The translations under genes were made by a program, and so were the position numbers. Shown in pieces: positions 1-64,000 of a stretch of 64,000 bases of DNA. The stretch comes from Chelatococcus asaccharovorans (GTDB taxonomy: Bacteria > Pseudomonadota > Alphaproteobacteria > Rhizobiales > Beijerinckiaceae), in the NCBI RefSeq assembly GCF_003201475.1, contig NZ_QJJK01000011.1:186001-250000 (forward strand). The letters run 5' to 3'. The notes beneath the pieces are model-generated. The model was not told where the DNA came from. It was given only the letters and a program-made list of their open reading frames with translations, and made no database searches. Position 1 is the stretch's first letter. Each line of letters begins with the position of its first letter.

Positions 1-1
1 T

Positions 2-217
2 AAGGTGGGGCGAGCCACACTGACCGATTTCGAAGCGGGAAAGCGGACACCTTACGAGCGCACGCTACGTGATATCCAAGCCGCCCTCGAAGCGGCCGGC
101 ATCATCTTCATCGACGAGGATGCGACCTCCGCAGCAGGCGGCCCCGGCGTCCGTCTCGCGAAGCGGCAGGACGAAGGCATCCGGCCCGACGAGTTGACGA
201 GTGCAAACGATGGGTAG
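2..217 (+). CDS. XRE-family HTH regulator, C-terminal part (cut by window start)
   Basis: The reading frame is open to the window edge, so this is the C-terminal part of a gene starting upstream. The residues read as the end of a Cro/C1-type helix-turn-helix (TLTDFEAGKRTP) followed by a short tail ending in DELTSANDG. The same tail plan (GPGVRL...DEL...NDG) ends the complete XRE protein at 12883-13164, so the two are paralogues. Members of this family are about 70-95 residue DNA-binding repressors. The stop codon lies inside the start region of the next gene, so the two are probably co-translated. Confidence 0.8.
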   Translation, partial: KVGRATLTDFEAGKRTPYERTLRDIQAALEAAGIIFIDEDATSAAGGPGVRLAKRQDEGIRPDELTSANDG

Positions 218-773
218 CATACGAGCCCTAGCGATCTCTATCGTCCCGGCTGTGCTTGCCATAGCAGTGACGACGACGATGGGAGCTGACAGCATGTGGC
301 CCAACTATCCCAAGGGTTCGACCATTGAGATCATTCCCGTTCAAGAATGGCAGCGACCGATTGTGACCGGCGATGTAATCGCCTTCCTTCCGGAACAATA
401 CCGCGCTGTCTGGATCAAACGGGTGGCCGCTGTCGGGGGCGACAAAGTGCAGATGAAAAAGGGCGTTCTTTATGTGAACGACAAGCCCATCGATCGGAAG
501 CGGCTCCCAAATCGCGACTACATAGCTGCTGGGAAACCTAAAAAAGGCGTCGCGTGCTTTTCTGAGCAGGCCCAGGCCGGCCCGTTCGAGGTGTGTGAGA
601 TCGCCGGAGAAACAGGCTACTGGGATACGACCTACGTCAACACTGTCCCGCCCGACTCATATTTCGTTCTCGGTGACAATCGCGACAATTCGACCGATAG
701 TCGGGACGATCGCGTCGGCTTCGTCGACCGCAAGTCGGTTTTAGGTGTGGTGGCGAAATCAACTAAGGCGTGA
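201..773 (+). CDS. S26-family signal peptidase (signal peptidase I / TraF-like)
   Basis: A membrane-anchored serine peptidase of the signal peptidase I type, about 190 residues. Residues about 7-27 form one hydrophobic anchor. Counting from the GTG at 201, the catalytic serine is Ser31 in DSMWPNY and the general base is Lys73 in IKRVAAVGGD. The C-terminal box is VLGDNRDNSTDSR. These are the conserved boxes of the family. Starts are possible at GTG 201 or ATG 210; both overlap the stop of the upstream XRE gene, which suggests translational coupling. The protein is short, as in plasmid TraF or accessory peptidases, so it may be a dedicated processing enzyme rather than the housekeeping LepB. 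No obvious substrate gene is adjacent in this window. Confidence 0.85.
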   Translation: MQTMGSIRALAISIVPAVLAIAVTTTMGADSMWPNYPKGSTIEIIPVQEWQRPIVTGDVIAFLPEQYRAVWIKRVAAVGGDKVQMKKGVLYVNDKPIDRKRLPNRDYIAAGKPKKGVACFSEQAQAGPFEVCEIAGETGYWDTTYVNTVPPDSYFVLGDNRDNSTDSRDDRVGFVDRKSVLGVVAKSTKA

Positions 774-776
774 GCC

Positions 777-1067
777 ATGACCCACCTCGCGAGCCCCCAC
801 GTCCCCATCCGGCCAGAGGAAACCGTGATCACGGCGGAGCATCATTGGCAGGATGATCCTTCGATCATGGAGCGGATGAATTATCTGACTTACGACTACC
901 TCACCAAGATCGCCATTGCTCTCGAGGGATGGGCCGTCCTTTTCCAAGATCCAGCCGATGGCCGCTATTGGGAACTCACGCACCCACTTGGCCACATGCA
1001 CGGCGGAGGCCCGCCCCGTCTTTGCAACATCACTGCTGACGAGGCAGGCAGGCGCTACGGCGTGTGA
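777..1067 (+). CDS. Imm27-like immunity protein
   Basis: A 96-residue protein starting 3 bases after the signal peptidase stop, so it is in the same operon. The C-terminal half follows the pattern I associate with Imm27: a GWxxLFxDPxDGRYWELT block, then HGGGPPRL, then ITADEAGRRYG. Imm27 proteins are predicted to neutralise polymorphic or contact-dependent toxins. No toxin gene is adjacent, so it would be an orphan immunity gene. The family call rests on remembered motif similarity and not on a search. Confidence 0.65.
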   Translation: MTHLASPHVPIRPEETVITAEHHWQDDPSIMERMNYLTYDYLTKIAIALEGWAVLFQDPADGRYWELTHPLGHMHGGGPPRLCNITADEAGRRYGV

Positions 1068-1310
1068 GGCGCAATGAAATCGATGACCCCTCACCCGAGC
1101 CTCTACGTCCCCATAACCCCCGTCCGCGTGCCTAGATGACCTCCACCAGCTTCAAGGCCGCATATGCGCTGCCTACAGCCTCTTGGACTTCCTTCTCAGC
1201 CACGTCACAGCCCGCGCCGGCCCCGCCTCGCACAGCTACAAGATCTCCCGCCGGATAGCGGCGGCACGCCGCGCAGAGCCTCGCCTGGCGAATTGAGCAA
1301 AAGCGACAGT

Positions 1311-1817
1311 TTAGGTGGGTGCTAGACCGACTTCTTTCAGTAATGTCAACGCCGCTTCGAGACGACCGTTGCCTGTCTTACCAGCTTTCCGCACCTTAAT
1401 TTCGGCACGCCAATCAGCGACCTTTTCCTCGAAGGCAAGCCAATGAATAGTGGCCGCGAGCTCAAGAACAGTGGACGTGCAGCCCGCGAACTTTGCGAGT
1501 AAGCGCCTGGCATCCCCGGAACTCAGCGACCCGAGAGTTTCAGGGGCTTTGCTTCGGGTTTTGAACGTGCTGTAAGGTGCCCCATCGTTCAATCGGAAGC
1601 TCACCTCTTCTTCAACTCGGCCCCAGAACTTCGCATCCGTCACAGCGTCCGAAAGCGCTTCAGAATACGGCCCATAGTGGTGATATTCGAACGGTACGTC
1701 GCTCTTCATGCCAAGCCTATCAAGTAGATAGACCACTTTTTGGAGGCGGATGCGGCCAACTAGTGCTCCGTCTGACAACGCAACTACCCCGACCACCAAG
1801 TCATCAAGTTGCGGCAT
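1311..1817 (-). CDS. YwgA-like protein paired with an HD phosphohydrolase
   Basis: A 168-residue protein. The N-terminal region has the sequence GRIRLQKVVYLLDRLG, followed by a YHHYGPYSEAL segment. This matches the YwgA/Panacea-type pattern of a 'kLQKllYL' helix followed by a 'yGPys' turn. The start is placed at ATG 1817 because a GGGAGAG ribosome site sits just upstream. That start overlaps the 3' end of the HD gene by 14 bases, so the two are very likely translated together. Bacillus has an analogous HD/YwgA neighbourhood (ywfO-ywgA, from memory). The function is unknown; a regulatory or antitoxin-like partner role for the HD enzyme is an inference. Confidence 0.6.
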   Translation of the reverse strand: MPQLDDLVVGVVALSDGALVGRIRLQKVVYLLDRLGMKSDVPFEYHHYGPYSEALSDAVTDAKFWGRVEEEVSFRLNDGAPYSTFKTRSKAPETLGSLSSGDARRLLAKFAGCTSTVLELAATIHWLAFEEKVADWRAEIKVRKAGKTGNGRLEAALTLLKEVGLAPT

Positions 1818-3186
1818 GGCTCTCTCCCGTGACATTGAGGACACTTACCCGATCGCTCTCATTAGCAAAGTAATAACGTAGTATTTCTTGCTCTTGATAG
1901 AGGGCCGCCACCGGCTTTGATAAGGATGTGATGTCAACAACCTTCCCTCCATCGCGCCGAATATGAACGCGCTTATGGGGCTTTACAGTTTCTTTGCTCG
2001 GGTCTTTATAGATAGCTAAATTAGCCCGATCCTCGAAGACGGAAACCCCAATCTGATCCTTCATATTTTCGTCGATATATCTGCGTCGGGCTTTATCTGC
2101 CTCTTGTGGATTCACTATATCAATTGTGACACACTTCAGGATTTTCCGGGAGCAGATGCGATCCGCAAAATCTTGAATCTTTCCATTGCCCTTAGCAGCA
2201 GATACCTCCAGCGCATTCCAGACAACTGTGTCGTCGAGCGCGATATATGAATCTAGGTCAGGTGTTGGATTAGCGTAATAAACGCGCAATGGATGATCCA
2301 CTGATACAGGGAGATCAGCCCGCGCACCCTTCGATGCCTCCGCACTGAACGCCAAAAGAAAGGCCGTCAACATCTGCTCGATGCCACGCGTCGTCCTGTG
2401 AAGATACACTTGCGAATAAAGATGAAATCTGGCAAGTATAAAACTTTCCGCTGCCTGAAGAGCTTTTTCCTCGAAAGAGAAGGCTTGGATAGTATCCCCG
2501 TCGGAATCTTCGATGTCCTCCCCACTATTGGCCGGAACATCGACGATACGCAAATTGTCCAGAAGCCATTCGAAATCAATTGCACCGGCACCAGAGCCGG
2601 TCATCATCCTATCCCGTCGAAGGTAATCAAGTCGATCAGCGTCAAACGAGCTGGATACCACTGACGAATAGAGATCCTGTTTCTTGCCGCGCAGCATGGC
2701 CGCGATCTCGTCGGCGACTTCGCCATTTCTACGGAATTTATCCTTTAAGATGCGCCGGATATTCCCGCCTGGCTGACAAATCAGATCTCCCGTCCAATCC
2801 TCATGATCCTTGTATTGATTCTTGGGAAGCCGCACCTTTTCGGCATTTTCGAATGCGTGGCTGAAGGGACCATGACCGAGATCGTGAAGAAGCGCGGCGA
2901 GCAGAGCCGCCCGCTCTCTAGGCTCGTCTCGTTGTGCTTTTGGCACATCACGTTGGGCAACACTCATAAGCTGCCTGGCGAGGTGAAAGACGCCAATTGA
3001 ATGGGCAAAACGAGTGTGTGTGGCGCCGGGATATGTGAACTCTGAGACGCCAAGCTGCTTCACACGCCTGAGCCGTTGGAACTCAGGCGTGTTAATAAGC
3101 TCCCATGCTGTACCATCAACGGGATCATCGAGATCAAAGGTGATGAGGCCGTGAATGGGATCGCGGATGCGTTTTAGGATAGCCAT
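1804..3186 (-). CDS. HD-superfamily phosphohydrolase (YwfO/dNTPase-like)
   Basis: A 460-residue metal-dependent phosphohydrolase of the COG1078 type. It begins with the family signature RIRDPIHGLI. It has the first metal ligand in THTRFAHSIG, the HD pair in LLHDLGHGPFSH, and the downstream FDADRLDYLRRD motif. Relatives hydrolyse dNTPs or other nucleotides. The start at 3186 gives MAILKRIRDP, which aligns with the usual family start; a GTG at 3240 would add 18 residues without a clear ribosome site. It is co-transcribed with, and overlaps, the YwgA-like gene. Base composition is lower in GC than the flanking chromosomal genes, which fits horizontal transfer. Confidence 0.85.
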   Translation of the reverse strand: MAILKRIRDPIHGLITFDLDDPVDGTAWELINTPEFQRLRRVKQLGVSEFTYPGATHTRFAHSIGVFHLARQLMSVAQRDVPKAQRDEPRERAALLAALLHDLGHGPFSHAFENAEKVRLPKNQYKDHEDWTGDLICQPGGNIRRILKDKFRRNGEVADEIAAMLRGKKQDLYSSVVSSSFDADRLDYLRRDRMMTGSGAGAIDFEWLLDNLRIVDVPANSGEDIEDSDGDTIQAFSFEEKALQAAESFILARFHLYSQVYLHRTTRGIEQMLTAFLLAFSAEASKGARADLPVSVDHPLRVYYANPTPDLDSYIALDDTVVWNALEVSAAKGNGKIQDFADRICSRKILKCVTIDIVNPQEADKARRRYIDENMKDQIGVSVFEDRANLAIYKDPSKETVKPHKRVHIRRDGGKVVDITSLSKPVAALYQEQEILRYYFANESDRVSVLNVTGESHAAT

Positions 3187-3240
3187 AACATGGAACAAAT
3201 AGAGAACAAGGGCGCGCTCGGCAAGTGGTTTGATTCTCAC

Positions 3241-3619
3241 TTTCTCATACCATGATCAGCGTGTCCTAGTCGCCCTTCTTCCATCACCATCGGAAGTGGG
3301 AGTCATTCCAGCCCCCACACGCTAGCGATATCTCAGGATGTCGCACACCCGTCATTCTCAATGGCCGGGAGGACCCGCCCGTGAGACATGTTCACAGACG
3401 GGCCGTGGTAGCTGTCAGCCCACATCCTCCACCGCACCCGGCTTGCGCTTGGCCTCGATGGCCGTTGTGTACCCCGACTTGCTGAAGTCGTGGGTATGCA
3501 GATCGAGCCCGGCAGGGACGGCCTGGGGCCGAAGGGAAGAGGCTCCGCGCGAGACCCCAAACGTCCGTCCTTTGCGCCAGGAGCTGTTGGCGATATTGCC
3601 CTGAAGCTCGCCATTGCCC
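3241..3619. other. Intergenic region, possible gene remnant
   Basis: Separates the HD/YwgA operon from the LysR gene, whose 3' end faces it. No intact gene is recognised. A minus-strand frame at about 3415-3600 reads as plausible protein (GLDLHTHDFSKSGY) but lacks a convincing start. It may be a decayed gene end marking the edge of the first accessory segment. Confidence 0.4.
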
Positions 3620-4537
3620 TCACGAATCCTCTGCATGGAGCCCAGCCATCCGGGCTCGCAGGCGCGGCACCGTCCAATCTAGGAAACACCGGACTTTCAG
3701 CGGCAGCATTTCGGCCCGCGCGTAGATGAGGTTGACGGGCAGCGGCTTCGGCGCGAAATCCGGCAGAAGGACCAGCAGTTGGCCTGCCCGTAACTCATCC
3801 GCCACCTGGTAGGACAACACGCGGATGATTCCGAGATCAGCCAGGGCCGCCTGGATGGCCGCCTCGGTCGTATTGACGGCCAACTTTGGGCGCGGCTCGA
3901 TGGCGAAAGCAGCGCTATCGCGACGATAGCGCCATTCCGGGGCGACCGCGAAGCCCTGGAAACTGATGCCGTCGTGCTGTGCAAGATCCTCAGGCTGGCG
4001 CGGCACGCCGCGCCGGGCGAGATAGGCGGGGCTCGCGCAGATGACCCGGCGCACGGTACCCACGCGCGTAGCGATCAGTGCGCTGTCCACCAGGTGCCCG
4101 ATGCGCAGAGCAACGTCGATATGCTGGTCCGTCAGGCTGATCTGCTGGTCCGCCAGCGTCAGGCGCAGGTTGATCTCCGGCTGTTCCTTCAGGAATTCCA
4201 GCGCAATCGGCAATAAATGGTGCTCGCCGAAAGCAATCGGCGCGGTCACATGCAGCCCTCCGCGTAACGCGCCGTAATCTCCTGCGGCCTGGTGCTCCGC
4301 TGCCTCCAGGTCTTCCAGGATACGACGTGATGCGGCGACGAAGGCGCGGCCCTCATCGGTAAGGGCAAGGCCGCGGCTGGAGCGCAGGACGAGCCGGACG
4401 CCCAGATGCGTTTCCAGCTCGCCGACATTGCGGCTCACCGTGGCGAGGGGCTTGCGCAGCCGCCGCGCGCCAGCCGACAGGCTGCCTGCTTCGACAACCG
4501 CCAGCAGTACCGACATCGCCTCGAAACGATCCATCAT
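3620..4537 (-). CDS. LysR-family transcriptional regulator
   Basis: A 305-residue LysR regulator. An N-terminal winged helix-turn-helix (residues about 1-60, with FVAVVEAGSLSA-type spacing and LATVSRNVGELETHLG) is followed by a periplasmic-binding-like effector domain. It is divergent from the exported metallo-hydrolase at 4672 and shares its 134-base promoter region, so it probably regulates that gene. Two adjacent ATG codons (4537 and 4534) are possible starts. The subfamily is the CrgA/DsdC-like group commonly found beside oxidoreductases; the effector is unknown. Confidence 0.92.
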   Translation of the reverse strand: MMDRFEAMSVLLAVVEAGSLSAGARRLRKPLATVSRNVGELETHLGVRLVLRSSRGLALTDEGRAFVAASRRILEDLEAAEHQAAGDYGALRGGLHVTAPIAFGEHHLLPIALEFLKEQPEINLRLTLADQQISLTDQHIDVALRIGHLVDSALIATRVGTVRRVICASPAYLARRGVPRQPEDLAQHDGISFQGFAVAPEWRYRRDSAAFAIEPRPKLAVNTTEAAIQAALADLGIIRVLSYQVADELRAGQLLVLLPDFAPKPLPVNLIYARAEMLPLKVRCFLDWTVPRLRARMAGLHAEDS

Positions 4538-4552
4538 GCCCTTCCGAATTTC

Positions 4553-4596
4553 GGGAGGTTATCTCCCAAATCCGTACGATACTCCCCCAGATCTGG
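4553..4596. promoter_or_regulatory. Palindromes in the LysR/MBL divergent promoter
   Basis: Between the divergent genes there is an inverted repeat GGGAG-N5-CTCCC at 4553-4567 and a perfect 10-base palindrome CCAGATCTGG at 4587-4596. LysR proteins typically bind dyads in such intergenic regions, so either is a candidate operator. No binding evidence exists beyond position and symmetry. Confidence 0.4.
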
Positions 4597-4671
4597 ATGT
4601 CCTACCTTTCGCCTCATCTGGTAGGGCCGGTCGGCTCTCTGCCACGTCCAATGATGAAGAGGGAAGGCCCC

Positions 4672-5673
4672 ATGTCTCCGTTGTCCCGCCGCGCCTTTGC
4701 CAGTGGTCTTCCGCTTGGTCTCTTGGGGGGAGGTGCCCTTGGGGGTGGCTTCATCGGCAGTGGGCTCGCGCCAATCCTCGGCGCGACGCCGGGTCTTGCA
4801 GCCACGCCCGCGGCGCCAGCCAGCGTCACGCCGCTGGCTCAGATCCGCATCGGCCGCTTCACCGTGACGGCGTTGACGGACGGCTTCGCCGACATGCCCT
4901 ACACCTTCTTTCCAGGCCGCACGCCGGCCGAGGTCGAACAGGCTGCGGTTGTGCAGCACACCGCCCGGCCGAGCGGCGTGCGATTCCTGTTCAACCAGTA
5001 CCTGGTCGAGGACGGCGCGCGTCGCATCCTCATCGATGCCGGCCCGGCCGGCTCGATCGGGCAGACCGGCGCGCTGCCGCAGGCGCTCGGCGCGCTTGGC
5101 CTGCAGCGCGACCAGATCGACGCTGTGATCGTGACGCACATGCATCAGGACCACATGGGCGGACTGATCGTCGGAGGACAGAAAACCTTCCCCAAGGCAG
5201 AGCTCTATGTCGACCGGCGCGACGTGAAACACTGGACGGACCCGGCCAAGGCGAACGGCGCTCCCGATTATCTGCAGACCAGCTTCCGCATGGCGGACCA
5301 GCTCGTGCGCCTTTACCCCAAGCTCCAGGCGATCGACGGCGAGCGCGAGATCGCGCGAGGCGTCTCCATCGTCGACCTGACCGGCCACACGCCCGGCCAT
5401 ATCGGCGTACGGATCGAGGATGGCGGGCAGAGCCTCATCATGGTGTCGGACATGCTCTTCCCCGTCGTGCATCCGGCTGCCACCGACGTGGTCTTCCTGT
5501 TCGAGCAGGACCGTCCGGCGGCCCAGGCGATGCGGGACCGCTTCTTTCCGCTGGCCGCTTCGGAAGGCGCGCTGATCGCCGCGACGCATATGCCCTTTCC
5601 GGGGCTCGGCCGAATCGTCTCCGACCGGGGGCAGTTGCGCTGGCAGGTGGCGGACTGGGCGCTTCAAGACTGA
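4672..5673 (+). CDS. Tat-exported metallo-beta-lactamase-fold hydrolase
   Basis: A 333-residue zinc hydrolase. The start at 4672 has an AGGGAAGG ribosome site and gives a twin-arginine signal (SRRAFASG followed by a glycine/leucine-rich stretch to about residue 45). The mature domain carries the metal-binding motif THMHQDHMGG, a DLTGHTPGHIG segment with the next histidine, and a late SDMLFP aspartate. The family includes quorum-quenching lactonases and other hydrolases; the substrate cannot be read from sequence. It is probably controlled by the divergent LysR gene. Confidence 0.88.
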   Translation: MSPLSRRAFASGLPLGLLGGGALGGGFIGSGLAPILGATPGLAATPAAPASVTPLAQIRIGRFTVTALTDGFADMPYTFFPGRTPAEVEQAAVVQHTARPSGVRFLFNQYLVEDGARRILIDAGPAGSIGQTGALPQALGALGLQRDQIDAVIVTHMHQDHMGGLIVGGQKTFPKAELYVDRRDVKHWTDPAKANGAPDYLQTSFRMADQLVRLYPKLQAIDGEREIARGVSIVDLTGHTPGHIGVRIEDGGQSLIMVSDMLFPVVHPAATDVVFLFEQDRPAAQAMRDRFFPLAASEGALIAATHMPFPGLGRIVSDRGQLRWQVADWALQD

Positions 5674-5724
5674 TAGGCGGCTGTAACGGGCCGCCGCTCC
5701 GGGGGACCGTGAGGTACAACCGCC

Positions 5725-6399
5725 ATGAGCAGCAAATATCTCCATATCGCGACGACGCCCTCGGTCGCGGCCGCGCAGGAACATTATGGCAGCGCGGCCG
5801 AGTGGGCGCGGACGGGCGAGCGCGGCCGCTCCGGCGAGAATTTCCAGCGCCAGCGTCTCGGGCCGCCCGAGCGCGAGTTCATCGCCGCGCGCGACGGTTT
5901 CTATCTGGCCAGCGTCTCCGAGACCGGCTGGCCCTATGTCCAGTACCGCGGCGGACCCGCCGGGTTTCTCAGGGTCGTTGACGACGCGACGTTGGGCTAT
6001 GCGGATTTCCGCGGTAATCGGCAGTACATCACCACCGGCAATGTCCAGGCCAATGACCGCGTGTCGCTTTTCCTGATGGATTACGCCCATCGCCGCCGCC
6101 TGAAGATCCTTGGCCGCATGCGTATCATCGATGCGGTCGACGACCCGCCGCTGCGGGATCGGCTGGCGGTGCCAGGCTATACAGACCGCATCGAGCGCGT
6201 CGTCTTGATCACCGTCGAGGCGTTCGACTGGAACTGCCCGCAGCACATCACGCCGCGCTTTACCGAGGCCGAACTGAGGGTGGCGCTTGAACCCATGCGT
6301 GACGAAATGGCGGCGCTGCGGCTGGAGAATAAGCGCCTGCGGCGCGAGCTGCGGACGCGCGCGGCGGTGCCCGGTGGCGACCCAGCAACGTCTACTTAA
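5725..6399 (+). CDS. Pyridoxamine 5'-phosphate oxidase-like FMN-binding protein
   Basis: A 224-residue split-barrel flavoprotein of the PPOX class. It lies 51 bases after the metallo-hydrolase with a GAGGT ribosome site, so it is likely in the same operon. The core block (ARDGFYLASVSETGWPYVQYRGG, then GYADFRGNRQYITTGNVQ) matches the FMN-binding split barrel of PPOX-type proteins. The C-terminus is a charged helix (RLENKRLRRELR) that may form a coiled coil. It is probably an FMN-dependent oxidoreductase; the substrate is unknown. Confidence 0.85.
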   Translation: MSSKYLHIATTPSVAAAQEHYGSAAEWARTGERGRSGENFQRQRLGPPEREFIAARDGFYLASVSETGWPYVQYRGGPAGFLRVVDDATLGYADFRGNRQYITTGNVQANDRVSLFLMDYAHRRRLKILGRMRIIDAVDDPPLRDRLAVPGYTDRIERVVLITVEAFDWNCPQHITPRFTEAELRVALEPMRDEMAALRLENKRLRRELRTRAAVPGGDPATST

Positions 6400-6585
6400 A
6401 TATGCTAGCTCACTTGTATATCGTCGTCAGCCGAAGGTAATATTGATGGTCGGGGCCCCCTGAGGCACCAGTAATTGCCGAAGTTGAATGGAACCGACGA
6501 CGCCTCACGTGGCGGCGCGTTTGGCGCTTTATGTCATTCTCAGCCAGTCAATCTGACACATCAACAATGGCGCGGGAGAATAGAG

Positions 6586-7275
6586 ATGGAAACGTCGTCA
6601 AAAAAATCAAGCGTGCTTCCGACCGGTGGGGGCGCAGCGCTTATGAACCCGTCCGATACACTGGTTCTTCTTCTCGATCATCAGTCCGGGCTGTTCCAGA
6701 CGGTCAAGGATATTCCGGTGGCCGACCTGCGGCGCAATGTGGAGATGATCGCGAGGCTCTGTACGCTCCTGAACATCCCGGTGATCACGACTGCCTCGGA
6801 ACCCGACGGCACCAACGGGCCACTTATGCCGGAGATCCATGAACTCGCCCCTCACGCCGTCTACGTCCCGCGCAAGGGGGAGGTGAACGCCTGGGATAAC
6901 GACGATTTCGTAGCCCAGGTCCGAGCCACGGGCCGCAAGACGCTCGTCATGGCCGGTGTCTGGACCAGCGTTTGCGTGATGTTTCCCGCGCTCGACGCAC
7001 ACGCGGCCGGATACGACGTCTATGCGGTGCTGGATGCGTCGGGCGATCCCAGTGAAATGGTCTCGCGCACATCTCTCGCCCGTTTCGTGCAGGCCGGCGT
7101 GAGACCGACTTCGGCCAATGCGCTGCTGTCGGAACTCCACCGGACCTGGGCGCGTCCCGAAGCGGCCGATCTTGCCTATCTCTACGGCCTCGTCGCTCCA
7201 AACTATGCTGCCGTGATCGAGAGTTATCAGCGCGCGAGGGAAGCGGCCCTGCAGGCGGGCTGTCGCACTGATTGA
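6586..7275 (+). CDS. Isochorismatase-family hydrolase (YcaC-like)
   Basis: A 229-residue cysteine hydrolase. The start at 6586 is chosen for the GCGGGAG ribosome site and because residues before it look non-family. The catalytic Asp is in LLLDHQSGLF (Asp31), the Lys in VPRKGEVNAW, and the nucleophilic Cys in GVWTSVCVMFPALDAHAAGY. The YcaC/isochorismatase-like group has few known substrates. It lies downstream of the PPOX gene on the same strand with a 186-base gap, so it may have its own promoter. Confidence 0.88.
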   Translation: METSSKKSSVLPTGGGAALMNPSDTLVLLLDHQSGLFQTVKDIPVADLRRNVEMIARLCTLLNIPVITTASEPDGTNGPLMPEIHELAPHAVYVPRKGEVNAWDNDDFVAQVRATGRKTLVMAGVWTSVCVMFPALDAHAAGYDVYAVLDASGDPSEMVSRTSLARFVQAGVRPTSANALLSELHRTWARPEAADLAYLYGLVAPNYAAVIESYQRAREAALQAGCRTD

Positions 7276-7659
7276 TTTGCCAGGATCGGCTTGGTTCGAT
7301 ACCGATCGGTGGGCGAGGGCGCGCGCTGTCTCGTCCCCTAAAGAGGGCGAAGGGCAGATCGCGCAGATTTGCGATCTTGGCCGCCAGGGCGCATCCGGGT
7401 GCGCACCGTGCGCACCCCGGAATCGTTGGTGCGCGCCGTGTTTGGCCCAAAGGTGCGTACCTCGGAATCTAGGCTGGAACTAGCGTTTTTTAGGGCTGCC
7501 GCCGCCGCGCAGGCCGGCCGGGTGGTCGGGAAGTACCTTGTGAAACAGGATGTTTCACGGGCGCCGTCGGGTCCTTCCCCGCGGGGGTGCGCACCGCGAC
7601 GGCGAGGCACCCCGAGGAACGGCCGGCTGCAGAATTCTCCCAGAGGGTTCCGCTTCCGC
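7276..7659. other. Palindrome-rich region between convergent genes
   Basis: No credible gene is seen. The region is flanked by two 3' ends, yet holds repeated symmetric sites. GGTGCGCACC occurs at 7398-7407 and 7586-7595, with degenerate versions near 7408-7416, 7428 and 7451-7462. GTGAAAC-N5-GTTTCAC lies at 7540-7558. The latter consists of the two half-sites of a ParB parS site in everted order. Because both flanking genes end here, a partition, replication or integration role is more likely than promoter control. Confidence 0.45.
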
Positions 7660-8367
7660 CTAAACCCGCGGTAACGCGACGCGGCTGACGTCGTTGCTGT
7701 ACCCCATAGAGGCCCACATTGGGGCGTGGCACCCGCCAGGGAGCATCTCGGGAGGTATCAACCTTCGAACGTCATCGTCCTGCATGACGCGCCGCTGCAT
7801 CAGTTCGCGCGCAACTTCCTGGATCGCGCTGAAGATCCGGGGAGTCGTCACGAGATCGATCGCGCGCTTTTCAAAATGCCGATAGAGCGCGATGACCATC
7901 TCGTCGTCATCGTCAGGCCGATCCTGCACCAGCGCCGCGAAGGCGCGGCAATTGTCGCAAGTCCGCGCCTCCCCCGCTCGCGCCGCGGCCAGGTAGAAAT
8001 GGAGATAAGGGGCCTCGGGCCGCCAGATGCGACGGCCGAGCCACCGCTCTGCGGTGTGTCCCGCGACAAGGACGGCGACATGCTCATATGCGAACGTCGC
8101 CCCCGGAGGACGGGCAAGGTTAGCGGAAAAGAGCTGTGCGATATCAACGCCCCGCGACCCGATCGCCCAGCCCAACAGGAGAGCCACGACCGCATGTCCG
8201 GATTCGTGGATGGCGATCGGCCACAGATCAGCTTGTGCGAACTGCGGGGCACGGTTCACCTTGCGGGTGAAGGCACCCTCGCCTTCTACCGCCAGCGGCT
8301 CAGGTGGTGGCGCGTCGCCGGCGAAGGGCTCCCTGCAACGCGCGCAGCATGATGGGCCGCACGTCAT
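7660..8367 (-). CDS. Stand-alone M41 (FtsH peptidase-domain)-like protein
   Basis: A 235-residue protein without an ATPase domain. It has a zinc-protease signature IAIHESGHAVVALLLG (His54, Glu55, His58). This is followed by VLVAGHTAERWLGRR, the counterpart of the 'GraAEel' block of FtsH, and a later CDNCRAFAALV segment where FtsH has its third metal ligand Asp. The N-terminus is cysteine-rich (CxxCC..C). The start ATG overlaps the stop of the upstream coiled-coil gene in an ATGA, so the two are translationally coupled. It closes a run of unknown genes that looks like part of a mobile element. Proteolytic activity is inferred from motif only. Confidence 0.65.
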   Translation of the reverse strand: MTCGPSCCARCREPFAGDAPPPEPLAVEGEGAFTRKVNRAPQFAQADLWPIAIHESGHAVVALLLGWAIGSRGVDIAQLFSANLARPPGATFAYEHVAVLVAGHTAERWLGRRIWRPEAPYLHFYLAAARAGEARTCDNCRAFAALVQDRPDDDDEMVIALYRHFEKRAIDLVTTPRIFSAIQEVARELMQRRVMQDDDVRRLIPPEMLPGGCHAPMWASMGYSNDVSRVALPRV

Positions 8368-9053
8368 CGGCGATAATATTCGGGCACGTCGAGACTCGAC
8401 AATTCAACGGCGGTCATGCTGCGACCGATCACGTTCCCGGCAAACCAGCCATCGCAAACTCCCTCGACCCGCCGCAGCGTCGATACCAGCACTGAGTGGC
8501 GGCTGCGTGGCGTCATCCCGTGAAAATCATGTGGCAACGGTAGAGCATCTCGGCGATGCTCGACCGCCTCGAGCTTCTCCGCCTCCCAACGACCGGCGTC
8601 CGCCAGCTTCTGGTTTACCGCAGCCACCGCTGCCTCCGCCTTTTGCAATCGCGCCAGCAGGGCGACAATTGTGTTGGCGGCCGGTGCATATTCTTCGCGC
8701 AACGCGCGGGCAACGGCCTTCGCCTCCGCCTCAACAGCTTCTTTTTCCGACGTCAAAGCTTGCTCGGATTCTCGCTCGATCGTCTCGCCGTGCCTGATCT
8801 CCAGTCGACTGACCAGAGCGGTGGTCCGATCGAGTTCGACTCGGGCATCGGCACGCGCATCGTGCGCGGCGCGGGCAGCCTTCGGGCTATCTAGTAGCGC
8901 GTCGGTGTAGCCGGCCTCGGCTGTCGCGAGCGCGGTAGCCGCGGCTCTATATTCAGCGCGAGCCTTCTCGAGGCTTTCGGCGATGATGGTGGAAGTCGCC
9001 TTATCATCGCGCGCGACCGTGATCAGCGCGGCGAGACTGTCGAGAATTTTCAT
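8364..9053 (-). CDS. Coiled-coil protein of unknown function
   Basis: A 229-residue protein that I do not recognise. The start at ATG 9053 has a GAGGA ribosome site eight bases after the upstream gene. Residues about 20-150 are rich in Ala, Glu, Arg and Lys in heptad-like order and should form a long coiled coil. The C-terminal 60 residues are globular, with the segment FHGMTPRSRHSVLVSTLRRVEGVCDGWF split by aromatic residues. It overlaps the peptidase-like gene by ATGA, so the pair may form a complex. A scaffold or structural role is only a guess. Confidence 0.65.
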   Translation of the reverse strand: MKILDSLAALITVARDDKATSTIIAESLEKARAEYRAAATALATAEAGYTDALLDSPKAARAAHDARADARVELDRTTALVSRLEIRHGETIERESEQALTSEKEAVEAEAKAVARALREEYAPAANTIVALLARLQKAEAAVAAVNQKLADAGRWEAEKLEAVEHRRDALPLPHDFHGMTPRSRHSVLVSTLRRVEGVCDGWFAGNVIGRSMTAVELSSLDVPEYYRR

Positions 9054-9061
9054 AGGGATCC

Positions 9062-9547
9062 TCAATGAAGGGATGCGGCGCGGGAGAACGCGGCGAGGAC
9101 GATCGGATCGAGATGCAGGACCAGCGTGCCGGGGGGATTGGTCCAATTACAGGCAGCCGCGACGATGCGGGAATGCGCTGTTCCGGGAGGCACGCCGACA
9201 ACCACGGGAGGATCGGTTGGCGCGGCGACCAGGAAGCTCTCGCGGCTGGAAAATAGTTCCGATGCTGTGCGGCGAAGGAAGGCGCCGTCCTCATCGACGC
9301 CGTTCTCGCGATCGCTAAAGGCGAAGGCAAGACGTGCCGCTCGTCCAGGCATCGCACCCGCGCGGGTTAACGCGCCGGTGATGGCAACCTGCGTTAGCCG
9401 TCGTCTGCCGAAGACGGCAGCAATGCCCTGCCCGGCCGGGGGCTCGTCACCTTCGCCATAAGAAACAACGCCACGAGATACCCACTGCATCAGTAAGGCT
9501 GGTGGAACGCCGGTCGCGTGCGCGACGGCCGTCACGGTGAGTTTCAT
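9062..9547 (-). CDS. Putative MerR-like HTH protein
   Basis: A 161-residue protein. The start ATG 9547 is preceded by an AGGA ribosome site; the longer open frame upstream crosses two terminators and is not coding. The N-terminus (LTVTAVAHATGVPPALLMQWVSRGVV, then a loop and RRLTQVAITGALTRAG) resembles a MerR-type winged helix followed by its dimer helix. The rest is unfamiliar. It is followed after eight bases by the coiled-coil gene. It could be the regulator of this module or a structural DNA-binding protein. Confidence 0.55.
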   Translation of the reverse strand: MKLTVTAVAHATGVPPALLMQWVSRGVVSYGEGDEPPAGQGIAAVFGRRRLTQVAITGALTRAGAMPGRAARLAFAFSDRENGVDEDGAFLRRTASELFSSRESFLVAAPTDPPVVVGVPPGTAHSRIVAAACNWTNPPGTLVLHLDPIVLAAFSRAASLH

Positions 9548-9579
9548 TAGGAGAGTCCTTTTTCGGATGAATGATGTGA

Positions 9580-9611
9580 CGCGGAAAACAAAACGCCCGG
9601 CTTCGGCCGGG
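9580..9611 (-). terminator. Rho-independent terminator (minus strand)
   Basis: A six-pair stem CCCGGC/GCCGGG at 9596-9611 closed by a TTCG loop. Read on the minus strand it is followed by a T-rich run (TTTTGTTTT). It ends transcripts arriving from the genes upstream on the minus strand, before the 9547 gene. Confidence 0.75.
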
Positions 9612-9705
9612 TGTGAGTTTGCCAATAGAACGCGGGGCGCGAACCGGCGGTGAGGCCGGACCGCCGGTTCGCTATCGGCCTGCTGTCTCCGGACGGCCGG
9701 CCGAA

Positions 9706-9732
9706 TGAAAAAGGCCACCCGGAGGCGGCCTT
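9706..9732 (-). terminator. Second Rho-independent terminator (minus strand)
   Basis: An AAGGCC ... GGCCTT stem at 9711-9732 with a GC-rich inner part. Read on the minus strand it is followed by TTTTTC. With the hairpin at 9580-9611 it forms a double terminator downstream of the 93-residue gene at 9795-10076. The genes below therefore need their own promoter or read-through. Confidence 0.7.
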
Positions 9733-9794
9733 GGAAACTCGGTGGGGAAATGGGGCGGGCTCCGTGGAGTCCCGCCCAGGTAGTGCACCGTTCC

Positions 9795-10076
9795 CTATTG
9801 AAAGACGGCGGCACTTTGCAAAAGGGGACGGCATTCCTCGATGTCTTCGAGAATTTTCTGCAATTCTTTTGTTGCCTGCAGCACGAGCCGCTTGCCGTGG
9901 CGCTCTGCATTCTTGTCGACTTTTCCGAATGCTTCGCCCACGCTGCGGAAACTCTCCGCGAATATCGCCACGTCCAACGCTGTCCGCTGCTCGGGTGGCA
10001 GTTTGGCTTTCACGATAGCCGCCACTTCCATATCGACGATGCGATTGAGTGTCGCTTCATCGTTGAGCGCTGGCAT
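9795..10076 (-). CDS. Hypothetical 93-residue helical protein
   Basis: The start is taken at ATG 10076 (MPALNDEATLNRIVD); the open frame continues upstream but overlaps the ATPase gene and loses coding character. The sequence is mostly helical and charged (ALDVAIFAESFRSVGEAFGKVDKNAERHGKRL, shown here only as a composition example), with a likely coiled-coil second half. No family is recognised. A double terminator follows. Confidence 0.55.
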   Translation of the reverse strand: MPALNDEATLNRIVDMEVAAIVKAKLPPEQRTALDVAIFAESFRSVGEAFGKVDKNAERHGKRLVLQATKELQKILEDIEECRPLLQSAAVFQ

Positions 10077-10218
10077 CGCGCCAGTGCGGGAACATTGGCA
10101 TCCGAGGAAGCTGGCCCGCACGGACGGTCCGCCGCAAGGCAGTGCGGGCAATTGGTCGTTGGCTGGCGCGGGCGGAAGCCTGACGTTGGCGCGCGCTTTC
10201 GCGAAGGGTACGCTGCCA

Positions 10219-11559
10219 TCAATGCCGAGGGATCGTAGGAGATCCCGCTGGCGATGCTGCCATGTGCCGTTTGATGCCGTCGCTAATGATTCCGATGGAC
10301 CGGCGCACGATGGCGAAGCCCCATTCGATATCGTCGACCGACACCGCCGGGGCGGCTGGGTTTCGGCTGATGGCGCGAAGGGTGGCGAGGCGAAGTGTGT
10401 TCTCAGCGGCTCGGCCGTTGATATGACGCTCGGTCTCGTCCCAGCGCAAATCATGTTGCCAGGAGAAGACTTCGCCCCACCGCCCGTAAGCCTCTCCGCC
10501 TTCACCTCCCTCGAAGGGGATAACGAATTTGTTGAAGGCGCCGGCTAGGCCGTCCATTCGCGGAAGGCTGTCGATCGCATCCCTGAGAAGATCGACGAGT
10601 AGTTGAGGCGGTCGCGCCCGTCTTCCCAGGGACGGAGGCTTCACGATTGCCGGCGGGCTGGCACTGAAGAAAACGAACCTGTTGATGAACCCATCGGATA
10701 TCGAGGCTTCGGAAAGACCCTCATACAAGGTGCCTGGCGTCGTCATGCCGAGCACGGTCAGGGCAGGTCCTTCGATAGGCGAGTCGTCGCCTTTCGTCTC
10801 GGCCGATGCATATGCACGACCGTCAAACCGACTATTTGCCTGGTCGTAGATCGCCAGCAAAAACTTCCGGATCGATGCGGCCGGCGCTGAACGGTGCCTA
10901 GCATTGATGTCCTGAAGCACAAGCCCAAACTCGTCGAGGACGATGACTGTCGAGGGCCTGCGGCGAAGGATGCGCTCCAGCGCTGCGTAGGACGTAGGGT
11001 CGCCATTCGACACAGCACCGAGCTTGCCGGCGGCGTCACCAAGCTCGCGAGCGGCGCGCGGAGGATGTCCCTTGCCGCCGGCTGTGGCCAGGAGGGTGGT
11101 CATGAACACGTTCACGCCCGCCTCGGTCGGGGCGAGCACCCTATCACCACACAGGCCCGCGAGCAGGGCCAGCGAGGCGGCCAAAGACAGCTCCGGCACC
11201 GGGATGATCGCGGTCGATGTTACCCACGTCGCGACCTCGCCCAGAAGGCCACCAGCGGACTCCGGTGTCCACGGCGCGGGGTGCATCCGCGGGAGCACAG
11301 GCAGGTCTCGCGGCGCGTCGGGGTCGTTGTCGTTTTCAGCGACGGGCAATCCGAGAGCGATGAGGGTCGCCGTACGGAGATCGCCGGAATGGTATCGGGC
11401 TGCACCCTCGGCATAAACATTGAGGTGGCCTTGCGGCGACCAGCGGACGTTGCCTCCCTGTCCCAGCACCTGGGCGCCGATGACAAATGAGCCATGAACC
11501 TGGCCACCGATCCGGCCGGCGATTTCGTCGAGAGAAAGTGGATGAGCGGTCTCCGTCAC
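10219..11559 (-). CDS. DUF3987-like ATPase/primase-helicase-associated protein
   Basis: A 446-residue protein. The GTG start at 11559 overlaps the stop of the upstream gene (GTGA), so it is coupled to it. The core resembles DUF3987 proteins of phage and plasmid replication modules. It has a hydrophobic strand ending in a Walker B (TVIVLDEFGLVLQD), then a LTVLGMTTPGTLYEGL segment, and a 'DGFINRFVFF' sensor-like motif. The expected Walker A position reads LLATAGGKGHPP, without a GKS/T, so nucleotide binding may be altered or lost. DUF3987 proteins usually accompany primases; none is seen here. Confidence 0.65.
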   Translation of the reverse strand: MTETAHPLSLDEIAGRIGGQVHGSFVIGAQVLGQGGNVRWSPQGHLNVYAEGAARYHSGDLRTATLIALGLPVAENDNDPDAPRDLPVLPRMHPAPWTPESAGGLLGEVATWVTSTAIIPVPELSLAASLALLAGLCGDRVLAPTEAGVNVFMTTLLATAGGKGHPPRAARELGDAAGKLGAVSNGDPTSYAALERILRRRPSTVIVLDEFGLVLQDINARHRSAPAASIRKFLLAIYDQANSRFDGRAYASAETKGDDSPIEGPALTVLGMTTPGTLYEGLSEASISDGFINRFVFFSASPPAIVKPPSLGRRARPPQLLVDLLRDAIDSLPRMDGLAGAFNKFVIPFEGGEGGEAYGRWGEVFSWQHDLRWDETERHINGRAAENTLRLATLRAISRNPAAPAVSVDDIEWGFAIVRRSIGIISDGIKRHMAASPAGSPTIPRH

Positions 11560-11822
11560 GCGGCCACCCGCTGCGCACCTGTGATGCGCTCTTGAACCAG
11601 TGTCGCAATCTCGCGGCGCGTTTCCTGGGTGAAAGTCGCGATTGGCTCGGGGTCCCGGTTGCGTCGCGCGGACCACACTAACAATTCACCGTTCCCGGCC
11701 CGCGCGAGGGTCAGATCGCGAAGGCGGATTCCATGGGCGTTGAGGGTGAAGCTCGCGAGCAGCTCAATGCCGCCCTTCGTCAATCGGCTTGGCGTGAAGA
11801 CCGCCAAATTTTCGATACGCAT
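11556..11822 (-). CDS. Hypothetical 88-residue protein, first gene of ATPase operon
   Basis: The start ATG 11822 is preceded by GAAGAG. The sequence (ELLASFTLNAHGIRLRDLTLAR, then NGELLVWSAR) looks like a small beta-rich domain, loosely like SpoVG-type proteins, but the resemblance is weak. It is coupled to the DUF3987-like gene by a GTGA overlap. Function unknown. Confidence 0.6.
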   Translation of the reverse strand: MRIENLAVFTPSRLTKGGIELLASFTLNAHGIRLRDLTLARAGNGELLVWSARRNRDPEPIATFTQETRREIATLVQERITGAQRVAA

Positions 11823-12180
11823 GTAGATCTCTTCAAGGAAACGGGAGATACTGCCTCAATCGAGGTCAAGGTCAGCGATGGCGCGGATCATTGCCTCGCG
11901 CCAATTTCCCAAGTGAATGATATCAACTACTTGCGTTCGTCTATTGAGGCTAGCACGGTCCTCCGCTACCAGCCATTTCGCCAGCTAAATCAATGACTTG
12001 GCGGGTTTTTCATGACCCGAAAGGCTGCAAAGGCGTGTTGCAGGCGCCTGCAACGCGCTACTATATTTTTCAATATGTTACGGAGGGGTGCCCGCTCCTC
12101 CACGCAACACCGGCGCAACACGAAAGGCGACATTTGTTCGCTGTGCGTTCTTGGGAGAAAGGCGGGCGAAATAGGCAGCC
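11823..12180. promoter_or_regulatory. Intergenic control region with 18-bp perfect palindrome
   Basis: No credible gene is seen. The region precedes the 88-residue gene of the ATPase operon and contains a perfect 18-base palindrome, GTTGCAGGCGCCTGCAAC, at 12037-12054. It is followed by an AT-rich patch at about 12060-12080. The palindrome is a strong candidate operator for a dimeric regulator. Confidence 0.5.
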
Positions 12181-12399
12181 TCATCGCTCGACCTTGCGGA
12201 CGATGCACCGCTCGACGGATCTCCTCGGCAGCTGAAGCCCCGCCTCCTGGCCTTCGCTCGCGAAGAGCTCCAACCCGGATGCATCGGGATAGCCCGCCCG
12301 CCTTTTTACACAGGGCCGGACATAGGTGATGAAGCTTGGCTCCCCCCATTGCCGGAGCTCATAATAGCCGGGGCCCGAATAGCGAGACTCGCCGGTCAT
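12181..12399 (-). CDS. Hypothetical 72-residue protein
   Basis: The start ATG 12399 has a GAGAGG ribosome site. The sequence begins MTGESRYSGPGYYELRQWGEPSFITY and is basic at its end; no family recognised. It overlaps the end of the next upstream small gene, typical of the packed small genes in this module. Confidence 0.45.
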   Translation of the reverse strand: MTGESRYSGPGYYELRQWGEPSFITYVRPCVKRRAGYPDASGLELFASEGQEAGLQLPRRSVERCIVRKVER

Positions 12400-12625
12400 G
12401 GCCGGGCCTCTCGGATCTGGGAGAACAGCGCCAGGCCTTGCGGGCCATCCCATTGGCCCGGAGAGCGCTATCAATGATGGCCGCTTCGTTCCGAGCGTCT
12501 CCTTCGAAGCGTTCTCGCTCGATCGTCAGCATCTCAACGAGCCGTGTCAGGTGACATAGGTCGCAAAGCGTGACCTCCAGATCCAGCCGGCTAACGGCAT
12601 CCCGCGTGCGGCCACCCTCAGGCAT
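12359..12625 (-). CDS. Hypothetical 88-residue protein
   Basis: A helical central segment (RLDLEVTLCDLCHLTRLVEML) with a Cys-x-x-Cys pair followed by a charged helix. The start is uncertain: ATG 12625 or ATG 12661. It overlaps the genes on both sides. No family recognised; a small DNA- or protein-binding protein of the mobile-element module is possible. Confidence 0.4.
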   Translation of the reverse strand: MPEGGRTRDAVSRLDLEVTLCDLCHLTRLVEMLTIERERFEGDARNEAAIIDSALRANGMARKAWRCSPRSERPGHDRRVSLFGPRLL

Positions 12626-12768
12626 GCCTCGCGGCTTCTTTCGCCGCCCCGATGGATCCAAGTGGCATATCTTGCCCCGTCAGCCTCCATGGCCTCCGCT
12701 GGCTTTTCCTCGGGCATCAGGAATTTTGGCAAGCCTCGGGCGGCTGCCGGAACAGTGCAGTTCGGCAT
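12547..12768 (-). CDS. Possible 73-residue protein, promoter-proximal
   Basis: The first open frame after the divergent promoter shared with the XRE gene. Its N-terminal half looks protein-like (GLPKFLMPEEKPAEAMEADG), but its second half overlaps the 88-residue gene by about 79 bases. A frameshift joining the two cannot be excluded. Weak evidence. Confidence 0.3.
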   Translation of the reverse strand: MPNCTVPAAARGLPKFLMPEEKPAEAMEADGARYATWIHRGGERSREACLRVAARGMPLAGWIWRSRFATYVT

Positions 12769-12787
12769 GGCAGGTATTTTATCTCTT

Positions 12788-12876
12788 CGTTTTCCGACAG
12801 GAGCTATGATTAGAGATAATAGTTAGTCAAGCTGGTTTTCGACGTTTCTTGCGTTTTCCGAAAACTCCGCTATCAT
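12788..12876 (+). promoter_or_regulatory. XRE promoter with operator; likely leaderless
   Basis: TTGCGT (12849-12854) and TATCAT (12871-12876) form a -35/-10 pair with a 16-base spacer. The spacer holds a perfect dyad GTTTTC-C-GAAAAC (12853-12865). The half-site CGTTTTCCGA also occurs at 12788-12797. From the -10, transcription should begin at or next to the ATG at 12883, and no ribosome site precedes that ATG. This suggests a leaderless, autoregulated transcript. Confidence 0.55.
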
Positions 12877-12882
12877 TCCCAC

Positions 12883-13164
12883 ATGACCCCAGCTCAATCC
12901 CGAGCCGCTCGCGGCCTCCTCAACTGGACGCAATCAGACTTCTCTCAGGCGGCAGGCGTGAGCGAAGTCACCGTTCGAAACTTCGAAAATGAGAAGTCGT
13001 CACCTCAACGGGCGAGCCTCCAGGTGATGCGCGCCGCGCTCGAGACCGCGGGTGTCATCTTCATCGCGGAGAGTGGCGAAGGGCCCGGCGTTCGCCTAAG
13101 GAAAGACCGCCCGGCCGCGGAAGGCCTGAAGCTGGACGAACTGAGCGCGGAGAATGATGGGTGA
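12883..13164 (+). CDS. XRE-family HTH transcriptional regulator
   Basis: A complete 93-residue Cro/C1-type regulator. The helix-turn-helix occupies residues about 1-58 (ARGLLNWTQSDFSQAAGVSEVTVRNFENEK). The tail VIFIAESGEGPGVRLRKD and the ending DELSAENDG match the partial paralogue at the window start. It is divergent from the minus-strand module and has a dyad in its own promoter, so it probably represses itself and perhaps that module. Confidence 0.9.
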   Translation: MTPAQSRAARGLLNWTQSDFSQAAGVSEVTVRNFENEKSSPQRASLQVMRAALETAGVIFIAESGEGPGVRLRKDRPAAEGLKLDELSAENDG

Positions 13165-13218
13165 TGGCACTCGCGGTTCGCTGTAGTCTGGCGAAGTTAA
13201 GGATGGGAGGATTCGCGT

Positions 13219-13458
13219 ATGAGCAAGTTAATGGGGTTCGCTGTCGCTTTGGGATTGCCTTTGGCTTTGCTAAGCATAGACGCCACGACACGGACGGCTG
13301 AAGCGGCTGTCGTTTATTGTCGGTATATCGGCTACCCGAAAGGCTGTGTGGCTCGTCCCGGCGTTCGACTTTACCCCCGGCCCGCCGCAAGAGCGGTGGC
13401 CGCTCCTAAGCCGACGAATTGGAACGGCGGCGTCAACCGGGTTGGACGACGGCGCTAG
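13219..13458 (+). CDS. Small exported protein
   Basis: A 79-residue protein. The N-terminal signal peptide (MSKLMGFAVALGLPLALLSI ... AEAA) has a probable cleavage near residue 29. The mature part is short, basic and Pro/Ala-rich, with two Cys in CRYIGYPKGC. A GGGAGG ribosome site precedes the start. Similar tiny periplasmic proteins are common in Hyphomicrobiales. Function unknown. Confidence 0.65.
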   Translation: MSKLMGFAVALGLPLALLSIDATTRTAEAAVVYCRYIGYPKGCVARPGVRLYPRPAARAVAAPKPTNWNGGVNRVGRRR

Positions 13459-13700
13459 CGTCTGCGCGTGCAGCGGCTGAGCGGATCCGCGATTGCATGC
13501 AACTCGCCGCTGAAAGCATCATCGAGATCGGCCTCGCCCTGATCCGCCAGAAGCAACGCCTTCCCCACCGGATGTTCCTGCCATGGATCGAGGCGGGGCT
13601 CGGGATGGCGGAGCGATCGGCACGCCGGTTCATGGAGGTGACAACAGCGTTGGGGTCGAAATCGGCCAAGGTGGCCGATTTACCTCCCACCGCCCTCTAG
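13419..13700 (+). pseudogene. DUF3102-like protein fragment
   Basis: The block RIRDCMQLAAESIIEIGLALIRQKQ followed by LPWIEAGLGMAERSARRFMEV is typical of the N-terminal part of DUF3102 proteins of plasmids and phages. Those proteins normally continue well beyond the 'ADLPPTAL' point where this one stops. The only start is a TTG overlapping the previous gene. I therefore read it as a truncated remnant whose 3' part was replaced by the hairpin elements that follow immediately. Confidence 0.6.
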
Positions 13701-13773
13701 TGGTTCGACTCCGACATTTGCATCCGCCTGATACGGGCCTCGGAGCCAATGTCGGAGTCAAGAGAACCACTAG
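13697..13773. repeat. Long imperfect hairpin, element A
   Basis: The outer arm CTAGTGGTTC (13697-13706) pairs with GAACCACTAG (13764-13773). The inner arm GACTCCGACATT (13707-13718) pairs with AATGTCGGAGTC (13748-13759). A four-base AAGA bulge sits on the right side. Twenty-two pairs in all around a 29-base loop that contains CCGCCTGA. Confidence 0.8.
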
Positions 13774-13789
13774 CAAGTTATTGGTTCCA

Positions 13790-13862
13790 GTGGAGCTTTT
13801 GAATTTGACATTTGATCTGGAGCCTGATGTCAGGCGGGATTCACATGTCAAATTCGCTCCAC
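13790..13862. repeat. Long imperfect hairpin, element B (inverted relative of A)
   Basis: The outer arm GTGGAGC (13790-13796) pairs with GCTCCAC (13856-13862). The inner arm GAATTTGACAT (13801-13811) pairs with ATGTCAAATTC (13845-13855). A four-base TTTT bulge sits on the left side. Read in reverse complement it aligns with element A: same bulge position, same arm plan and a shared CCGCCTGA loop. Most stem differences are compensated on the other strand. Confidence 0.75.
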
Positions 13863-14105
13863 GACGCTCTAGCCGCCCCATCAATGCTCGACTCCGTCCG
13901 ATGGAGCCGAGAAGCATGGAAGTTGCGGTGACAAATATAACGCCAAGATCTTTCTATATCGATGCGTTTTATCCGAATATTAGCGAGGCTATTTTTGGAG
14001 CATGGATCGCTGCGGGCATTTGTAAATGCAGCACTCTCGATAGACGCATTTATGGGCATCGCTTTCTGGTAATTGCACGACCATCAAGATTCATTAGTAT
14101 CTACA

Positions 14106-14438
14106 ATGAACGAGAAAGACGAATGTTTCAGGGATCATTACGCTGACAAGTACCCCCTTTATCGAAATCTTCGAGATACCGCATTCGCTATTAAACACGG
14201 CCGCCTCACACGTGGAAAAACACCTAGAAAAGTAAAGGACACCAAACAGATTCTGCGAGCAAAAAAAGTGTTCCTAAACGACTTCTTCGTTGGACAGACG
14301 CTTGGTAGATCGACGTCGCTCATGATTGATGGGAAACAAATTGCAGTAAAGGGAATGCTTGAGGAGGCCCAAAATATGCTTGAGGCCATTCTGAACACAC
14401 TCCCAGAGCGGAAGGGAGATGACCAATCTTCGGATTGA
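14106..14438 (+). CDS. Hypothetical 110-residue protein, AT-rich
   Basis: An open frame in a patch (about 13870-14440) with clearly lower GC than its neighbours. The protein is charged and helical (RNLRDTAFAIKHGRLTRGKTPRK; later VKGMLEEAQNMLEAILNTLPE). The start ATG 14106 is preferred over 14073. An upstream overlapping frame at 13917-14146 (MEVAVTNITPRSFYIDAFYP) may also be coding, giving a two-gene cassette. Neither is recognised. The foreign base use fits a recently acquired cassette. Confidence 0.45.
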   Translation: MNEKDECFRDHYADKYPLYRNLRDTAFAIKHGRLTRGKTPRKVKDTKQILRAKKVFLNDFFVGQTLGRSTSLMIDGKQIAVKGMLEEAQNMLEAILNTLPERKGDDQSSD

Positions 14439-14589
14439 CCGAGAATGATCTATCTCGCGAGGATCTGGCGCGCGCCACCGCCTGATCCCACAGCGTCAGC
14501 GTTGCCGCGTCGGTCACGAGGAAGCGGCGCAAAATTGCGCCGGTTGCCAAGTCCTTGAAATCATTCGATGCAAAATTGCATTCTGTTCC

Positions 14590-14830
14590 TCACGCGGCCC
14601 TGCGCTCGTCCATCATCGCGATCCTGTCCGCAAGCCAGCGCGCGAGCCGGGCCACGTCGAGAAGAACGCTGACCGTCGGCAGGTCATCGAAGGCCGCGAG
14701 CGACCGGCTGGCATCAATATGGATCACCTCCGCATCGCCATCGCGATCCCGACGCGCTGCCGCAATTCCGACTTTCTGCTTCCGCGCCTGTCTCTCGACG
14801 GCGCGATTCAGGCCCCGCGGGATCGGGGCG
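14590..14830 (-). pseudogene. Remnant of an unrecognised gene
   Basis: A minus-strand frame ends with a natural-looking tail (PTVSVLLDVARLARWLADRIAMM then DERRAA and a stop). Upstream it runs into the 3' end of the membrane-protein gene near 14830, where the sequence character changes. It is probably a 3' fragment left by a deletion joining two genes. Confidence 0.3.
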
Positions 14831-15500
14831 GCTTTGAAAACAGAAAAGCGAACCGTTGTCGCACATAGGCGCGGGAGGTCGGGTTCGACAGCCTCCACGT
14901 GTAAGCATCGATCAGAAAGTGGGCCATGGTCGCCCCGAGAACGGCGCCGACGGCGAGATCGATGGCGAAGGCCGCCGCATCGCTGCTTCCGTAGAAGACG
15001 CTGTTGGCGAGGTGGTTGGGCAGAACGAAGAAGGCGCCGACGCCGGCCACGATGAGCAGGAAATAGAGGATGTTGACGACGAGCGGCGCCCGGCCGTCCT
15101 TTTCCGTGCCACGCGCGATGATCGCCATGAAGACGAGGTACTGCAGCGCATGGGCGATCGCATAGCTGAGGAAGGCACCTTCGAGCGTGTCCGTGAAGTA
15201 CATGGGACCGAAGAAGGCGACGAGCGTGAAGAACATCAGGCCGTTGACCGAGAACAGGGGCATCCTGTTGCGGATGAACAGGATGATGGAATAGCCGACG
15301 AGGCCGAGATAAAGCACCATGCCGATGCTGTGCATGGTCTCGAAGAACGGAAAATAGCCCGAGGGCATCACGCTGCGGCCGAGAACCTTCAAGGTCCCGA
15401 AGATGCTCACCCAGGCGAGCAGGATGAAAAGCTGCTTGCTCTTCGGGTCCGTAGGCTGACCCGTGGTCGCGACCGACGTGATCTCAGTCAGGCTCCTCAA
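14808..15500 (-). CDS. Multi-pass membrane protein, probably truncated at both ends
   Basis: About 230 residues with roughly six hydrophobic segments. It has conserved-looking motifs AIAHALQYLVFM and AHFLIDAYTWRLSNPTSRAYVRQRF, i.e. an H-x3-D-x3-WR pattern seen in some bacterial membrane proteins of unknown role. The start is a TTG directly after an in-frame stop at 15501-15503. The toxin fragment on the other strand also begins at this point, so the 5' end was probably lost at a recombination junction. The last few residues (PPRSRGA) may be read-through into foreign DNA. Confidence 0.6.
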   Translation of the reverse strand: MRSLTEITSVATTGQPTDPKSKQLFILLAWVSIFGTLKVLGRSVMPSGYFPFFETMHSIGMVLYLGLVGYSIILFIRNRMPLFSVNGLMFFTLVAFFGPMYFTDTLEGAFLSYAIAHALQYLVFMAIIARGTEKDGRAPLVVNILYFLLIVAGVGAFFVLPNHLANSVFYGSSDAAAFAIDLAVGAVLGATMAHFLIDAYTWRLSNPTSRAYVRQRFAFLFSKPPRSRGA

Positions 15501-15959
15501 TCAACATCTGCACCGGACCGAGCTGTAGACAAAGCGGTTGAACGTGTTGATATAAAGGGTCCACATCCAGACTGGGGCCCAAAGGGGGTTCACGCAGATG
15601 TATCCGGGATACAAGGCTCCCCGGGAAAAATCGAGGTAACCATTCGTCCCGGGCCGCAAGATGGCTTTGTACTTGAAGGGACCCGAGGCCGCGATAGGGA
15701 TAATCCCAAGCTGAAAGACGCCGTGGATCAGGTTAAGGAGCATCTCGACACTCCAGAGGGGATGAGAGATTTGGCCAATAAAGCGAAGAATGCCGTCGAT
15801 TTACTTAGAGACGATCCGCAGAATGTCAAAGGCAAAATTGGGGAAATACAGGAATTCGCCGACCGAGCGAAGAGCAAGTCTGACGCAATAGACCAGTCAA
15901 GAGAAAATGAGGGATCTAGAGGCACAGACAAAGCGGACGAAAGATCGGATGATGATTAG
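15501..15959 (+). pseudogene. Orphan C-terminal domain of a polymorphic-type toxin
   Basis: An open frame of about 150 residues with no usable start codon. It begins abruptly (STSAPDRAVDKAVERVDIKG) and contains KGPHPDWGPKGVHADV, the kind of Gly/His/Pro-rich junction found at the start of secreted toxin tips. It then becomes charged and helical and ends in an Asp-rich tail. The stop overlaps the start of the next gene, the usual arrangement of toxin tip and immunity gene. I read it as a displaced C-terminal cassette whose main toxin body has been lost. The toxin type is not recognised. Confidence 0.5.
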
Positions 15960-16458
15960 TAAAGAAATCTCCCCCCCTGTGAGCCCAGGCATTATCGATT
16001 TAGCAGAGACCGTCAGAAGTGGCATTATCTGTGGATTCAGAGCCGGAGATGAAAGGGATAATATTGTCAGAATTTATGGCGGAGGTGACGACCGATGTCA
16101 GGACAAACTGATTCTTTCGTATGGCGATGTTGAGTTCTTCTTCGAGGAGGAACACGATAGACATAGCCTGATGTTTTCTTATATCTACCCTGGACAGTCT
16201 GATTCATCGCGCGTGACTGGTGGTCCGTGTTTTGATATCGATGCACATGGGCTTGCACCGGAAATGATTATCGACCATTTCTTGGGATGGCTCGTCAGCA
16301 ATAAAATATCATTCACATATTCATCGGATCGAGATCTTGAGGATAATAAGTTTATTTCCATAAACGGAAACGCAGAGGCTTGCTTTGGTCTTGCGGAAAA
16401 TGGAAATTACACGTTGCAAAAGATAATGCTGTTCAGCGGATTTCCGCGGAAAACCTAA
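15949..16458 (+). CDS. Probable immunity protein for the adjacent toxin tip
   Basis: A 169-residue acidic, AT-rich protein starting at ATG 15949 or 15952, overlapping the toxin-fragment stop by about 8-11 bases. The sequence is beta-rich with aromatic and acidic residues (GDVEFFFEEEHDRHSLMFSYIYPG), as in many immunity proteins. No specific Imm family is recognised; the call is from position, size and composition. Confidence 0.5.
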   Translation: MMISKEISPPVSPGIIDLAETVRSGIICGFRAGDERDNIVRIYGGGDDRCQDKLILSYGDVEFFFEEEHDRHSLMFSYIYPGQSDSSRVTGGPCFDIDAHGLAPEMIIDHFLGWLVSNKISFTYSSDRDLEDNKFISINGNAEACFGLAENGNYTLQKIMLFSGFPRKT

Positions 16459-16508
16459 TTACAGCAAATGCGTTCTCGGTGCTCAACAGCGCCTTGGGAG
16501 ATGCCACC

Positions 16509-16828
16509 ATGCCCGCCCAACAATTCACCGCACAGATGTACAATGCCTTCCTCGGGCGGGCGCCGGAGCCGAACGGCTATGCCTGGTGGGTCTCCCTCTA
16601 TCCCGGCATGACCGAGACCGCCTTCATCAATGCCTGGGCGGCGACGCCCAGGCGTTGATGAAGGCGGTCGCCAGCGTCTTCGCCGACGGCCCCATCGCCT
16701 GCGTCACCCTCGACAGACAGCCGGTCATCTGCATCAGCGTCAACGGCGATTTGACCTTCTTCGTCACCACCGATTTCGTCCTCACCGGCCTCGGCGCCGC
16801 CACCTTCACGGATTTCGTGTTGGCTTAA
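16509..16828 (+). pseudogene. DUF4214-containing gene broken by a frameshift at a hairpin
   Basis: The 5' part (MPAQQFTAQMYNAFLGRAPEPNG then YAWWVSLYPGMT) has the DUF4214 pattern LGRxPxxxGxxxW. It stops early at FINAWAATPRR. A second frame continues as ALMKAVASVFADGPIACVTLD to a natural end FTDFVLA. The frame change lies at a hairpin with 24-base arms (16617-16668). A GGGAG ribosome site precedes the start. DUF4214 domains occur in large secreted and surface proteins; this looks like the stitched-together remains of one. Confidence 0.55.
16617..16668. repeat. 24-base-arm inverted repeat
   Basis: Left arm 16617-16640 and right arm 16645-16668 are reverse complements with a single mismatch, separated by the loop GCGA. 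Both arms spell ACCGCCTTCATCAA then a variable base then GCCTGGGCG. It sits exactly at the frame break of the DUF4214 gene, so it probably arose by a snap-back duplication during repair. Confidence 0.85.
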
Positions 16829-16938
16829 GGCCGCCCCGGCATGCCCACCTTCCGGCTTCGCAAAACACTTTGTCCTCTGTACCTACGAAACCGACAGCAG
16901 GCCAGATAGACTGCAGGGTCTTTGGAGAGCGCATCATT

Positions 16939-17823
16939 CTAATGCGTCGGTGACTTGCGCGGCGTCACGACCACGGTCGCCGACATGCCAGAGGCGAGTT
17001 GAAGGTCGGGAGGCAGTTGCCCAAGCTTGATGCGGACGGGAATGCGCTGGGCGAGCCGGATCCAGTCGAACTCGGGATCGACCCTGGCCAGAAGACCGCT
17101 CTGGTCGGTTGTGTTGGCGATGGCCCGGCTCACGCCGGCGATTGTTCCATCGATGACCACCCCTCCCGCCATGAGCTCGATCCTGGCAGGGTCGCCTACG
17201 CGGATCGCCGGCAGTTTGGTCTCGACGAAATAGGCATAGACATAGAACGAGTCGCGATCGACGAGCGCCATCGCGGCCTGCCCTGTCGTCACGTAATTGC
17301 CGGTGAACACGTTGAGATTGGTGATCCACCCATCAACTGGCGAGCGCACCTCCGCCCGAGCGAGATTGATTTCCGCCGTCGCGAGGGCCGCCTGCGCCAC
17401 CTCGAGTTCAGCCTGCGCCTCCGCGGCCGAGATCGCCGTGCGTTCCATCATCTGCGGCGAGATGGCCCCGCTGTCGCTGCGCGCGAGGTTGGCATCGCGG
17501 TCGGCTGAATCCTGCGCATATTTCAGCGCTTGCACTTTCGCCGCGACCTCTGCCTTTGCCTGCTCCACAGCGACCCTGAAACGTTCCCGGTCGATGACGA
17601 ACAGCAAGTCACCCTTTTTGATCAATTGGTTATCGACGACATTGACCGACGATACGAGGCCGGACACGTCCGGAGCGATCTCGACGACATTGGCCAGCAC
17701 GCGAGCGTCGCGGGTCCATGGCGCCAGCGTGTAATACGCCCAAAGCCGCCAGCCGACGACGAGCGCGCCGACGACAACAAGGCACGTCATTCCGACCCTT
17801 ACAACCGGCAGTCCCAGTCTCAT
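16939..17823 (-). CDS. aaeA: HlyD-family periplasmic adaptor of aromatic-acid efflux pump
   Basis: A 294-residue membrane-fusion protein like AaeA of the p-hydroxybenzoate efflux system. An N-terminal anchor (residues about 8-30) is followed by APWTRDARVLANVVEIAPDVSG, the family's barrel-sandwich start. An alpha-hairpin (VAVEQAKAEVAAKVQALKY) follows, then SPVDGWITNLNVFTGNYV and a C-terminal beta-barrel. The start overlaps the stop of the DUF1656 gene (ATGA) and has a GGGAGGA ribosome site. It is third in the aaeB-aaeX-aaeA-type operon. Confidence 0.9.
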   Translation of the reverse strand: MRLGLPVVRVGMTCLVVVGALVVGWRLWAYYTLAPWTRDARVLANVVEIAPDVSGLVSSVNVVDNQLIKKGDLLFVIDRERFRVAVEQAKAEVAAKVQALKYAQDSADRDANLARSDSGAISPQMMERTAISAAEAQAELEVAQAALATAEINLARAEVRSPVDGWITNLNVFTGNYVTTGQAAMALVDRDSFYVYAYFVETKLPAIRVGDPARIELMAGGVVIDGTIAGVSRAIANTTDQSGLLARVDPEFDWIRLAQRIPVRIKLGQLPPDLQLASGMSATVVVTPRKSPTH

Positions 17824-18059
17824 CCCTGTCCTCCCCCAACGGCCGGCAAGCCTAGGATGATCATGCCGAGCATGATGACGTAGAGCGCTGTGTCAAAAAG
17901 CGGCCTGTGCCAAATCAGGCGGTAGAAGTCCGCCACGCCCAGCAGCCAACGCAGGGCGAGGAAAGGCAACAGCGTGACGACCGCCCACATCATGAATGGC
18001 GGAAGGTAGAAGCCGAAGGCCTCGGGTGTGTAGAAGGCAGCGGTCGACATGGAGGGCAC
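17820..18059 (-). CDS. aaeX: AaeX-like DUF1656 small membrane protein
   Basis: A 79-residue protein with two hydrophobic segments and the DUF1656 pattern: FYLPPFMMWAVVTLLPFLALRWLL, then W-H-R-P-L-F-D-T-A-L-Y. Such proteins accompany AaeA and AaeB pumps. A GTG start at 18059 is preferred because GGAGG lies eight bases upstream; ATG 18050 is the alternative. It sits four bases after the pump gene and overlaps aaeA. Confidence 0.88.
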   Translation of the reverse strand: MPSMSTAAFYTPEAFGFYLPPFMMWAVVTLLPFLALRWLLGVADFYRLIWHRPLFDTALYVIMLGMIILGLPAVGGGQG

Positions 18060-18062
18060 GGC

Positions 18063-20195
18063 TCACGCCTCCACAGGAGGACGGGCGAAAAACGCCCGGT
18101 CGATGTCGAACCGATCCGCGATGAACCGCAGCGAGGCACCGGCGCGGATGACCAGAGCCGCCGACGGGCCAGGTTCCAGCGGAAGCGCACCGAGAGTGTC
18201 GCGTGCCGATCGCGTCATGCGTTCGGCGTCAGTAAGTCGTGCGGCCTGCTTTTCGCCGGCGCGCGACAAGGCCTCCAGCGCTGTGGCGAAACTGTCCAGG
18301 AAGTCGCCGAGAACGGCCGCGGCCTCCGGCGCCAGGTCTGGCGACTGCTTCACGCGATTGAGACGGCCGAGCTCCAGGCTCATGGAGGCCGCGCCGAGTG
18401 CGCCGCGAAGAAAGTCCTCATCGCCCGGCCGGTCGAGGGACAGGCGCGGCAGCAGTTCCGCCAGCATGTCGATCATCGCAGTGAGAGTTTTGCGCTCATG
18501 GCGCGTGCCGCGCGCCGCATCCGGAAGCATGCGGCCGACCGCCTGTCTCCAGAAGCGCACGCGGTTCGCCATCGAGGTCACGGGAAGCAGCGCTATCAGG
18601 CCGAGACATGCCGAAACACCCAGGACAAAGGCCATGTTGGAATTGAAGAAAGTCAGGTCGTTGGGCTGGAACCTGTTGCCGGTGCCAAGCTGCGCGCCGA
18701 TGAAGCCCGCGAACATGACGCCTGACCACATGGTTTGTGGTGTGCCCGCCATGAGCCCGCCCGGTATCAGGAGGGCGATTAGAAGGAGAGCCAGCGCCTC
18801 GAACCCCTCGATCCGCGGTAGAACGAGGACCATGGCACAATAGGAGACGGCAATGGCGAGAACGGTCCATAGCATGACCCGCAGGCCAAGCTTGCCAGGC
18901 TGATCCTGGTTGACCGCGAAGAACAACGCGAGCCCCATGCCGGTCATCGCGGTGAAGCCGTATTCCCACCCGGTCGCGGCCCAGACGACGCAGCCGAGAA
19001 TGATCGCCAGTGCGGCGCGGGCTCCGATCAGCGCCGCCTCGACATGTGAAGAGGAGGCCAAGGCTTCGAGAGGCCGCCTTGTGCTGGGCGCGTGCCGCCG
19101 GCGCAAGCTTGCCGCCTCGCTCGCCATGACCATCGAGAGGCCATGCAGCAGGTCTCCGGTGCGATGGAGGATCAGCACGCCGTCGGTCAGGGTCTCGAAG
19201 GGAACGCGACCCGCAAGCGTTTCCAGCCCCGTCGCGGCGGTGCCGAGGCTGGCCCGTGTCTTCAGCAATGCGGCGCGCACCCGGTGCGGATCGGCAAACG
19301 CCTTCGGGTCATCGGCGATAAACTGAAGGATCTTCGCCGTTTCATCCAGGGCAGGCTGCATATGCGCAATGACGGGCGCCGAAGCGTCGCCCTTGAAGTC
19401 ATCGATACGCGTGTAGAGCCCTCTCGCCACGGCGAGAACACCGAGGAACTCGCGGACCGCCCGACGCATCAGCACGTCATCGGCGCGCATCTCCGGTGCT
19501 TCGAACATTGCATAGGAGCGAAGGGCATCAAAGCCGACGATCTTTTCCACCATGGCGCGTCGAAGCGCCGCAAAGGTTTCGGGTGGCGTTCCACGACGCA
19601 AGGCTACCGCGCCATAGTGGCTGAGATCACCGAAAAGGCGCGCCATCTGTTCGCGGAGCAGAACGCCCGCATAGCGCGGCATCACCAACACTGTTGCCGC
19701 TGTCGCACAGGCGATACCGATGATGATTTCGCCCGTACGATCGAACGCGATCGACCAAGCCTGCAGCGGATTCGCTGCGCCTTCCAACGCAACGAGAAGT
19801 GCCGTGTAGCCCGCAAGCATCCAGCCGTAGGACGCATAGTTGCGCAGCCGGGCGGCAACATAGAATGACGCGCCCAGCCAGAGCGCCACAGCGGCCACCA
19901 GTGGGATGGGCGCCTGCGCGTAGAGGGCGAGAATGACGAGCCCCACACAAGCACCGGCAATGGTGCCGATGATCCGATAGGTGCTCTTGGCGAGCGCCCC
20001 GCCGGCCGTGGGCTGCGCCAGCAGATAGACCGTCAGAATCGACCATTGCGGATCCTGCATCTCCAGCCAGTAGGCAATCGCGAGGGCCACCACGCCGGCA
20101 ACTGCCGTGCGTAGTGCAAACACCCAGTTGCGCCAGCTGAGGTCCACGGCGAAGAACGGCCAGAGGCTGGAGCTGGAGGTCTCGGTCACACTCAT
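18063..20195 (-). CDS. aaeB: FUSC-family aromatic-acid efflux permease
   Basis: A 710-residue inner-membrane protein of the FUSC/AaeB type. It has two hydrophobic blocks (residues about 25-170 and 375-510) separated and followed by cytoplasmic domains. The first block shows the family sequence QDPQWSILTVYLLAQPTAGG. The second repeats the pattern with VWAATGWEYGFTAMTGMGLAL. With AaeX and AaeA it should form a pump for hydroxylated aromatic acids. It is the first gene of the operon; the aromatic-hydroxylase cluster is divergent, which supports a common substrate class. Confidence 0.92.
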   Translation of the reverse strand: MSVTETSSSSLWPFFAVDLSWRNWVFALRTAVAGVVALAIAYWLEMQDPQWSILTVYLLAQPTAGGALAKSTYRIIGTIAGACVGLVILALYAQAPIPLVAAVALWLGASFYVAARLRNYASYGWMLAGYTALLVALEGAANPLQAWSIAFDRTGEIIIGIACATAATVLVMPRYAGVLLREQMARLFGDLSHYGAVALRRGTPPETFAALRRAMVEKIVGFDALRSYAMFEAPEMRADDVLMRRAVREFLGVLAVARGLYTRIDDFKGDASAPVIAHMQPALDETAKILQFIADDPKAFADPHRVRAALLKTRASLGTAATGLETLAGRVPFETLTDGVLILHRTGDLLHGLSMVMASEAASLRRRHAPSTRRPLEALASSSHVEAALIGARAALAIILGCVVWAATGWEYGFTAMTGMGLALFFAVNQDQPGKLGLRVMLWTVLAIAVSYCAMVLVLPRIEGFEALALLLIALLIPGGLMAGTPQTMWSGVMFAGFIGAQLGTGNRFQPNDLTFFNSNMAFVLGVSACLGLIALLPVTSMANRVRFWRQAVGRMLPDAARGTRHERKTLTAMIDMLAELLPRLSLDRPGDEDFLRGALGAASMSLELGRLNRVKQSPDLAPEAAAVLGDFLDSFATALEALSRAGEKQAARLTDAERMTRSARDTLGALPLEPGPSAALVIRAGASLRFIADRFDIDRAFFARPPVEA

Positions 20196-20839
20196 AGTGC
20201 GTATCCAATGATCGGCTATGACAGCATCGAGCGTAGCATAGCCTCATGATTATCATTGCGACCCATTGGCTTGCCCCGTGACTGTCAGGGTGACTTCTAT
20301 GACACCCCGCACTGGATCGCTTAGCAAATATACCGTGGCTTGACTACTTCGATGGTGGCTCGGCCCTGGAAGAACTGTTGGGCTTTTTTGAAACCGATGG
20401 AGCAAACTCCAGTGCTGACGGAGAATTCATCCTCCTCCGGAGGCAGATACATTGTAAAAAAGGGCCTTGCCATCGCCATTACCAGTATGGCTCACAAGAT
20501 CGACAATGCATGAGGTTGAAACGGGCCACCCATTGGCGCAGCCTCCTCCCCCGCACGTTCGCACTGTCATCCAGTATCCTGTCTGCTCAACCTGGACGTC
20601 GCCACACCATTGCACCCGTGAAATCTCGATCCCATCCCCAGTTCTGAGGATAGACGCAGGCTGCATCCTTCAATAAGGTGGCATCACATCCGTTGCGGCA
20701 ACAAGCCATAGGACTTCACGGTCCATCTCTGGACGGCGATGAATTCTGAAAGACCTGTGGGCCGAAGTCCACAGGAAGGTGATGCCCGGGTGATGCAAGA
20801 AAATGCCGCCCCTGGCGCGGACTGAGGAGGGACAAAGAC
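20196..20839. other. Intergenic region between efflux operon and rubredoxin cluster
   Basis: About 640 bases with no convincing gene. It should hold the promoters of the two divergent operons. A hairpin CCTGTGG-N8-CCACAGG lies at 20754-20775, about 65 bases before the rubredoxin start. No regulator gene is adjacent. Confidence 0.5.
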
Positions 20840-21058
20840 ATGAATCCAGAACCTTTCATGCGGCTGATGTGCCTTGGCTGCGGTTTTTCCTACGATGAAG
20901 CACTGGGACTGCCCGAGCACGGCCTCGCCCCCGGAACGCGCTGGGCCGACATTCCCGAGACCTGGGTTTGCCCCGACTGCGGGACCCCGAAGCACATGTT
21001 CGAGATGGTGTTCATCGGCTATGCCGAGGGTGGCTCCGATCTCGCCAGCGCCGCATAA
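20840..21058 (+). CDS. Rubredoxin
   Basis: A 72-residue rubredoxin. The two iron-binding pairs are in [14 protein letters not shown] and [10 protein letters not shown], with the usual 'W-x-D-I-P' before the second pair. A GAGGAGGG ribosome site precedes the ATG. Rubredoxins pass single electrons to oxygenases or reductases. Here it heads a cluster with a cupin, a tautomerase and an HpaB-type hydroxylase, so it may feed that hydroxylase or another enzyme of the pathway. Confidence 0.92.
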
Positions 21059-21084
21059 GCCCCACCGATCAGGAGCCACTCACA

Positions 21085-21894
21085 ATGAGCAAGTCATTCA
21101 TCATCCGCGACCATGAACGCGGCCATGACACGATCCGGTCTGACGGCACCCGTTCGTCCTATATTGCAGGGCATCCGGATGGCTTCGTTACCCGTGCATC
21201 AAGCTTCAACTTTCACGACTACCAGAGCGGCCGTCCAGGGTTCGGTCCAGTCCGCGTATTTGGCGACGAGATCTTCCACGGCGCAGGTTGCGGTTACAAT
21301 ATGCATCCGCACCACAACTTCGTGATCTGCGCCTTCGTGTTCGAGGGGCAGCTTACGCATATCAATACGGCCGGCGAAGGCATGGTCGATCAGCTGAGAG
21401 CCGGCGACTACTACGTCTTCTCAGCGGGTTCAGGCGGCAAGCATTCAGAACTCAGCGTCACGTCGGAAGACATGCACGCAATCTATCTCTGGTTGATGCC
21501 CAGGCAGCTTTTTTTGCCGCCTACCTATCATCGCGCCCATTTCGACTATCGCAGACGCCGCAACACGATCGTGCAGCTTGTCGGCGACGCCGACACGGCC
21601 CTACCGATCCCACAGGACCTGCGCGTCTCTCGACTGATGGCGGATGCGGGCCGCAGCTTCACCTACACGCTCCGCTCCAGGGGACACGGCGCTTACATTT
21701 TCGTCCGAGAAGGCTCTGCTACAGTTGACGGCGTCGCACTTGGTCGGCGTGACAGCGCGGGCTTCTCGGATCGCGACGATCCAGCCATCACAATCGACAT
21801 CGGTGAGGATGACAGCGACATCATCGTGGTCGAGACAATCATGATCGATGACGACAACATCAAGGCATGGGAGCACGATCATGCTGGCCACTGA
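21085..21894 (+). CDS. Pirin-like bicupin protein
   Basis: A 269-residue cupin. The start at 21085 follows AGGAG, 26 bases after the rubredoxin stop. The segment MHPHHNFVICAFVFEGQLTHIN, then LRAGDYYVFSAGSGGKHSE, matches the pirin metal-binding cupin (HPHxxFE.. and AGxGxxHSE). Pirin proteins include quercetin-dioxygenase-like enzymes, so an aromatic or flavonoid ring-cleavage role is possible. Confidence 0.75.
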   Translation: MSKSFIIRDHERGHDTIRSDGTRSSYIAGHPDGFVTRASSFNFHDYQSGRPGFGPVRVFGDEIFHGAGCGYNMHPHHNFVICAFVFEGQLTHINTAGEGMVDQLRAGDYYVFSAGSGGKHSELSVTSEDMHAIYLWLMPRQLFLPPTYHRAHFDYRRRRNTIVQLVGDADTALPIPQDLRVSRLMADAGRSFTYTLRSRGHGAYIFVREGSATVDGVALGRRDSAGFSDRDDPAITIDIGEDDSDIIVVETIMIDDDNIKAWEHDHAGH

Positions 21895-22082
21895 TCGCGA
21901 CCGGGGCATTCCGTTGCAGCGCGGGAAGCTCCCAAGAACAGCGGTGCGTGGGCCGACGAAGCTGAACGCAGCTTCCTCGCCTTGTCCGTATCGCGCGCGT
22001 TGCACGTCTCCGATCCGCCACGGCGACCGGACCAATCCGGCTTGTCCCGGCAGCGTGCCCGCCAAGAGGAGAGGGAACTGAC

Positions 22083-22646
22083 ATGCCCATTATGAACGTG
22101 AGCTACCGTGCCGGCGACCTTGACAAGACGATGAAGGCAGATCTCGCGAAGCGGTTGACCGACGTTCTGGTCACGATGGAGGGCGGCGCCAATACGCATG
22201 GTGGACGCGCTTTCGCCTGGGTTCTCTTCAGCGAACGACCGAGCGAAGACTGGTGGGTTGGCGGCGAAACCGATAACAGCTTTATCTCCCCGCCTGGATG
22301 TTTTCTCGTTCATGTGACCATTCCGGAAGGCTATATGAACGCCAGCCACAAGCATGACGTCCACCTGTCGGTCAATGCGGCCATACGCGCCGCGACCGGC
22401 ACGACCGATCCTGCCGCGACCGGTGCCAGCATCCTTGTCGTCATCGCTGAGGTGCCTGAAGGTAACTGGGGTTGTGCTGGCCAGACAATCAGCTTGGAAA
22501 ATATTGCTGACTCGGTTGGCCTCTCAAAGACCGGCGATCGATACGCTTGGGTGCAGGCGTACTTCTCCGCCAAAGCGCGTATGCTGTCAGCCTATGACTA
22601 CCCCAAAGATATCGGCGGGCTTCTCCCCAGTATGTCTCGGGACTAG
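22083..22646 (+). CDS. Tautomerase-superfamily protein (4-oxalocrotonate tautomerase-like)
   Basis: A 187-residue protein beginning MPIMNV, so Pro2 would become the catalytic N-terminal proline after Met removal. A GAGGAGAGGGA ribosome site lies upstream. It is about three times the size of the classic 62-residue tautomerase, so it is either a fused two-unit form or has an extra domain; a second 'VHLSVNAAIRAATG' helix fits the fused form. It would act on an unsaturated ring-cleavage product. Same strand and cluster as the cupin and hydroxylase. Confidence 0.75.
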   Translation: MPIMNVSYRAGDLDKTMKADLAKRLTDVLVTMEGGANTHGGRAFAWVLFSERPSEDWWVGGETDNSFISPPGCFLVHVTIPEGYMNASHKHDVHLSVNAAIRAATGTTDPAATGASILVVIAEVPEGNWGCAGQTISLENIADSVGLSKTGDRYAWVQAYFSAKARMLSAYDYPKDIGGLLPSMSRD

Positions 22647-23038
22647 GGTCACGCCGAATATATTTGTCAAATGAACCGGCACGGCGCTGAAGACGCAAAG
22701 CTGAGCCAGGTGCCGAGCCAGCTTTTCATATCGCAACCAATGCTTGTGCGAACATGACCAGCGATTGGTACATTACTTTTGTTCAGGTGGAAACGGCGGC
22801 GTGAACCACGAGGCATCGAGTGGATATTCCGGCGGCTCGGCTTCAAGACCCTGAGCGTTCCTGCGTTCCATAGCGCGCGAAGTACCTGGGCAATGATGAT
22901 GACGAGGGTGGCCTACCCCAGCTTCCTTCGGGATACCCGCCCCGCCAGCGCCAAATAGCCAGTTTTCGTGTTTCAAGTGGAAACGAATCTATCCCCCTCG
23001 GCTTGTATCCAGCCGCCAAGCTTTGGATAGGAGAGAAC
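22647..23038. other. Intergenic region before the HpaB-type gene
   Basis: About 390 bases with no credible gene. A short direct repeat (AGGTGGAAACG and AAGTGGAAACG) lies at about 22784 and 22975. Probably a promoter region for the hydroxylase. Confidence 0.4.
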
Positions 23039-24574
23039 ATGCTGGCCGAGGACCATCGCGCCTCGAAGTTGAGGCCCTTCACAGGCGAGGAATACCTGGC
23101 AACCCTGCGCGATGAGCGCGAGGTCTACATCAACGGCGAACGGATCCGCGACGTCACGGCGCATCCGTCCATGCGCAACGCGGCGCGATCGATCGCGCGA
23201 ATGTATGATGCTCTGCATGAGGCTCGGGCAAAAGACATTTTGACGGCGCCGACTGATACCGGATCGGGAGGGTACACGCATCGCTACTTCCGCGCGGCCC
23301 ACTCGTCAGCAGACTTGGTTGCCCAGCAGGGGGCGATCGCCGAATGGGCACGCATGTCCTATGGTTGGATGGGCCGTACCGCCGACTATAAGGCTGCGCT
23401 CATGAATACGCTCGGTGCGAATGCCGACTGGTACGGTCCCTTCAAGGACAATGCCCGGACCTGGCACAGGCGCGCTCAAGAATCCGTGCTGTTCATGAAT
23501 CATGCGATAGTTAATCCTCCAGTCGATCGCCACAAGCCGGCAGATGCCGTGAAGGACGTCTTCGTCCATATTACGCGGGAGACGGATGCTGGAATCTACT
23601 TGTCTGGCGCCAAGGTTGTGGCGACCTCCTCCGCGTTAACACACTACAACTTCCTGGCCCAGAGTTCGGCAGGGATGAGCGACGACCCCTCGATGGCGGT
23701 GATGTTCATCCTTCCACTGAACGCGCCGGGTGTGAAGATTTTTTGCCGAACATCCTACGAGCAGACGGCCAGCGTGACAGCCGATCCGTTCGATTATCCC
23801 CTCTCCTCACGCTTCGACGAGAATGACGCTATCCTCGTCCTCGACGACGTCTTCGTGCCATGGGACGACGTCCTGGTGCTTCGTGACCAACCCAGGATCG
23901 CATCTTTCCATCTGGGCTCGGGCTTCCTGCAAGGCTACTGTTTCCAGGGCTGCACACGCCTCGCCGTGAAGATGGATTTTCTCGCCGGATTGCTGGCCAA
24001 GGCGTTGCGCGCCACGGGCGGTGACGCATTCCGGAGCAATCAGGCCATTCTCGGCGAAGTGATCGCGATTCGACATCAGTTCTGGGCATTCTCGAATGCG
24101 ATGGCTTACAACCCCGCTCACTGGGTGAACGGCGCCGTTCTACCGAACCTGGAGGCGGCACTTTGCTATCGCACCTTCATGTCGGAGGCCTATCCAAAGG
24201 TGATCGACATGATCCGCCGCTCTGTTGCTTCTGCCCTGATCTACCTGCCTTCTTCCGTGCGAGACTTTGCCAATCCGCACATCGATCGATATCTGGCGCA
24301 ATACGTGCGCGGCTCGAACGGCATCGGCCATATTGAGCGCATCAAGATCATGAAGCTGCTGTGGGATGCGACCGGCACCGAGTTCGCCGGCCGGCACGCT
24401 CTCTACGAACTCAACTATGCCGGGGCGCCCGAGGAAGTCCGCGTGCAGGTCTTGAGGAACGCCGAGGGCAGCGGATGCCTAGCGGACATGGAAGCTCTCG
24501 TTGACCGGTGCATGGCTGACTATGACGAAAAGGGATGGACCGGGACTACCTGGCCTCAATGGCCGCAGCACTGA
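23039..24574 (+). CDS. HpaB-type FADH2-dependent aromatic hydroxylase
   Basis: A 511-residue member of the 4-hydroxyphenylacetate 3-monooxygenase (HpaB) family. The start at 23039 follows AGGAGAG. Family blocks include TGEEYLATLRDEREVYINGERI, HITRETDAGIYLSGAKVVATSS, DDVFVPWDDVLV, and the C-terminal LPSSVRDFANPHIDRYL. These enzymes take FADH2 from a separate reductase (HpaC). No HpaC-like gene lies in the cluster, but a rubredoxin does. It probably hydroxylates a phenolic acid, consistent with the aae-type efflux operon nearby. Confidence 0.9.
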   Translation: MLAEDHRASKLRPFTGEEYLATLRDEREVYINGERIRDVTAHPSMRNAARSIARMYDALHEARAKDILTAPTDTGSGGYTHRYFRAAHSSADLVAQQGAIAEWARMSYGWMGRTADYKAALMNTLGANADWYGPFKDNARTWHRRAQESVLFMNHAIVNPPVDRHKPADAVKDVFVHITRETDAGIYLSGAKVVATSSALTHYNFLAQSSAGMSDDPSMAVMFILPLNAPGVKIFCRTSYEQTASVTADPFDYPLSSRFDENDAILVLDDVFVPWDDVLVLRDQPRIASFHLGSGFLQGYCFQGCTRLAVKMDFLAGLLAKALRATGGDAFRSNQAILGEVIAIRHQFWAFSNAMAYNPAHWVNGAVLPNLEAALCYRTFMSEAYPKVIDMIRRSVASALIYLPSSVRDFANPHIDRYLAQYVRGSNGIGHIERIKIMKLLWDATGTEFAGRHALYELNYAGAPEEVRVQVLRNAEGSGCLADMEALVDRCMADYDEKGWTGTTWPQWPQH

Positions 24575-24636
24575 GTGTGAAGCGGCCATGGCGGGAACCT
24601 TCCGGACCGATAGTTCTTCGTTTGAGCGGGAAGCAG

Positions 24637-25065
24637 ATGCTGGAGACAACTTCTGTGCTGAGCATGTTCACGTTCAGTTTCGCGTCGATGTTCGCAATGG
24701 TGAACCCCATCGGAATGACGCCGGTCTTTCTGGAACAAACACAGGGCCGTTCTCTGTCCGAACGTCACTCGCTTGCCTACCAGGTCGCGGCATATGGCGC
24801 AACATTGTTGGTGCTTACATTGTTCTTCGAATCTTATGTTCTGTACTTCTTCGGAGTTTCGTTAGCCGATATCCAAGTGGCTGGGGGCCTGTTTGTATTC
24901 TATACAGCTTGGACGATGCTCGTTGCGCCACCTGCCCGGACGTTAGACCAGAAAGACATATCCGCCATCGGTGGTGATATTGCGTTCTTTCCGTTGACCA
25001 TACCGATCACCGCTGGCGCGGGTTCACTGGCCGTCACGTTGTCGCTCTCCAGAAATCGTGTATGA
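24637..25065 (+). pseudogene. MarC-family membrane protein, truncated
   Basis: The first 130 residues follow the MarC/UPF0056 family: FASMFAMVNPIGMTPVFL, then a membrane segment, GLFVFYTAWTML, then FFPLTIPITAGAGSLAVTLSL. Normal members continue for another 60-70 residues with two more membrane segments and a 'GFLL' motif. Here the frame ends in SRNRV at 25065. The C-terminal third has been lost, probably by deletion before the autotransporter gene. Confidence 0.75.
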
Positions 25066-25149
25066 GCGGAGCGCCTGCCGTCCCTCCTTATAAGTCCAGC
25101 TTGCCGACATCCCGCGACTCATCGAATTTGACGCGGGGAGTGAAATCTC

Positions 25150-27150
25150 ATGCCGCTTCATATTCGCGTAAAGCCTGTAAGCTTCGGTGTTGTCGCATTG
25201 TCCACGGCCGCGCTTGTCTGTCCCGGCATTGCCGCCGCGCAATCGGGCCCCTGGGATTCCACGATCTCGAACACGCACTGGTACGTGCCGGTGCCGCAGC
25301 TGCTGGCCTATACAGCGCCGGCGACGAGTTTCGCCAATCCGATCCCGACCGGCGACCAGACCATTTGGACGCTCGGCACGTCCGTCAACGGCGTGTTCAC
25401 TGGAACGAGTTCCGCGACGCTCACCATAGGCCCGCTCGTCACGACCTCGGATTCCAACATCGAGGGGCGGGTTACGCCGTCGGGCGAGATCGCCATGGTG
25501 TTCACGCCAACGACAGGCGGCGCGACGACCATCGGGCTTGGCACCATGCAGACCCGCGATGGCGTGACGGCGATGGAAATGCAGATGATCACCGGCACAA
25601 GCCTGCTGGTGAGCCATTGGGCCTATATGCTGCCCTACGACCCGGCCAATTTCACGCCACCCCCGCCTTTGCCGGTCCCGGCCAATTCCTCCCCACAATG
25701 GGCCTGGACTGGAGGCACGCCCTGGCGGATCGTCAGTCCGGCCCTGTTCGGCACCGCTGCGCCCGGCACACTCGTCATCACAGACTACAAGAACGGCTAT
25801 TTCTGGGGCGTGGGCAAAGGGCCTGCCGGCAGCCCAAAGACCTATACGCTTCTTGGATCGATCACGCCTGAAGGCAGGGTGCTGTTCAACACACTCACCG
25901 ATGCGCAACTGATGAGCCTCTACGGGGGGATCGCCGGCGATGCCTCCACGGCCGTGATGGTCCTCGGCTCCTACGATGCGACGGCGATCTTCACGGGCGA
26001 TCTGACGTCCGTCTCCGTCGTGCGCCCCTATGGCGAGACCGCAGCGGCGATGAACAACCGCTCGGCGATCGGCGCGGCCGAAGCCCTCTATGCCATAGCC
26101 AGCACGCCGGCCGGCCTGTTCGGGCCCATGGGCCCGACGCTCGATGCGCTCAATGCGATAAGCGGCGCGGCACTGTCGAGCGCCCTCAGCCAGACCTTGC
26201 CGGTGCTCAACGGTGCCGCGTCGCAGGCAACGGCCAATTCCCAGCGGGTGCTCCAGCAGATCGTCGTCGATCGACTTGAGGACATCGACGCGAAAGGACG
26301 GGCGCCCACCCACGCCGAGCCTGCCCACCGCCATATCTGGATGAGGCCGTTCGGCACCTTCATGCATCAAGGCAGCCGGAGCGGCGCTCCCGGGTACCAG
26401 TCGGATGGCGGCGGCGTCGTGGCCGGTGTCGACGGCACGGTAGCGCCTGGCCTGTCGCTGGGGGCCTTCTTCGCTTATCTCAACAATAGGATCGACGGAA
26501 GCTGGAGCGCGGTCCCCGGCAAGCTCGATGTCAACAGCTACCTCATCGGTACCTATGGCACATACGACCTGGGTCACGCTATGTCGCTCGACATGCGGCT
26601 CGACGTCGGCCTCAACCGGAACGACACGCGCCGCACCATCCAGTTCATGGGAACGACCGCATCCAGCGACTATGACAGCTATAGCGCCCATGCCGGCGTT
26701 GGCGTGCGGCGGACGCTTGCCTTTGGTGACAAGGCTCTGCTCACGCCTTCGCTGCGGCTCGATTATCTGCAGATCAATGCGGATGCTTATGCCGAGTCCG
26801 GCGCGGGGGCGCTCGATCTGCGCGTGAATTCGCAGCTCTATCAGGAACTGATGATGACGGCCGACCTGAAGGTCGATTACGCGCTGACCGACAGCGTAGC
26901 CCTGACAATGCAGGGGGGCGTCGGCTACAACCTTCTCGACAACGATACGCGCATCACCGCAACCTATGCCGGGGGTGGCAGCTTTGCGACCTATGGACCG
27001 GATGTCTCGCCATGGCTGTTCTCGGCAGGCGCCGGCCTCGTCGGCCATAGCGACAACGACATGAGCCTCGGTATCCACTACAACATCCAGGCAAGCCCCA
27101 CGGGATACCTGAACCAGACGGGGTCGGTTGTCTTAAAGATGAGAATCTAG
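25150..27150 (+). CDS. Autotransporter outer-membrane beta-barrel protein
   Basis: A 666-residue type V secretion-like protein. A signal peptide (residues about 1-30, ending AAAQ) is followed by a Ser/Thr/Gly-rich passenger of about 350 residues. A linker helix (LQQIVVDRLEDIDAK) follows, then a C-terminal beta-barrel from about residue 390 (HIWMRPFGTFMHQGSRSG onward with alternating aromatic strands). The passenger is short and has no recognised enzyme or adhesin domain. Ribosome site GGGAG upstream. The long minus-strand open frame across it is a codon-bias shadow. Confidence 0.85.
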   Translation: MPLHIRVKPVSFGVVALSTAALVCPGIAAAQSGPWDSTISNTHWYVPVPQLLAYTAPATSFANPIPTGDQTIWTLGTSVNGVFTGTSSATLTIGPLVTTSDSNIEGRVTPSGEIAMVFTPTTGGATTIGLGTMQTRDGVTAMEMQMITGTSLLVSHWAYMLPYDPANFTPPPPLPVPANSSPQWAWTGGTPWRIVSPALFGTAAPGTLVITDYKNGYFWGVGKGPAGSPKTYTLLGSITPEGRVLFNTLTDAQLMSLYGGIAGDASTAVMVLGSYDATAIFTGDLTSVSVVRPYGETAAAMNNRSAIGAAEALYAIASTPAGLFGPMGPTLDALNAISGAALSSALSQTLPVLNGAASQATANSQRVLQQIVVDRLEDIDAKGRAPTHAEPAHRHIWMRPFGTFMHQGSRSGAPGYQSDGGGVVAGVDGTVAPGLSLGAFFAYLNNRIDGSWSAVPGKLDVNSYLIGTYGTYDLGHAMSLDMRLDVGLNRNDTRRTIQFMGTTASSDYDSYSAHAGVGVRRTLAFGDKALLTPSLRLDYLQINADAYAESGAGALDLRVNSQLYQELMMTADLKVDYALTDSVALTMQGGVGYNLLDNDTRITATYAGGGSFATYGPDVSPWLFSAGAGLVGHSDNDMSLGIHYNIQASPTGYLNQTGSVVLKMRI

Positions 27151-27322
27151 GGCCTGCTGCAGACGTCCAACCCACGAGCCTCCGGAAGTGACCGGCGCTT
27201 ATCGCGCATATCCTCCCCTGAAAGCGGACGCTGTGCCGAAATCGACGAACGTGGCGGTCGCCTTGACCGCATTCTGCGCCGGCGCGAAGATCTGGCCCGT
27301 TGCGTCTGCAGAAGGTTGCGTT

Positions 27323-27532
27323 ATGGCCGACCAGAACGATGTTCTCTCCCACGATATTCAGCCTGCACCGACGCACCCGGAAGAAATGACGGGGGTGTTC
27401 AACCTCCACGTGGGCAACTGGATGTCGCTGCAAGCCAGTGGACGCATGACGCCGGCGGGCATGGTCGCCATCGGCCTGACCCTCGCGGCATTCGCCGCCA
27501 CAATCCTGGCGCTGGCACGACTGCGGAAATGA
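27323..27532 (+). CDS. Small single-pass membrane protein
   Basis: A 69-residue protein. The start ATG 27323 has GAAGG upstream. It has a hydrophilic N-terminus and one C-terminal membrane helix (AGMVAIGLTLAAFAATILAL) ending in a basic LRK anchor. No family recognised. Confidence 0.5.
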   Translation: MADQNDVLSHDIQPAPTHPEEMTGVFNLHVGNWMSLQASGRMTPAGMVAIGLTLAAFAATILALARLRK

Positions 27533-27930
27533 AAGCTGATCCGCGGATCCCTCATCCGACTTGAAACGCCGACGATGTCTTGGAAGGTTTACCCTCCCGA
27601 CAATTGCGGCAGCAATGCCTTCGGGACCACGTTCGCGGCAACGGAGTTCGTCGCATGGGTATCGGGCGAGGCCCGGGCCGTTTGACGTCCATGCGCAACA
27701 AGGAACGGTCCAGACCAAATGCGCCATCGTCGCGACACATCCATTTACCCGGCCGGGATTCGGCTTATTTCGCCGCCGCCTTGTTCCGCTCCGGAGCCGG
27801 ATCATTGCCACAGGACCACCACCGCCTGATGTCCTTCGCAGCATGATTACACGGTGACATCATGCCGGTGATACGTAAGTCTTAACAATGACTATTGTAA
27901 ATCACCGGATTGGAGCGCGGATAGCATTCT

Positions 27931-27999
27931 GGAGCAAGTCCGTCTGTTGCGGATTGGCTCCGCTCAAAAATTGACGAGCAAATTCACCGAGGGAATGCT
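27931..27999. repeat. Interspersed repeat family 1, copy 1
   Basis: Carries the units AAGTCCGTCTGTTGCGGATT, GGCTCCGCTC and AAAAATTGACGAGCAAATTC. The same succession recurs at about 49225-49320 and, inverted, at 36491-36595. Intergenic, non-coding. Confidence 0.75.
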
Positions 28000-28020
28000 G
28001 ATTTTATACGGAACCACCGT

Positions 28021-28061
28021 GTCATTCCAGGCTCCGCGCTCACGCGAGGCCCCGGAATGAC
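28021..28061. repeat. Palindromic intergenic element
   Basis: GTCATTCC at 28021 pairs with GGAATGAC ending at 28061, and the inner CGCG pairs with CGCG. A typical GC-rich palindromic repeat of this bacterial group. Confidence 0.6.
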
Positions 28062-28300
28062 GGCGGGATTTCCTCCAAACTCAGCATGCTCGAGGGCATG
28101 CGGTTACGTCGCAAGGCGATGATTTCGGCCGCAGATGCACATGGCGCCGCCTTCGCCCGAAAGGGCCGTCACGCCGTGCCGGGTCGCAGTGCCAGCGCCC
28201 CCCTGCTTTGACATAGCCGCTATGTACAGCATTCACTGGATAACCCTGCGCCTTCACGTTAAATGAGCTCTGCCGGTCTCGCGATAAGGGCGCTGGAACG

Positions 28301-28579
28301 ATGGGCGAAGACGACACTCGCTACTGGCGGGCGAACGCGCATTTCAATGCCTTGCTTGCCAATGCACTGCACGCCATCGTGGTTATTCTTCTGCAGAGGT
28401 CCGCGCACGATCCCAGGCTTGCGGAAGAGTTTGATGAAATCACGCGAGAGGTCATCAAAGGTATCAAGAATTTTGATCCAGTTCTTCCGCTTCCAGTCGA
28501 GGATGAAGCAGGCGCTACCCGGGAAGCTATCGAATACCTGGAGCAACGCTTTGCGGAATTGCGGCGATCCCTCGGATAA
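28301..28579 (+). CDS. Hypothetical 92-residue acidic protein
   Basis: A helical acidic protein (YWRANAHFNALLANALHAIVVIL, then DEITREVIKGIKNFDPVLPLP). It ends in a charged helix. No family recognised. Weak ribosome site. Coding is suggested by amino-acid composition and frame length. Confidence 0.5.
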   Translation: MGEDDTRYWRANAHFNALLANALHAIVVILLQRSAHDPRLAEEFDEITREVIKGIKNFDPVLPLPVEDEAGATREAIEYLEQRFAELRRSLG

Positions 28580-28626
28580 GCGATACACGGCAGAGTGCAT
28601 CCGCGGGAAATGCCCTGCAAACCCGC

Positions 28627-28911
28627 CTACTCGCACTGAACCCCATAGATCGTCTCGAGCTTATCGATCTGAAGCCTGAGATCAGCCAGCACCCGGCGCA
28701 GATCGCGATCGACATGGCGCCGCCGATCCATCTGCGACAGCTGGTGCGAGACATGCGCGGCGGCAGCGGCGAGGTTATGCCTCACCCGCCAAAGCTGTTC
28801 GATCTCGCCCGCAACGGCCTCATCCCCGATGTAGGCGACGAGTGTCACCCCCTGCTCAAGCTCGACTTCAATACTCGCCCCCACGGCGCGTATATCCGGA
28901 TAGTCCGTCAT
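28627..28911 (-). CDS. Hypothetical 94-residue protein
   Basis: The start ATG 28911 lies after a G-run ribosome site. The N-terminal half is acidic with beta character (VGASIEVELEQGVTLVAYIGDE). The C-terminal half is a long basic helix (MDRRRHVDRDLRRVLADLRLQI). No family recognised. Confidence 0.5.
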   Translation of the reverse strand: MTDYPDIRAVGASIEVELEQGVTLVAYIGDEAVAGEIEQLWRVRHNLAAAAAHVSHQLSQMDRRRHVDRDLRRVLADLRLQIDKLETIYGVQCE

Positions 28912-29089
28912 GGTGCCCCCCCACCGTCCAGACAACTGGAATTAACCTTTAACACACCTTTAGCAAGCCGCGCGAGCGGAACGTGCCGCTGTTGCTCCCG
29001 CCGCTCCGCGGCAATCGACGTCCACCCCTTTCAAACATGCAAGGGGGTGGAACACAAGGCCCGCACTCTCGCTCAGGCGCGCCAGGTCC

Positions 29090-29455
29090 TCAGGCACAGG
29101 GCTTCAGTTCGACAGGATCCGCTGCGGCCGGAACGAAATCGGACAAAGGCCTGCACGTGCCGGCGATGCAAAGACGCCAATCATCTGTCGCGCCTGAACG
29201 GCGCAGGATCACAGTCGGCAGTGGGGCAAGATCGGGCTTCCAGACCCAGAAGTTGCCCTCGCGATGCGCCTCCGGCGGCGGCTCCATGCCAGCCCCTGTC
29301 CCCATGACACGGGCTTGCTCAAGAAGGAGGCCCTGGGGCACCGCGCGCCAGTCTTCCTCCCACGCGACCTTCTGGACCGAATGCGTCCAGCTCAAGGTCA
29401 GCTGGGAAACGCCGAGATGAACGAGGGCGCCGGCGGCGGCAAGGCAGAGCCCCAT
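29090..29455 (-). CDS. DUF1850 protein of the TAXI TRAP operon
   Basis: A 121-residue protein with an N-terminal signal or anchor (residues 1-15). It has the DUF1850 signature LTLSWTHSVQKVAWEEDWRA. DUF1850 genes regularly neighbour TAXI-type TRAP transporters. It starts nine bases after the permease stop. Its role is unknown, probably periplasmic. Confidence 0.85.
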   Translation of the reverse strand: MGLCLAAAGALVHLGVSQLTLSWTHSVQKVAWEEDWRAVPQGLLLEQARVMGTGAGMEPPPEAHREGNFWVWKPDLAPLPTVILRRSGATDDWRLCIAGTCRPLSDFVPAAADPVELKPCA

Positions 29456-29464
29456 CGCGCGCCC

Positions 29465-31756
29465 TCAGATCCTTGCGGCGGTCGGCTGCCGGCAACGCCA
29501 GATATGAAATCCAATCGTGAAGATACCGAGTGCAAACCCGATCTCATCGGTTATCGGCAGCGCGAGAAAGAGGAAGGCCGCTGCGGCTGCCGCCAATACG
29601 CGCTCCCAGACGAGCATAGGTGCGTTGAGATAGCCGATCGACGCCATTCCCCACAGGCCGATGGCCAGCGATGTCTTGAACACCATATAGGCCGCTGCCA
29701 GCCAATAGCTCAGGCCGTCCAGCCCAGGCTCCGGCTGCAGCATCAAGGCCGGATCGTAAACCGCCATATAGGGAATGACGAAGCCAGGCAGGGCAATGCG
29801 GATCGCCTGAAAGCCGATCTTGAAGCCGTTCTCCCGGGCGATCGGCGCGGCCGCAAAGGCAGCAAGAGCCACCGGCGGGGTGAGATCGGCCATGATTCCG
29901 AAATAGAAGACGAACATATGCCCGACGATCAGCGGCACGCCGAGTTCGAGCAGGGCGGGTGCCGCAAGCGATGAGGTGATGATGTAGTTGGGGATCGTCG
30001 GTATGCCCATCCCCAGAAACAGGCTGACGAACATCGTGAGGATCAGCGACAGGATAAGCGAGCCCTTGCCGATCGAGACCACCCAATTGCCGAAGATCGT
30101 CCCGACGCCCGTCAAGGTCATCGTCCCGATGACGATCCCGACGACGGCGCAGGCGAGGCCGACCGGCAGTGCCTGCCGGGCACCATCGGCCAGGGCTGCG
30201 CGGCAGGCAATCAACGTGTCCGGCCCGCCCCGCACGAAGAGGCTGGCGATGACGAGCACCGTCACCAGCGCGAGGATAACGAAGATCCCCACGATCAAAA
30301 AGCTCGCGGCAAGAAGGCCGAGGCCAACCCAGAACACCAGGCGTATCACCTCATGGGTAAGCCCCGCAGCGATCGCCCCCCCGAGGATAAGGACGACCGT
30401 CAGGGCAAGCCCGACCGAGCCCGAATAGAGCGGCGTATATCCGGCGAAGAGCAGATAGACGAGGACCGCGAGCGGCAGAACGAGAAACCACTTCGCGCGG
30501 AAGGACGCGAGGGCGTTCGGCAGTTCGCTTTTCGGCATGCCGACGAGGCCGCGTTTGCCGGCTTCCAGATGGACCGCCCAAAAGGCGGAGGCAAAGTAGA
30601 GAATGGCCGGAATGACCGCGGCCTGCACGATATCGGCATAGGGCACGCCGATCGTCTCGGCCATGATGAAGGCCACAGCGCCCATGACGGGGGGCATGAT
30701 CTGCCCCCCCATGGAGGCGGTGGCTTCCACACCACCGGCGAACGCCGCCTTGTAGCCGAAGCGCTTCATCAGGGGAATGGTGAACTGGCCCGTCGAAACC
30801 ACATTGGCGACGCCGGAACCGGAGATCGTGCCCATCAGCGCCGATGCAAAGACGGCGACCTTAGCAGGACCGCCACGTGCGCCGCCGAACGCCCCCATCG
30901 CGATATCGGTGAAGAGCTGGATCATGCCGGCACGCTCGAGAAACGCGCCGAACAGGATAAACAGGAAGATGTAAGTGGCCGATACGGCTGTCGGAACGGC
31001 GTAGAGACCCTCTGTCCCGAAGGACATATGCTCGATCACCTGCTCGACATCATAGCCGCGATGGTCAAACGGCGCGGGAAGATACTGGCCGAACAGGCAA
31101 TAGGCGAGAAACAGTCCGGAGACGATCGGCAGCGCCGGTCCCATAACGCGCCAGACCAGCACGAAAAGAATGACGAGCGCCGCGATGCCGACCACGAAAT
31201 CCGCCGGGGTGAGTTCGCCCGCCCGGTTGACGAGGTCGAAGTAGAAGGCCCAGTGATAGAGGCCCACGAGGAAGCCAGCCAGCCCGAGCCCCCATCCGAT
31301 CAGCCATCCGGCCCGCGAGGTGGCACGGTGGTTCGCAAGCATGGCGCCCGCGACGAGGCACAAAAAACCCACATGCATCGTGCGCACGATCTGGCTCGGG
31401 ACGCCGCCGCTGAAATGCGAGACGACGATGTAAACGACAGCCAGGGGAACGAGCGCAAAGAGCGCCCCCATCGTGGGCCGGCCTTGCAACCTGTCCCAAA
31501 CGATCTTCACCGCCCAGAGGGTCAGAATCGCTCCCACCACGCGGATCAGCGTGACGCCGGGGAGAAAGGCGCGATCGAGCGGGAGACCGAAGGCGGTGAT
31601 GATCTGAAAAACCGAGAACGCGACCGCGATCCAGAACAACAGCTGGCCCGAGCGTCCGGGGCCGAAGCCCTCGGGCAAGCCATGTTCAGGGTCGACAACC
31701 GCCGCAGGGGGGGATGTCTCCTGACGCTCAATGTTCACCTGTGGCTCGATCGCCAT
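29465..31756 (-). CDS. Fused TRAP transporter permease (TAXI type)
   Basis: A 763-residue protein in which the small (4-helix) and large (12-helix) TRAP subunits are fused, as usual for TAXI systems. The start at 31756 is favoured by a GGGAAA ribosome site. The large-subunit core has GAFLERAGMIQLFTDIAMGAFG, the GSGVANVVSTGQFTIPLMKR segment, and GMGIPTIPNYI late. It imports an organic acid using an ion gradient with the binding protein encoded upstream. Confidence 0.92.
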   Translation of the reverse strand: MAIEPQVNIERQETSPPAAVVDPEHGLPEGFGPGRSGQLLFWIAVAFSVFQIITAFGLPLDRAFLPGVTLIRVVGAILTLWAVKIVWDRLQGRPTMGALFALVPLAVVYIVVSHFSGGVPSQIVRTMHVGFLCLVAGAMLANHRATSRAGWLIGWGLGLAGFLVGLYHWAFYFDLVNRAGELTPADFVVGIAALVILFVLVWRVMGPALPIVSGLFLAYCLFGQYLPAPFDHRGYDVEQVIEHMSFGTEGLYAVPTAVSATYIFLFILFGAFLERAGMIQLFTDIAMGAFGGARGGPAKVAVFASALMGTISGSGVANVVSTGQFTIPLMKRFGYKAAFAGGVEATASMGGQIMPPVMGAVAFIMAETIGVPYADIVQAAVIPAILYFASAFWAVHLEAGKRGLVGMPKSELPNALASFRAKWFLVLPLAVLVYLLFAGYTPLYSGSVGLALTVVLILGGAIAAGLTHEVIRLVFWVGLGLLAASFLIVGIFVILALVTVLVIASLFVRGGPDTLIACRAALADGARQALPVGLACAVVGIVIGTMTLTGVGTIFGNWVVSIGKGSLILSLILTMFVSLFLGMGIPTIPNYIITSSLAAPALLELGVPLIVGHMFVFYFGIMADLTPPVALAAFAAAPIARENGFKIGFQAIRIALPGFVIPYMAVYDPALMLQPEPGLDGLSYWLAAAYMVFKTSLAIGLWGMASIGYLNAPMLVWERVLAAAAAAFLFLALPITDEIGFALGIFTIGFHIWRCRQPTAARI

Positions 31757-31928
31757 CACATTTCCCGCAGCGCTTTGAACTGGACAGCCTTCAGGGCGAA
31801 GATCCGATGCCTGATCGGCCCGCCCGGGCATCGGATAGTCCGGACCCCGCTTCCGACGGCCGTCCCCGATGGTCCCGGATTACCCGCGCTCCGCATGGCG
31901 AAGCGCCTTGGGCATCGCATGGTCTGCC

Positions 31929-32882
31929 TCATTGCGGCGGGGTGAGCCCCTTCTCCTTGAAATATTTGGCGGCTCCCGGATGCAGCGGAACCGGCAGCCC
32001 CTGAAGGGCGTTCTCGAGCTTGATGGATTTCGCCGCGCTATGCGCCGCCCCCAAGGTATCGAGATTGTCGAAGACCGCCTTCGTCATGGCATAGGCGAGA
32101 TCGTCCTTGACGCCGTCATGGGTCACGAAATAGTTGACGACAGCCGCCGTCGGTACCGCTTCCGTCTGGCCGGTGTAGGTATTGGCGGGGATGGTCGCCG
32201 CGACATAAGGCGTACCGACCTTCTTGACCGTCTCCTCGGGAATGCCGACGACGACGATCTCGACGGCGGATGCGAGATCGCGCAGCGAGGCGACGCCAAG
32301 CCCGGACGATTGCAGTGTGGCATCAAGCTGCCGGTTCTTCATGAGCTCGACGGATTCGGCAAAGGGAAGATATTCCACCTTCCCGAGATCCGCATAGGTG
32401 AGCCCCGCACCCTTGAGGATGGCGCGCGCATTGAGTTCCGTTCCGGACTTGGGCGCCCCGACGGACAGGCGCTTGCCCTTCAGGTCCGCCAGGGTCTTGA
32501 TGCCGGATTCCTTCGAAGCGACGATCTGAATATAGTTCGGATAGATCGCGCTGATGGCGCGGAGCCGGTCGAGCTTTGTCTTGAAGCCCGCGTCCTCGAC
32601 GCCGTTCCATGCGTCCGCCAGGCTATCCCCGAGCGTGAAGGCAATCTCGCCCTTGCGCTGCTGCAGGAGGTTGAGATTCTCCACGGACGCCTTCGTCGCC
32701 TGCACGGAAGGCCGGCTTCCGGGAATTTTTTCCGTATAGATCTTGGACAGGGCGACGCCGAGCGGATAGTACACGCCCGACGTTCCACCGGTCAGAATAT
32801 TGATGAATTCCTGCGCTTTGGCCGGTGTGGCAAGCGCAAGGGCAGCGCTCGCGGCGATGACGATCTGGCGAATTGACAACAA
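31929..32882 (-). CDS. TAXI-family TRAP solute-binding protein
   Basis: A 317-residue periplasmic protein with a cleaved signal (ends ATPAKAQ at about residue 24). The mature start FINILTGGTSGVYYPLG and the segment VQATKASVENLNLLQQRKGEIA are typical of the TAXI group. Ligand-binding residues of related proteins recognise dicarboxylates or amino acids; the substrate is unknown here. First gene of the operon with the permease and DUF1850. Confidence 0.92.
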   Translation of the reverse strand: MLSIRQIVIAASAALALATPAKAQEFINILTGGTSGVYYPLGVALSKIYTEKIPGSRPSVQATKASVENLNLLQQRKGEIAFTLGDSLADAWNGVEDAGFKTKLDRLRAISAIYPNYIQIVASKESGIKTLADLKGKRLSVGAPKSGTELNARAILKGAGLTYADLGKVEYLPFAESVELMKNRQLDATLQSSGLGVASLRDLASAVEIVVVGIPEETVKKVGTPYVAATIPANTYTGQTEAVPTAAVVNYFVTHDGVKDDLAYAMTKAVFDNLDTLGAAHSAAKSIKLENALQGLPVPLHPGAAKYFKEKGLTPPQ

Positions 32883-33160
32883 GGCGCCTCTCCCTCAGCC
32901 TCACAATATTGTATCTTACGTATGTTATCGAAGGCTGGAGGCGACACAACTAGCAAAAAGACGTGGACCTGTCGCGGCGCCACCCATGACCCGGACCGGA
33001 AGGCCAGCAATGGTGAAGATGGCAAGTCATGAACCGGTCGCGTCGAATTCAATCCCGCAGCCGCATCAATCTGCCATAATGGGTACTGAGATTACGGACC
33101 ATGTGGCAACACCGTCAGCGCGAATCGCGCGATAATCTATGCTTCTAAGGGGAGGATGGC

Positions 33161-33508
33161 ATGATCACGCGGACTGTTCTTATCACGCGGACTGTTCTTG
33201 CCACAGTCGTGGCCTTGGGCATCTTATCCCTCGCTTTCTCCCCACCCGCAGCGGCTCAGTCTGCAGCCCAGAACGCCCAGCGCGAGCGCATGACGACATG
33301 CAACAGTGACGCCAAGGCGAAGTCGCTCTCCGGAAACCAGCGCAAGGCGTTCATGTCGGATTGCCTCGCCGGCAAGACGGGTGGCGGCGAACAGAAGGCG
33401 CTCACCGCGCCGCAGCAGCGCATGAAGGACTGCAATGCCGACGCCACCAAACAGGCGCTGACCGGCGAAAAGCGCAAGGCGTTCATGAGCACCTGCCTGA
33501 AAGGCTGA
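33161..33508 (+). CDS. PsiF-repeat periplasmic protein
   Basis: A 115-residue protein with a signal peptide (to about residue 32). It has two copies of the PsiF motif: MTTCNSDAKAKSLSGNQRKAF and MKDCNADATKQALTGEKRKAF, each ending FMS-x-CL. PsiF in E. coli is phosphate-starvation inducible; its role is unknown. A GGGGAGGA ribosome site precedes the start. The first residues contain an 18-base tandem duplication (33166-33201). Confidence 0.88.
   Translation: MITRTVLITRTVLATVVALGILSLAFSPPAAAQSAAQNAQRERMTTCNSDAKAKSLSGNQRKAFMSDCLAGKTGGGEQKALTAPQQRMKDCNADATKQALTGEKRKAFMSTCLKG
33166..33201 (+). repeat. 18-base tandem duplication in the psiF-like signal peptide
   Basis: ATCACGCGGACTGTTCTT occurs twice in direct succession just after the start codon, duplicating ITRTVL in the signal peptide. 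The frame is kept. It also creates two possible start contexts. Confidence 0.85.
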
Positions 33509-33570
33509 GGTCGCTTACAGCGCTCCACGGGCTGTTAGGAATCCGCAAGGGTCCCCACGCGGACACGTGG

Positions 33571-33650
33571 CTTGGCCATAACAACCGCTTGGCCATAACA
33601 ACCGCTTGGCGCAAAAAAAAACGCTTGGCGCAAAAAAAACCGCTTGGCGC
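33571..33650. repeat. Tandem CTTGGC repeats with poly-A runs
   Basis: Four units of 17-19 bases begin with CTTGGC at 33571, 33588, 33605 and 33624, and a partial unit starts at 33643. The first pair continues CATAACAACCG, the second pair GC followed by 8-9 A. Such A-runs are prone to slippage; they lie just before the frame at 33795. Confidence 0.85.
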
Positions 33651-33794
33651 GAGAGCTTCGGCGGAACGCGAGGGGCGGCTTCAACCGCTCCCTGCCCAGC
33701 CTCAGCCGACACGGGCGTCACAGGCGGTGGGCATCGAGAGCAAGGGTGCCGAGGGCAAGGGCGCCGACGGCAAGGGCATCGAGAGGGACAGACG

Positions 33795-34040
33795 TTGGTC
33801 AGCACAGAATGGTCCGAGCCTGAGGATTTGATCATTGAGGAGATCCGAAAGCTCGTCGTTGCAGGCATCCAGGCCCGGAGTTTCGTGTCGGTCGTCGGCG
33901 GTGTGTCTTTGATCCGTACCGAATATCCCGATGCTCCCCTGACGAACGCCGAAATCGCCGACCTGATCGTGAAATGCTCGCTGGCGGCCGGGGTCCCGCT
34001 TGAGCTCGGCCACGTGCCGGATAATTTAAACATGCGTTGA
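33795..34040 (+). CDS. Hypothetical 81-residue protein
   Basis: The coding-like part begins at TTG 33795 behind GAGAGG (VSTEWSEPEDLIIEEIRKLV). A longer version could start at 33606 inside the poly-A repeats, but that extension is low-complexity. The body resembles a small helical domain (PDAPLTNAEIADLIVKCSLAAG). No family recognised. Confidence 0.45.
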   Translation: MVSTEWSEPEDLIIEEIRKLVVAGIQARSFVSVVGGVSLIRTEYPDAPLTNAEIADLIVKCSLAAGVPLELGHVPDNLNMR

Positions 34041-34093
34041 ATGTGGCAGGGAACTTTTTACGCTACCATGCGTATTACGCTGGGAGGTGCACC

Positions 34094-34342
34094 ATGGTTC
34101 CCGACATTCACAGAGTCGAGGCTGACACCGACACGATCAGCGCCGTTCAGGCGCGGATACGTATCCACCGCGCAGCCATTGCGGATCTCCGCGCCAAGGG
34201 GCATTCCAGCGAACTGCTGGATGGCGTCCTCCGCTATCTCGTTGCCGCCAGGGACCAACACGCGCGCCAACGCTGGCGCGCACTGCGGCCCATAGGGATG
34301 AGCAGAACCAAGGCGGATCCACAGAGCCCTGGCGAATCATAA
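34094..34342 (+). CDS. Hypothetical 82-residue basic protein
   Basis: The start ATG 34094 follows GGGAGGTG. Mostly helical (ISAVQARIRIHRAAIADLRAKG, then LLDGVLRYLVAARDQHARQR). Close behind the 81-residue gene and probably co-transcribed. No family recognised. Confidence 0.5.
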   Translation: MVPDIHRVEADTDTISAVQARIRIHRAAIADLRAKGHSSELLDGVLRYLVAARDQHARQRWRALRPIGMSRTKADPQSPGES

Positions 34343-34846
34343 TCGACGGGGTTGTAGGGATTCCCCACGCACCGATTTGGATCTGCAGGCTCGACAAGCT
34401 ACTCCGGCCGCAGCGAGGCGCTACAGCAAAGCGCCCGCCCCATACAGTGAGGGAGCGAGCGCCGCAGCACGACTGCGTGGGTCTCAAACGCAATCGCGCT
34501 ATTAACTCAACGGCTTGAAGCGCATCAGGTTCCCGTGAGGGCGCGCAGGATGCGTCCTCCCCATGGGGGCGGCACCCCGCAGAGCCGTCCGAACCGTGAC
34601 CGTGACTACGCCTGGCCACTGACCCCTACGGCACATGCCGCCACCGATCATCGCGCCTCGATTGATCATCGACCTCCATTGATCATCGACCTCTGCCAAT
34701 CCATCTGATGTGCATTGCGCGAAAAGACATGGCTCGCTGCGCATGAAGGGTTTATCACAACGCCGGACGGTATATTTCGCATAGCCTGTCGGGCTCAGGC
34801 CCGGTTGCGGGCCACGACACGGACCTGATCCCTGGAGTATCTAACG
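34343..34846. other. Intergenic region before the aldehyde dehydrogenase
   Basis: About 500 bases without a convincing gene. It contains a threefold direct repeat at 34646-34697 and several short GC-rich hairpins. Likely the promoter region of the dehydrogenase. Confidence 0.45.
34646..34697. repeat. Three direct repeats with core GATCATCGACCTC
   Basis: Units of 17-18 bases start at 34646, 34664 and 34681; the shared core GATCATCG is followed by CGCCTC, ACCTCC and ACCTCT. The regular spacing of about 1.7 helical turns suggests a protein-binding array, about 150 bases upstream of the dehydrogenase gene. Confidence 0.6.
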
Positions 34847-36292
34847 ATGACCACACCCGCTTATCCCGAGGTTCAGCTCTTCATTGACGGCTCCTGGACA
34901 CCGGGAACGGAAGGGCAAAGCCTGCAGGTGCTCAATCCCGCCACGGGTGAGGCCATCGGCAGCTTCGCCAAGGCCGACAAAGTGGACCTCGACCGGGCGC
35001 TGAAGGCGGCCCAGAAGGGTTTCGAGACCTGGCGCAAGGTCTCGGCTTTAGAGCGCTCGAAGCTGCTTCGCCGCGCCGCCGACATCCTGCGCGAACGCGC
35101 GGATGCCATCGCGCCGCTGCTGACGATGGAGCAAGGCAAGCCGCTCCCCGAGGCCAAGGGTGAACTGATGACCTCGGCGGATGTCATCGACTGGGCCGCT
35201 GAGGAAGGCCGCCGCACCTACGGCCGCATCATTCCGGGCCGCGCGCCGGGCGTGCAGCAACTCGCCATCAAGGAACCGGTCGGCCCCGTCGCCGCTTTCA
35301 CGCCGTGGAATTTCCCGGTCAGCCAGGTAGCCCGCAAGATTGCCGCCGGCCTTGCTGCCGGCTGTTCCTTCATCGTGAAGGCCGCGGAAGACACCCCCGC
35401 CTCACCGGCCGAACTCATCCGCGTCTTCGCCGATGCCGGCCTGCCGGCGGGCGTCATCAACCTGGTCTATGGCGATCCGGCAGAAATCTCGTCCTATCTC
35501 ATCGCCCATCCCGTCATCCGCAAGGTGTCCTTCACCGGCTCCGTCCCGGTCGGCAAGCATCTCGCCGCGCTCGCGGGCACGCATATGAAGCGGGCCACCA
35601 TGGAACTCGGCGGCCATGCTCCGGTCGTGGTGTTCGACGACGCCAATGTCGCCGAGGCCGGCAAGATCATGGCCGGCTCCAAGTTCCGCAACGCCGGCCA
35701 GGTCTGCATCTCGCCCACGCGCTTCTACGTGCAGGACGGTGCCTATGACGAATTCCTGGACACCTTCGTCGCCAGCGCCAAGGCGGTGAAGGTGGGCGAC
35801 GGGCTCGATCCGTCGACGACCATGGGCCCGCTCGTCAGCGAACGCCGCCGCCTCGCGGTGGAAGAGCTGATCAACGACGCCGTGCAGAACGGCGCGACGC
35901 TCGTCACCGGCGGCAAGCGTGTCGGCAACACCGGCAACTTCCTGGAGCCGACCGTGCTCACGGACGTGACACCGTCCATGCGCATCATGAATGAGGAGCC
36001 CTTCGGCCCGGTCGCCCTGTTCTCGCGCTTCTCGGATTTCGGCGCCCTCGTGCCCGAAGTGAACCGCCTGCCCTTCGGCCTCGCCGGCTATGCCTTCACG
36101 CGCTCCAGCGAGCGCATGGCAGCGGTGTCGGATGCCATGGAAACCGGCATGATCACCATCAACCATCTCGGCCTCGCCCTGCCGGAAGTGCCCTTCGGCG
36201 GCGTCAAGGATTCCGGCTATGGCTCTGAGGGCGGCATCGAGGCGGTGGAAGCTTACCTCAACACCAAGTTCGTGAGCCAGGTCGGCCGCTGA
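34847..36292 (+). CDS. gabD: NAD(P)-dependent (succinate-)semialdehyde dehydrogenase
   Basis: A 481-residue aldehyde dehydrogenase. The catalytic Glu is in [12 protein letters not shown] and the nucleophilic Cys in [12 protein letters not shown]. The segment [10 protein letters not shown] is the cofactor-site signature, and EEPFGPV lies near the end. The overall pattern is closest to the GabD / SSADH group; related group members act on other semialdehydes, so substrate identity is an inference. GGAG precedes the ATG. Apparently monocistronic. Confidence 0.85.
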
Positions 36293-36702
36293 ACCCTTGT
36301 ACCGAACTGAACCGGACCCAAAGTCCGGCCAGAGGTCAGGGCCTGACGTCATCACGTTGGTTGCGATCTTCAGGCTCGGTTGCTCTCATCCGTCGCGCTG
36401 ATCCCTCCCCTTCAGGGGAGGGTGGCGCCGCAGGCGCCGGGTGGGGTCCAGCCTGTGGCGAACCCGGCAAAAGCAGACGACAATTGCCACCTGGAGCAAA
36501 TCCGACTTGGATTGAATCAGCCGATTCAATCCAAGTCGATGATTTTGCTCGTCAATTTATGAGCGGAGCAAGTCCGCAACAGACGGACCCTCTAGTCAGC
36601 AGCGTATGACTCTCGGCCTCGCAGCCCCACCCAACCTCGCTGACGCGAGGCCACCCTCCCCTTCAGGGAGGGATGCGCCAAACCTTCGCGATCGATTGGC
36701 CT
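36293..36702. other. Repeat-rich region between convergent genes
   Basis: Holds small hairpins after the dehydrogenase (CCGGAC-N5-GTCCGG at 36312-36328). It also has two inverted copies of a CTCCCCTTCAGGG element (about 36408 and 36653) and repeat family 1 (36491-36595). No gene seen. Confidence 0.55.
36491..36595. repeat. Interspersed repeat family 1, inverted copy, with perfect 16-bp hairpin
   Basis: CGACTTGGATTGAATC (36503-36518) and GATTCAATCCAAGTCG (36523-36538) form a perfect stem with an AGCC loop. The remainder is the reverse complement of the GACGAGCAAATT ... GCAACAGACGGAC units seen at 27931 and 49225. Confidence 0.85.
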
Positions 36703-37611
36703 CTAAACCAGCTCCTGCTTGTCGAGAAATGCATCGACCGCAGCGCGGGTCGGCAGGCTCGGCTGTGCTCCCTGCTTGAGGCAGGCGAGCGCACCGGCGG
36801 CGCATCCCTGGCGCACGGCGATCTCCAGCCTCAGGCCGGCATCGAGCGCCGCCACGAAGGCGCCCACGAAGGCGTCACCCGCCCCGGTCGTATCGACGGG
36901 ATCGACAGGAAAACCCGGGCAACGCGCCGCCTGCCCTTCCACTTGGGCCATCGCCCCCTGGGCCCCCAGCGTCACGACGACGCCGAGGCCGAGATCAGCG
37001 GCCAATGTCTCGACCACATCACTCGCTCCGCCGTGCACCCCGGAGCGCTGGGCGACCTGGCGCAGTTCCTCCTCGTTCACGATCAGGATATCGACGAGGG
37101 ACAACAGCCGCGCGGAAACCGGCCGCGCTGGCGCCAGGTTGAAGATGCGCGTGAGTCCGCGCCCCTTGGCCCATACCAGCGCCTTTTCGGTCTCGGTCAT
37201 CGAGACCTCGCCCTGGACGATCAGGCTGTCGCCCGGCCCGGCGACGACGTCCTCCAGGGCGGAGGCCCTCACATGCGCATTGGCCCCGGGTGACAGCACG
37301 ATCTGGTTCTCGCCCGCCGCATCGACAGTGATGAAAGCCGTGCCGCTCACACCATCCACGGTCACCACACGGTCGAGATGGACGCCATCCGCATGCAGAT
37401 GCGCCAATGCGAGATCCGCGAAGCTATCCGTCCCGACCGCGCCGATGAAGGCGACCTCGGCTCCCATGCGCCGGGCCGCGAGCGCCTGGTTCGCGCCCTT
37501 GCCGCCCGCCGCCACCACATGGTCGGCCCCGGCAATGGTCTCGCCGGGATGGGGAAAGCGCTCGACCTTGCTGACGAGATCGATGTTCACCGAGCCAAAG
37601 ACGACGATCAT
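36703..37611 (-). CDS. rbsK: Ribokinase (PfkB family)
   Basis: A 302-residue sugar kinase. The N-terminal signature is GSVNIDLVSKVERFPHPGETI, then GGKGANQALAARRMG. The C-terminal signature DTTGAGDAFVGAFVAAL holds the catalytic Asp. It phosphorylates D-ribose or a related sugar. An AGGGAGC site precedes the ATG. It lies 166 bases after the Gfo/Idh/MocA gene on the same strand, consistent with a sugar-degradation set controlled by the divergent ROK regulator. Confidence 0.88.
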   Translation of the reverse strand: MIVVFGSVNIDLVSKVERFPHPGETIAGADHVVAAGGKGANQALAARRMGAEVAFIGAVGTDSFADLALAHLHADGVHLDRVVTVDGVSGTAFITVDAAGENQIVLSPGANAHVRASALEDVVAGPGDSLIVQGEVSMTETEKALVWAKGRGLTRIFNLAPARPVSARLLSLVDILIVNEEELRQVAQRSGVHGGASDVVETLAADLGLGVVVTLGAQGAMAQVEGQAARCPGFPVDPVDTTGAGDAFVGAFVAALDAGLRLEIAVRQGCAAGALACLKQGAQPSLPTRAAVDAFLDKQELV

Positions 37612-37777
37612 GGGCGCTCCCTGAAAGCTTGAACGCGGACCAACGGATATCCGCGCCGCCTGCCGCGATTCGCCGGGAGTGTGGCACGGATTGCTGGGAT
37701 GGACGAGGAGGCCTGCCTGTCCGCGCTCTGCGCCAGCGCGACCTTGCTCGGAAACTTCCCTTTGGCTCAGGCTGCCC

Positions 37778-39013
37778 CTATCCCCTTGCCACCACCGGCA
37801 CGTAGTCCTCGAGCGCAGGATCCGGCAATTCGACGGTGCGGCCGAGTTCGGAGGAGCGGTAGAGCGCCATCAGCATCTCGACCACCGCGACGCCGTCGCG
37901 GAAGGTCTCGAAAGGCATGACGCCGCGGCGGAAGCAGTCGACGAAATAGCGGTTCTCCAGCGTATAGCCGTAGATGCCGGCCTCGTCGTCGAGCACGGGC
38001 ATCAGGCCCTGCTCGGCGTTCTGCTTCTCGACGAGATCCTCGCCGGCATCGCCCTCCACGGCGCGCGAGAGGAACACCTTGAGCCCGGTGTTCAGTGAGG
38101 AGAACTCCATCGCATATTCCGGACCGAGCAATTCGAGCGTGATGCGCAGCCCCGGCCCAACATAGGCCCAGGAGGTGGTCGCTTCCACCATGGCGGTTTC
38201 GCCATCGGGGCCAGCGAAGGTGAGGATCCCCCGCGCGAAGTCCTCCGCGGGGCGATTGACGTAGTCCACCCCGGGCATGGCCGCGGCAAGTTTCGCCGCA
38301 TAGCCGGGCCGGGTCCATTTGAGATTGGCGACGGTCGCATTGACCGAGACGAGCTTGAGCGCATCGCGCGGCTCATCGGGCGCCGTCAGGAGGAAACGCC
38401 CCACCTCGACGCTGTGGCACATCATGTCAGAGAGCACGCCGCCGCCCTGCTTCTCGCCCTGCCAGAACCAGGGCTCGTGCGGACCGGCGTGTTCCTCCGC
38501 CGCGCGCGCGAGATAAGGTCGCCCGGTCGCCGGCACGGCACGCCGCCAGATGATGTCGCGGCCGCGCTGCACGGCGGTGGAGAACAACTGGTTCTCGAGA
38601 TAGCCGTGGATGAGCCCCGCATCCTCGGCCAACGCCAGCATCTCCCGCGCCTCCCGCAGCGTCCGGGCGAGCGGCTTCTCGCAGGCAACCGCCCGCAGCG
38701 GCGCGCGCCCCTCCTTCACCGCGGCATGGATGGCACGCATGGTCGCAAGCCGCGTATGATTCGGCGTGGTGATCCATACCGCGTCGATCGCGCCCGAGGC
38801 GAGCATCGCCTCCAGGCTGTCGAAGGCCTCGCAAGGCCCGAGATCGAGGCTTTCCGCCAGCGCGGCGAAGCTCTCGCGGCGCGTGGCGCGCGGGCTGTAG
38901 ACGCCAGCAACGACCACGTTGCGCACACCCGTCAGCGCCTGCAGATGAAAGCGCGCAATGAAGCCGGAGCCGATGAAACCGATTCGCAGCGTGGGAATGA
39001 CGGAAAGGTTCAT
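37778..39013 (-). CDS. Gfo/Idh/MocA-family oxidoreductase
   Basis: A 411-residue NAD(P)-dependent dehydrogenase. The start at 39013 follows GAGGAAACC. The Rossmann start is LRIGFIGSGFIARFHLQAL. The segment VACEKPLARTLREAREM contains the EKP catalytic lysine motif. The C-terminal beta-sheet domain starts at about residue 150. The family oxidises sugars or inositols. Ribokinase follows, and a ROK repressor is divergent. Confidence 0.9.
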   Translation of the reverse strand: MNLSVIPTLRIGFIGSGFIARFHLQALTGVRNVVVAGVYSPRATRRESFAALAESLDLGPCEAFDSLEAMLASGAIDAVWITTPNHTRLATMRAIHAAVKEGRAPLRAVACEKPLARTLREAREMLALAEDAGLIHGYLENQLFSTAVQRGRDIIWRRAVPATGRPYLARAAEEHAGPHEPWFWQGEKQGGGVLSDMMCHSVEVGRFLLTAPDEPRDALKLVSVNATVANLKWTRPGYAAKLAAAMPGVDYVNRPAEDFARGILTFAGPDGETAMVEATTSWAYVGPGLRITLELLGPEYAMEFSSLNTGLKVFLSRAVEGDAGEDLVEKQNAEQGLMPVLDDEAGIYGYTLENRYFVDCFRRGVMPFETFRDGVAVVEMLMALYRSSELGRTVELPDPALEDYVPVVARG

Positions 39014-39284
39014 GCCGGTTTCCTCGGGAAGGCGCATTTCAGCGGCGTTTATTGCCAGCCCCCTATCCCGACGCTTCAGGACAGCGAAGCCGAGTTACGT
39101 CGGAGACGGATCGAGCTCCTGCTATCTTTGTAAAGCTCCCTGACGAATGCAACCGAAACTTGCGTGTTTCAGCCGCATCGCGGCCATATCCCCGCGACAT
39201 GGCCGGCGAGTTGACGCGCGGTCGCCGGTAATTTAGTCAACCTCCCAGACATTATGGATCCGGCTCATTGCTCGCGAGGTCGTC

Positions 39285-40502
39285 TTGGCAACCGACGCAC
39301 CGTCCACGCCTGTCGCCAGGCAGATCTCGCTGCGCACCGTCATTCAGGCCTTGCTCGATGAAGGGCCGATCTCGCGCGCGCAGATCGCCAAGATCACCGG
39401 CCTGTCGAAACAGACCATATCCGAAGTGGTGCGCGAACTGGAGGACGACGGCTGGCTGCGCGAGCGCGGACGCACGCAGGGTGTGCTCGGGCGCAGCGCC
39501 GTGACCTACGAGATCAACAACAGGGCGGCCTTCGTCCTCGGCATGGATCTCGGCGGCACCAAGCTCCGCATGGCAGTCGCCGATCTCGCCGGCGCCGTGC
39601 TGGCGGAAGAAGAAGTGCCGACCGATCTGCGCGGCGGGCTTCATGTGGTGGAGCAGATCGCCGCCCTCGCCCGCCGTCTTGCCGCGCGGGCGGGCGTGCC
39701 CGCCGCAGGCCTGCGCTTCGGCGTGATGGGCACGCCCGGTGTGGTCGATCCCGAGAGCGGCGCCATCCATGTGGCGCCGAATATCCCGGGGGTCGATCGC
39801 ATCGACGTGGCGGGCGCCTTGCGTGAGCGCCTTGGCATCACCATCGCCATCGAGAATGACGTCAATCTCGCCGTGAAGGGCGAACAATGGCAGGGCCACG
39901 GCGCGGGTGCGGGCACCTTCGCCTTCATCGCGCTCGGCACCGGCATCGGCATGGGCATCGTCGCCGACGGCAAGCTGCTGCGTGGCGCCCGCGGAGCCGC
40001 CGGCGAAATCGCCTATCTGCCCATCGGCGGCGACCCCTATGATCCCAGGGGCTTCATGCTCGGAACGCTGGAAACCGCCGTCGGCAGCAAGGGTATTGCC
40101 GATCGCTACCGCGACTATGGCGGCACCGCCGGCACAACCGTGCGGGAGATCTTCACGGCCCTCGAGGCGGGGGACGCGATCGCCGCCGTAACGATCGACG
40201 AAACGGCCCGGCTGATCGCGCCGGCCTTGATCGCCGTACAGGCGCTGATAGACCCGGAAGTCATCGTTCTCGGCGGCAGTATCGGCGTCAGGACCGAGCT
40301 GTTCGAGCGCATCCGCCATCACCTCGCCCGTTGCGGGCACGTTCCGCCGCGGCTCGCCATCAGCCGGATCGGCAACCGCGCCGCGCTGATCGGCGCCATC
40401 GGTGCCGCCCTGACAGACCTGCACAACAGTTTGTTCGGGCTCGACGTGAAGCCGGGTGATCTGTCCCTGCCGACTGTCGGCGGCGCGGACGGCGATCCCT
40501 AG
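39285..40502 (+). CDS. ROK-family transcriptional repressor
   Basis: A 405-residue protein. The N-terminal winged HTH (ISRAQIAKITGLSKQTISEVVREL) is followed by a ROK sugar-kinase-like domain (GMDLGGTKLRMAVADL, later GTGIGMGIVADGKLLRGARGAAGEI). The start is a TTG at 39285 with GAGGT upstream. ROK regulators respond to sugars and usually repress neighbouring catabolic genes, here the divergent Gfo/Idh/MocA-ribokinase set. The usual Cys-rich zinc motif (CGxxGCxE) is missing after the ROK signature, which is not unusual in this subgroup. Confidence 0.88.
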   Translation: MATDAPSTPVARQISLRTVIQALLDEGPISRAQIAKITGLSKQTISEVVRELEDDGWLRERGRTQGVLGRSAVTYEINNRAAFVLGMDLGGTKLRMAVADLAGAVLAEEEVPTDLRGGLHVVEQIAALARRLAARAGVPAAGLRFGVMGTPGVVDPESGAIHVAPNIPGVDRIDVAGALRERLGITIAIENDVNLAVKGEQWQGHGAGAGTFAFIALGTGIGMGIVADGKLLRGARGAAGEIAYLPIGGDPYDPRGFMLGTLETAVGSKGIADRYRDYGGTAGTTVREIFTALEAGDAIAAVTIDETARLIAPALIAVQALIDPEVIVLGGSIGVRTELFERIRHHLARCGHVPPRLAISRIGNRAALIGAIGAALTDLHNSLFGLDVKPGDLSLPTVGGADGDP

Positions 40503-40531
40503 CGCCTATGTGTCCCGCTACGTCAGAAACG

Positions 40532-41596
40532 TCAGGCCTGCAGCGGCGGCGGGGGTCTGTTTTGCCTGCGCCATTCTGTCGGAGATACTCCGGACCATTG
40601 CTTGAAGGCCCGCGAGAACGCGCTGGCCTCGGAATAATCAAGAGCGGCGGTGACGCCGCTCATGGGCATGGAGGTATTGCGGAGCAGATGCCGCGCAACC
40701 TCAAAGCGCATCTCGTCCGACAGCTTCGTGAACGTCGTCCCTTCGGCTGCTAGGTGGCGCGACAGGGTCTTGCGCGTCATATGCAGACCAAGGCGTACGT
40801 CATCAAGGGAACCGCGCCGGGTGAGAAGCACCGTCCGCAGGAGGCGTCGGACCTGCTCAGAGAGAGTGCCGCCGTCCTCACGCTCCAGGAGGTCGATCTG
40901 CTCCTTGAGCATGGCCCGCAGCGCGGGATCAGCGTTGGGTAAGGGCGTGTCCAGCCAGAATCCGGAGAAGACAAGGGCGCTATATTCGGCCTCGAAGCGG
41001 ACCGGCGCATCGAAGAATCGCTCGTACCGTGTTGTGGATGCAGACTTCGGTCGCGCCAGCCAAACCTCGGTCGGCGTCCAGCGCGGACCGCAAAGAGCCT
41101 TCATCATGTTGCGCCCGATCGCGATCGCGCCATCGTAAACTTGCGCCGCGCCGGGTGCATCGCCGTCGTAGATCACATAACCGAGGCTCACCACATCCTT
41201 GCTGCGGTTGAGAAAGGTGAACGCGCCGCGGTCGCTGTGACGGAGGTAGCGGACGAGATCGGCAAGCGCGCTCCCGACATCGGGAGCCTGCTGCAGCAGG
41301 AAGCCGACAAGCCCGAGTGATGAAGGACCGGTCGTCTCGCAGATCAAAAGACCGAGATCGTCGCGGCCTGTTTCGCGTACGCACCGGCTCAGGAAACGGC
41401 AAAAATGGTCATAGGGCATGGTGTTGTCGGGGTGCCCAAAGATATCGGGGTGCACCCCTTCCTCGCGACAGAGCACCTCACTTGAAAACCCGAGTCTTTC
41501 CAGCACCGCGGGCAATGTGATGGACGTCCCGATCCGGATATAGCCGGGGGGGACAATATGACCCAGACCTGCCCGATAAAGCGGCGTTTCCGACAT
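40532..41596 (-). CDS. AraC-family transcriptional regulator
   Basis: A 354-residue regulator with an N-terminal effector domain of the arabinose-operon-regulator type 2 and a C-terminal double HTH. The latter has SLDDVRLGLHMTRKTLSRHLAAEGTTF, then LDYSEASAFSRAFKQWSGVSP. It is divergent from the DUF1254 gene with 138 bases between them and probably controls it. Confidence 0.9.
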   Translation of the reverse strand: MSETPLYRAGLGHIVPPGYIRIGTSITLPAVLERLGFSSEVLCREEGVHPDIFGHPDNTMPYDHFCRFLSRCVRETGRDDLGLLICETTGPSSLGLVGFLLQQAPDVGSALADLVRYLRHSDRGAFTFLNRSKDVVSLGYVIYDGDAPGAAQVYDGAIAIGRNMMKALCGPRWTPTEVWLARPKSASTTRYERFFDAPVRFEAEYSALVFSGFWLDTPLPNADPALRAMLKEQIDLLEREDGGTLSEQVRRLLRTVLLTRRGSLDDVRLGLHMTRKTLSRHLAAEGTTFTKLSDEMRFEVARHLLRNTSMPMSGVTAALDYSEASAFSRAFKQWSGVSPTEWRRQNRPPPPLQA

Positions 41597-41734
41597 GGAT
41601 GGTACTCAGCCCAGTATGGGCCACAAGGTCAAATTTACGTCCCGCTTTGTCAAGCATCTGGCAGCCGATCTGAGATTGATGAGCGCTGTAGAGCATGCCC
41701 CGAAGAGTGAAACGAGGGCACCAGGGAGACTTCC

Positions 41735-43222
41735 ATGTTGTGTCGTATTGAACGCGGTGTTGGTGGACCATTTCAGATTCTGGCTGCGACCATCGCCCTG
41801 ACGGCAGGGGTCGGATTTTCCCATACGGTGAAAGCCGCGGACGTCGCCCTTACTCCGGAAGAGGCGCGGGCCATAGGTGTGGACGCCTACACCTATTTCT
41901 ATTCGCTGATTACCATGGACGTGACGCGGCTGCAGTCCACCAACATGGAAGCCGGCAAGGAACTCGGCAAAGGGCCGATGAACACGTTCGTGAACATCGG
42001 CGAGTATCCCCCCGCCAATTTCCGTGGCGTCGTCAGGCCCAACTTTGACACGCTGTATTCGAGCGCGTGGCTCGATCTCCTCAAGGAGCCCGTCGTCATC
42101 TCGGTCCCGGACACAGGCGGGCGCTATTATCTGTTGCCCATGCTCGACATGTGGACCGACGTGTTTGCGTCGCCGGGCTGGCGCACCACCGGGACCGCGG
42201 AAGGCCATTTCCTCGTGGCGCCCCAGGATTGGCGGCCCGATCTCCGGGATCGCTTCGTCGAAGAATTCAAGCTGCCGGCAGGCACCCAGCGCATTGATTC
42301 GCCGACCCCTTATGTCTGGGTGATCGGACGGACCAAGACGGACGGACCAGCGGACTATGATGCGGTCCACAAGATCCAGGCCGGCTTCAAGATCACGCCC
42401 TTGTCCCAATGGGGCCGTGAGCCGCAACCCGTCAAGGTCAACATCGACCCGAGCGTCGACATGAAGACACCGCCTAAGATACAGGTCGATACGATGTCGG
42501 CTGAACGCTTCTTCAGCTACGCCGCCGAGCTGATGAAGGTGCAGAGGCCGCATATCACTGACGAGCCGATGATCGCCAATCTCAAGAAGATCGGCATCGT
42601 CCCCGGCAAGAGCTTCGACATGGCGAGTCTGGACCCCGCCATGCGCAAGGCATTGGAGGCGGTGCCGGCCCAGGCGAGGGCGCTGATGGACTGGAAGCTC
42701 AAAAGCCTCGCGACCGTCGTCAATGGATGGTCGATGAATACCAACACGATGGGCGTCTATGGAAACTACTATCTGAAGCGGGCCATCGTCACCCAACTCG
42801 GACTCGGGGCCAATCTGCCGGAAGATGCGATCTATCCGATCAATCTCGGCGATTCCACGGGAGCACCGCTCACGGGGGCCGATCGCTATGTGCTCCACTT
42901 CGACAAGGAGGACATACCGCCGGTCAATGCCTTCTGGTCGGTCACCCTCTATGACAACGAGGGCTTCCAGGTCGCCAACACGATGAACCGCTTTGCCCTC
43001 AGCAGTTGGATGCCGCTGGTTTACAACCCGGACGGCTCCCTCGATCTCTACTTCCAGAACGACAACCCCGGGCCTGGTAAAGAGAACAATTGGCTCCCCG
43101 CGCCGAAGGGACCGTTCAACCTGACCATGCGTCTCTACGCACCCAAGCCGGCCGCCCTGACCGGGCGGTGGAATCCACCGGCGGTGACGAAGGCTGGCAT
43201 CCAGCCGGTTGGCGCCCAATAA
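41735..43222 (+). CDS. DUF1254/DUF1214 exported protein
   Basis: A 495-residue protein with a signal peptide (to about residue 35, ends VKAA). DUF1254 covers residues about 60-190 (AYTYFYSLITMDVTRLQ, then GVVRPNFDTLYSSAWLDL). DUF1214 covers about 370-480 (DIPPVNAFWSVTLYD, then NWLPAPKGPFNLTMRLY). The two-domain form is common in Proteobacteria; its biochemical role is not established. GGGAGACTTCC precedes the ATG. Probably regulated by the divergent AraC gene. Confidence 0.9.
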   Translation: MLCRIERGVGGPFQILAATIALTAGVGFSHTVKAADVALTPEEARAIGVDAYTYFYSLITMDVTRLQSTNMEAGKELGKGPMNTFVNIGEYPPANFRGVVRPNFDTLYSSAWLDLLKEPVVISVPDTGGRYYLLPMLDMWTDVFASPGWRTTGTAEGHFLVAPQDWRPDLRDRFVEEFKLPAGTQRIDSPTPYVWVIGRTKTDGPADYDAVHKIQAGFKITPLSQWGREPQPVKVNIDPSVDMKTPPKIQVDTMSAERFFSYAAELMKVQRPHITDEPMIANLKKIGIVPGKSFDMASLDPAMRKALEAVPAQARALMDWKLKSLATVVNGWSMNTNTMGVYGNYYLKRAIVTQLGLGANLPEDAIYPINLGDSTGAPLTGADRYVLHFDKEDIPPVNAFWSVTLYDNEGFQVANTMNRFALSSWMPLVYNPDGSLDLYFQNDNPGPGKENNWLPAPKGPFNLTMRLYAPKPAALTGRWNPPAVTKAGIQPVGAQ

Positions 43223-43246
43223 ATCCTGACGTAAGCGGAAACGGAA

Positions 43247-43277
43247 AAGGCCACCCTGGTCCGCCCGGGGTGGCCTT
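43247..43277. terminator. Bidirectional terminator
   Basis: A ten-pair stem AAGGCCACCC / GGGTGGCCTT around an 11-base loop, 25 bases after the DUF1254 stop. The next gene converges from the other side, so it can serve both. Confidence 0.75.
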
Positions 43278-43340
43278 CGCATTCTTCGCATGGCTATGCG
43301 GTCGAGAGACCAAGGCCGTCCCCGGTCCGCTGAGCCTGCC

Positions 43341-43775
43341 TCAGCTTTCCGAGCGCGGCTGCTGTTGAGGGGCGGGCCCCGGCGTGGGTGTTTCCATGCT
43401 GCGGCCCACGGGGCGCATCGGATGCCCGGGCTGGCGCGGATCGTTCTTGGCGACGGAATGCGCCATGTTCATCACATCGCGGCGAATGCTCTCGAGCAGG
43501 TCCTGGCCCCAGCCGGTATCGCCAAAGCCGATATGCTTCAAAGCTTCCTTTATCACGTCGATCTTGGCCGACACCTCAAAGGTGTTGCGGGCCTCGATGC
43601 TACCGATGGAACGCTCAACGGTACGCAGTTCGCGCAGCAGGTCATCGCGCAGCGACTTCTGATCGTCGGCGTTGATCAGCGGGGACGCAAGCATGCCGCG
43701 CAACGCAGCCCAACGCAGGCCGAGAGCCGCGACGCTGCTCGATTGGTCCTCGGAATTTGGCGGAACATTGGTCAT
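43341..43775 (-). CDS. Hypothetical 144-residue protein
   Basis: The start ATG 43775 follows GGGAGCG. Helical core (ADDQKSLRDDLLRELRTVERSI, then AKIDVIKEALKHIGFGDTGWG) and a Pro/Gln-rich tail. No family recognised; the pattern is that of a soluble helical protein. Confidence 0.6.
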   Translation of the reverse strand: MTNVPPNSEDQSSSVAALGLRWAALRGMLASPLINADDQKSLRDDLLRELRTVERSIGSIEARNTFEVSAKIDVIKEALKHIGFGDTGWGQDLLESIRRDVMNMAHSVAKNDPRQPGHPMRPVGRSMETPTPGPAPQQQPRSES

Positions 43776-44284
43776 GGTTACGCTCCCACGAGGGTACGAT
43801 CTACTGGAAGGAATTCGGCGACGGCGGGACACCGGCACCAAGGCGATGGAATGTCCGCTGACAGCGAATCGGGACGAAACTGAGATAGTCGCAAGGCCAT
43901 AACATGTCATCGGACATCGCGACGATCACTCGTCTTGATGGCGCATATGCCTTGTCCTTAGAGCATCACGGCCGAAAGTGTAAGCACCTTGGGCAACATC
44001 CGGCGCCCTGCGGGCCTGTGCCCCCTCTCCGGAGGAGGTTATCCCCACTCACCCACACGGCGTTTTGCCCAAACGGCCTTCTGCCTACGCCGCGCCCCGG
44101 ATTTTACCGCGCAGGGACCAGCCCGCACCGGCGCCTGGTCATCGCGTGCCTGCGGAGCTTGCGTGGAAACATAGAACGCACAACGGGCAGCCACAACAGA
44201 CTATCGCCCCGCTCGAATCCTATCCGGAACAAAAACGCGGGATGGCTGATTGTCGATAACGAGACACGACGAAAGGTGGCAGAA
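43776..44284. other. Intergenic region
   Basis: About 510 bases with no convincing gene. A CCCCTCTCCGGAGGAGG-like palindrome at about 44021-44040 resembles other GC-rich intergenic palindromes in the window. Nothing else recognised. Confidence 0.4.
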
Positions 44285-44362
44285 ATGCGTGGTATCATTC
44301 TCTGGATTCTAGGCGTCCCCGTATCCGTCATTATCCTCTTGTACCTTTTCAACTTCCTTTGA
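44285..44362 (+). CDS. 25-residue single-helix membrane peptide
   Basis: ATG 44285 is preceded by AGGTGGC. The peptide starts MRGIILWILGVPVSVI and is almost entirely one membrane helix. Very similar tiny proteins are widespread in Hyphomicrobiales (from memory). It ends 30 bases before the convergent sensor kinase. Function unknown. Confidence 0.55.
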   Translation: MRGIILWILGVPVSVIILLYLFNFL

Positions 44363-44392
44363 TCTGGTACAAGGCTGGGGTAAAGCTGTGGA

Positions 44393-45928
44393 TTAGCGCG
44401 GCAGCGTCACGGAAACTCTCAGTCCGACGGGGACCTGGCCGGGGTTCCGGGGTTCGAGAACGATGTTGCCCCCATGTCCGCTGATGATGTCGCGGGCAAT
44501 TGTCAGCCCAAGTCCGGTGCCCCCCGTCTCCCGACTCCGCGACGTCTCCAGCCGCTGGAACGGGGCGAACGCCCGTTCGACGTCCTCCGGTGCGATGCCC
44601 GGCCCATTGTCCTCGATCAGCACTTTCATCGTCTTCGGCGCCACAACGAGGCTGACGGTCACGGCCCCACCATATTTGACACCGTTGCGGATGATATTGG
44701 CCAGCGCACGACGCATGGCCACAGGCTGGCAACGGCCCGTGGCGTGGTCCGGCCCGACATACCGGGCCTCCCCTCCGTCGTCCGTGACGTCATCGCAGAG
44801 ACTGATCAAGAGCGAGGCGATATCGACGGGGCGATGATCCTCGCGCTTGGCCTCCTCGCTGGCGAAGGTCAGCGTCGCCTCGACCATGGTTTCCATCTCG
44901 GCGATATCTGACATCACCTGCCGACGCTGCGCCGGGTCGTCGAGATACTCGGCCACCAGGCGCAGCCGCGTCAGCGGCGTGCGCAGGTCATGGGAGATGG
45001 CGGCCAGAAGCATCGTGCGCTCGTCGACGAAACGCTTCAGGCGCACCTGCATATCGTTGAAGGCCCGTGCAATGGCGGCGAATTCGCGGATCGGCGGTGG
45101 CTCGATCGGTGTCATGGCCCGCTCCCGGCCGAGCCGTTCCGCCGCGGTGGCAAGCCGGCGGAGGGGCTTCAGCATGCTGCGCGCCATCCACACCGAGAGC
45201 ACGGCAATGATGACAAGGCTCAAGACGAACAGCGCGAGCGTGCGAAGTCGGTTCCACTCGAAGAAGCGGTTTCGGAACGAGCCCTCCTTCGGCTGCACCG
45301 TGAACCAGTTGCGGCCGGCATCGCTCTCCAGCGGCAAGCCGATCACAAAGCTTGGTGGCAGCACCGTGTCACGCGCAACGGCCATATTGGGCGATGCCGG
45401 CAGGGCGTCGGCACCTGGGGGAATCACGCTGATCGACGGGGGGCCAAAGCCGCCACCTTCGCTGTCGGGCGGGTCCAGCGTGAGGATAACCGGGAGAGCC
45501 TTGCCGTCGAGCCCCGCGCGCAGCAACAGGAGCAGCCGATCAAAGGGCCACCGCGCCTCCTGTTCGAAGGGCTGCCCCTGCGGCGGGGGCGGTCGGGCGC
45601 CGCCAAACCAGTCCCAGGGTTGCCAGAGGGACAAAGGCGGCGGCGGCGGCGCCGGAGGACGATCGTCGACGGAAAATTGCAGCCATTGCGCCGTTGGCAA
45701 GGCCTCAAGCGCCGCAACGCGGGCTTCGGGCCGCGTCCGCCGCGCAAGGTCATAGGCCTCGATCGCGGCATCGGCAATCCAGCCGGCCTGGAAGAGGGTG
45801 AGGTGGGGACGGGGCACGAGCAGAAACGCCACGATATTGACGATCTGCACGGCCGCGAGCGTCAGCGTGACCGCTATACCGATACGCGTCGCCAGACTGG
45901 TCGCTGACAGCCGGCGCCACAAGCTCAC
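44393..45928 (-). CDS. Sensor histidine kinase (EnvZ-like)
   Basis: A 511-residue membrane kinase. Two membrane helices (about 15-37 and 245-265) enclose a periplasmic sensor with an unusual Pro-rich stretch (PPAPPPPPLSLWQP). Then come HAMP and an H-box AAISHDLRTPLTRLRLV, an N-box ANIIRNGVKYG, and ATP lids DNGPGIAPED and GTGLGLTIAR. The GTG start overlaps the regulator's stop (GTGA). It pairs with the OmpR-type regulator upstream; the signal is unknown. Confidence 0.93.
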   Translation of the reverse strand: MSLWRRLSATSLATRIGIAVTLTLAAVQIVNIVAFLLVPRPHLTLFQAGWIADAAIEAYDLARRTRPEARVAALEALPTAQWLQFSVDDRPPAPPPPPLSLWQPWDWFGGARPPPPQGQPFEQEARWPFDRLLLLLRAGLDGKALPVILTLDPPDSEGGGFGPPSISVIPPGADALPASPNMAVARDTVLPPSFVIGLPLESDAGRNWFTVQPKEGSFRNRFFEWNRLRTLALFVLSLVIIAVLSVWMARSMLKPLRRLATAAERLGRERAMTPIEPPPIREFAAIARAFNDMQVRLKRFVDERTMLLAAISHDLRTPLTRLRLVAEYLDDPAQRRQVMSDIAEMETMVEATLTFASEEAKREDHRPVDIASLLISLCDDVTDDGGEARYVGPDHATGRCQPVAMRRALANIIRNGVKYGGAVTVSLVVAPKTMKVLIEDNGPGIAPEDVERAFAPFQRLETSRSRETGGTGLGLTIARDIISGHGGNIVLEPRNPGQVPVGLRVSVTLPR

Positions 45929-46668
45929 GGACCGTCGCCCCGCATGACCGCGCTGGTGAAGATATAGCCACCGCTGCGGACGGTCTTGATGAGCTGTGGA
46001 TCCTGCGGATCGACCTCGATCTTGCGGCGCAGACGGCTGATCTGCACATCGATGCTGCGATCGAACAGTTGTCCGACCCGCCCATGGGCGAGATCGAGCA
46101 GTTGGTCGCGGCTCAAGACACGCTCCGGATGCTCGACAAAGGCCAAAAGCAGGTCGAACTCACCTGATGTGAGGTCCGTCAGCACACCCTCGGGCGAATG
46201 CAGGGTGCGATGCGAGGCATCAAGCCGCCAGCCGGAAAAGGTAAAGCCGCCGCGACCGGGTCCCTGGGCGTCGCTGACCGGGCCGGCGCCCTGCATGCGC
46301 CGCAAAATGGCGCGGATACGGGCCAGCAGTTCGCGTGGATTGAAAGGCTTGCTGACGTAATCGTCAGCGCCAAGCTCCAGGCCGACGATGCGATCCGCAT
46401 CGTGATTCATCGCCGTCAGGAGAACGATGGGCACCGCATTGTCCGCACGCAGCCGTCGGCAGAGGGAGAGACCGTCCTCGCCCGGCATCATGATGTCGAG
46501 AACAATGATGTCAAAACGCCCGCCGGCGAGCGCCGCGAACATGCGCTCGCCGTTCGCGGCCTCGGTGGTGCGCAGGCCATGATCGGCCAGAAAGCGCACC
46601 AGCATTCCACGAATCTGCGGGTCGTCATCAACGATCAATACATGGGGCTGGGCAGCGGTCGCCGACAT
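45925..46668 (-). CDS. OmpR-family response regulator
   Basis: A 247-residue regulator. Receiver domain with phospho-acceptor Asp in IIVLDIMMPGEDG and Lys in DYVSKPFNPREL. Winged-helix output domain at the end (LLDLAHGRVGQLFDRSIDVQISRLRRKIE). GAAGGAGC precedes the ATG. First gene of the two-gene operon. Confidence 0.94.
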   Translation of the reverse strand: MSATAAQPHVLIVDDDPQIRGMLVRFLADHGLRTTEAANGERMFAALAGGRFDIIVLDIMMPGEDGLSLCRRLRADNAVPIVLLTAMNHDADRIVGLELGADDYVSKPFNPRELLARIRAILRRMQGAGPVSDAQGPGRGGFTFSGWRLDASHRTLHSPEGVLTDLTSGEFDLLLAFVEHPERVLSRDQLLDLAHGRVGQLFDRSIDVQISRLRRKIEVDPQDPQLIKTVRSGGYIFTSAVMRGDGP

Positions 46669-46962
46669 GCGCCATGCTCCTTCGCGCTGTAGATCAGGCG
46701 GTACGCGCTTCTTAAGAGATACGCAAACGCAGCATCAAGCGGATTTCTGTAACGCTTCGTTACAAACCGAAACTTCCATGTCATCGCCCATGGCCTTGCA
46801 GCCGCTACACAGGTCCTGCTCGGGCTCTATGCCGGAGATGCCGTGAAAACTCCCCAGTTGCAACGCATTTCCGGAACAGGGCGCTCGGGAGAGCCCGCCC
46901 GCATCTTCCGAGACCGAGCGCCAGTTTTCCAGCCCGTTACGGGCATGAGGCGTCTCGATCAC

Positions 46963-47259
46963 ATGTCATTTGTTTTCAGCCTTTGCACAAAATCGACGGT
47001 ATCGCCCAACATCGACCGCTCCTGGCCGTCTCTCAAACGGAAATCGGCCATGATCGGGGGCTGGGCCTGTGCCATTGCCGCTGGTGTGATCCTGTGGGGC
47101 GGTCTCGCCGTGCTGTTCGGTGCGCGTGATGGTCGCATGGTGACCCTCGCCAGCGATTGCGCCGTCACAAGCTATCGCGATCCGGTGACCGGACGGGTCC
47201 AAACGGCAAGATCATCGGCGAGCAGACTGGAAAAGCGGCTCGTCTGCGGTACCAGATAG
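46963..47259 (+). CDS. Small single-pass membrane protein
   Basis: A protein of about 98 residues (ATG 46963) or 69 residues (ATG 47050). One membrane helix (GGWACAIAAGVILWGGLAVLFGA) is followed by a short outer domain with two Cys. The start is uncertain. No family recognised. Confidence 0.4.
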   Translation: MSFVFSLCTKSTVSPNIDRSWPSLKRKSAMIGGWACAIAAGVILWGGLAVLFGARDGRMVTLASDCAVTSYRDPVTGRVQTARSSASRLEKRLVCGTR

Positions 47260-47408
47260 GACGTCTCCAAGACAAAGCGTCCCGCGGTCTCCCGTCCGGC
47301 TTGCGACTCGCAGCTTGCGCGTGAGCCAAGGTCGACCAAAGTAGCCCGCGTCCGTTTGACAGATCGGCCACAGGCAAGTGCCCGATCGCCAGATGCCTCA
47401 TCCCGATG

Positions 47409-47666
47409 TCAGCGCCGCAACCGCCGGCCGTTGGCGCGCACCTTGCGCCGCAATTTGCTGACCACATGTTCAGCCGCACCGCCGGTCGCGATCGTGGCGG
47501 CAACTTCGACGAAGGCCGTGACTTTCTCGTCGACCATCCGGTTCACTTCCGCCTCCGCAACCGGGCCGCCACCCGCCAACCGCAGCATTCGCAAAGCGAT
47601 GACTTCCTGGGCCTCGAAACTCAGGAGCGTCACGTCACGTGATAGCCGCATCCACGCTTGCCACAT
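47409..47666 (-). CDS. Hypothetical 85-residue phasin-like protein
   Basis: The start ATG 47666 follows GAAGG. Helical throughout. The stretch VIALRMLRLAGGGPVAEAEVNRMVDEKV is the kind of amphipathic region seen in short phasin-related proteins. The family assignment is tentative. Confidence 0.55.
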   Translation of the reverse strand: MWQAWMRLSRDVTLLSFEAQEVIALRMLRLAGGGPVAEAEVNRMVDEKVTAFVEVAATIATGGAAEHVVSKLRRKVRANGRRLRR

Positions 47667-48211
47667 GATTCAACCTTCATAACCCGCAGGGGAAAAGTCC
47701 GGGCCGAGCCTACGCCGGCCGAAGCCGGACGGGCGGGACATAGGTGGCCAAAAATGGAAACAGACCAGGACAGGAGCCGTCAGGCGTCCCTTCACGATCG
47801 TCGACAGTCGAGGGGGCGAGCTTCCGTTCAATATCGTCAATGACCTACCGCAACACCAAGGCCAACAGAAGCGTCGACTCAGCTTGCTTCGGCCAACGAT
47901 AACGCCGAATCACTAAAAAATATCCACGACGCGACCCTCATATTCCAAAAACGCATGGCAAGGACAATGAAAATGCCGACCCATGCACCAGGTGCCGCAC
48001 TCACGGGCTCCAGCCCACGCACGCACACCGAAGGTTGGGCCGCATCGGTCAACGCAGCATAAAGAGATCGCGGCGGCTTGGGCGCTTGACCGTTTGACGC
48101 ATGACTGATGTGCTCCAGGCACCGCCGTGAGCGCCATCAGTCGTGTATAGACTGGTGCCGGCAGTTCCGAAGACATCATCGCCACCGGCCATCCGATCGA
48201 GTTAAGTCCTA
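47667..48211. other. Intergenic region before the TerC-like gene
   Basis: About 545 bases with no convincing gene. A Mn-sensing yybP-ykoY riboswitch was considered, since it precedes many TerC genes, but its conserved blocks were not seen. Confidence 0.4.
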
Positions 48212-48946
48212 ATGCCCTTCGACCCGCAAATCCTGCTGCAGATCCTGCAAATCGCTTGGATCGACCTGCTTCTGTCAGGCGACAATGCCGTCGTCATCGC
48301 ATTGGCCTGCCGCTCATTGCCCGCACGGCAGAAGCGAGTGGGTATCTTTCTCGGTGCGGGCACGGCGGTATGCCTGCGAATCATCTTCGCGCTGATCATC
48401 AGCTACCTGCTGGAATTACCTTTCCTGCGCGTCGCGGGCAGCCTGCTTCTCCTGTGGATTGCCGTAAAGCTCGCGGTGGGCGAGGAGAGCAGCGACCACA
48501 ACATTCGGGAAAGCACCAGCCTGTGGCAGGCCGTGCGCACCATCGCCATTGCGGACGCCGTCATGAGCCTGGACAATGTGGTCGCCATTTCGGCTGCGGC
48601 CCACGGCAATCCGTGGCTTTTCATCTTCGGCCTGATCCTGTCGATCCCGCTGATCATGGTCGGATCCACGCTGATCATGGCCCTGCTCGAGCGTTTTCCC
48701 ATCTTCGTCTGGGCCGGCGCTCTGCTGCTCGGCTGGATCGCAGGCGAAATGCTGGTCTCCGACCCCTTGGTGGTGGCGCAACTGAATTCTTTGGGTACGG
48801 CGCTTGCCTTCCCGGACGCAGCCCACGACGGGGCACTCATGCCGGTCGCGCGCGTGCTCTATGCGGCCGCCGCCGTCGGCGCCTTGTTCGTACTGGCAGC
48901 GGCCGGCCTGGTAAAATGGTCGCGCAGCCGGGAAAAGGAAGCCTAG
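48212..48946 (+). CDS. TerC/YjbE-family integral membrane protein
   Basis: A 244-residue protein with about seven membrane helices. It has the two family signatures IDLLLSGDNAVVIALACR and IADAVMSLDNVVAISAAA, each with an acidic residue followed by DN in a helix. Relatives export manganese or take part in metal homeostasis. Monocistronic. Confidence 0.9.
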   Translation: MPFDPQILLQILQIAWIDLLLSGDNAVVIALACRSLPARQKRVGIFLGAGTAVCLRIIFALIISYLLELPFLRVAGSLLLLWIAVKLAVGEESSDHNIRESTSLWQAVRTIAIADAVMSLDNVVAISAAAHGNPWLFIFGLILSIPLIMVGSTLIMALLERFPIFVWAGALLLGWIAGEMLVSDPLVVAQLNSLGTALAFPDAAHDGALMPVARVLYAAAAVGALFVLAAAGLVKWSRSREKEA

Positions 48947-48973
48947 CTTCAATCGACATTCTGCGTTTCAGCT

Positions 48974-49178
48974 GTCATGGCCGGGCTTGTCGTTGAAGTC
49001 GGGCTTGCCGACTTCAACGTGTCCAACGCGAAACTCGGCAACAGCCGAGTTCCGTTGCCATCCCGATTTATGGAAGCGCCTTTCCGATCGGGATCACCGG
49101 AACTCGGCTGTTGCCGGGTTCCTGATCACAAGCCGAAATTCGGATAAATCCGATTTCGGGGTCAAGCCCGATGATGAC
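48974..49178. repeat. Multi-hairpin mosaic element
   Basis: The ends GTCATGGCCGGGCTTG and CAAGCCCGATGATGAC are imperfect inverted repeats. Inside are four hairpins: GTTGAAGTCGG/CCGACTTCAAC (48992-49018), ACTCGGC/GCCGAGT (about 49033-49051), GGAACTCGGC/GCCGGGTTCC (about 49098-49121), and CCGAAATTCGG.../...CCGATTTCGG (about 49133-49160). Intergenic and non-coding. Confidence 0.7.
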
Positions 49179-49224
49179 AAGGGTAACACGTGCAGCAATT
49201 CTTGAATGTCGATTGAAGCTTAGG

Positions 49225-49320
49225 CAAGTCCGCCTGTTGCGGATTGGCTTCGCTCAAAAATAGACGAGAAAATTCATCGGCTTGGATGGGATCAGACATC
49301 CATTCAAGTCGGACCCGCTC
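49225..49320. repeat. Interspersed repeat family 1, copy 3
   Basis: Same order of units as 27931: AAGTCCGCCTGTTGCGGATT, GGCTTCGCTC and AAAAATAGACGAGAAAATTC. It is followed by an imperfect CGGCTTGGATGGGATC / CATCCATTCAAGTCGG hairpin. It ends at the stop codon of the phosphatase gene. Confidence 0.75.
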
Positions 49321-49772
49321 TAGCTCGGGCCCGAGAAGCGCTGAAGGATGCGCTGGGTCAGCTGGTCACGGACACTGCGATAGGCGTCGAGCCTCTGGTC
49401 CCGCGTTCCTTCCGCAGCCGTAGGATCATGGGTCGGCCAGTATTCCACGTCGAAGGCCTGCGTTCGCGTCAGTTCAAGCGACTGGTGATGCGCCTCCGGC
49501 GAGAGCGTCACGATCAGGTCGAAACTGAGATCAGCAAGGTCATCCAGCGACTGGGGGACGTGATCGCCGATCGCCACCCCGATCTCGTCCATGACCGCCA
49601 CGGCGAAGGGATCGAGGTCATCGGGCCGCACACCACAGGACGTGACATAGATCGCGCGGCCGAAGAAATGGCGGGCGATGCCCGCCGCCATGGGCGAGCG
49701 CACCGCATTATGGGCGCACATGAACAGAACCGCCCTGACCTCGCGAGCCCCGGCAGGCGACGGCTCCGCCAT
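49320..49772 (-). CDS. Low-molecular-weight phosphatase / arsenate-reductase-like protein
   Basis: A 150-residue protein of the LMW protein-tyrosine phosphatase fold. The phosphate loop is CAHNAVRSPMAAG (Cys19, Arg25) and the late acid is in PTHDPTA. The start ATG 49772 follows GGAAGGGG and lies four bases after the UPF0262 stop. It is part of the conserved murA-to-phosphatase cluster of Hyphomicrobiales. Whether it reduces arsenate or acts on phosphotyrosine cannot be told. Confidence 0.88.
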   Translation of the reverse strand: MAEPSPAGAREVRAVLFMCAHNAVRSPMAAGIARHFFGRAIYVTSCGVRPDDLDPFAVAVMDEIGVAIGDHVPQSLDDLADLSFDLIVTLSPEAHHQSLELTRTQAFDVEYWPTHDPTAAEGTRDQRLDAYRSVRDQLTQRILQRFSGPS

Positions 49773-49776
49773 TGGC

Positions 49777-50229
49777 TCACCCCTTCCAGTGCAGCGCAAA
49801 AATCAGGGTGAACAGGCGCCTGGCCGTGTCGAAATCGACCTCGACCTTGCCGTTGAGACGCTCACGCAGAAGCTCGGAGGCTTCGTCGTGCAAGCCTCGG
49901 CGGCCCATGTCGATCGCCTCGATTTGCGAGGGGGTCGCGCTGCGAATGGCCGCGTAGTAGCTGTCGCAAATGAGTTTGTAGTCCTTGATCACCCGGCGAA
50001 ACGGCGTGAGGGACAGGACATGCACGATAACCGCATCGCCGCTCTCGCGGCGGATATCCAGCGCGAGCTTCTTCTCCACGAGCGAGATGTTGAGGCAATA
50101 GGGGCCGCCATCGTCACCCGGCACGGCGAAGGAATTGGCCTCGAGGATATCCCAGATGGCGACTGCGCGCTCGTGCTCCTGATCCGGGTTGCCCCGGCCG
50201 ATCGAGACTTCATCAAGCGTGACGGACAT
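49777..50229 (-). CDS. UPF0262 family protein
   Basis: A 150-residue protein restricted mainly to Alphaproteobacteria. The start at 50229 gives [20 protein letters not shown], which is close to the usual family start. The block [23 protein letters not shown] is conserved. It follows hisD by about 50 bases. Function unknown. Confidence 0.88.
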
Positions 50230-50278
50230 GAGGCGGCGGCGATGCTTGGCGTCTCCCAACCCTCTTCTCCTGTCACAA

Positions 50279-51607
50279 TTATCGATTGAGCCGGATGCTG
50301 ACTGAACGCGCGTGAGCGTCAAGTCCCTCTGCCCGGCCGAGGGCAATCGCCGCCGGACCGAGCGCCGCGAGGCTGTCGGGCGTGCAGTGAAGGATAGACG
50401 TCCGCTTCATGAAGTCGAGGACCCCGAGGCCGGATGAGAAGCGTGCCGAACGCGCGGTCGGCAAGACATGGTTCGAGCCGCCGACATAGTCACCGATCGC
50501 TTCCGGCGTATGGCCGCCGAGGAAGATCGCGCCGGCATTGCGGATGCGCCGCGCGAGCGCGTCAGCATCGGCCGCGACGATCTCGAGATGCTCCGGCGCG
50601 AGCCGATCGACCAGCGGGATGGCCTCGGCCAGCGACGCCACATGGATGATGGCCCCAAAATTCCGCCAGCTGGCACCGGCGATCTCCCGGCGCGGCAGGG
50701 TCTTGAGCTGCCCCGCGACCGCGGCTTTCACCGCGGTTGCCAACGCGCGGTCGTCGGTGACGAGGATGGACTGGGCTGCCGTGTCGTGCTCGGCCTGGGC
50801 GAGGAGGTCAGCGGCGATCCATTCCGGATTGGCCGACCCGTCCGCCAGCACCAGGACCTCGGAAGGCCCCGCGATCATGTCGATGCCCACGCGTCCGAAG
50901 ACGCGCCGCTTGGCGGCCGCCACATAGGCATTGCCGGGCCCGACGATCTTATCCACGGGGCGGATCGTATCCGTGCCGTAGGCGAGCGCCGCCACCGCCT
51001 GCGCGCCGCCGATCCGGTAGACCTCGTCCACGCCCGCAAGCCGCGCGGCCGCGAAGACGAGCGGATTGACCGCGCCGTCGGGGGTCGGCACGGCCATCAC
51101 GATGCGCGCGACGCCGGCGACCTTGGCGGGCACGGCGTTCATCAGCACCGACGACGGATAGCTCGCGGTGCCGCCCGGCACATAGATCCCGACGGCCGCA
51201 ACCGCCGTCCAGCGCCAGCCCAGTGTCACGCCCAGCGCATCGGTGAACCGCTCGTCCTTGGGCAACTGGCGGCTGTGATACGCCTCGATCCGGTCACGCG
51301 CCGTCTTGAGCGCCGCCAGCGTTTCGCCGTCGCAGGCGCCCGCCGCCGCGTCGAGCTCGCCCTCGCTCACCCGCAAGGTCTCCGGCGTCAGGTCGAGCCG
51401 GTCGAACTGACGCGAAAAATCGATCACCGCCTGATCGCCGCCGGCGACGACGGCCTGCACAATGCGGGCGACGGCCTGGTCGACCTCCTCCGAGACCTCG
51501 CGCTTCATCGCGAGAAGAGCAGCGAAGCGGGCGGGAAAATCCGTCGCGGCACTGTCGAGCTCCAGCGGTCCGATGCCGGAGGGTGAATTGTCTGGCGCGT
51601 TGGTCAT
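50279..51607 (-). CDS. hisD: Histidinol dehydrogenase
   Basis: A 442-residue enzyme catalysing the last two oxidation steps of histidine synthesis. The start at 51607 follows AAGAGACGT. Signatures include [54 protein letters not shown] and [12 protein letters not shown], plus the zinc/catalytic histidines in LAPEHLEI and AEHDTAAQ. It sits between DUF2948 and UPF0262, the conserved order for this bacterial group. Confidence 0.96.
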
Positions 51608-51668
51608 ACGTCTCTTGCTACATTCTCGGGCGTGGGACTGGTGCGAGGAACAGGGATGCGCGCCGCTA

Positions 51669-52097
51669 TCAGGGCACGTCGTGTTTGGGGCGGGCCGGCG
51701 CTTCCCACTCCGGGCCAAGGTCTTTCAACTGCGCCTCGATACACTCGACGCGCAGCTCGATGGCGGCCCCGCCTGAGAACAACAGCATCACGAGACCGGA
51801 CGGCGCGTCGGTCTCGATGAAATCGATGGCGAGCAGGTTCAGGACCTCGCCATTGCGCGCCGGATCGATCTTGTTGCGGCGAACCCGTTCGACCTGGTTG
51901 AAATGCAGGGCAGCCAGCCGCCGCCGGGGCTTGTCTTCGGCCGGCGCCTCCCACTCGAAGCGGTGGACAGCCATCGCAAAGCAGCGCCTTTGCGGCAGAT
52001 AGGTCAGATCCTCCACACGCAGCAGCGCATCCTGCAGATGTGCCGAGATGACGGACAAATCTTCACGGTCGAGGGCAACCAGCTTGATCTCGTCCAT
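51669..52097 (-). CDS. DUF2948 family protein
   Basis: A 142-residue protein of the alphaproteobacterial DUF2948 family: LKLVALDREDL-type start (IKLVALDREDLSVISAHLQDA), then LTYLPQRRCFAMAVHRFEWE and the VMLLFSGGAAIELRVECIEAQL end. It precedes hisD by 61 bases. Role unknown. Confidence 0.9.
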   Translation of the reverse strand: MDEIKLVALDREDLSVISAHLQDALLRVEDLTYLPQRRCFAMAVHRFEWEAPAEDKPRRRLAALHFNQVERVRRNKIDPARNGEVLNLLAIDFIETDAPSGLVMLLFSGGAAIELRVECIEAQLKDLGPEWEAPARPKHDVP

Positions 52098-52337
52098 ATT
52101 CGGTCCCCATGCGTCTCAGAAATTACCAAAAATTGACGCACTCATGGTTTGTTATCCCCGGGTGGGGGCCGACGCAACAGATGCGGCGGCTCGGGGGTCG
52201 ATGAAACATTCCCTGGCATTAGGCGTTGAGACCACAACTCAATCTGTGCAGGTCGTGCCATCGGCTCTGCAGCGCTGACGATCGGCCCGCGTTGCAGCCT
52301 GCCTTGACGCGGCTGGACGCGGGGTTTGGAGGAAACA

Positions 52338-52712
52338 ATGTCTTTTCGCCTTTTTCTGTCGCTGTTCGCGCTGCTGGTGGCAGGCTGGATGGCTGTGCCC
52401 CAGACAGCGCTGGCCCAGTATGCCCCTCCCGGCTATGGACGCGACTATTATGATGACCGTGGCCCGCCTCGCTATGATCCCCGCGAGGAAAGGCGGCGCG
52501 AAGAATGGCGGCGCCAGCAGGAGTGGGAGCGCCGCAACGAGCGTCGGGGCGACTGGGACGGCCGCCGCGGCGGCTGGGACGATCGCCGGGGCCCCCGCGG
52601 GGGCCGCTATTGCGTAACCTCGCGCGGAAGCTGCCCGGCCGTCGGTCCGTCCGGCGGGGCATGCCGCTGCGAAATCCCGGGCTTCGGGCGCAAGCGCGGC
52701 ATCATCCAGTAA
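52338..52712 (+). CDS. Exported Arg/Asp/Gly-rich small protein
   Basis: A 124-residue protein. The ATG at 52338 follows GGAGGAAAC. A signal peptide runs to about residue 24 (ends ALAQ). The mature part is highly charged and low in complexity (RREEWRRQQEWERRNERR, GRRGGWDDRRGP). It then has a short C-terminal domain with four Cys (CVTSRGSC ... GGACRCEIPG). Divergent from DUF2948 and convergent with murA. A strong terminator follows. Confidence 0.7.
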   Translation: MSFRLFLSLFALLVAGWMAVPQTALAQYAPPGYGRDYYDDRGPPRYDPREERRREEWRRQQEWERRNERRGDWDGRRGGWDDRRGPRGGRYCVTSRGSCPAVGPSGGACRCEIPGFGRKRGIIQ

Positions 52713-52741
52713 GCCGGCGCCAACCAACGCACCTCAATCGG

Positions 52742-52770
52742 GCCGCCGCTGACACCAGCGGCGGCTTTTT
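52742..52770 (+). terminator. Strong Rho-independent terminator
   Basis: GCCGCCGCTG (52742-52751) and CAGCGGCGGC (52756-52765) form a perfect ten-pair stem with an ACAC loop and a T5 tail. It ends the exported-protein gene. Confidence 0.92.
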
Positions 52771-52823
52771 ATCGCCGGTCGCCGGCCTGCCGTCCGCGAC
52801 CTGCGCTGGGGCAGGCCGTCCGC

Positions 52824-54113
52824 TCAGCCGGAGATGCGCTCGATGCGGGCGCCGCAGCGCCCAAGCTTGTTCTCGAGTGCTTCGAAGCCGCGATCGAGGT
52901 GATAGACGCGGTTGACCATTGTCTCGCCCTCGGCGGCCAGGGCCGCGATGACGAGCGAGACGGAGGCGCGCAGGTCGGTCGCCATGACGGGCGCGCCCTT
53001 GAGGCGCTCGACGCCGTCGACATAAGCGACATCGCCATCGAGGCGAATCCGGGCGCCGAGGCGAGCCAGCTCCTGCACATGCATGAAGCGGTTCTCGAAG
53101 ATGGTCTCGCGAATGCGGGACGTGCCGTTGGCCCGGGTCATCAGCGCCATGAGCTGCGCCTGCAGATCCGTGGGGAAACCCGGGAACGGCTCCGTCGTCA
53201 CGTCGACGCTCGCAAGCCCCGCGCCGTTGCGCTTCACGCGGATTCCCGCGTTGCTGGCACTGATCTCCGCGCCGGCCTCAACCAACACGTCGAGCGCCGA
53301 CTGCAGGAGGTCGGGCTCGGCGCCTTCCAGCAGAACATCGCCCCCGGTCATGGCAACGGCCATCGCATAGGTGCCGGTCTCGATACGGTCCGGCAGCACG
53401 GAATGCTCCGCGCCGCCGAGGCTGGTCACGCCCTCCACGACGATGCGCGTGGTGCCGGCGCCCGTGATACGCGCCCCCATCTTGGCCAGGCAAAGGGCGA
53501 GGTCTGTCACCTCCGGCTCGCAGGCCGCGTTCTCGATCACCGTGGTGCCCTCGGCCAGAACTGCCGCCATCAGCGCCGTATGCGTCCCGCCGACGGTCAC
53601 CTTGGGGAAGACGATCTCTGCCCCCCGCAATCCCTTTGGCGCCCGGGCCTGCACGTAGCCCGCATCGATCTCGATCTCCGCACCGAGCCGCTCCAGCGCC
53701 ATGAGCAGAAGGTCGACGGGCCGCGTGCCGATGGCGCAGCCACCCGGAAGGGACACACGCGCCTCGCCCATGCGGGCAACGAGCGGGCCAAGCACCCAGA
53801 AACTCGCCCGCATGCGCGAGACGAGCTCGTAGGGGGCGAAAGTGTCAATGATGCTGCTCGCCTTGAGGCGGATTGTCTGCCCCGTCTCGGCGGTCTGCCC
53901 CTGGCGCTTGCCGGCAATGCTGTGGTCCACGCCATGATTGCCGAGGATGCGCAGGAGCAGGCCGACATCCGCCAGACGCGGGACGTTGTGCAGTTCCAGC
54001 GTCTCATCCGTGAGGAGAGAAGCGATCATGAGGGGCAGGGCCGCATTCTTGGCCCCGGATATGGGCAGCGTACCAAAAAGCGGCTCGCCCCCCACGATGC
54101 GAATTCGATCCAT
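52824..54113 (-). CDS. murA: UDP-N-acetylglucosamine 1-carboxyvinyltransferase
   Basis: A 429-residue enzyme that transfers enolpyruvate to UDP-GlcNAc, the first committed step of peptidoglycan synthesis. The start [24 protein letters not shown] has the substrate-binding KN. The catalytic Cys is in [16 protein letters not shown], and the fosfomycin-target Cys is retained. It follows the 81-residue gene by six bases. Confidence 0.96.
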
Positions 54114-54119
54114 CGATAA

Positions 54120-54365
54120 TCAGTCCTCTTTCACTGGATGCTGGCCGCCCGCCCCGTGGAAATGCGTTGCAGGATCATCATGCGGTCCCGGGGCCGGCGT
54201 GCCCTGGCTGCCGGTCCCCGCCATTGGCGAATCGGATCCCTCATGGAAACCCTGGCCCGACACCGCGACCTTGCGCGCCCGGCCCTGCGCCTTGCGGCGC
54301 TTCAGGTTGTCCCGCAAGGCAGCCGCCAGCCGCGCCTGCCGGCTATCCGTCTCACTTTTCGCCAT
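54120..54365 (-). CDS. Small protein upstream of murA
   Basis: An 81-residue protein. A basic helix (RQARLAAALRDNLKRRKAQGRARK) is followed by a Gly/Pro-rich disordered tail. A similar short gene precedes murA in related bacteria (from memory). It is six bases from murA, so co-transcribed. Function unknown. Confidence 0.65.
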   Translation of the reverse strand: MAKSETDSRQARLAAALRDNLKRRKAQGRARKVAVSGQGFHEGSDSPMAGTGSQGTPAPGPHDDPATHFHGAGGQHPVKED

Positions 54366-54420
54366 GGCGGTCCGTGATCAAGCCATTCATTCACACCGTC
54401 ACTTCAGCAGCCGCGCCCGT

Positions 54421-54672
54421 TCATCGATGCAACGCGCAGTTCACAATCAAAAAGCGATAGACATCTCCGGCCCGGGCCACAAGTGCCAAGGCGCCCTGCC
54501 CTGAACTCAGGGTCAGCAAATCCTTGCAGCGAATACCCTGCGGACGCGGTTTCGGTGTTACGCCAAAGGCTTCGCACATCCCGTTCAGATTTATCGCCTG
54601 CGGCGTCTCGACGTCTTGTCTGATACGCGCCAATATGGAATTCCTCAAAATGTGACAGGCGCAGCTCGCCAT
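54421..54672 (-). CDS. Possible 83-residue protein
   Basis: A frame from ATG 54672 with protein-like content (ARIRQDVETPQAINLNGMCEA, then DLLTLSSGQGALALVARAGDVYRF). It lies between the murA operon and hemA. No clear ribosome site and no family recognised. Confidence 0.35.
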   Translation of the reverse strand: MASCACHILRNSILARIRQDVETPQAINLNGMCEAFGVTPKPRPQGIRCKDLLTLSSGQGALALVARAGDVYRFLIVNCALHR

Positions 54673-54754
54673 AGCGGTTGGGCTTATCCTGTCGCCTTGA
54701 CGCAGGGTAGGACCGCGATTGCGTGCGATCAGGCCCCGCCGGATGGGACGCCGC

Positions 54755-55981
54755 ATGATCTACGACCACTTTTTCCGCTCCGCCGTCGACACGCTGCACG
54801 ATGAGCGTCGCTATCGGGTTTTCACGACTTTGGAGCGCGACGTCGAACGATTTCCCCGGGCAATCTGGCATTCGTCGGATGGACCGCGCGACGTGGTGGT
54901 GTGGTGCACCAACGACTATCTCGGCATGAGCCGTCACCCGGTCACGATCGAGGCGGCCATGCGCACGGCGCAGCGCATGGGGGTCGGCGCCGGCGGCACG
55001 CGCAACATCGCCGGCACAAGCCTGCCGATCGTCGAGCTTGAGAAATCGCTGGCGCGCATCCATGGCAAGGAGAAGGCGCTTGTCTTCACCTCCGGCTATG
55101 TCTCCAACGAGACGGGTATCGCGACAATCGCGCAGCTTCTGCCCAACTGCCTCATTCTCTCCGATGCGCAGAACCACAATTCGATGATCGAGGGCGTGCG
55201 CCGCTCCGGCGCCGAAAAGGTCATCTTCCGGCACAACGACCTCGCCCATCTCGAAGATCTCCTGGCCGCCGCCGAGCCGGCCCGGCCCAAGCTTATCGTG
55301 TTCGAAAGTGTCTATTCGATGGACGGCGACGTCGCGCCGATCCATGCCATCTGCGATCTCGCCGAGCGTTATGGCGCGATGACCTATATCGACGAGGTCC
55401 ACGCGGCGGGCCTCTATGGCGCGTCAGGCGGCGGCTATGCGGAGGAAGTCGGGGCGCTCGAGCGCCTCGACGTGATCGAGGCGACGCTCGCCAAGGGCTT
55501 CGGCTGCATCGGCGGCTATCTCGCCGCAAGCGACCTCATCATCGATGCGATTCGCTCGAATGCGCACGGCTTCATCTTCACCACCGCCCTGCCGCCGGCC
55601 ATTGCCGCTGCCGCCCATGCCGCTGTGGAACATCTGGCGACAAGCAGCGAGGAACGCCGCAGGCATCGCACCCAGGTTGCGCGCACCAAGGCCGTCCTCA
55701 ATGCCGCCGGGCTGCCGGTGAAGTTGAACCCGACGCATATCGTGCCCGTCATTGTCGGCGACCCCGAACTGACGAAGCGCGCCAGCGACATGCTGCTCAT
55801 GGAGCACGGCATCTATGTGCAGCCCATCAACTATCCCACGGTGCCACGCGGCACCGAGCGGCTGCGCATCACGCCAACACCTTTCCACAGCGACGATCTC
55901 ATCGACGGGCTCGCCGACGGGCTGGTCGCGGTGTGGCAGAAACTCGGCCTGCCCCTCAAGCCGCAGGCCGCGGCGGCGTGA
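54755..55981 (+). CDS. hemA: 5-aminolevulinate synthase
   Basis: A 408-residue PLP enzyme condensing glycine and succinyl-CoA, the C4 entry to haem in Alphaproteobacteria. The start at 54755 gives [20 protein letters not shown]. Signatures: [25 protein letters not shown], the aspartate in [12 protein letters not shown], and the PLP lysine in [13 protein letters not shown] (ALAS usually has 'TLaKafG'). KBL and BioF relatives share the fold, but the N-terminal block favours ALAS. Confidence 0.93.
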
Positions 55982-56098
55982 GGCTGTCAACAGGCGTGGA
56001 AGAACGCATTTAGTGGCATCTGTGTGCTTGCGCGGGCGAATGCCTTGTGGCAGTGTCCGCGCGATTTCAGGCAGGCACGCGCCGCCGGACGTCGATTG

Positions 56099-56173
<75 letters not shown>

Positions 56174-56364
56174 TCCCTTCCCTTCGCCAGACCGCCGGTA
56201 CAGTCCAGACGCTACCCCCTCACGGGCGTGCGCCGGATGTGGTGTGCTTAGCTTCGCCCGAATCGCGGGGCTTGTCTTTACGATTGCGCCGCACGCAGGT
56301 TTGACCGACAAATCCGGCAGGTTCATCATGGGAGAGAATCCCCCATCAGCCGGTCATTCCCGCC

Positions 56365-56646
56365 ATGTCCATCCAACCCGAGACATTCCTGCGCGGGCGA
56401 GCCCTGGCCGAGGCCCTGCGCGCGCCCGATGTCGATCATCGCGCCGCGATCGAGGCGTTCGTCGAACCCTTCGAAGAGACGGATGGCCTGCTCGCCGCGA
56501 CGTCGGTGGTCATGTCGCTCGCCGATGCCTTCGTCGGCACGCCGCGCGGCCTCGCGGAGGATGCCGTGCGCGGCTTAGTCGATGCCGCCATCGCCGCCGG
56601 CTACAACGCGGAATACAAGGCGCGTATGATGGAAGGCCGCATGTGA
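56365..56646 (+). CDS. Hypothetical 93-residue helical protein
   Basis: Mostly helical and acidic (ALRAPDVDHRAAIEAFVEPF, then SLADAFVGTPRGLAEDAVRG). It precedes the alcohol dehydrogenase by 62 bases. No family recognised. Its end is followed by short repeats of ACATGTGACATCAC. Confidence 0.55.
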   Translation: MSIQPETFLRGRALAEALRAPDVDHRAAIEAFVEPFEETDGLLAATSVVMSLADAFVGTPRGLAEDAVRGLVDAAIAAGYNAEYKARMMEGRM

Positions 56647-56708
56647 CATCACATGTGACATCACGCAGGAGGTCACGCGGGGTGACCGGAGGCTGTTAGG
56701 GACCGGCG

Positions 56709-57692
56709 ATGTTTGCAATGCAGCTCAGGGCGTTGGGAACGCCGCTCGTCTGGACCGAACTGCCGGACAGGGAACCCGGTCCCGGGGAGATCCGCGTCAA
56801 GGTCGCCGCCTGCGGCGTCTGCCGAACCGACCTTCACGTGGTCGACGGCGACCTGCCCTCGCCGAAATTGCCCATCATCCCGGGCCACGAGATCGTCGGC
56901 CGCGTCGATGCGCTTGGCGCCGGCGTCACCGATCTCACCATCGGCGAGCGTGTCGGCGTTCCCTGGCTTGGGCATACCTGCGGGACATGTCCTTATTGCG
57001 CGAGCGGCCATGAAAACCTCTGCGACGCGCCGCTGTTCACCGGCTACACCCGTGACGGCGGCTTCGCGACCGCCTCCATCGCGGACAGCCGCTATGCGTT
57101 TCCGCTCGGGGAGGACGGCGACGACGTCGCGCTCGCGCCGCTTCTCTGCGCGGGGCTCATCGGCTGGCGCGCGCTCGCGATGGCAGGAGACGGCAAGCGC
57201 CTTGGCCTCTACGGCTTCGGCGCCGCCGCGCATATCATCGCGCAGGTGGCCGCCTGGCAGGGCCGCACCGTCTATGCCTTTACCCGGCCCGGAGACGTCG
57301 CGACCCAGGCCTTCGCCAAGACAATCGGCGCCATCTGGGCGGGAGGATCGGACGAAATGCCGCCTGACCTGCTCGATGCCGCCCTGATTTTCGCCCCGGT
57401 CGGCGCCCTTGTCCCGGCCGCGCTGAAAGCCGTCCGCAAAGGCGGCCGCGTCGTCTGCGCCGGCATTCACATGAGCGATATCCCGAGCTTCCCCTATAGC
57501 CTCCTGTGGGAGGAACGGCAGATCGTCTCGGTGGCAAACCTCACGCGCCAGGACGGGCTCGACTTCCTGAAGATCGCCCCGCAGGCCGGGATCACCACGA
57601 CCACAAGCCGCTATCGCCTGGCCGACGCCAATCAGGCGCTCGATGATCTGCGCGCCGGCCGGTTCGAAGGCGCGGCGGTCCTGGTGCCCTAA
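56709..57692 (+). CDS. Zinc-dependent alcohol dehydrogenase
   Basis: A 327-residue MDR-family enzyme. Catalytic zinc ligands are in CGVCRTDLHVVDGDLP and GHEIVGRV. The structural zinc is in CGTCPYCASGHENLC, with four Cys. The Rossmann motif is LGLYGFGAAAHI. It is close to the AdhA group that oxidises ethanol and similar alcohols. It overlaps the end of the convergent cyclase gene by four bases. Confidence 0.92.
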   Translation: MFAMQLRALGTPLVWTELPDREPGPGEIRVKVAACGVCRTDLHVVDGDLPSPKLPIIPGHEIVGRVDALGAGVTDLTIGERVGVPWLGHTCGTCPYCASGHENLCDAPLFTGYTRDGGFATASIADSRYAFPLGEDGDDVALAPLLCAGLIGWRALAMAGDGKRLGLYGFGAAAHIIAQVAAWQGRTVYAFTRPGDVATQAFAKTIGAIWAGGSDEMPPDLLDAALIFAPVGALVPAALKAVRKGGRVVCAGIHMSDIPSFPYSLLWEERQIVSVANLTRQDGLDFLKIAPQAGITTTTSRYRLADANQALDDLRAGRFEGAAVLVP

Positions 57693-58933
57693 ACAGCGTC
57701 CGGCGTCGGCGGCTCGGCGCGCGGCGCGACGGTATGGAGTACGACGGCCTTCTCAACACCTTTCAGGACGACCGGCGAACGCGGATGGAACGCGAACGCG
57801 TCCGGCCGAGCGGCCATGACGGCGTCCCGGGTATCCGGACAGACCAGCATCTGCCCCGGTGTGGACGGATCGACCTGCGCGACGATGCGCGCAGCCAGAT
57901 TGACCGTGGCGCCGAAGATGTCCCCGTCTCGCGGGACCACCGGGCCCGTGGCCAGCCCGGTGCGAACCGGCGGCAACCCGTCCACGGCACCGCGGTCTGC
58001 TATGGCAAAACAGGCTTCCAGCGCCGGGATGGCCTCTGGAAAGAGCAGCATCACCCCATCCCCGAGGGCTTTGACAAGCCGCCCGCCATGCCGGGAAACC
58101 GCGTCCTGGGCGAGGGCCTCGAGGCGCGACGCATAGTCGGCTGCGTGCTCGTCACCCATCGCCTGGGTCAATGCCGTAAAGCCCGCAAGGTCGATGAAGG
58201 CGACCGTGGGCGGCCTGCGGTTGAGCGCTTCACCGAGGCCCGCCTCGCAGAGGACCTCCTGCACGCGCATGACGACATTGTCGAAGACGGCCTCCTCCAG
58301 CATGCGCCGCTGGAGCAGGAAAAGCGCGCGGAACCCCAGCCGCTGCAACTGCAGCCGCATCTCCGCGCCGCGCACCAACATGTCGCGGCGCGAGACGCCG
58401 GAAGCCAGCATGCGCTCCTCGACTTCGCCGCGAAACAGATCCCGCATCGTCTCGACGCTGCGCCGCACGGATTGGCCGAAAATCCGCAGGACGCGCGCAA
58501 GGGCATCATCACCGAGACCAAAGGCCCGCGCGGCGGCGATCAGCGACATCAATTCGATATCGTCCTCACGCAACGGCTGATCCGGCCGCAAGGCCGGCAG
58601 GCCGATCGCACTGCGCAATCGCGCGGCGATCCCGGCGTCGAGACCGAGCGACGCCAACAGGTCTTCGCTCCCCCTCGCCGACAGGGAAATGGGCTCGAAC
58701 ATCAGCTGGCCGGCGAAATCCAGGGATAGCAAATCATCCGCGATCGCTGCAGCCAGCACCGTGGTGTCCAGGCCTGCCTCGCGAAGCGCCAGCGCAAGGC
58801 GCACCCGGCTGGCATCAGCCGTCGCAAAGGATCCATCCGATGGGGACAGGATGCCCAGCGCAACGAAGTCGGCAATGTCACTGACGTCGCAACCTGCCAG
58901 TTGAGCGAGTTCGATCGTCGTGACGGTCGCCAT
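57689..58933 (-). CDS. Class III adenylate cyclase with Rv1264-type regulatory domain
   Basis: A 414-residue cyclase. The catalytic domain (about 240-400) has both metal aspartates (FIDLAGFT and KALGDGVM), the adenine-selecting Lys in RLVKALGD, and the Asn/Arg pair in GATVNLAARIV. The middle part (AIGLPALRPDQPLREDDIEL, later RVLRIFGQSVRR) matches the regulatory domain of mycobacterial Rv1264. The first 70 residues (ELAQLAGCDVSDIADFVALGIL) look like a MerR-type winged helix or a degenerate copy of the same domain. All catalytic residues are present, so it should be active. Confidence 0.88.
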   Translation of the reverse strand: MATVTTIELAQLAGCDVSDIADFVALGILSPSDGSFATADASRVRLALALREAGLDTTVLAAAIADDLLSLDFAGQLMFEPISLSARGSEDLLASLGLDAGIAARLRSAIGLPALRPDQPLREDDIELMSLIAAARAFGLGDDALARVLRIFGQSVRRSVETMRDLFRGEVEERMLASGVSRRDMLVRGAEMRLQLQRLGFRALFLLQRRMLEEAVFDNVVMRVQEVLCEAGLGEALNRRPPTVAFIDLAGFTALTQAMGDEHAADYASRLEALAQDAVSRHGGRLVKALGDGVMLLFPEAIPALEACFAIADRGAVDGLPPVRTGLATGPVVPRDGDIFGATVNLAARIVAQVDPSTPGQMLVCPDTRDAVMAARPDAFAFHPRSPVVLKGVEKAVVLHTVAPRAEPPTPDAV

Positions 58934-58971
58934 GCAACCCTTACTCCATCGCGGTTCGACGGCGTCACACT

Positions 58972-59100
58972 AGAGCAAATCCGGCTTGGATTGAATCAGC
59001 ATTGGATTGGTCAGCAGATGCTGTCCGAGCTGGTGAATTTGCATGTTCATTGGGGAGTGGAGCCAATCCGAAAAAGTCGGACGTACTCCAGGTGGACGGT
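58972..59100. repeat. Divergent copy of interspersed repeat family 1
   Basis: CTAGAGCAAATCCGGCTTGG followed by ATTGAATCAG matches the hairpin part of the 36491 copy. The rest is diverged, ending in a GGAGCCAATCCGAAAAAGTC unit that is repeated at about 59355. Confidence 0.6.
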
Positions 59101-59127
59101 TCCCAGACGGAAGGCCGGCTTGGAACG

Positions 59128-59331
59128 CTATTCGGTGATCTTTGTCGAAGGCGGCGCGGAAATCGCCAGGAGATCAAGCGAGCGAACGATGGAGACAAGC
59201 GCGAGCACGATGACGACGACCCGGATGATCATCTTGACGCGACCATCGAAGGGCAGGAACCGGACGAGCCAGATAACGAGACCGCAGATCAAGATCGTCA
59301 CGATCGCATGCGTCAGAACGGTGATGGCCAT
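59128..59331 (-). CDS. Small membrane protein (Thivi_2564-like)
   Basis: A 67-residue protein from ATG 59331, with AGGAG nine bases upstream. Two membrane helices (VLTHAIVTILICGLVIWLVRFL and VKMIIRVVVIVLALVSIV) joined by a short DG loop. It resembles the small Thivi_2564-type proteins. Function unknown. Confidence 0.6.
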   Translation of the reverse strand: MAITVLTHAIVTILICGLVIWLVRFLPFDGRVKMIIRVVVIVLALVSIVRSLDLLAISAPPSTKITE

Positions 59332-59406
59332 GCATTGTTCTCCTACCTGGAGCCAATCCGGCTTCGAATGAACAATCTGTTGATTGAATCGGCTGAGGCC
59401 ATCCAA

Positions 59407-59745
59407 GCCGGCAACGGGTGAATGGGCGCGTCTAGAGCATAATCCGACCGGAGTGAAACGAGGATCGATAAGATTATGCTTGAAATAAAAGAGGTTAGAG
59501 CGCCGATCCGATGCAATCAGATCGAAACGCGCTCTAGCCTGGAGCGCAACAAGTCCCGCAGCAGACGGACGTGCTCGGGGAGAAATCGCGTCAACACCCC
59601 GTCGCCAATACGCCCCGTCGCCAATGAAGACGCACGCGCTGCTGTTGGCTACATCGGCCGCATAGGCATCGTGAACGCCCCCATTGGACGTGGAGACGCC
59701 GCCACGGCTTTGGGCCGTGCTATACGCCGGGCCGTTGGTTGATGC
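59407..59745. other. Intergenic repeats
   Basis: About 340 bases with more copies of family 1-like units: TCTAGAGCATAATCCGACCGG at about 59432, a TCGAAACGCGCTCTAG end at about 59521, and GGAGCGCAACAAGTCCCGCAGCAGACGGA-like sequence at about 59541. No gene supported. Confidence 0.5.
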
Positions 59746-59880
59746 TTAACGGCGCCTTGGGTCTCTGCGCAACCGCACAGGCACCAGTTTCGTCGCCGGG
59801 CGTCGCACGGCGTATGCAAACAGCGCGACTGCGGCGAGATTGATAGCGGCGGCGCTAATCAGATAGCCGATGATATTCAT
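59746..59880 (-). CDS. 44-residue membrane peptide
   Basis: The ATG at 59880 follows AAGGGA. One membrane helix (MNIIGYLISAAAINLAAVAL) is followed by a strongly basic tail (RRP ... VRLRRDPRRR). The helix/tail design is that of a single-pass inner-membrane peptide. It was found by direct reading. Confidence 0.6.
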   Translation of the reverse strand: MNIIGYLISAAAINLAAVALFAYAVRRPATKLVPVRLRRDPRRR

Positions 59881-60154
59881 ACTTCGATCCCTTACCCACC
59901 GCTATATGAACGCCAAGGTAGCGCTTCGGTTCCACGCATCCGATCGCGCGCCTCTTGATCCCGACCTTTTCGCCCTATGCCAGGGACGCGTTGACCTGTC
60001 GCTGACTCAGGTCGATGATAGGCGCGCCTTGAGCATTTGACGAGATGGGTTCGCCATCGATGATGCGAAAAGCACGAGTAAAGTCAACGAGGCAGCTAAA
60101 ATTGGTGCGCGGAGCGCAGCATGTGATGCCGGAAGAGCGGGGCCAGCGACGATC

Positions 60155-60766
60155 ATGACGACAGCCAGCGCCATCATGGCCACCCTGGGGCTCAAACGCC
60201 ACCCGACTTGCGGGTACGTCCAGGAAACCTATCGCAGCCATCACAGTCTGCCCGCATCATCGCTGCCGGATGGCTATCAGGGCCCGCGTCCGGCGGGGTC
60301 GGCTCTCTATTTCATGGTGACGACCGATGCCCATATTGTGATGCACCGCATCCGCGGCGACCAGATCTATCACCACTACCTCGGCGATCCCCTCCAAGTC
60401 CTCCTCCTCTATCCCGACGGCACGGGAGAAATACGCGTGGTCGGCCCGGATCTCGAAGCCGGCATGCGGCCGCAGCTTCTCATCCCGGGCGGCACCTTTC
60501 ACATGTCACGCCTCGAACACCACCAGGGCTTTGCCCTTCTGGGGTCGTCCGAATGGATCGGGGTCGAGCCGCCCGATGTCGAACTGGGCGACTTCGAAGA
60601 CCTGAGCCGACGCTATCCGGCCATGCGCGACATCATGATGGATTTCATGGCGAGCGCAGGCTCGCCCAGCGGTCCCTTGCGTGAGGCCCTGCGGCATCGC
60701 GAGGCCCTGTTGGACGAGGCCTTGAAAGAGACCTTCCCCGGCAGCGATACACCTTCTATCGCTTGA
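60155..60766 (+). CDS. DUF985 cupin protein
   Basis: A 203-residue cupin of the DUF985 group: LGLKRHPTCGYVQETYRSHH, then IVMHRIRGDQIYHHYLGDPL and QLLIPGGTFHMS. Family members are often annotated as sugar-epimerase-like cupins without known activity. It precedes the hydratase by 94 bases and may be in its operon. Confidence 0.82.
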   Translation: MTTASAIMATLGLKRHPTCGYVQETYRSHHSLPASSLPDGYQGPRPAGSALYFMVTTDAHIVMHRIRGDQIYHHYLGDPLQVLLLYPDGTGEIRVVGPDLEAGMRPQLLIPGGTFHMSRLEHHQGFALLGSSEWIGVEPPDVELGDFEDLSRRYPAMRDIMMDFMASAGSPSGPLREALRHREALLDEALKETFPGSDTPSIA

Positions 60767-60860
60767 CCCCCCGTTCGTCGCCTGATTCAGGGTGACGCGA
60801 TGGCATCGACCGAGACATTCCCGCCCGACCCGAGACACCAACGATCAAGGCAACGACACA

Positions 60861-61613
60861 ATGAGTTTACCGGATCGCATCCAGGATGCCGCAACCATCC
60901 TGGCGGAGGCGCATCGCACCGGCACGGCCATCGAAAGCCTGCCCGCCAACCTGGTCAGCTCAGCCGCGGAAGCCTATGCGGTGCAGGAGCGCGTGGTCCA
61001 GCTGCTCGATCAGGATGTCGTCGGCTGGAAGGCCGGCTTCGATGCGGACGGCCAACCGATGTGTGCGCCGATCATGGCCCGGGTCAGCCGCCACGGAGGC
61101 CCGGAACTTCCCGTATTCGGCAGCGCGCCCTGCGCCATCGAAGTGGAAATCGCCTATATCCTTGACGCAGACGTGCCCGCGGACGCGCCGGTCGCAGACG
61201 CGCAATCCGTCGTCTCGCAGATCGCGCTGGGCATGGAGCTCATCCAGTCCCGCTACCGGGACCGGGCAGCGCAGCCCTTCCTGGCGATGCTCGCGGACGG
61301 CCTCGCCAACGGCGGTTACTATCTGGCGGCTCAAAGCCGCTGGGCCGACGCACCGGACCTCAAGGCCATGCATCTGACCGTGATGCGGGATGGCGAGACG
61401 ATCTGGGACAAGACCGTTGCCCACCCGCAGGTCGATCCCGCAACTCCCCTCAACGCGCTGCTCGCCGCGCCTCCACGCCATTGCGGGGGACTCAGGAAGG
61501 GCCAGTTCATCACGACAGGCACGCTGAACGGTGCCCCAACAGTCCCCGTGCCGAGCAGCGTCGCCGCCCTCACGGTCATCGGACCGCTGGCCGCCAAGCT
61601 CGTCAAGCGCTAA
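60861..61613 (+). CDS. 2-keto-4-pentenoate hydratase-like protein (MhpD family)
   Basis: A 250-residue protein of the fumarylacetoacetase/hydratase fold (MhpD/DmpE group): QDVVGWKAGFDADGQPMCAPI, the acidic metal site IEVEIAYILDADV, and the C-terminal CGGLRKGQFITTGTLNGA. The start at 60861 has AAGG upstream. It hydrates 2-keto-4-enoic acids from meta-cleavage of aromatics, or a related acid. The stop codon lies within an 18-base tandem duplication (61607-61642). Confidence 0.88.
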   Translation: MSLPDRIQDAATILAEAHRTGTAIESLPANLVSSAAEAYAVQERVVQLLDQDVVGWKAGFDADGQPMCAPIMARVSRHGGPELPVFGSAPCAIEVEIAYILDADVPADAPVADAQSVVSQIALGMELIQSRYRDRAAQPFLAMLADGLANGGYYLAAQSRWADAPDLKAMHLTVMRDGETIWDKTVAHPQVDPATPLNALLAAPPRHCGGLRKGQFITTGTLNGAPTVPVPSSVAALTVIGPLAAKLVKR

Positions 61614-61642
61614 GCAAGGATCTCGCGCTAAGCAAGGATCTC
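61607..61642. repeat. 18-base tandem duplication at the hydratase 3' end
   Basis: GCGCTAAGCAAGGATCTC is present twice in direct succession, including the stop codon of the hydratase in the first copy. A slippage duplication. Confidence 0.9.
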
Positions 61643-61657
61643 GCCGGCGGCCGGCCC

Positions 61658-62746
61658 TTACTTTGTTTCGTCGCCGGCCACATAGGCATTCTGCAGCCGG
61701 CGGCTTTCCATCCGGTTGATGGTCGCGATGATGATCGGCAGCAGGACCGCGACCAGCATAAAGCGCGCCAGGTGATGGGCGCCGACGAAGATCGGGTCCA
61801 GCCCGAGCAGAAGCGCCAGCACCGTCATGACTTCAAGGCCACCGGGCGCGAAGGCGATGATGGCCGCGGCAAAGGTCACGTCGGCCAGTTGCCAGGAGAC
61901 CACGGCAAATCCCAAGGCGATCGCGAAGGAAACGACGAAGGATCCGATGGCGGCCGGGAAGGCCGCTATCAGGGCGGGCCGGTTGATGGTGGCGAAGCGC
62001 GATCCGACGAAGGCGCCCACCAACACGAGTGACAGCGTATAGAGCGGTACCGGCAACCGGCCCTGCACCAGACCAAAACCATGCGCGAGGACACTGACAA
62101 CGAGCGCGCCAAGCAGCATCGGCGCAGCGACTTTCAAGCGGTGCAACACCAGCGAAAGCATGAATGACAGCGCCATGATCACGGTGAAGGGCAAGGGTGC
62201 CAGCACCTCACCTGTCTGTGGTACCTCTGTTGCGGCGCCCGAGAACACGATGATCATCGGTAGGATCAGTACGAGCACAAAGAGGCGGAAGGATTGCACG
62301 ACCGCAATCAATCCAACGTTTCCCCCGCGATCCGCTGCAACGGCCATCACCGTCGACAAAGCTCCAGGCGCCGAACCAAGAACCGCGTCAGCCAGGGTCC
62401 AGCCCGACCTGCGCTTGAGCCAAAGCGACGTCAGGACCAGCACGCCGACAACCGACAAGGCAAGAAGCAGGAGGCTGACGGGATAGCGGGTCAGTGCGCT
62501 GAGCGCTTCGGGAGTGGCCGTCGCCCCCATGCTGAACCCGGCCAGCAGGAAGGCGGTCTCCACCAGAGGCCGCGCCATTGGCACGGAGCGGCGGATGAGA
62601 CACAGGAAGACGACGGCGCTGACTGGACCTGCCACCCAGGCCGCAGGAACGCCGAGGGTAACAAATAACAGGCCACCGGCTCCGGCCAAGGCGACCTGCG
62701 CGACTTGACGCGCGGATGCCAGGAGAACGGAACCGATGCGGGTCAT
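61658..62746 (-). CDS. AbrB-family membrane protein
   Basis: A 362-residue protein with about ten membrane helices in two repeats: VPAAWVAGPVSAVVFLCLI, then GFSMGATATPEALSAL, and GSAPGALSTVMAVAADRGGNVGLIAVVQSFRLF. It is the AbrB/AmoA 'putative ammonia monooxygenase' family, in fact a transporter-like family of unknown substrate. Convergent with the hydratase. Confidence 0.88.
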   Translation of the reverse strand: MTRIGSVLLASARQVAQVALAGAGGLLFVTLGVPAAWVAGPVSAVVFLCLIRRSVPMARPLVETAFLLAGFSMGATATPEALSALTRYPVSLLLLALSVVGVLVLTSLWLKRRSGWTLADAVLGSAPGALSTVMAVAADRGGNVGLIAVVQSFRLFVLVLILPMIIVFSGAATEVPQTGEVLAPLPFTVIMALSFMLSLVLHRLKVAAPMLLGALVVSVLAHGFGLVQGRLPVPLYTLSLVLVGAFVGSRFATINRPALIAAFPAAIGSFVVSFAIALGFAVVSWQLADVTFAAAIIAFAPGGLEVMTVLALLLGLDPIFVGAHHLARFMLVAVLLPIIIATINRMESRRLQNAYVAGDETK

Positions 62747-62900
62747 ACCATCTCGATGACGAAGGCGCGGTTCAGCGCGCGCAGGGGATAGAAGACCTAT
62801 CGCGCGTTCTGCAACTGTCCGTCAAACGCTCATGGCGCAACGCGCAGGTGCAGGCCATGCACCGGCTGCAGCCCCGTATGGGCTCCTGGCCAAAGCGCCC

Positions 62901-64000
62901 TCAGCGCGCCAGGCGCATGAGGGCCGTGGCGAGCCGGCGGGTGGCCTCCTCGAGATCGGCGCTCTTCCGCGCGAAGCACAGCCGGAAGAAGGCCTCGCCC
63001 CCCGCACCGAAGGTCGTGCCTGGCGCCAGGCCCACGGCCGCTTCATCGACGAGGACCTTGGCAAAGCGTGCGCTGTCCTCGACACCGTCGACCGAAAAGA
63101 ACAGGTAGAAAGCGCCCTGCGCAGGTGCAAATCGAACGCGATTGGTTGCAGAAAGGCCCTGCGAGACGATCGCCCGGCCGATCTTGGCACGCTCGAATTG
63201 CTCGGCAAAGAAGGCCTCACCCTGGTCCAGCGCGGCGATTGCGGCGCGCTGCATGAAGGCAGCGGTGCCGGACGAGGAATACTGGATCAGATTCTCGATG
63301 GTCTGGCCAAGCCGGGGGTTCGCCTCCAGCCAGCCGACACGCCAGCCGGTCATGGCCCAATTCTTCGACATCGTCTGCACGAACACGATGCGGTCTTCAT
63401 CGTCGATCACGTCGCGGAAAGACGGGGCCGGGGCCGGCGCGTCATAGACAAAGCGCCCGTAGATCTCGTCGGCGATGATCCACAGGCCATGGCGACGCGC
63501 CAGAGCGAGGACGGCCGCGATATCCTCGGCGGTGGCCATCCAGCTCGTCGGATTGGACGGCGTGTTGATCACCAGGGCCTTCGTTGCCGGGGTGATGGCC
63601 GCAGCGATCCGATCGATGTCGAGAAGCCAGCCCTTGTCGGTGAAGGTCATCGGCACCTCGACCGGCCGCGCGCCGGAAATGCCCACGCCGGCCACGAAAT
63701 TCGGCCATGCGGGCGTCGGCACGATCACCTCGTCACCGGCGCCCGATACCATGCGGAAGGCTGTCTGCAACGCATGCATGCCACCGCTGGTCACAAAAAA
63801 GCGCTCCGGCGAAACCGGGCGGCCATAGATGCGACCGATATAGCGGGCGATCGCCTCACGCAGCTCAGGCAAGCCGCGCTGATAGGTGTAGAAGGTCTCA
63901 CCGGCGGCGAGCGAGGCGACGGCCGCCTCGGCGATGAAGGACGGGGTCGGCAGGTCCCCCTCCCCGACCCACAGCGGGATCAAACCCTCGCGATGACGAC
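62901..64000 (-). CDS. PLP-dependent class I aminotransferase (cut by window end)
   Basis: The reading frame is open to the window edge; visible part about 366 residues. It begins RHREGLIPLWVGEGDLPTP, has the PLP lysine in MSKNWAMTGWRVGWLEA, the cofactor Asn in INTPSNPTSWM and Asp/Tyr in IIADEIYGRF. A close relative of aspartate/aromatic aminotransferases; the substrate is not readable. The start lies outside the window. Confidence 0.92.
   Translation of the reverse strand, partial: RHREGLIPLWVGEGDLPTPSFIAEAAVASLAAGETFYTYQRGLPELREAIARYIGRIYGRPVSPERFFVTSGGMHALQTAFRMVSGAGDEVIVPTPAWPNFVAGVGISGARPVEVPMTFTDKGWLLDIDRIAAAITPATKALVINTPSNPTSWMATAEDIAAVLALARRHGLWIIADEIYGRFVYDAPAPAPSFRDVIDDEDRIVFVQTMSKNWAMTGWRVGWLEANPRLGQTIENLIQYSSSGTAAFMQRAAIAALDQGEAFFAEQFERAKIGRAIVSQGLSATNRVRFAPAQGAFYLFFSVDGVEDSARFAKVLVDEAAVGLAPGTTFGAGGEAFFRLCFARKSADLEEATRRLATALMRLAR

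Follow-up and report, generated by a model that had tools for sequence, protein, structure and literature searches.

A 166-bp double-hairpin repeat of Chelatococcus asaccharovorans and other Alphaproteobacteria: a probable foldback MITE at CTAG-like sites

Two inverted hairpins at the end of a DUF3102 gene

The window analysed here, a stretch of 64,000 nucleotides from the Chelatococcus asaccharovorans genome, carries two long inverted hairpins (designated A and B) at the end of a gene with a DUF3102 match (Table 1). Both had been described in a sequence-only reading of this DNA and both are present where that reading placed them. Folded in context, hairpin A reaches -46.9 kcal/mol (z -7.7), whilst hairpin B, folded as the minus strand within 13780-13880, reaches -40.2 (z -4.2); none of 200 shuffles folded as well in either case. 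The alignment of A with the reverse complement of B, part of the same reading, is borne out, with 54 of 79 columns identical, as is the common loop, the word CCGCCTGA being found in both. The shared bulge is correct in position and length (4 nt) but not in its letters, which are AAGA in A and TTTT in B. The hairpins themselves are real, but the view of them as two independent elements has to be given up: both belong to a single repeat of 166 bp, of which each makes up one half.

Table 1 Features of the double-hairpin element and of the gene that it interrupts (positions within the window)
Feature	Position	Strand	Remarks
Element proper, probable double-hairpin MITE, GTGG...CCAC	13700-13862	+ (hairpin A first)	Copies, empty sites, end variation
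Left CTAG	13697-13700	.	TA at 13698-13699 read as left copy of duplicated target; G read as element base 1
Right counterpart of target	13862-13865	.	Here CGAC; CTAG in most copies
Hairpin A	13697-13773	+	Outer stem CTAGTGGTTC/GAACCACTAG, inner stem GACTCCGACATTTGC/GCCAATGTCGGAGTC
Bulge of A, AAGA, 4 nt	13760-13763	+	Between inner and outer stem, linker side
Linker CAAGTTATTGGTT, 13 nt	13774-13786	+	Separates hairpins A and B
Hairpin B	13787-13865	- (inverted relative to A)	Inner stem GAATTTGACATTTGA/TCACATGTCAAATTC
Bulge of B, TTTT, 4 nt	13797-13800	+	Linker side
Left outer terminal repeat	13697-13726	+	Consensus of both ends in other species CTAGTGGnnnGAnTnnnACATTnGnnnCC
Right outer terminal repeat	13836-13865	-	Consensus CTAGTGGnnnGAnTnnnACATTnGnnnCC, reversed
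DUF3102 gene cut short by element	13419-13700	+	Matches positions 19-75 of 129 of PF11300

The outward ends of the double-hairpin element share a consensus of 29-30 bp and so form terminal inverted repeats; in 76 copies outside its own genome, the outer arm is followed by CC 73 times on the A side and 71 times on the B side. The same words make up the inward ends, where GTGGnnn is separated from what follows by an insertion of 3-4 nt. At 166 bp the element is too short to encode a transposase, and a family search with the four ORFs at or beside it returned DUF3102 for one and HTH families for another, with nothing for the remaining two.

The stop codon of the DUF3102 ORF is the TAG within the left CTAG of the element, so that the element does interrupt this gene, as had been proposed. 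A wider association with DUF3102 genes does not follow, however: DUF3102 is matched once in the genome, whereas 48 copies of the element were collected, and the link is therefore incidental. Upstream of the truncated gene, at 10219-11676 of the window, lies a DUF3987 gene that is perhaps part of an integrated element.

Copies, distribution and target sites

The earlier reading hinged on the genome holding further copies of the hairpins, and it does. We collected 48 distinct dimers in which hairpin A, linker and hairpin B occur together (array copy C23:47868 is entered twice in this list and its identical neighbour C23:48033 is merged), and 47 of the 48 have a length of exactly 166 bp when the count starts at the C of the left CTAG and stops at the final base of the element. 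Tandem arrays excepted, their flanks differ from copy to copy. A blastn search of the genome gave at least 86 stretches matching A and at least 91 matching B; these are not copy numbers, since both strands of a palindrome match, and 40 of 111 (A) and 40 of 108 (B) first-look candidates were scored. A 24-nt pattern of the A end matched the genome 88 times within three mismatches, one bulgeless copy being counted twice, whilst the reversed control pattern matched nowhere. Two head-to-tail arrays with a period of 165 bp were seen, in which neighbouring units share one CTAG.

Several related or adjoining repeats also came to light. In the own genome a second dimer subfamily, with the inner stem GTTTCCAACATTTGC, is found at L011:1581-1752 and L226:3662-3831, two copies that are about 95% alike, and a hairpin A without its bulge lies at L227:944-1016, where the same end pattern matches both arms. 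One copy is split within hairpin B by an insert of about 1.24 kb (L005:1501 onward). At L015:1345-1419 a lone hairpin, TGTCC...GGACA, ends in CTAG and has unpaired bases in the corresponding position; its sequence is unrelated, and it is perhaps a distant subfamily of the double-hairpin element. Next to copies of the element, and with the CTAG in common, stands a CTAG-bounded repeat of about 205 bp whose ends are CAGGCTGTTGAAAAAC...GTTTTTCAACAGCCTG (L018:1291-1504, and to the right of the element at L051 and L056). In the flanks L006, L018 and L029, palindromes of the AGCATTTTCG... type, which we take to be RIME-like, and of the AGCAAGTCCGTC type end at the CTAG beside the element.

Relatives of the element occur in many Alphaproteobacteria. 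Among the 41 genomes around the window (its own included) three match: its own, designated G000, together with G014 and G017. A pattern scan of a collection of species genomes yielded at least 108 stretches with the element, under titles that name Bradyrhizobium, Nitrobacter, Afipia, Rhodoplanes, Methylocystis, Pleomorphomonas, Mesorhizobium, Phyllobacterium, Pseudaminobacter, Rhizobium, Agrobacterium, Brucella/Ochrobactrum, Sphingomonas, Sphingobium and Novosphingobium, as well as several alphaproteobacterial metagenome-assembled genomes (MAGs) named to family or class level. The scan pattern fixes the inner ACCACTAG and TCTAGTGGA, so that conservation there is partly due to the selection of matches. 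Eighty of the 108 stretches (L112-L191) were used for alignment, pair counts and end statistics and the other 28 for the end scan only. The copies of G017 and of a Methylocystis MAG are nearly identical and may come from one genome. A copy in a record labelled Marinicella sp. W31 (L129), presumably a gammaproteobacterium by that name, resembles a Martelella one, and the label may be wrong. Six plasmid records, all Hyphomicrobiales by name, carry the element at 74-76% identity, as does one viral contig; the phage records searched gave no match.

Clues to the target come from three congeners (G001-G003) that show no match to the element at E 0.001 and therefore supply empty sites for comparison. 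The joined flanks of 21 loci were searched in these genomes, one locus by 69 bases of left flank only. A congener alignment crosses the junction at seven of the 21, firmly at L026, L033, L034 and L042 (about 600 nt). The crossing is weak at L024, where the alignment extends 10 nt beyond it, at L025, whose right flank aligns poorly, and at L049 (short, 77%). Each empty site has one 4-mer where its filled counterpart has two. The single 4-mer is CTAG at L025 and L049, with one congener crossing each; ATAG, ATAG and ATAA at L034; ATAT and GTAT at L024; TCAG twice at L033; TGCG, TGCG and TGTA at L026; and CGAG, TGAG and GAAG at L042. A central TA is thus present in every crossing congener at four of the seven loci (L024, L025, L034 and L049), with other letters at L026, L033 and L042. 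For the insertion in the window itself, flank matches in G001 and G003 fail to bracket the site precisely and none was found in G002.

The element sits in CTAG-like targets. As for how much of the target is duplicated, the filled site at L034 has ATAG as its left 4-mer and CTAG as its right one, which fits a duplication of TA and not one of 4 bp; the first A is accordingly a target base and the right-hand C an element base, a layout that fits [A-TA]-GTGG...CCAC-[TA-G]. Variation at the ends points the same way. Across 123 copies (47 of the 48 from the own genome and 76 from elsewhere, the four own-genome copies among the 80 full dimers of the scan being set aside), the CTA/TAG positions deviate in 28 of 738 cases and the adjoining G/C in 2 of 246 (Fisher p 0.017, no more than a guide given that the copies are related). 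We therefore favour a 2-bp duplication of the central TA and an element that runs from GTGG to CCAC, a reading that draws on one decisive locus, L034, together with the end statistics.

The probable mover and the search for its source

Amongst the options offered by the sequence-only reading, that of a mobile palindrome is strongly supported by the dispersed copies, the empty orthologous sites and the duplication of TA within CTAG. The element has several traits of a MITE: it is short and lacks a transposase, it has terminal inverted repeats, it shows a TA duplication with corresponding empty sites and its many copies are dispersed. The two hairpins are very probably the halves of one 166-bp nonautonomous, MITE-like foldback transposon that is moved by a TA-duplicating DDE transposase. 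On this reading the element inserts at a CTAG-like site with duplication of the central TA, and the terminal inverted repeat of about 30 bp on its outward ends would be recognised in trans by the transposase. Behind each terminal repeat comes its own inverted copy, so that each half folds back on itself; the insertion of 3-4 nt marks the inward ends and would keep them from serving as transposon ends.

Which transposase this might be is suggested by the target. IS711, which we take to belong to the IS427 group of the IS5 family, offers a precedent. In Brucella it duplicates TA within YTAR (PMC2266754, in part). The TA duplication within YTAR or CTAG expected of mobilisation by IS5/IS427 elements is what we find here, and the IS5/IS427 group shares with the double-hairpin element not only this duplication but the presence of CTAG- or CTAC-bounded elements with DUF4096, presumably an IS5-type transposase, in G000 and G017. 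The group differs in being autonomous and about 0.85 kb long, and the repeats of its copies here are unlike those of the double-hairpin element. An IS5/IS427-type enzyme would be the likeliest mover, likelier than an IS630-like one.

Duplication of TA also fits the IS630/Tc1-mariner family, and the element could instead be a MITE of that type, like RUP and the Correia elements. We consider this unlikely. G017, which hosts many copies, has four DDE_3 matches, but no matching terminal repeats surround these genes, and DDE_3 gave no match at all in G000, with its dozens of copies, nor in G014.

The search for a source of the transposase covered three families at whole-genome level (DDE_3, Y1_Tnp and DUF4096). 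DUF4096 has two matches in G000 and five in G017, and at four of these seven (two in each genome) the gene lies between inverted repeats bounded by CTAG or CTAC. These elements of about 0.85 kb (L105, L107, L108 and L109) have CTAG at their borders, apart from CTAC on one side of L105; the two in G000 are bounded by CTAG/CTAC and CTAG/CTAG. As the autonomous partner they were rejected, their terminal repeats all being unlike the ends of the element.

In the loci examined around copies, no autonomous partner bearing the element's ends was found. End-like sites in these loci were paired by distance, up to 4 kb, and 32 plus-strand sites have no partner within 4 kb of the DNA examined. The only spacing above 400 bp, one of 1407 bp (L005, L008 and L045, which are one copy), proved to be an interrupted element with an insert of about 1.24 kb. 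Eleven stretches at orphan or aberrant ends in the own genome were looked at: in ten, hairpin A or hairpin B is complete or almost complete, whilst the eleventh, L231, has half a hairpin A only. At L221 a distance of 2.5 kb separates two dimers; an amidase-like ORF (so named from reading the sequence) lies in this interval, and no transposase was noticed amongst the ORFs listed for the locus.

Arm-to-arm covariation and related repeats

That differences between the stems of A and B are compensated on the partner strand was a claim of the sequence-only reading, and such changes recur on a large scale. Full dimers, defined as having both ends and a length of 150-185 nt, were taken from the scan with copies cut by a contig end left out; 80 were kept, 51 of them non-redundant, and pairs were counted for the structure read off the window's hairpins. 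In these 51 copies, 97.9% of 2526 stem cells are paired, compared with 91.5% in shuffles. Changes on both sides affect 21 of 50 pairs (11.6 in shuffles) and 213 stem cells (67.6 in shuffles). On four of five covariation measures none of 500 shuffles came as high, whilst the fifth, the number of further pair types, is ordinary, being reached by 178 of the 500. Shifting the partner by one base reduces pairing to 35-40%. The claim rests on the inner stems together with columns 9, 10, 104 and 105, weight being placed on the inner stems because the scan pattern fixed some of the inner-end letters.

Parsimony requires at least 58 switches between Watson-Crick pairs on a tree from all columns, or at least 75 on a tree from unpaired columns, and yet only 38 cells at the 21 double-changed pairs are not Watson-Crick. 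The young copies of the own genome present another picture: in 42 distinct copies, uncompensated changes account for 42 G-T, 21 A-C and 64 other mismatches in 2100 cells, which implies no strict maintenance of the structure among copies. A single site gives 16 of the G-T and 10 of the A-C mismatches; counted by site, the figures are 14 and 12.

An RNA was one of the options of the sequence-only reading, and covariation on this scale invites the explanation that the hairpins are a structured RNA, either a small RNA or mRNA-processing hairpins spread in the genome, with selection acting on the folded transcript. The strength of the compensatory changes speaks for it, and other repeat families are transcribed in Sinorhizobium meliloti (PMC2873474, in part). 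If the transcript of one strand were selected, G-U would be tolerated and A-C would not; across species, however, the stems have 25 G-T and 29 A-C mismatches, and these equal counts argue against an RNA product. Intermediates are moreover rare despite the many full pair switches. A search of Rfam returned four matches up to E 5, all of them miRNA models and none anywhere near its gathering score (best E 0.14), and 13400-14200 holds one promoter-like and one weak terminator-like site where 0.5 and 0.6 are expected. Insertion at CTAG-like sites, finally, is the behaviour of a transposon. An RNA origin of the covariation is for these reasons improbable, and the coupling of the arms looks to arise at the level of DNA, there being no RNA-type strand bias.

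How DNA arms might be coupled is suggested by a proposal that template switching during replication makes or mends stems in single steps (PMC8794818, in part). Such switching fits the observation that intermediates are rare. It fits, too, the five of 76 A hairpins outside the own genome in which the bulge has been lost exactly, four of these five being perfect as a result. Against it, none of 47 A loops and none of 47 B loops in the own genome is inverted, although loop inversion is a hallmark of the process. Nor was any true loss of the bulge seen in B, where the sole candidate is a truncated arm. The arms may stay complementary through template-switch repair of quasi-palindromes, through selection on a DNA hairpin, or through both.

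We tentatively raise the further idea of a transposon family spread across the class in which the bulge is a mark of polarity that lets the transposase distinguish outward from inward ends, such that the hairpins always move as a pair and the terminal repeats are kept as exact mirrors. The mirror arms would then be maintained either by template switching in replication or because they are recognised in the form of a folded DNA hairpin. If true, an enzyme that duplicates TA would nevertheless be reading the secondary structure of DNA as its signal for transposition.

Hairpins recognised in single-stranded form are a feature of REP elements, and the sequence-only reading had raised a folded single-strand recombination site as one option. 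Here that would mean a REP/REPIN-like doublet moved by a Y1 transposase (RAYT or IS200/IS605-like). The double-hairpin element shares with REP/REPIN and with the CGTC-tagged repeats of Alphaproteobacteria the dispersed pairs of inverted palindromes, and has unpaired bases in its hairpins and a tetranucleotide at their foot; complementary mutations, too, have been noted in REPs (PMC2817692, in part). REPs and REPINs are shorter, however, and carry a GTAG or CGTC tag, with a RAYT partner for the GTAG repeats. The hairpins of our element measure 77-79 nt rather than 20-40, its ends are CTAG and not GTAG or CGTC (PMC3733652, in part), its target appears duplicated and Y1_Tnp gave no match in G000, G014 or G017 in a search that was positive in five of 14 control genomes. 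We regard a REP-type mechanism as very improbable. A chance hairpin pair or a local duplication without wider meaning can be set aside altogether, given 48 collected copies, relatives across the class and no shuffle in 200 that folds as well.

With the element read as a nonautonomous transposon, its closest parallels are other short mobile repeats. RUP of pneumococcus and the Correia elements of Neisseria duplicate TA. They are likewise short and without a transposase gene, with terminal inverted repeats, many copies, clustering and nested insertion (PMC10969869, in part). What the double-hairpin element has in distinction to them is two fold-back halves, a conserved bulge, arm covariation across the class and a preference for CTAG. 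Nearer at hand, Bru-RS1 and Bru-RS2 of Brucella and the RIME of Rhizobium, the latter 108 bp long, are also palindromic intergenic repeats of Hyphomicrobiales. Bru-RS have been reported as hot spots for an insertion sequence that targets YTAR (PMC2266754, in part), and the copies described are 103 and 106 bp long (PMC10800456, in part) as against 166 bp here.

No description of the double-hairpin element was recognised in the literature searched, the coverage of which is partial, and the element may bear another name. Mobile palindromic repeats are a known kind; a paired fold-back with an inward bulge and class-wide covariation was not met in Rfam or the literature searched.

Taken as a whole, the element provides a large natural data set, drawn from across the Alphaproteobacteria, in which long stems change from one Watson-Crick pair to another, intermediates being few and the strand bias of an RNA absent. 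Covariation of this sort is usually taken as proof of a functional RNA, and its occurrence here in mobile DNA is a warning for RNA-family searches. The element is equally a test bed for the homogenisation of arms at the DNA level, and it explains a repeat that is common in these genomes, the target site of that repeat and the clustering of several palindromic repeats at a shared CTAG.
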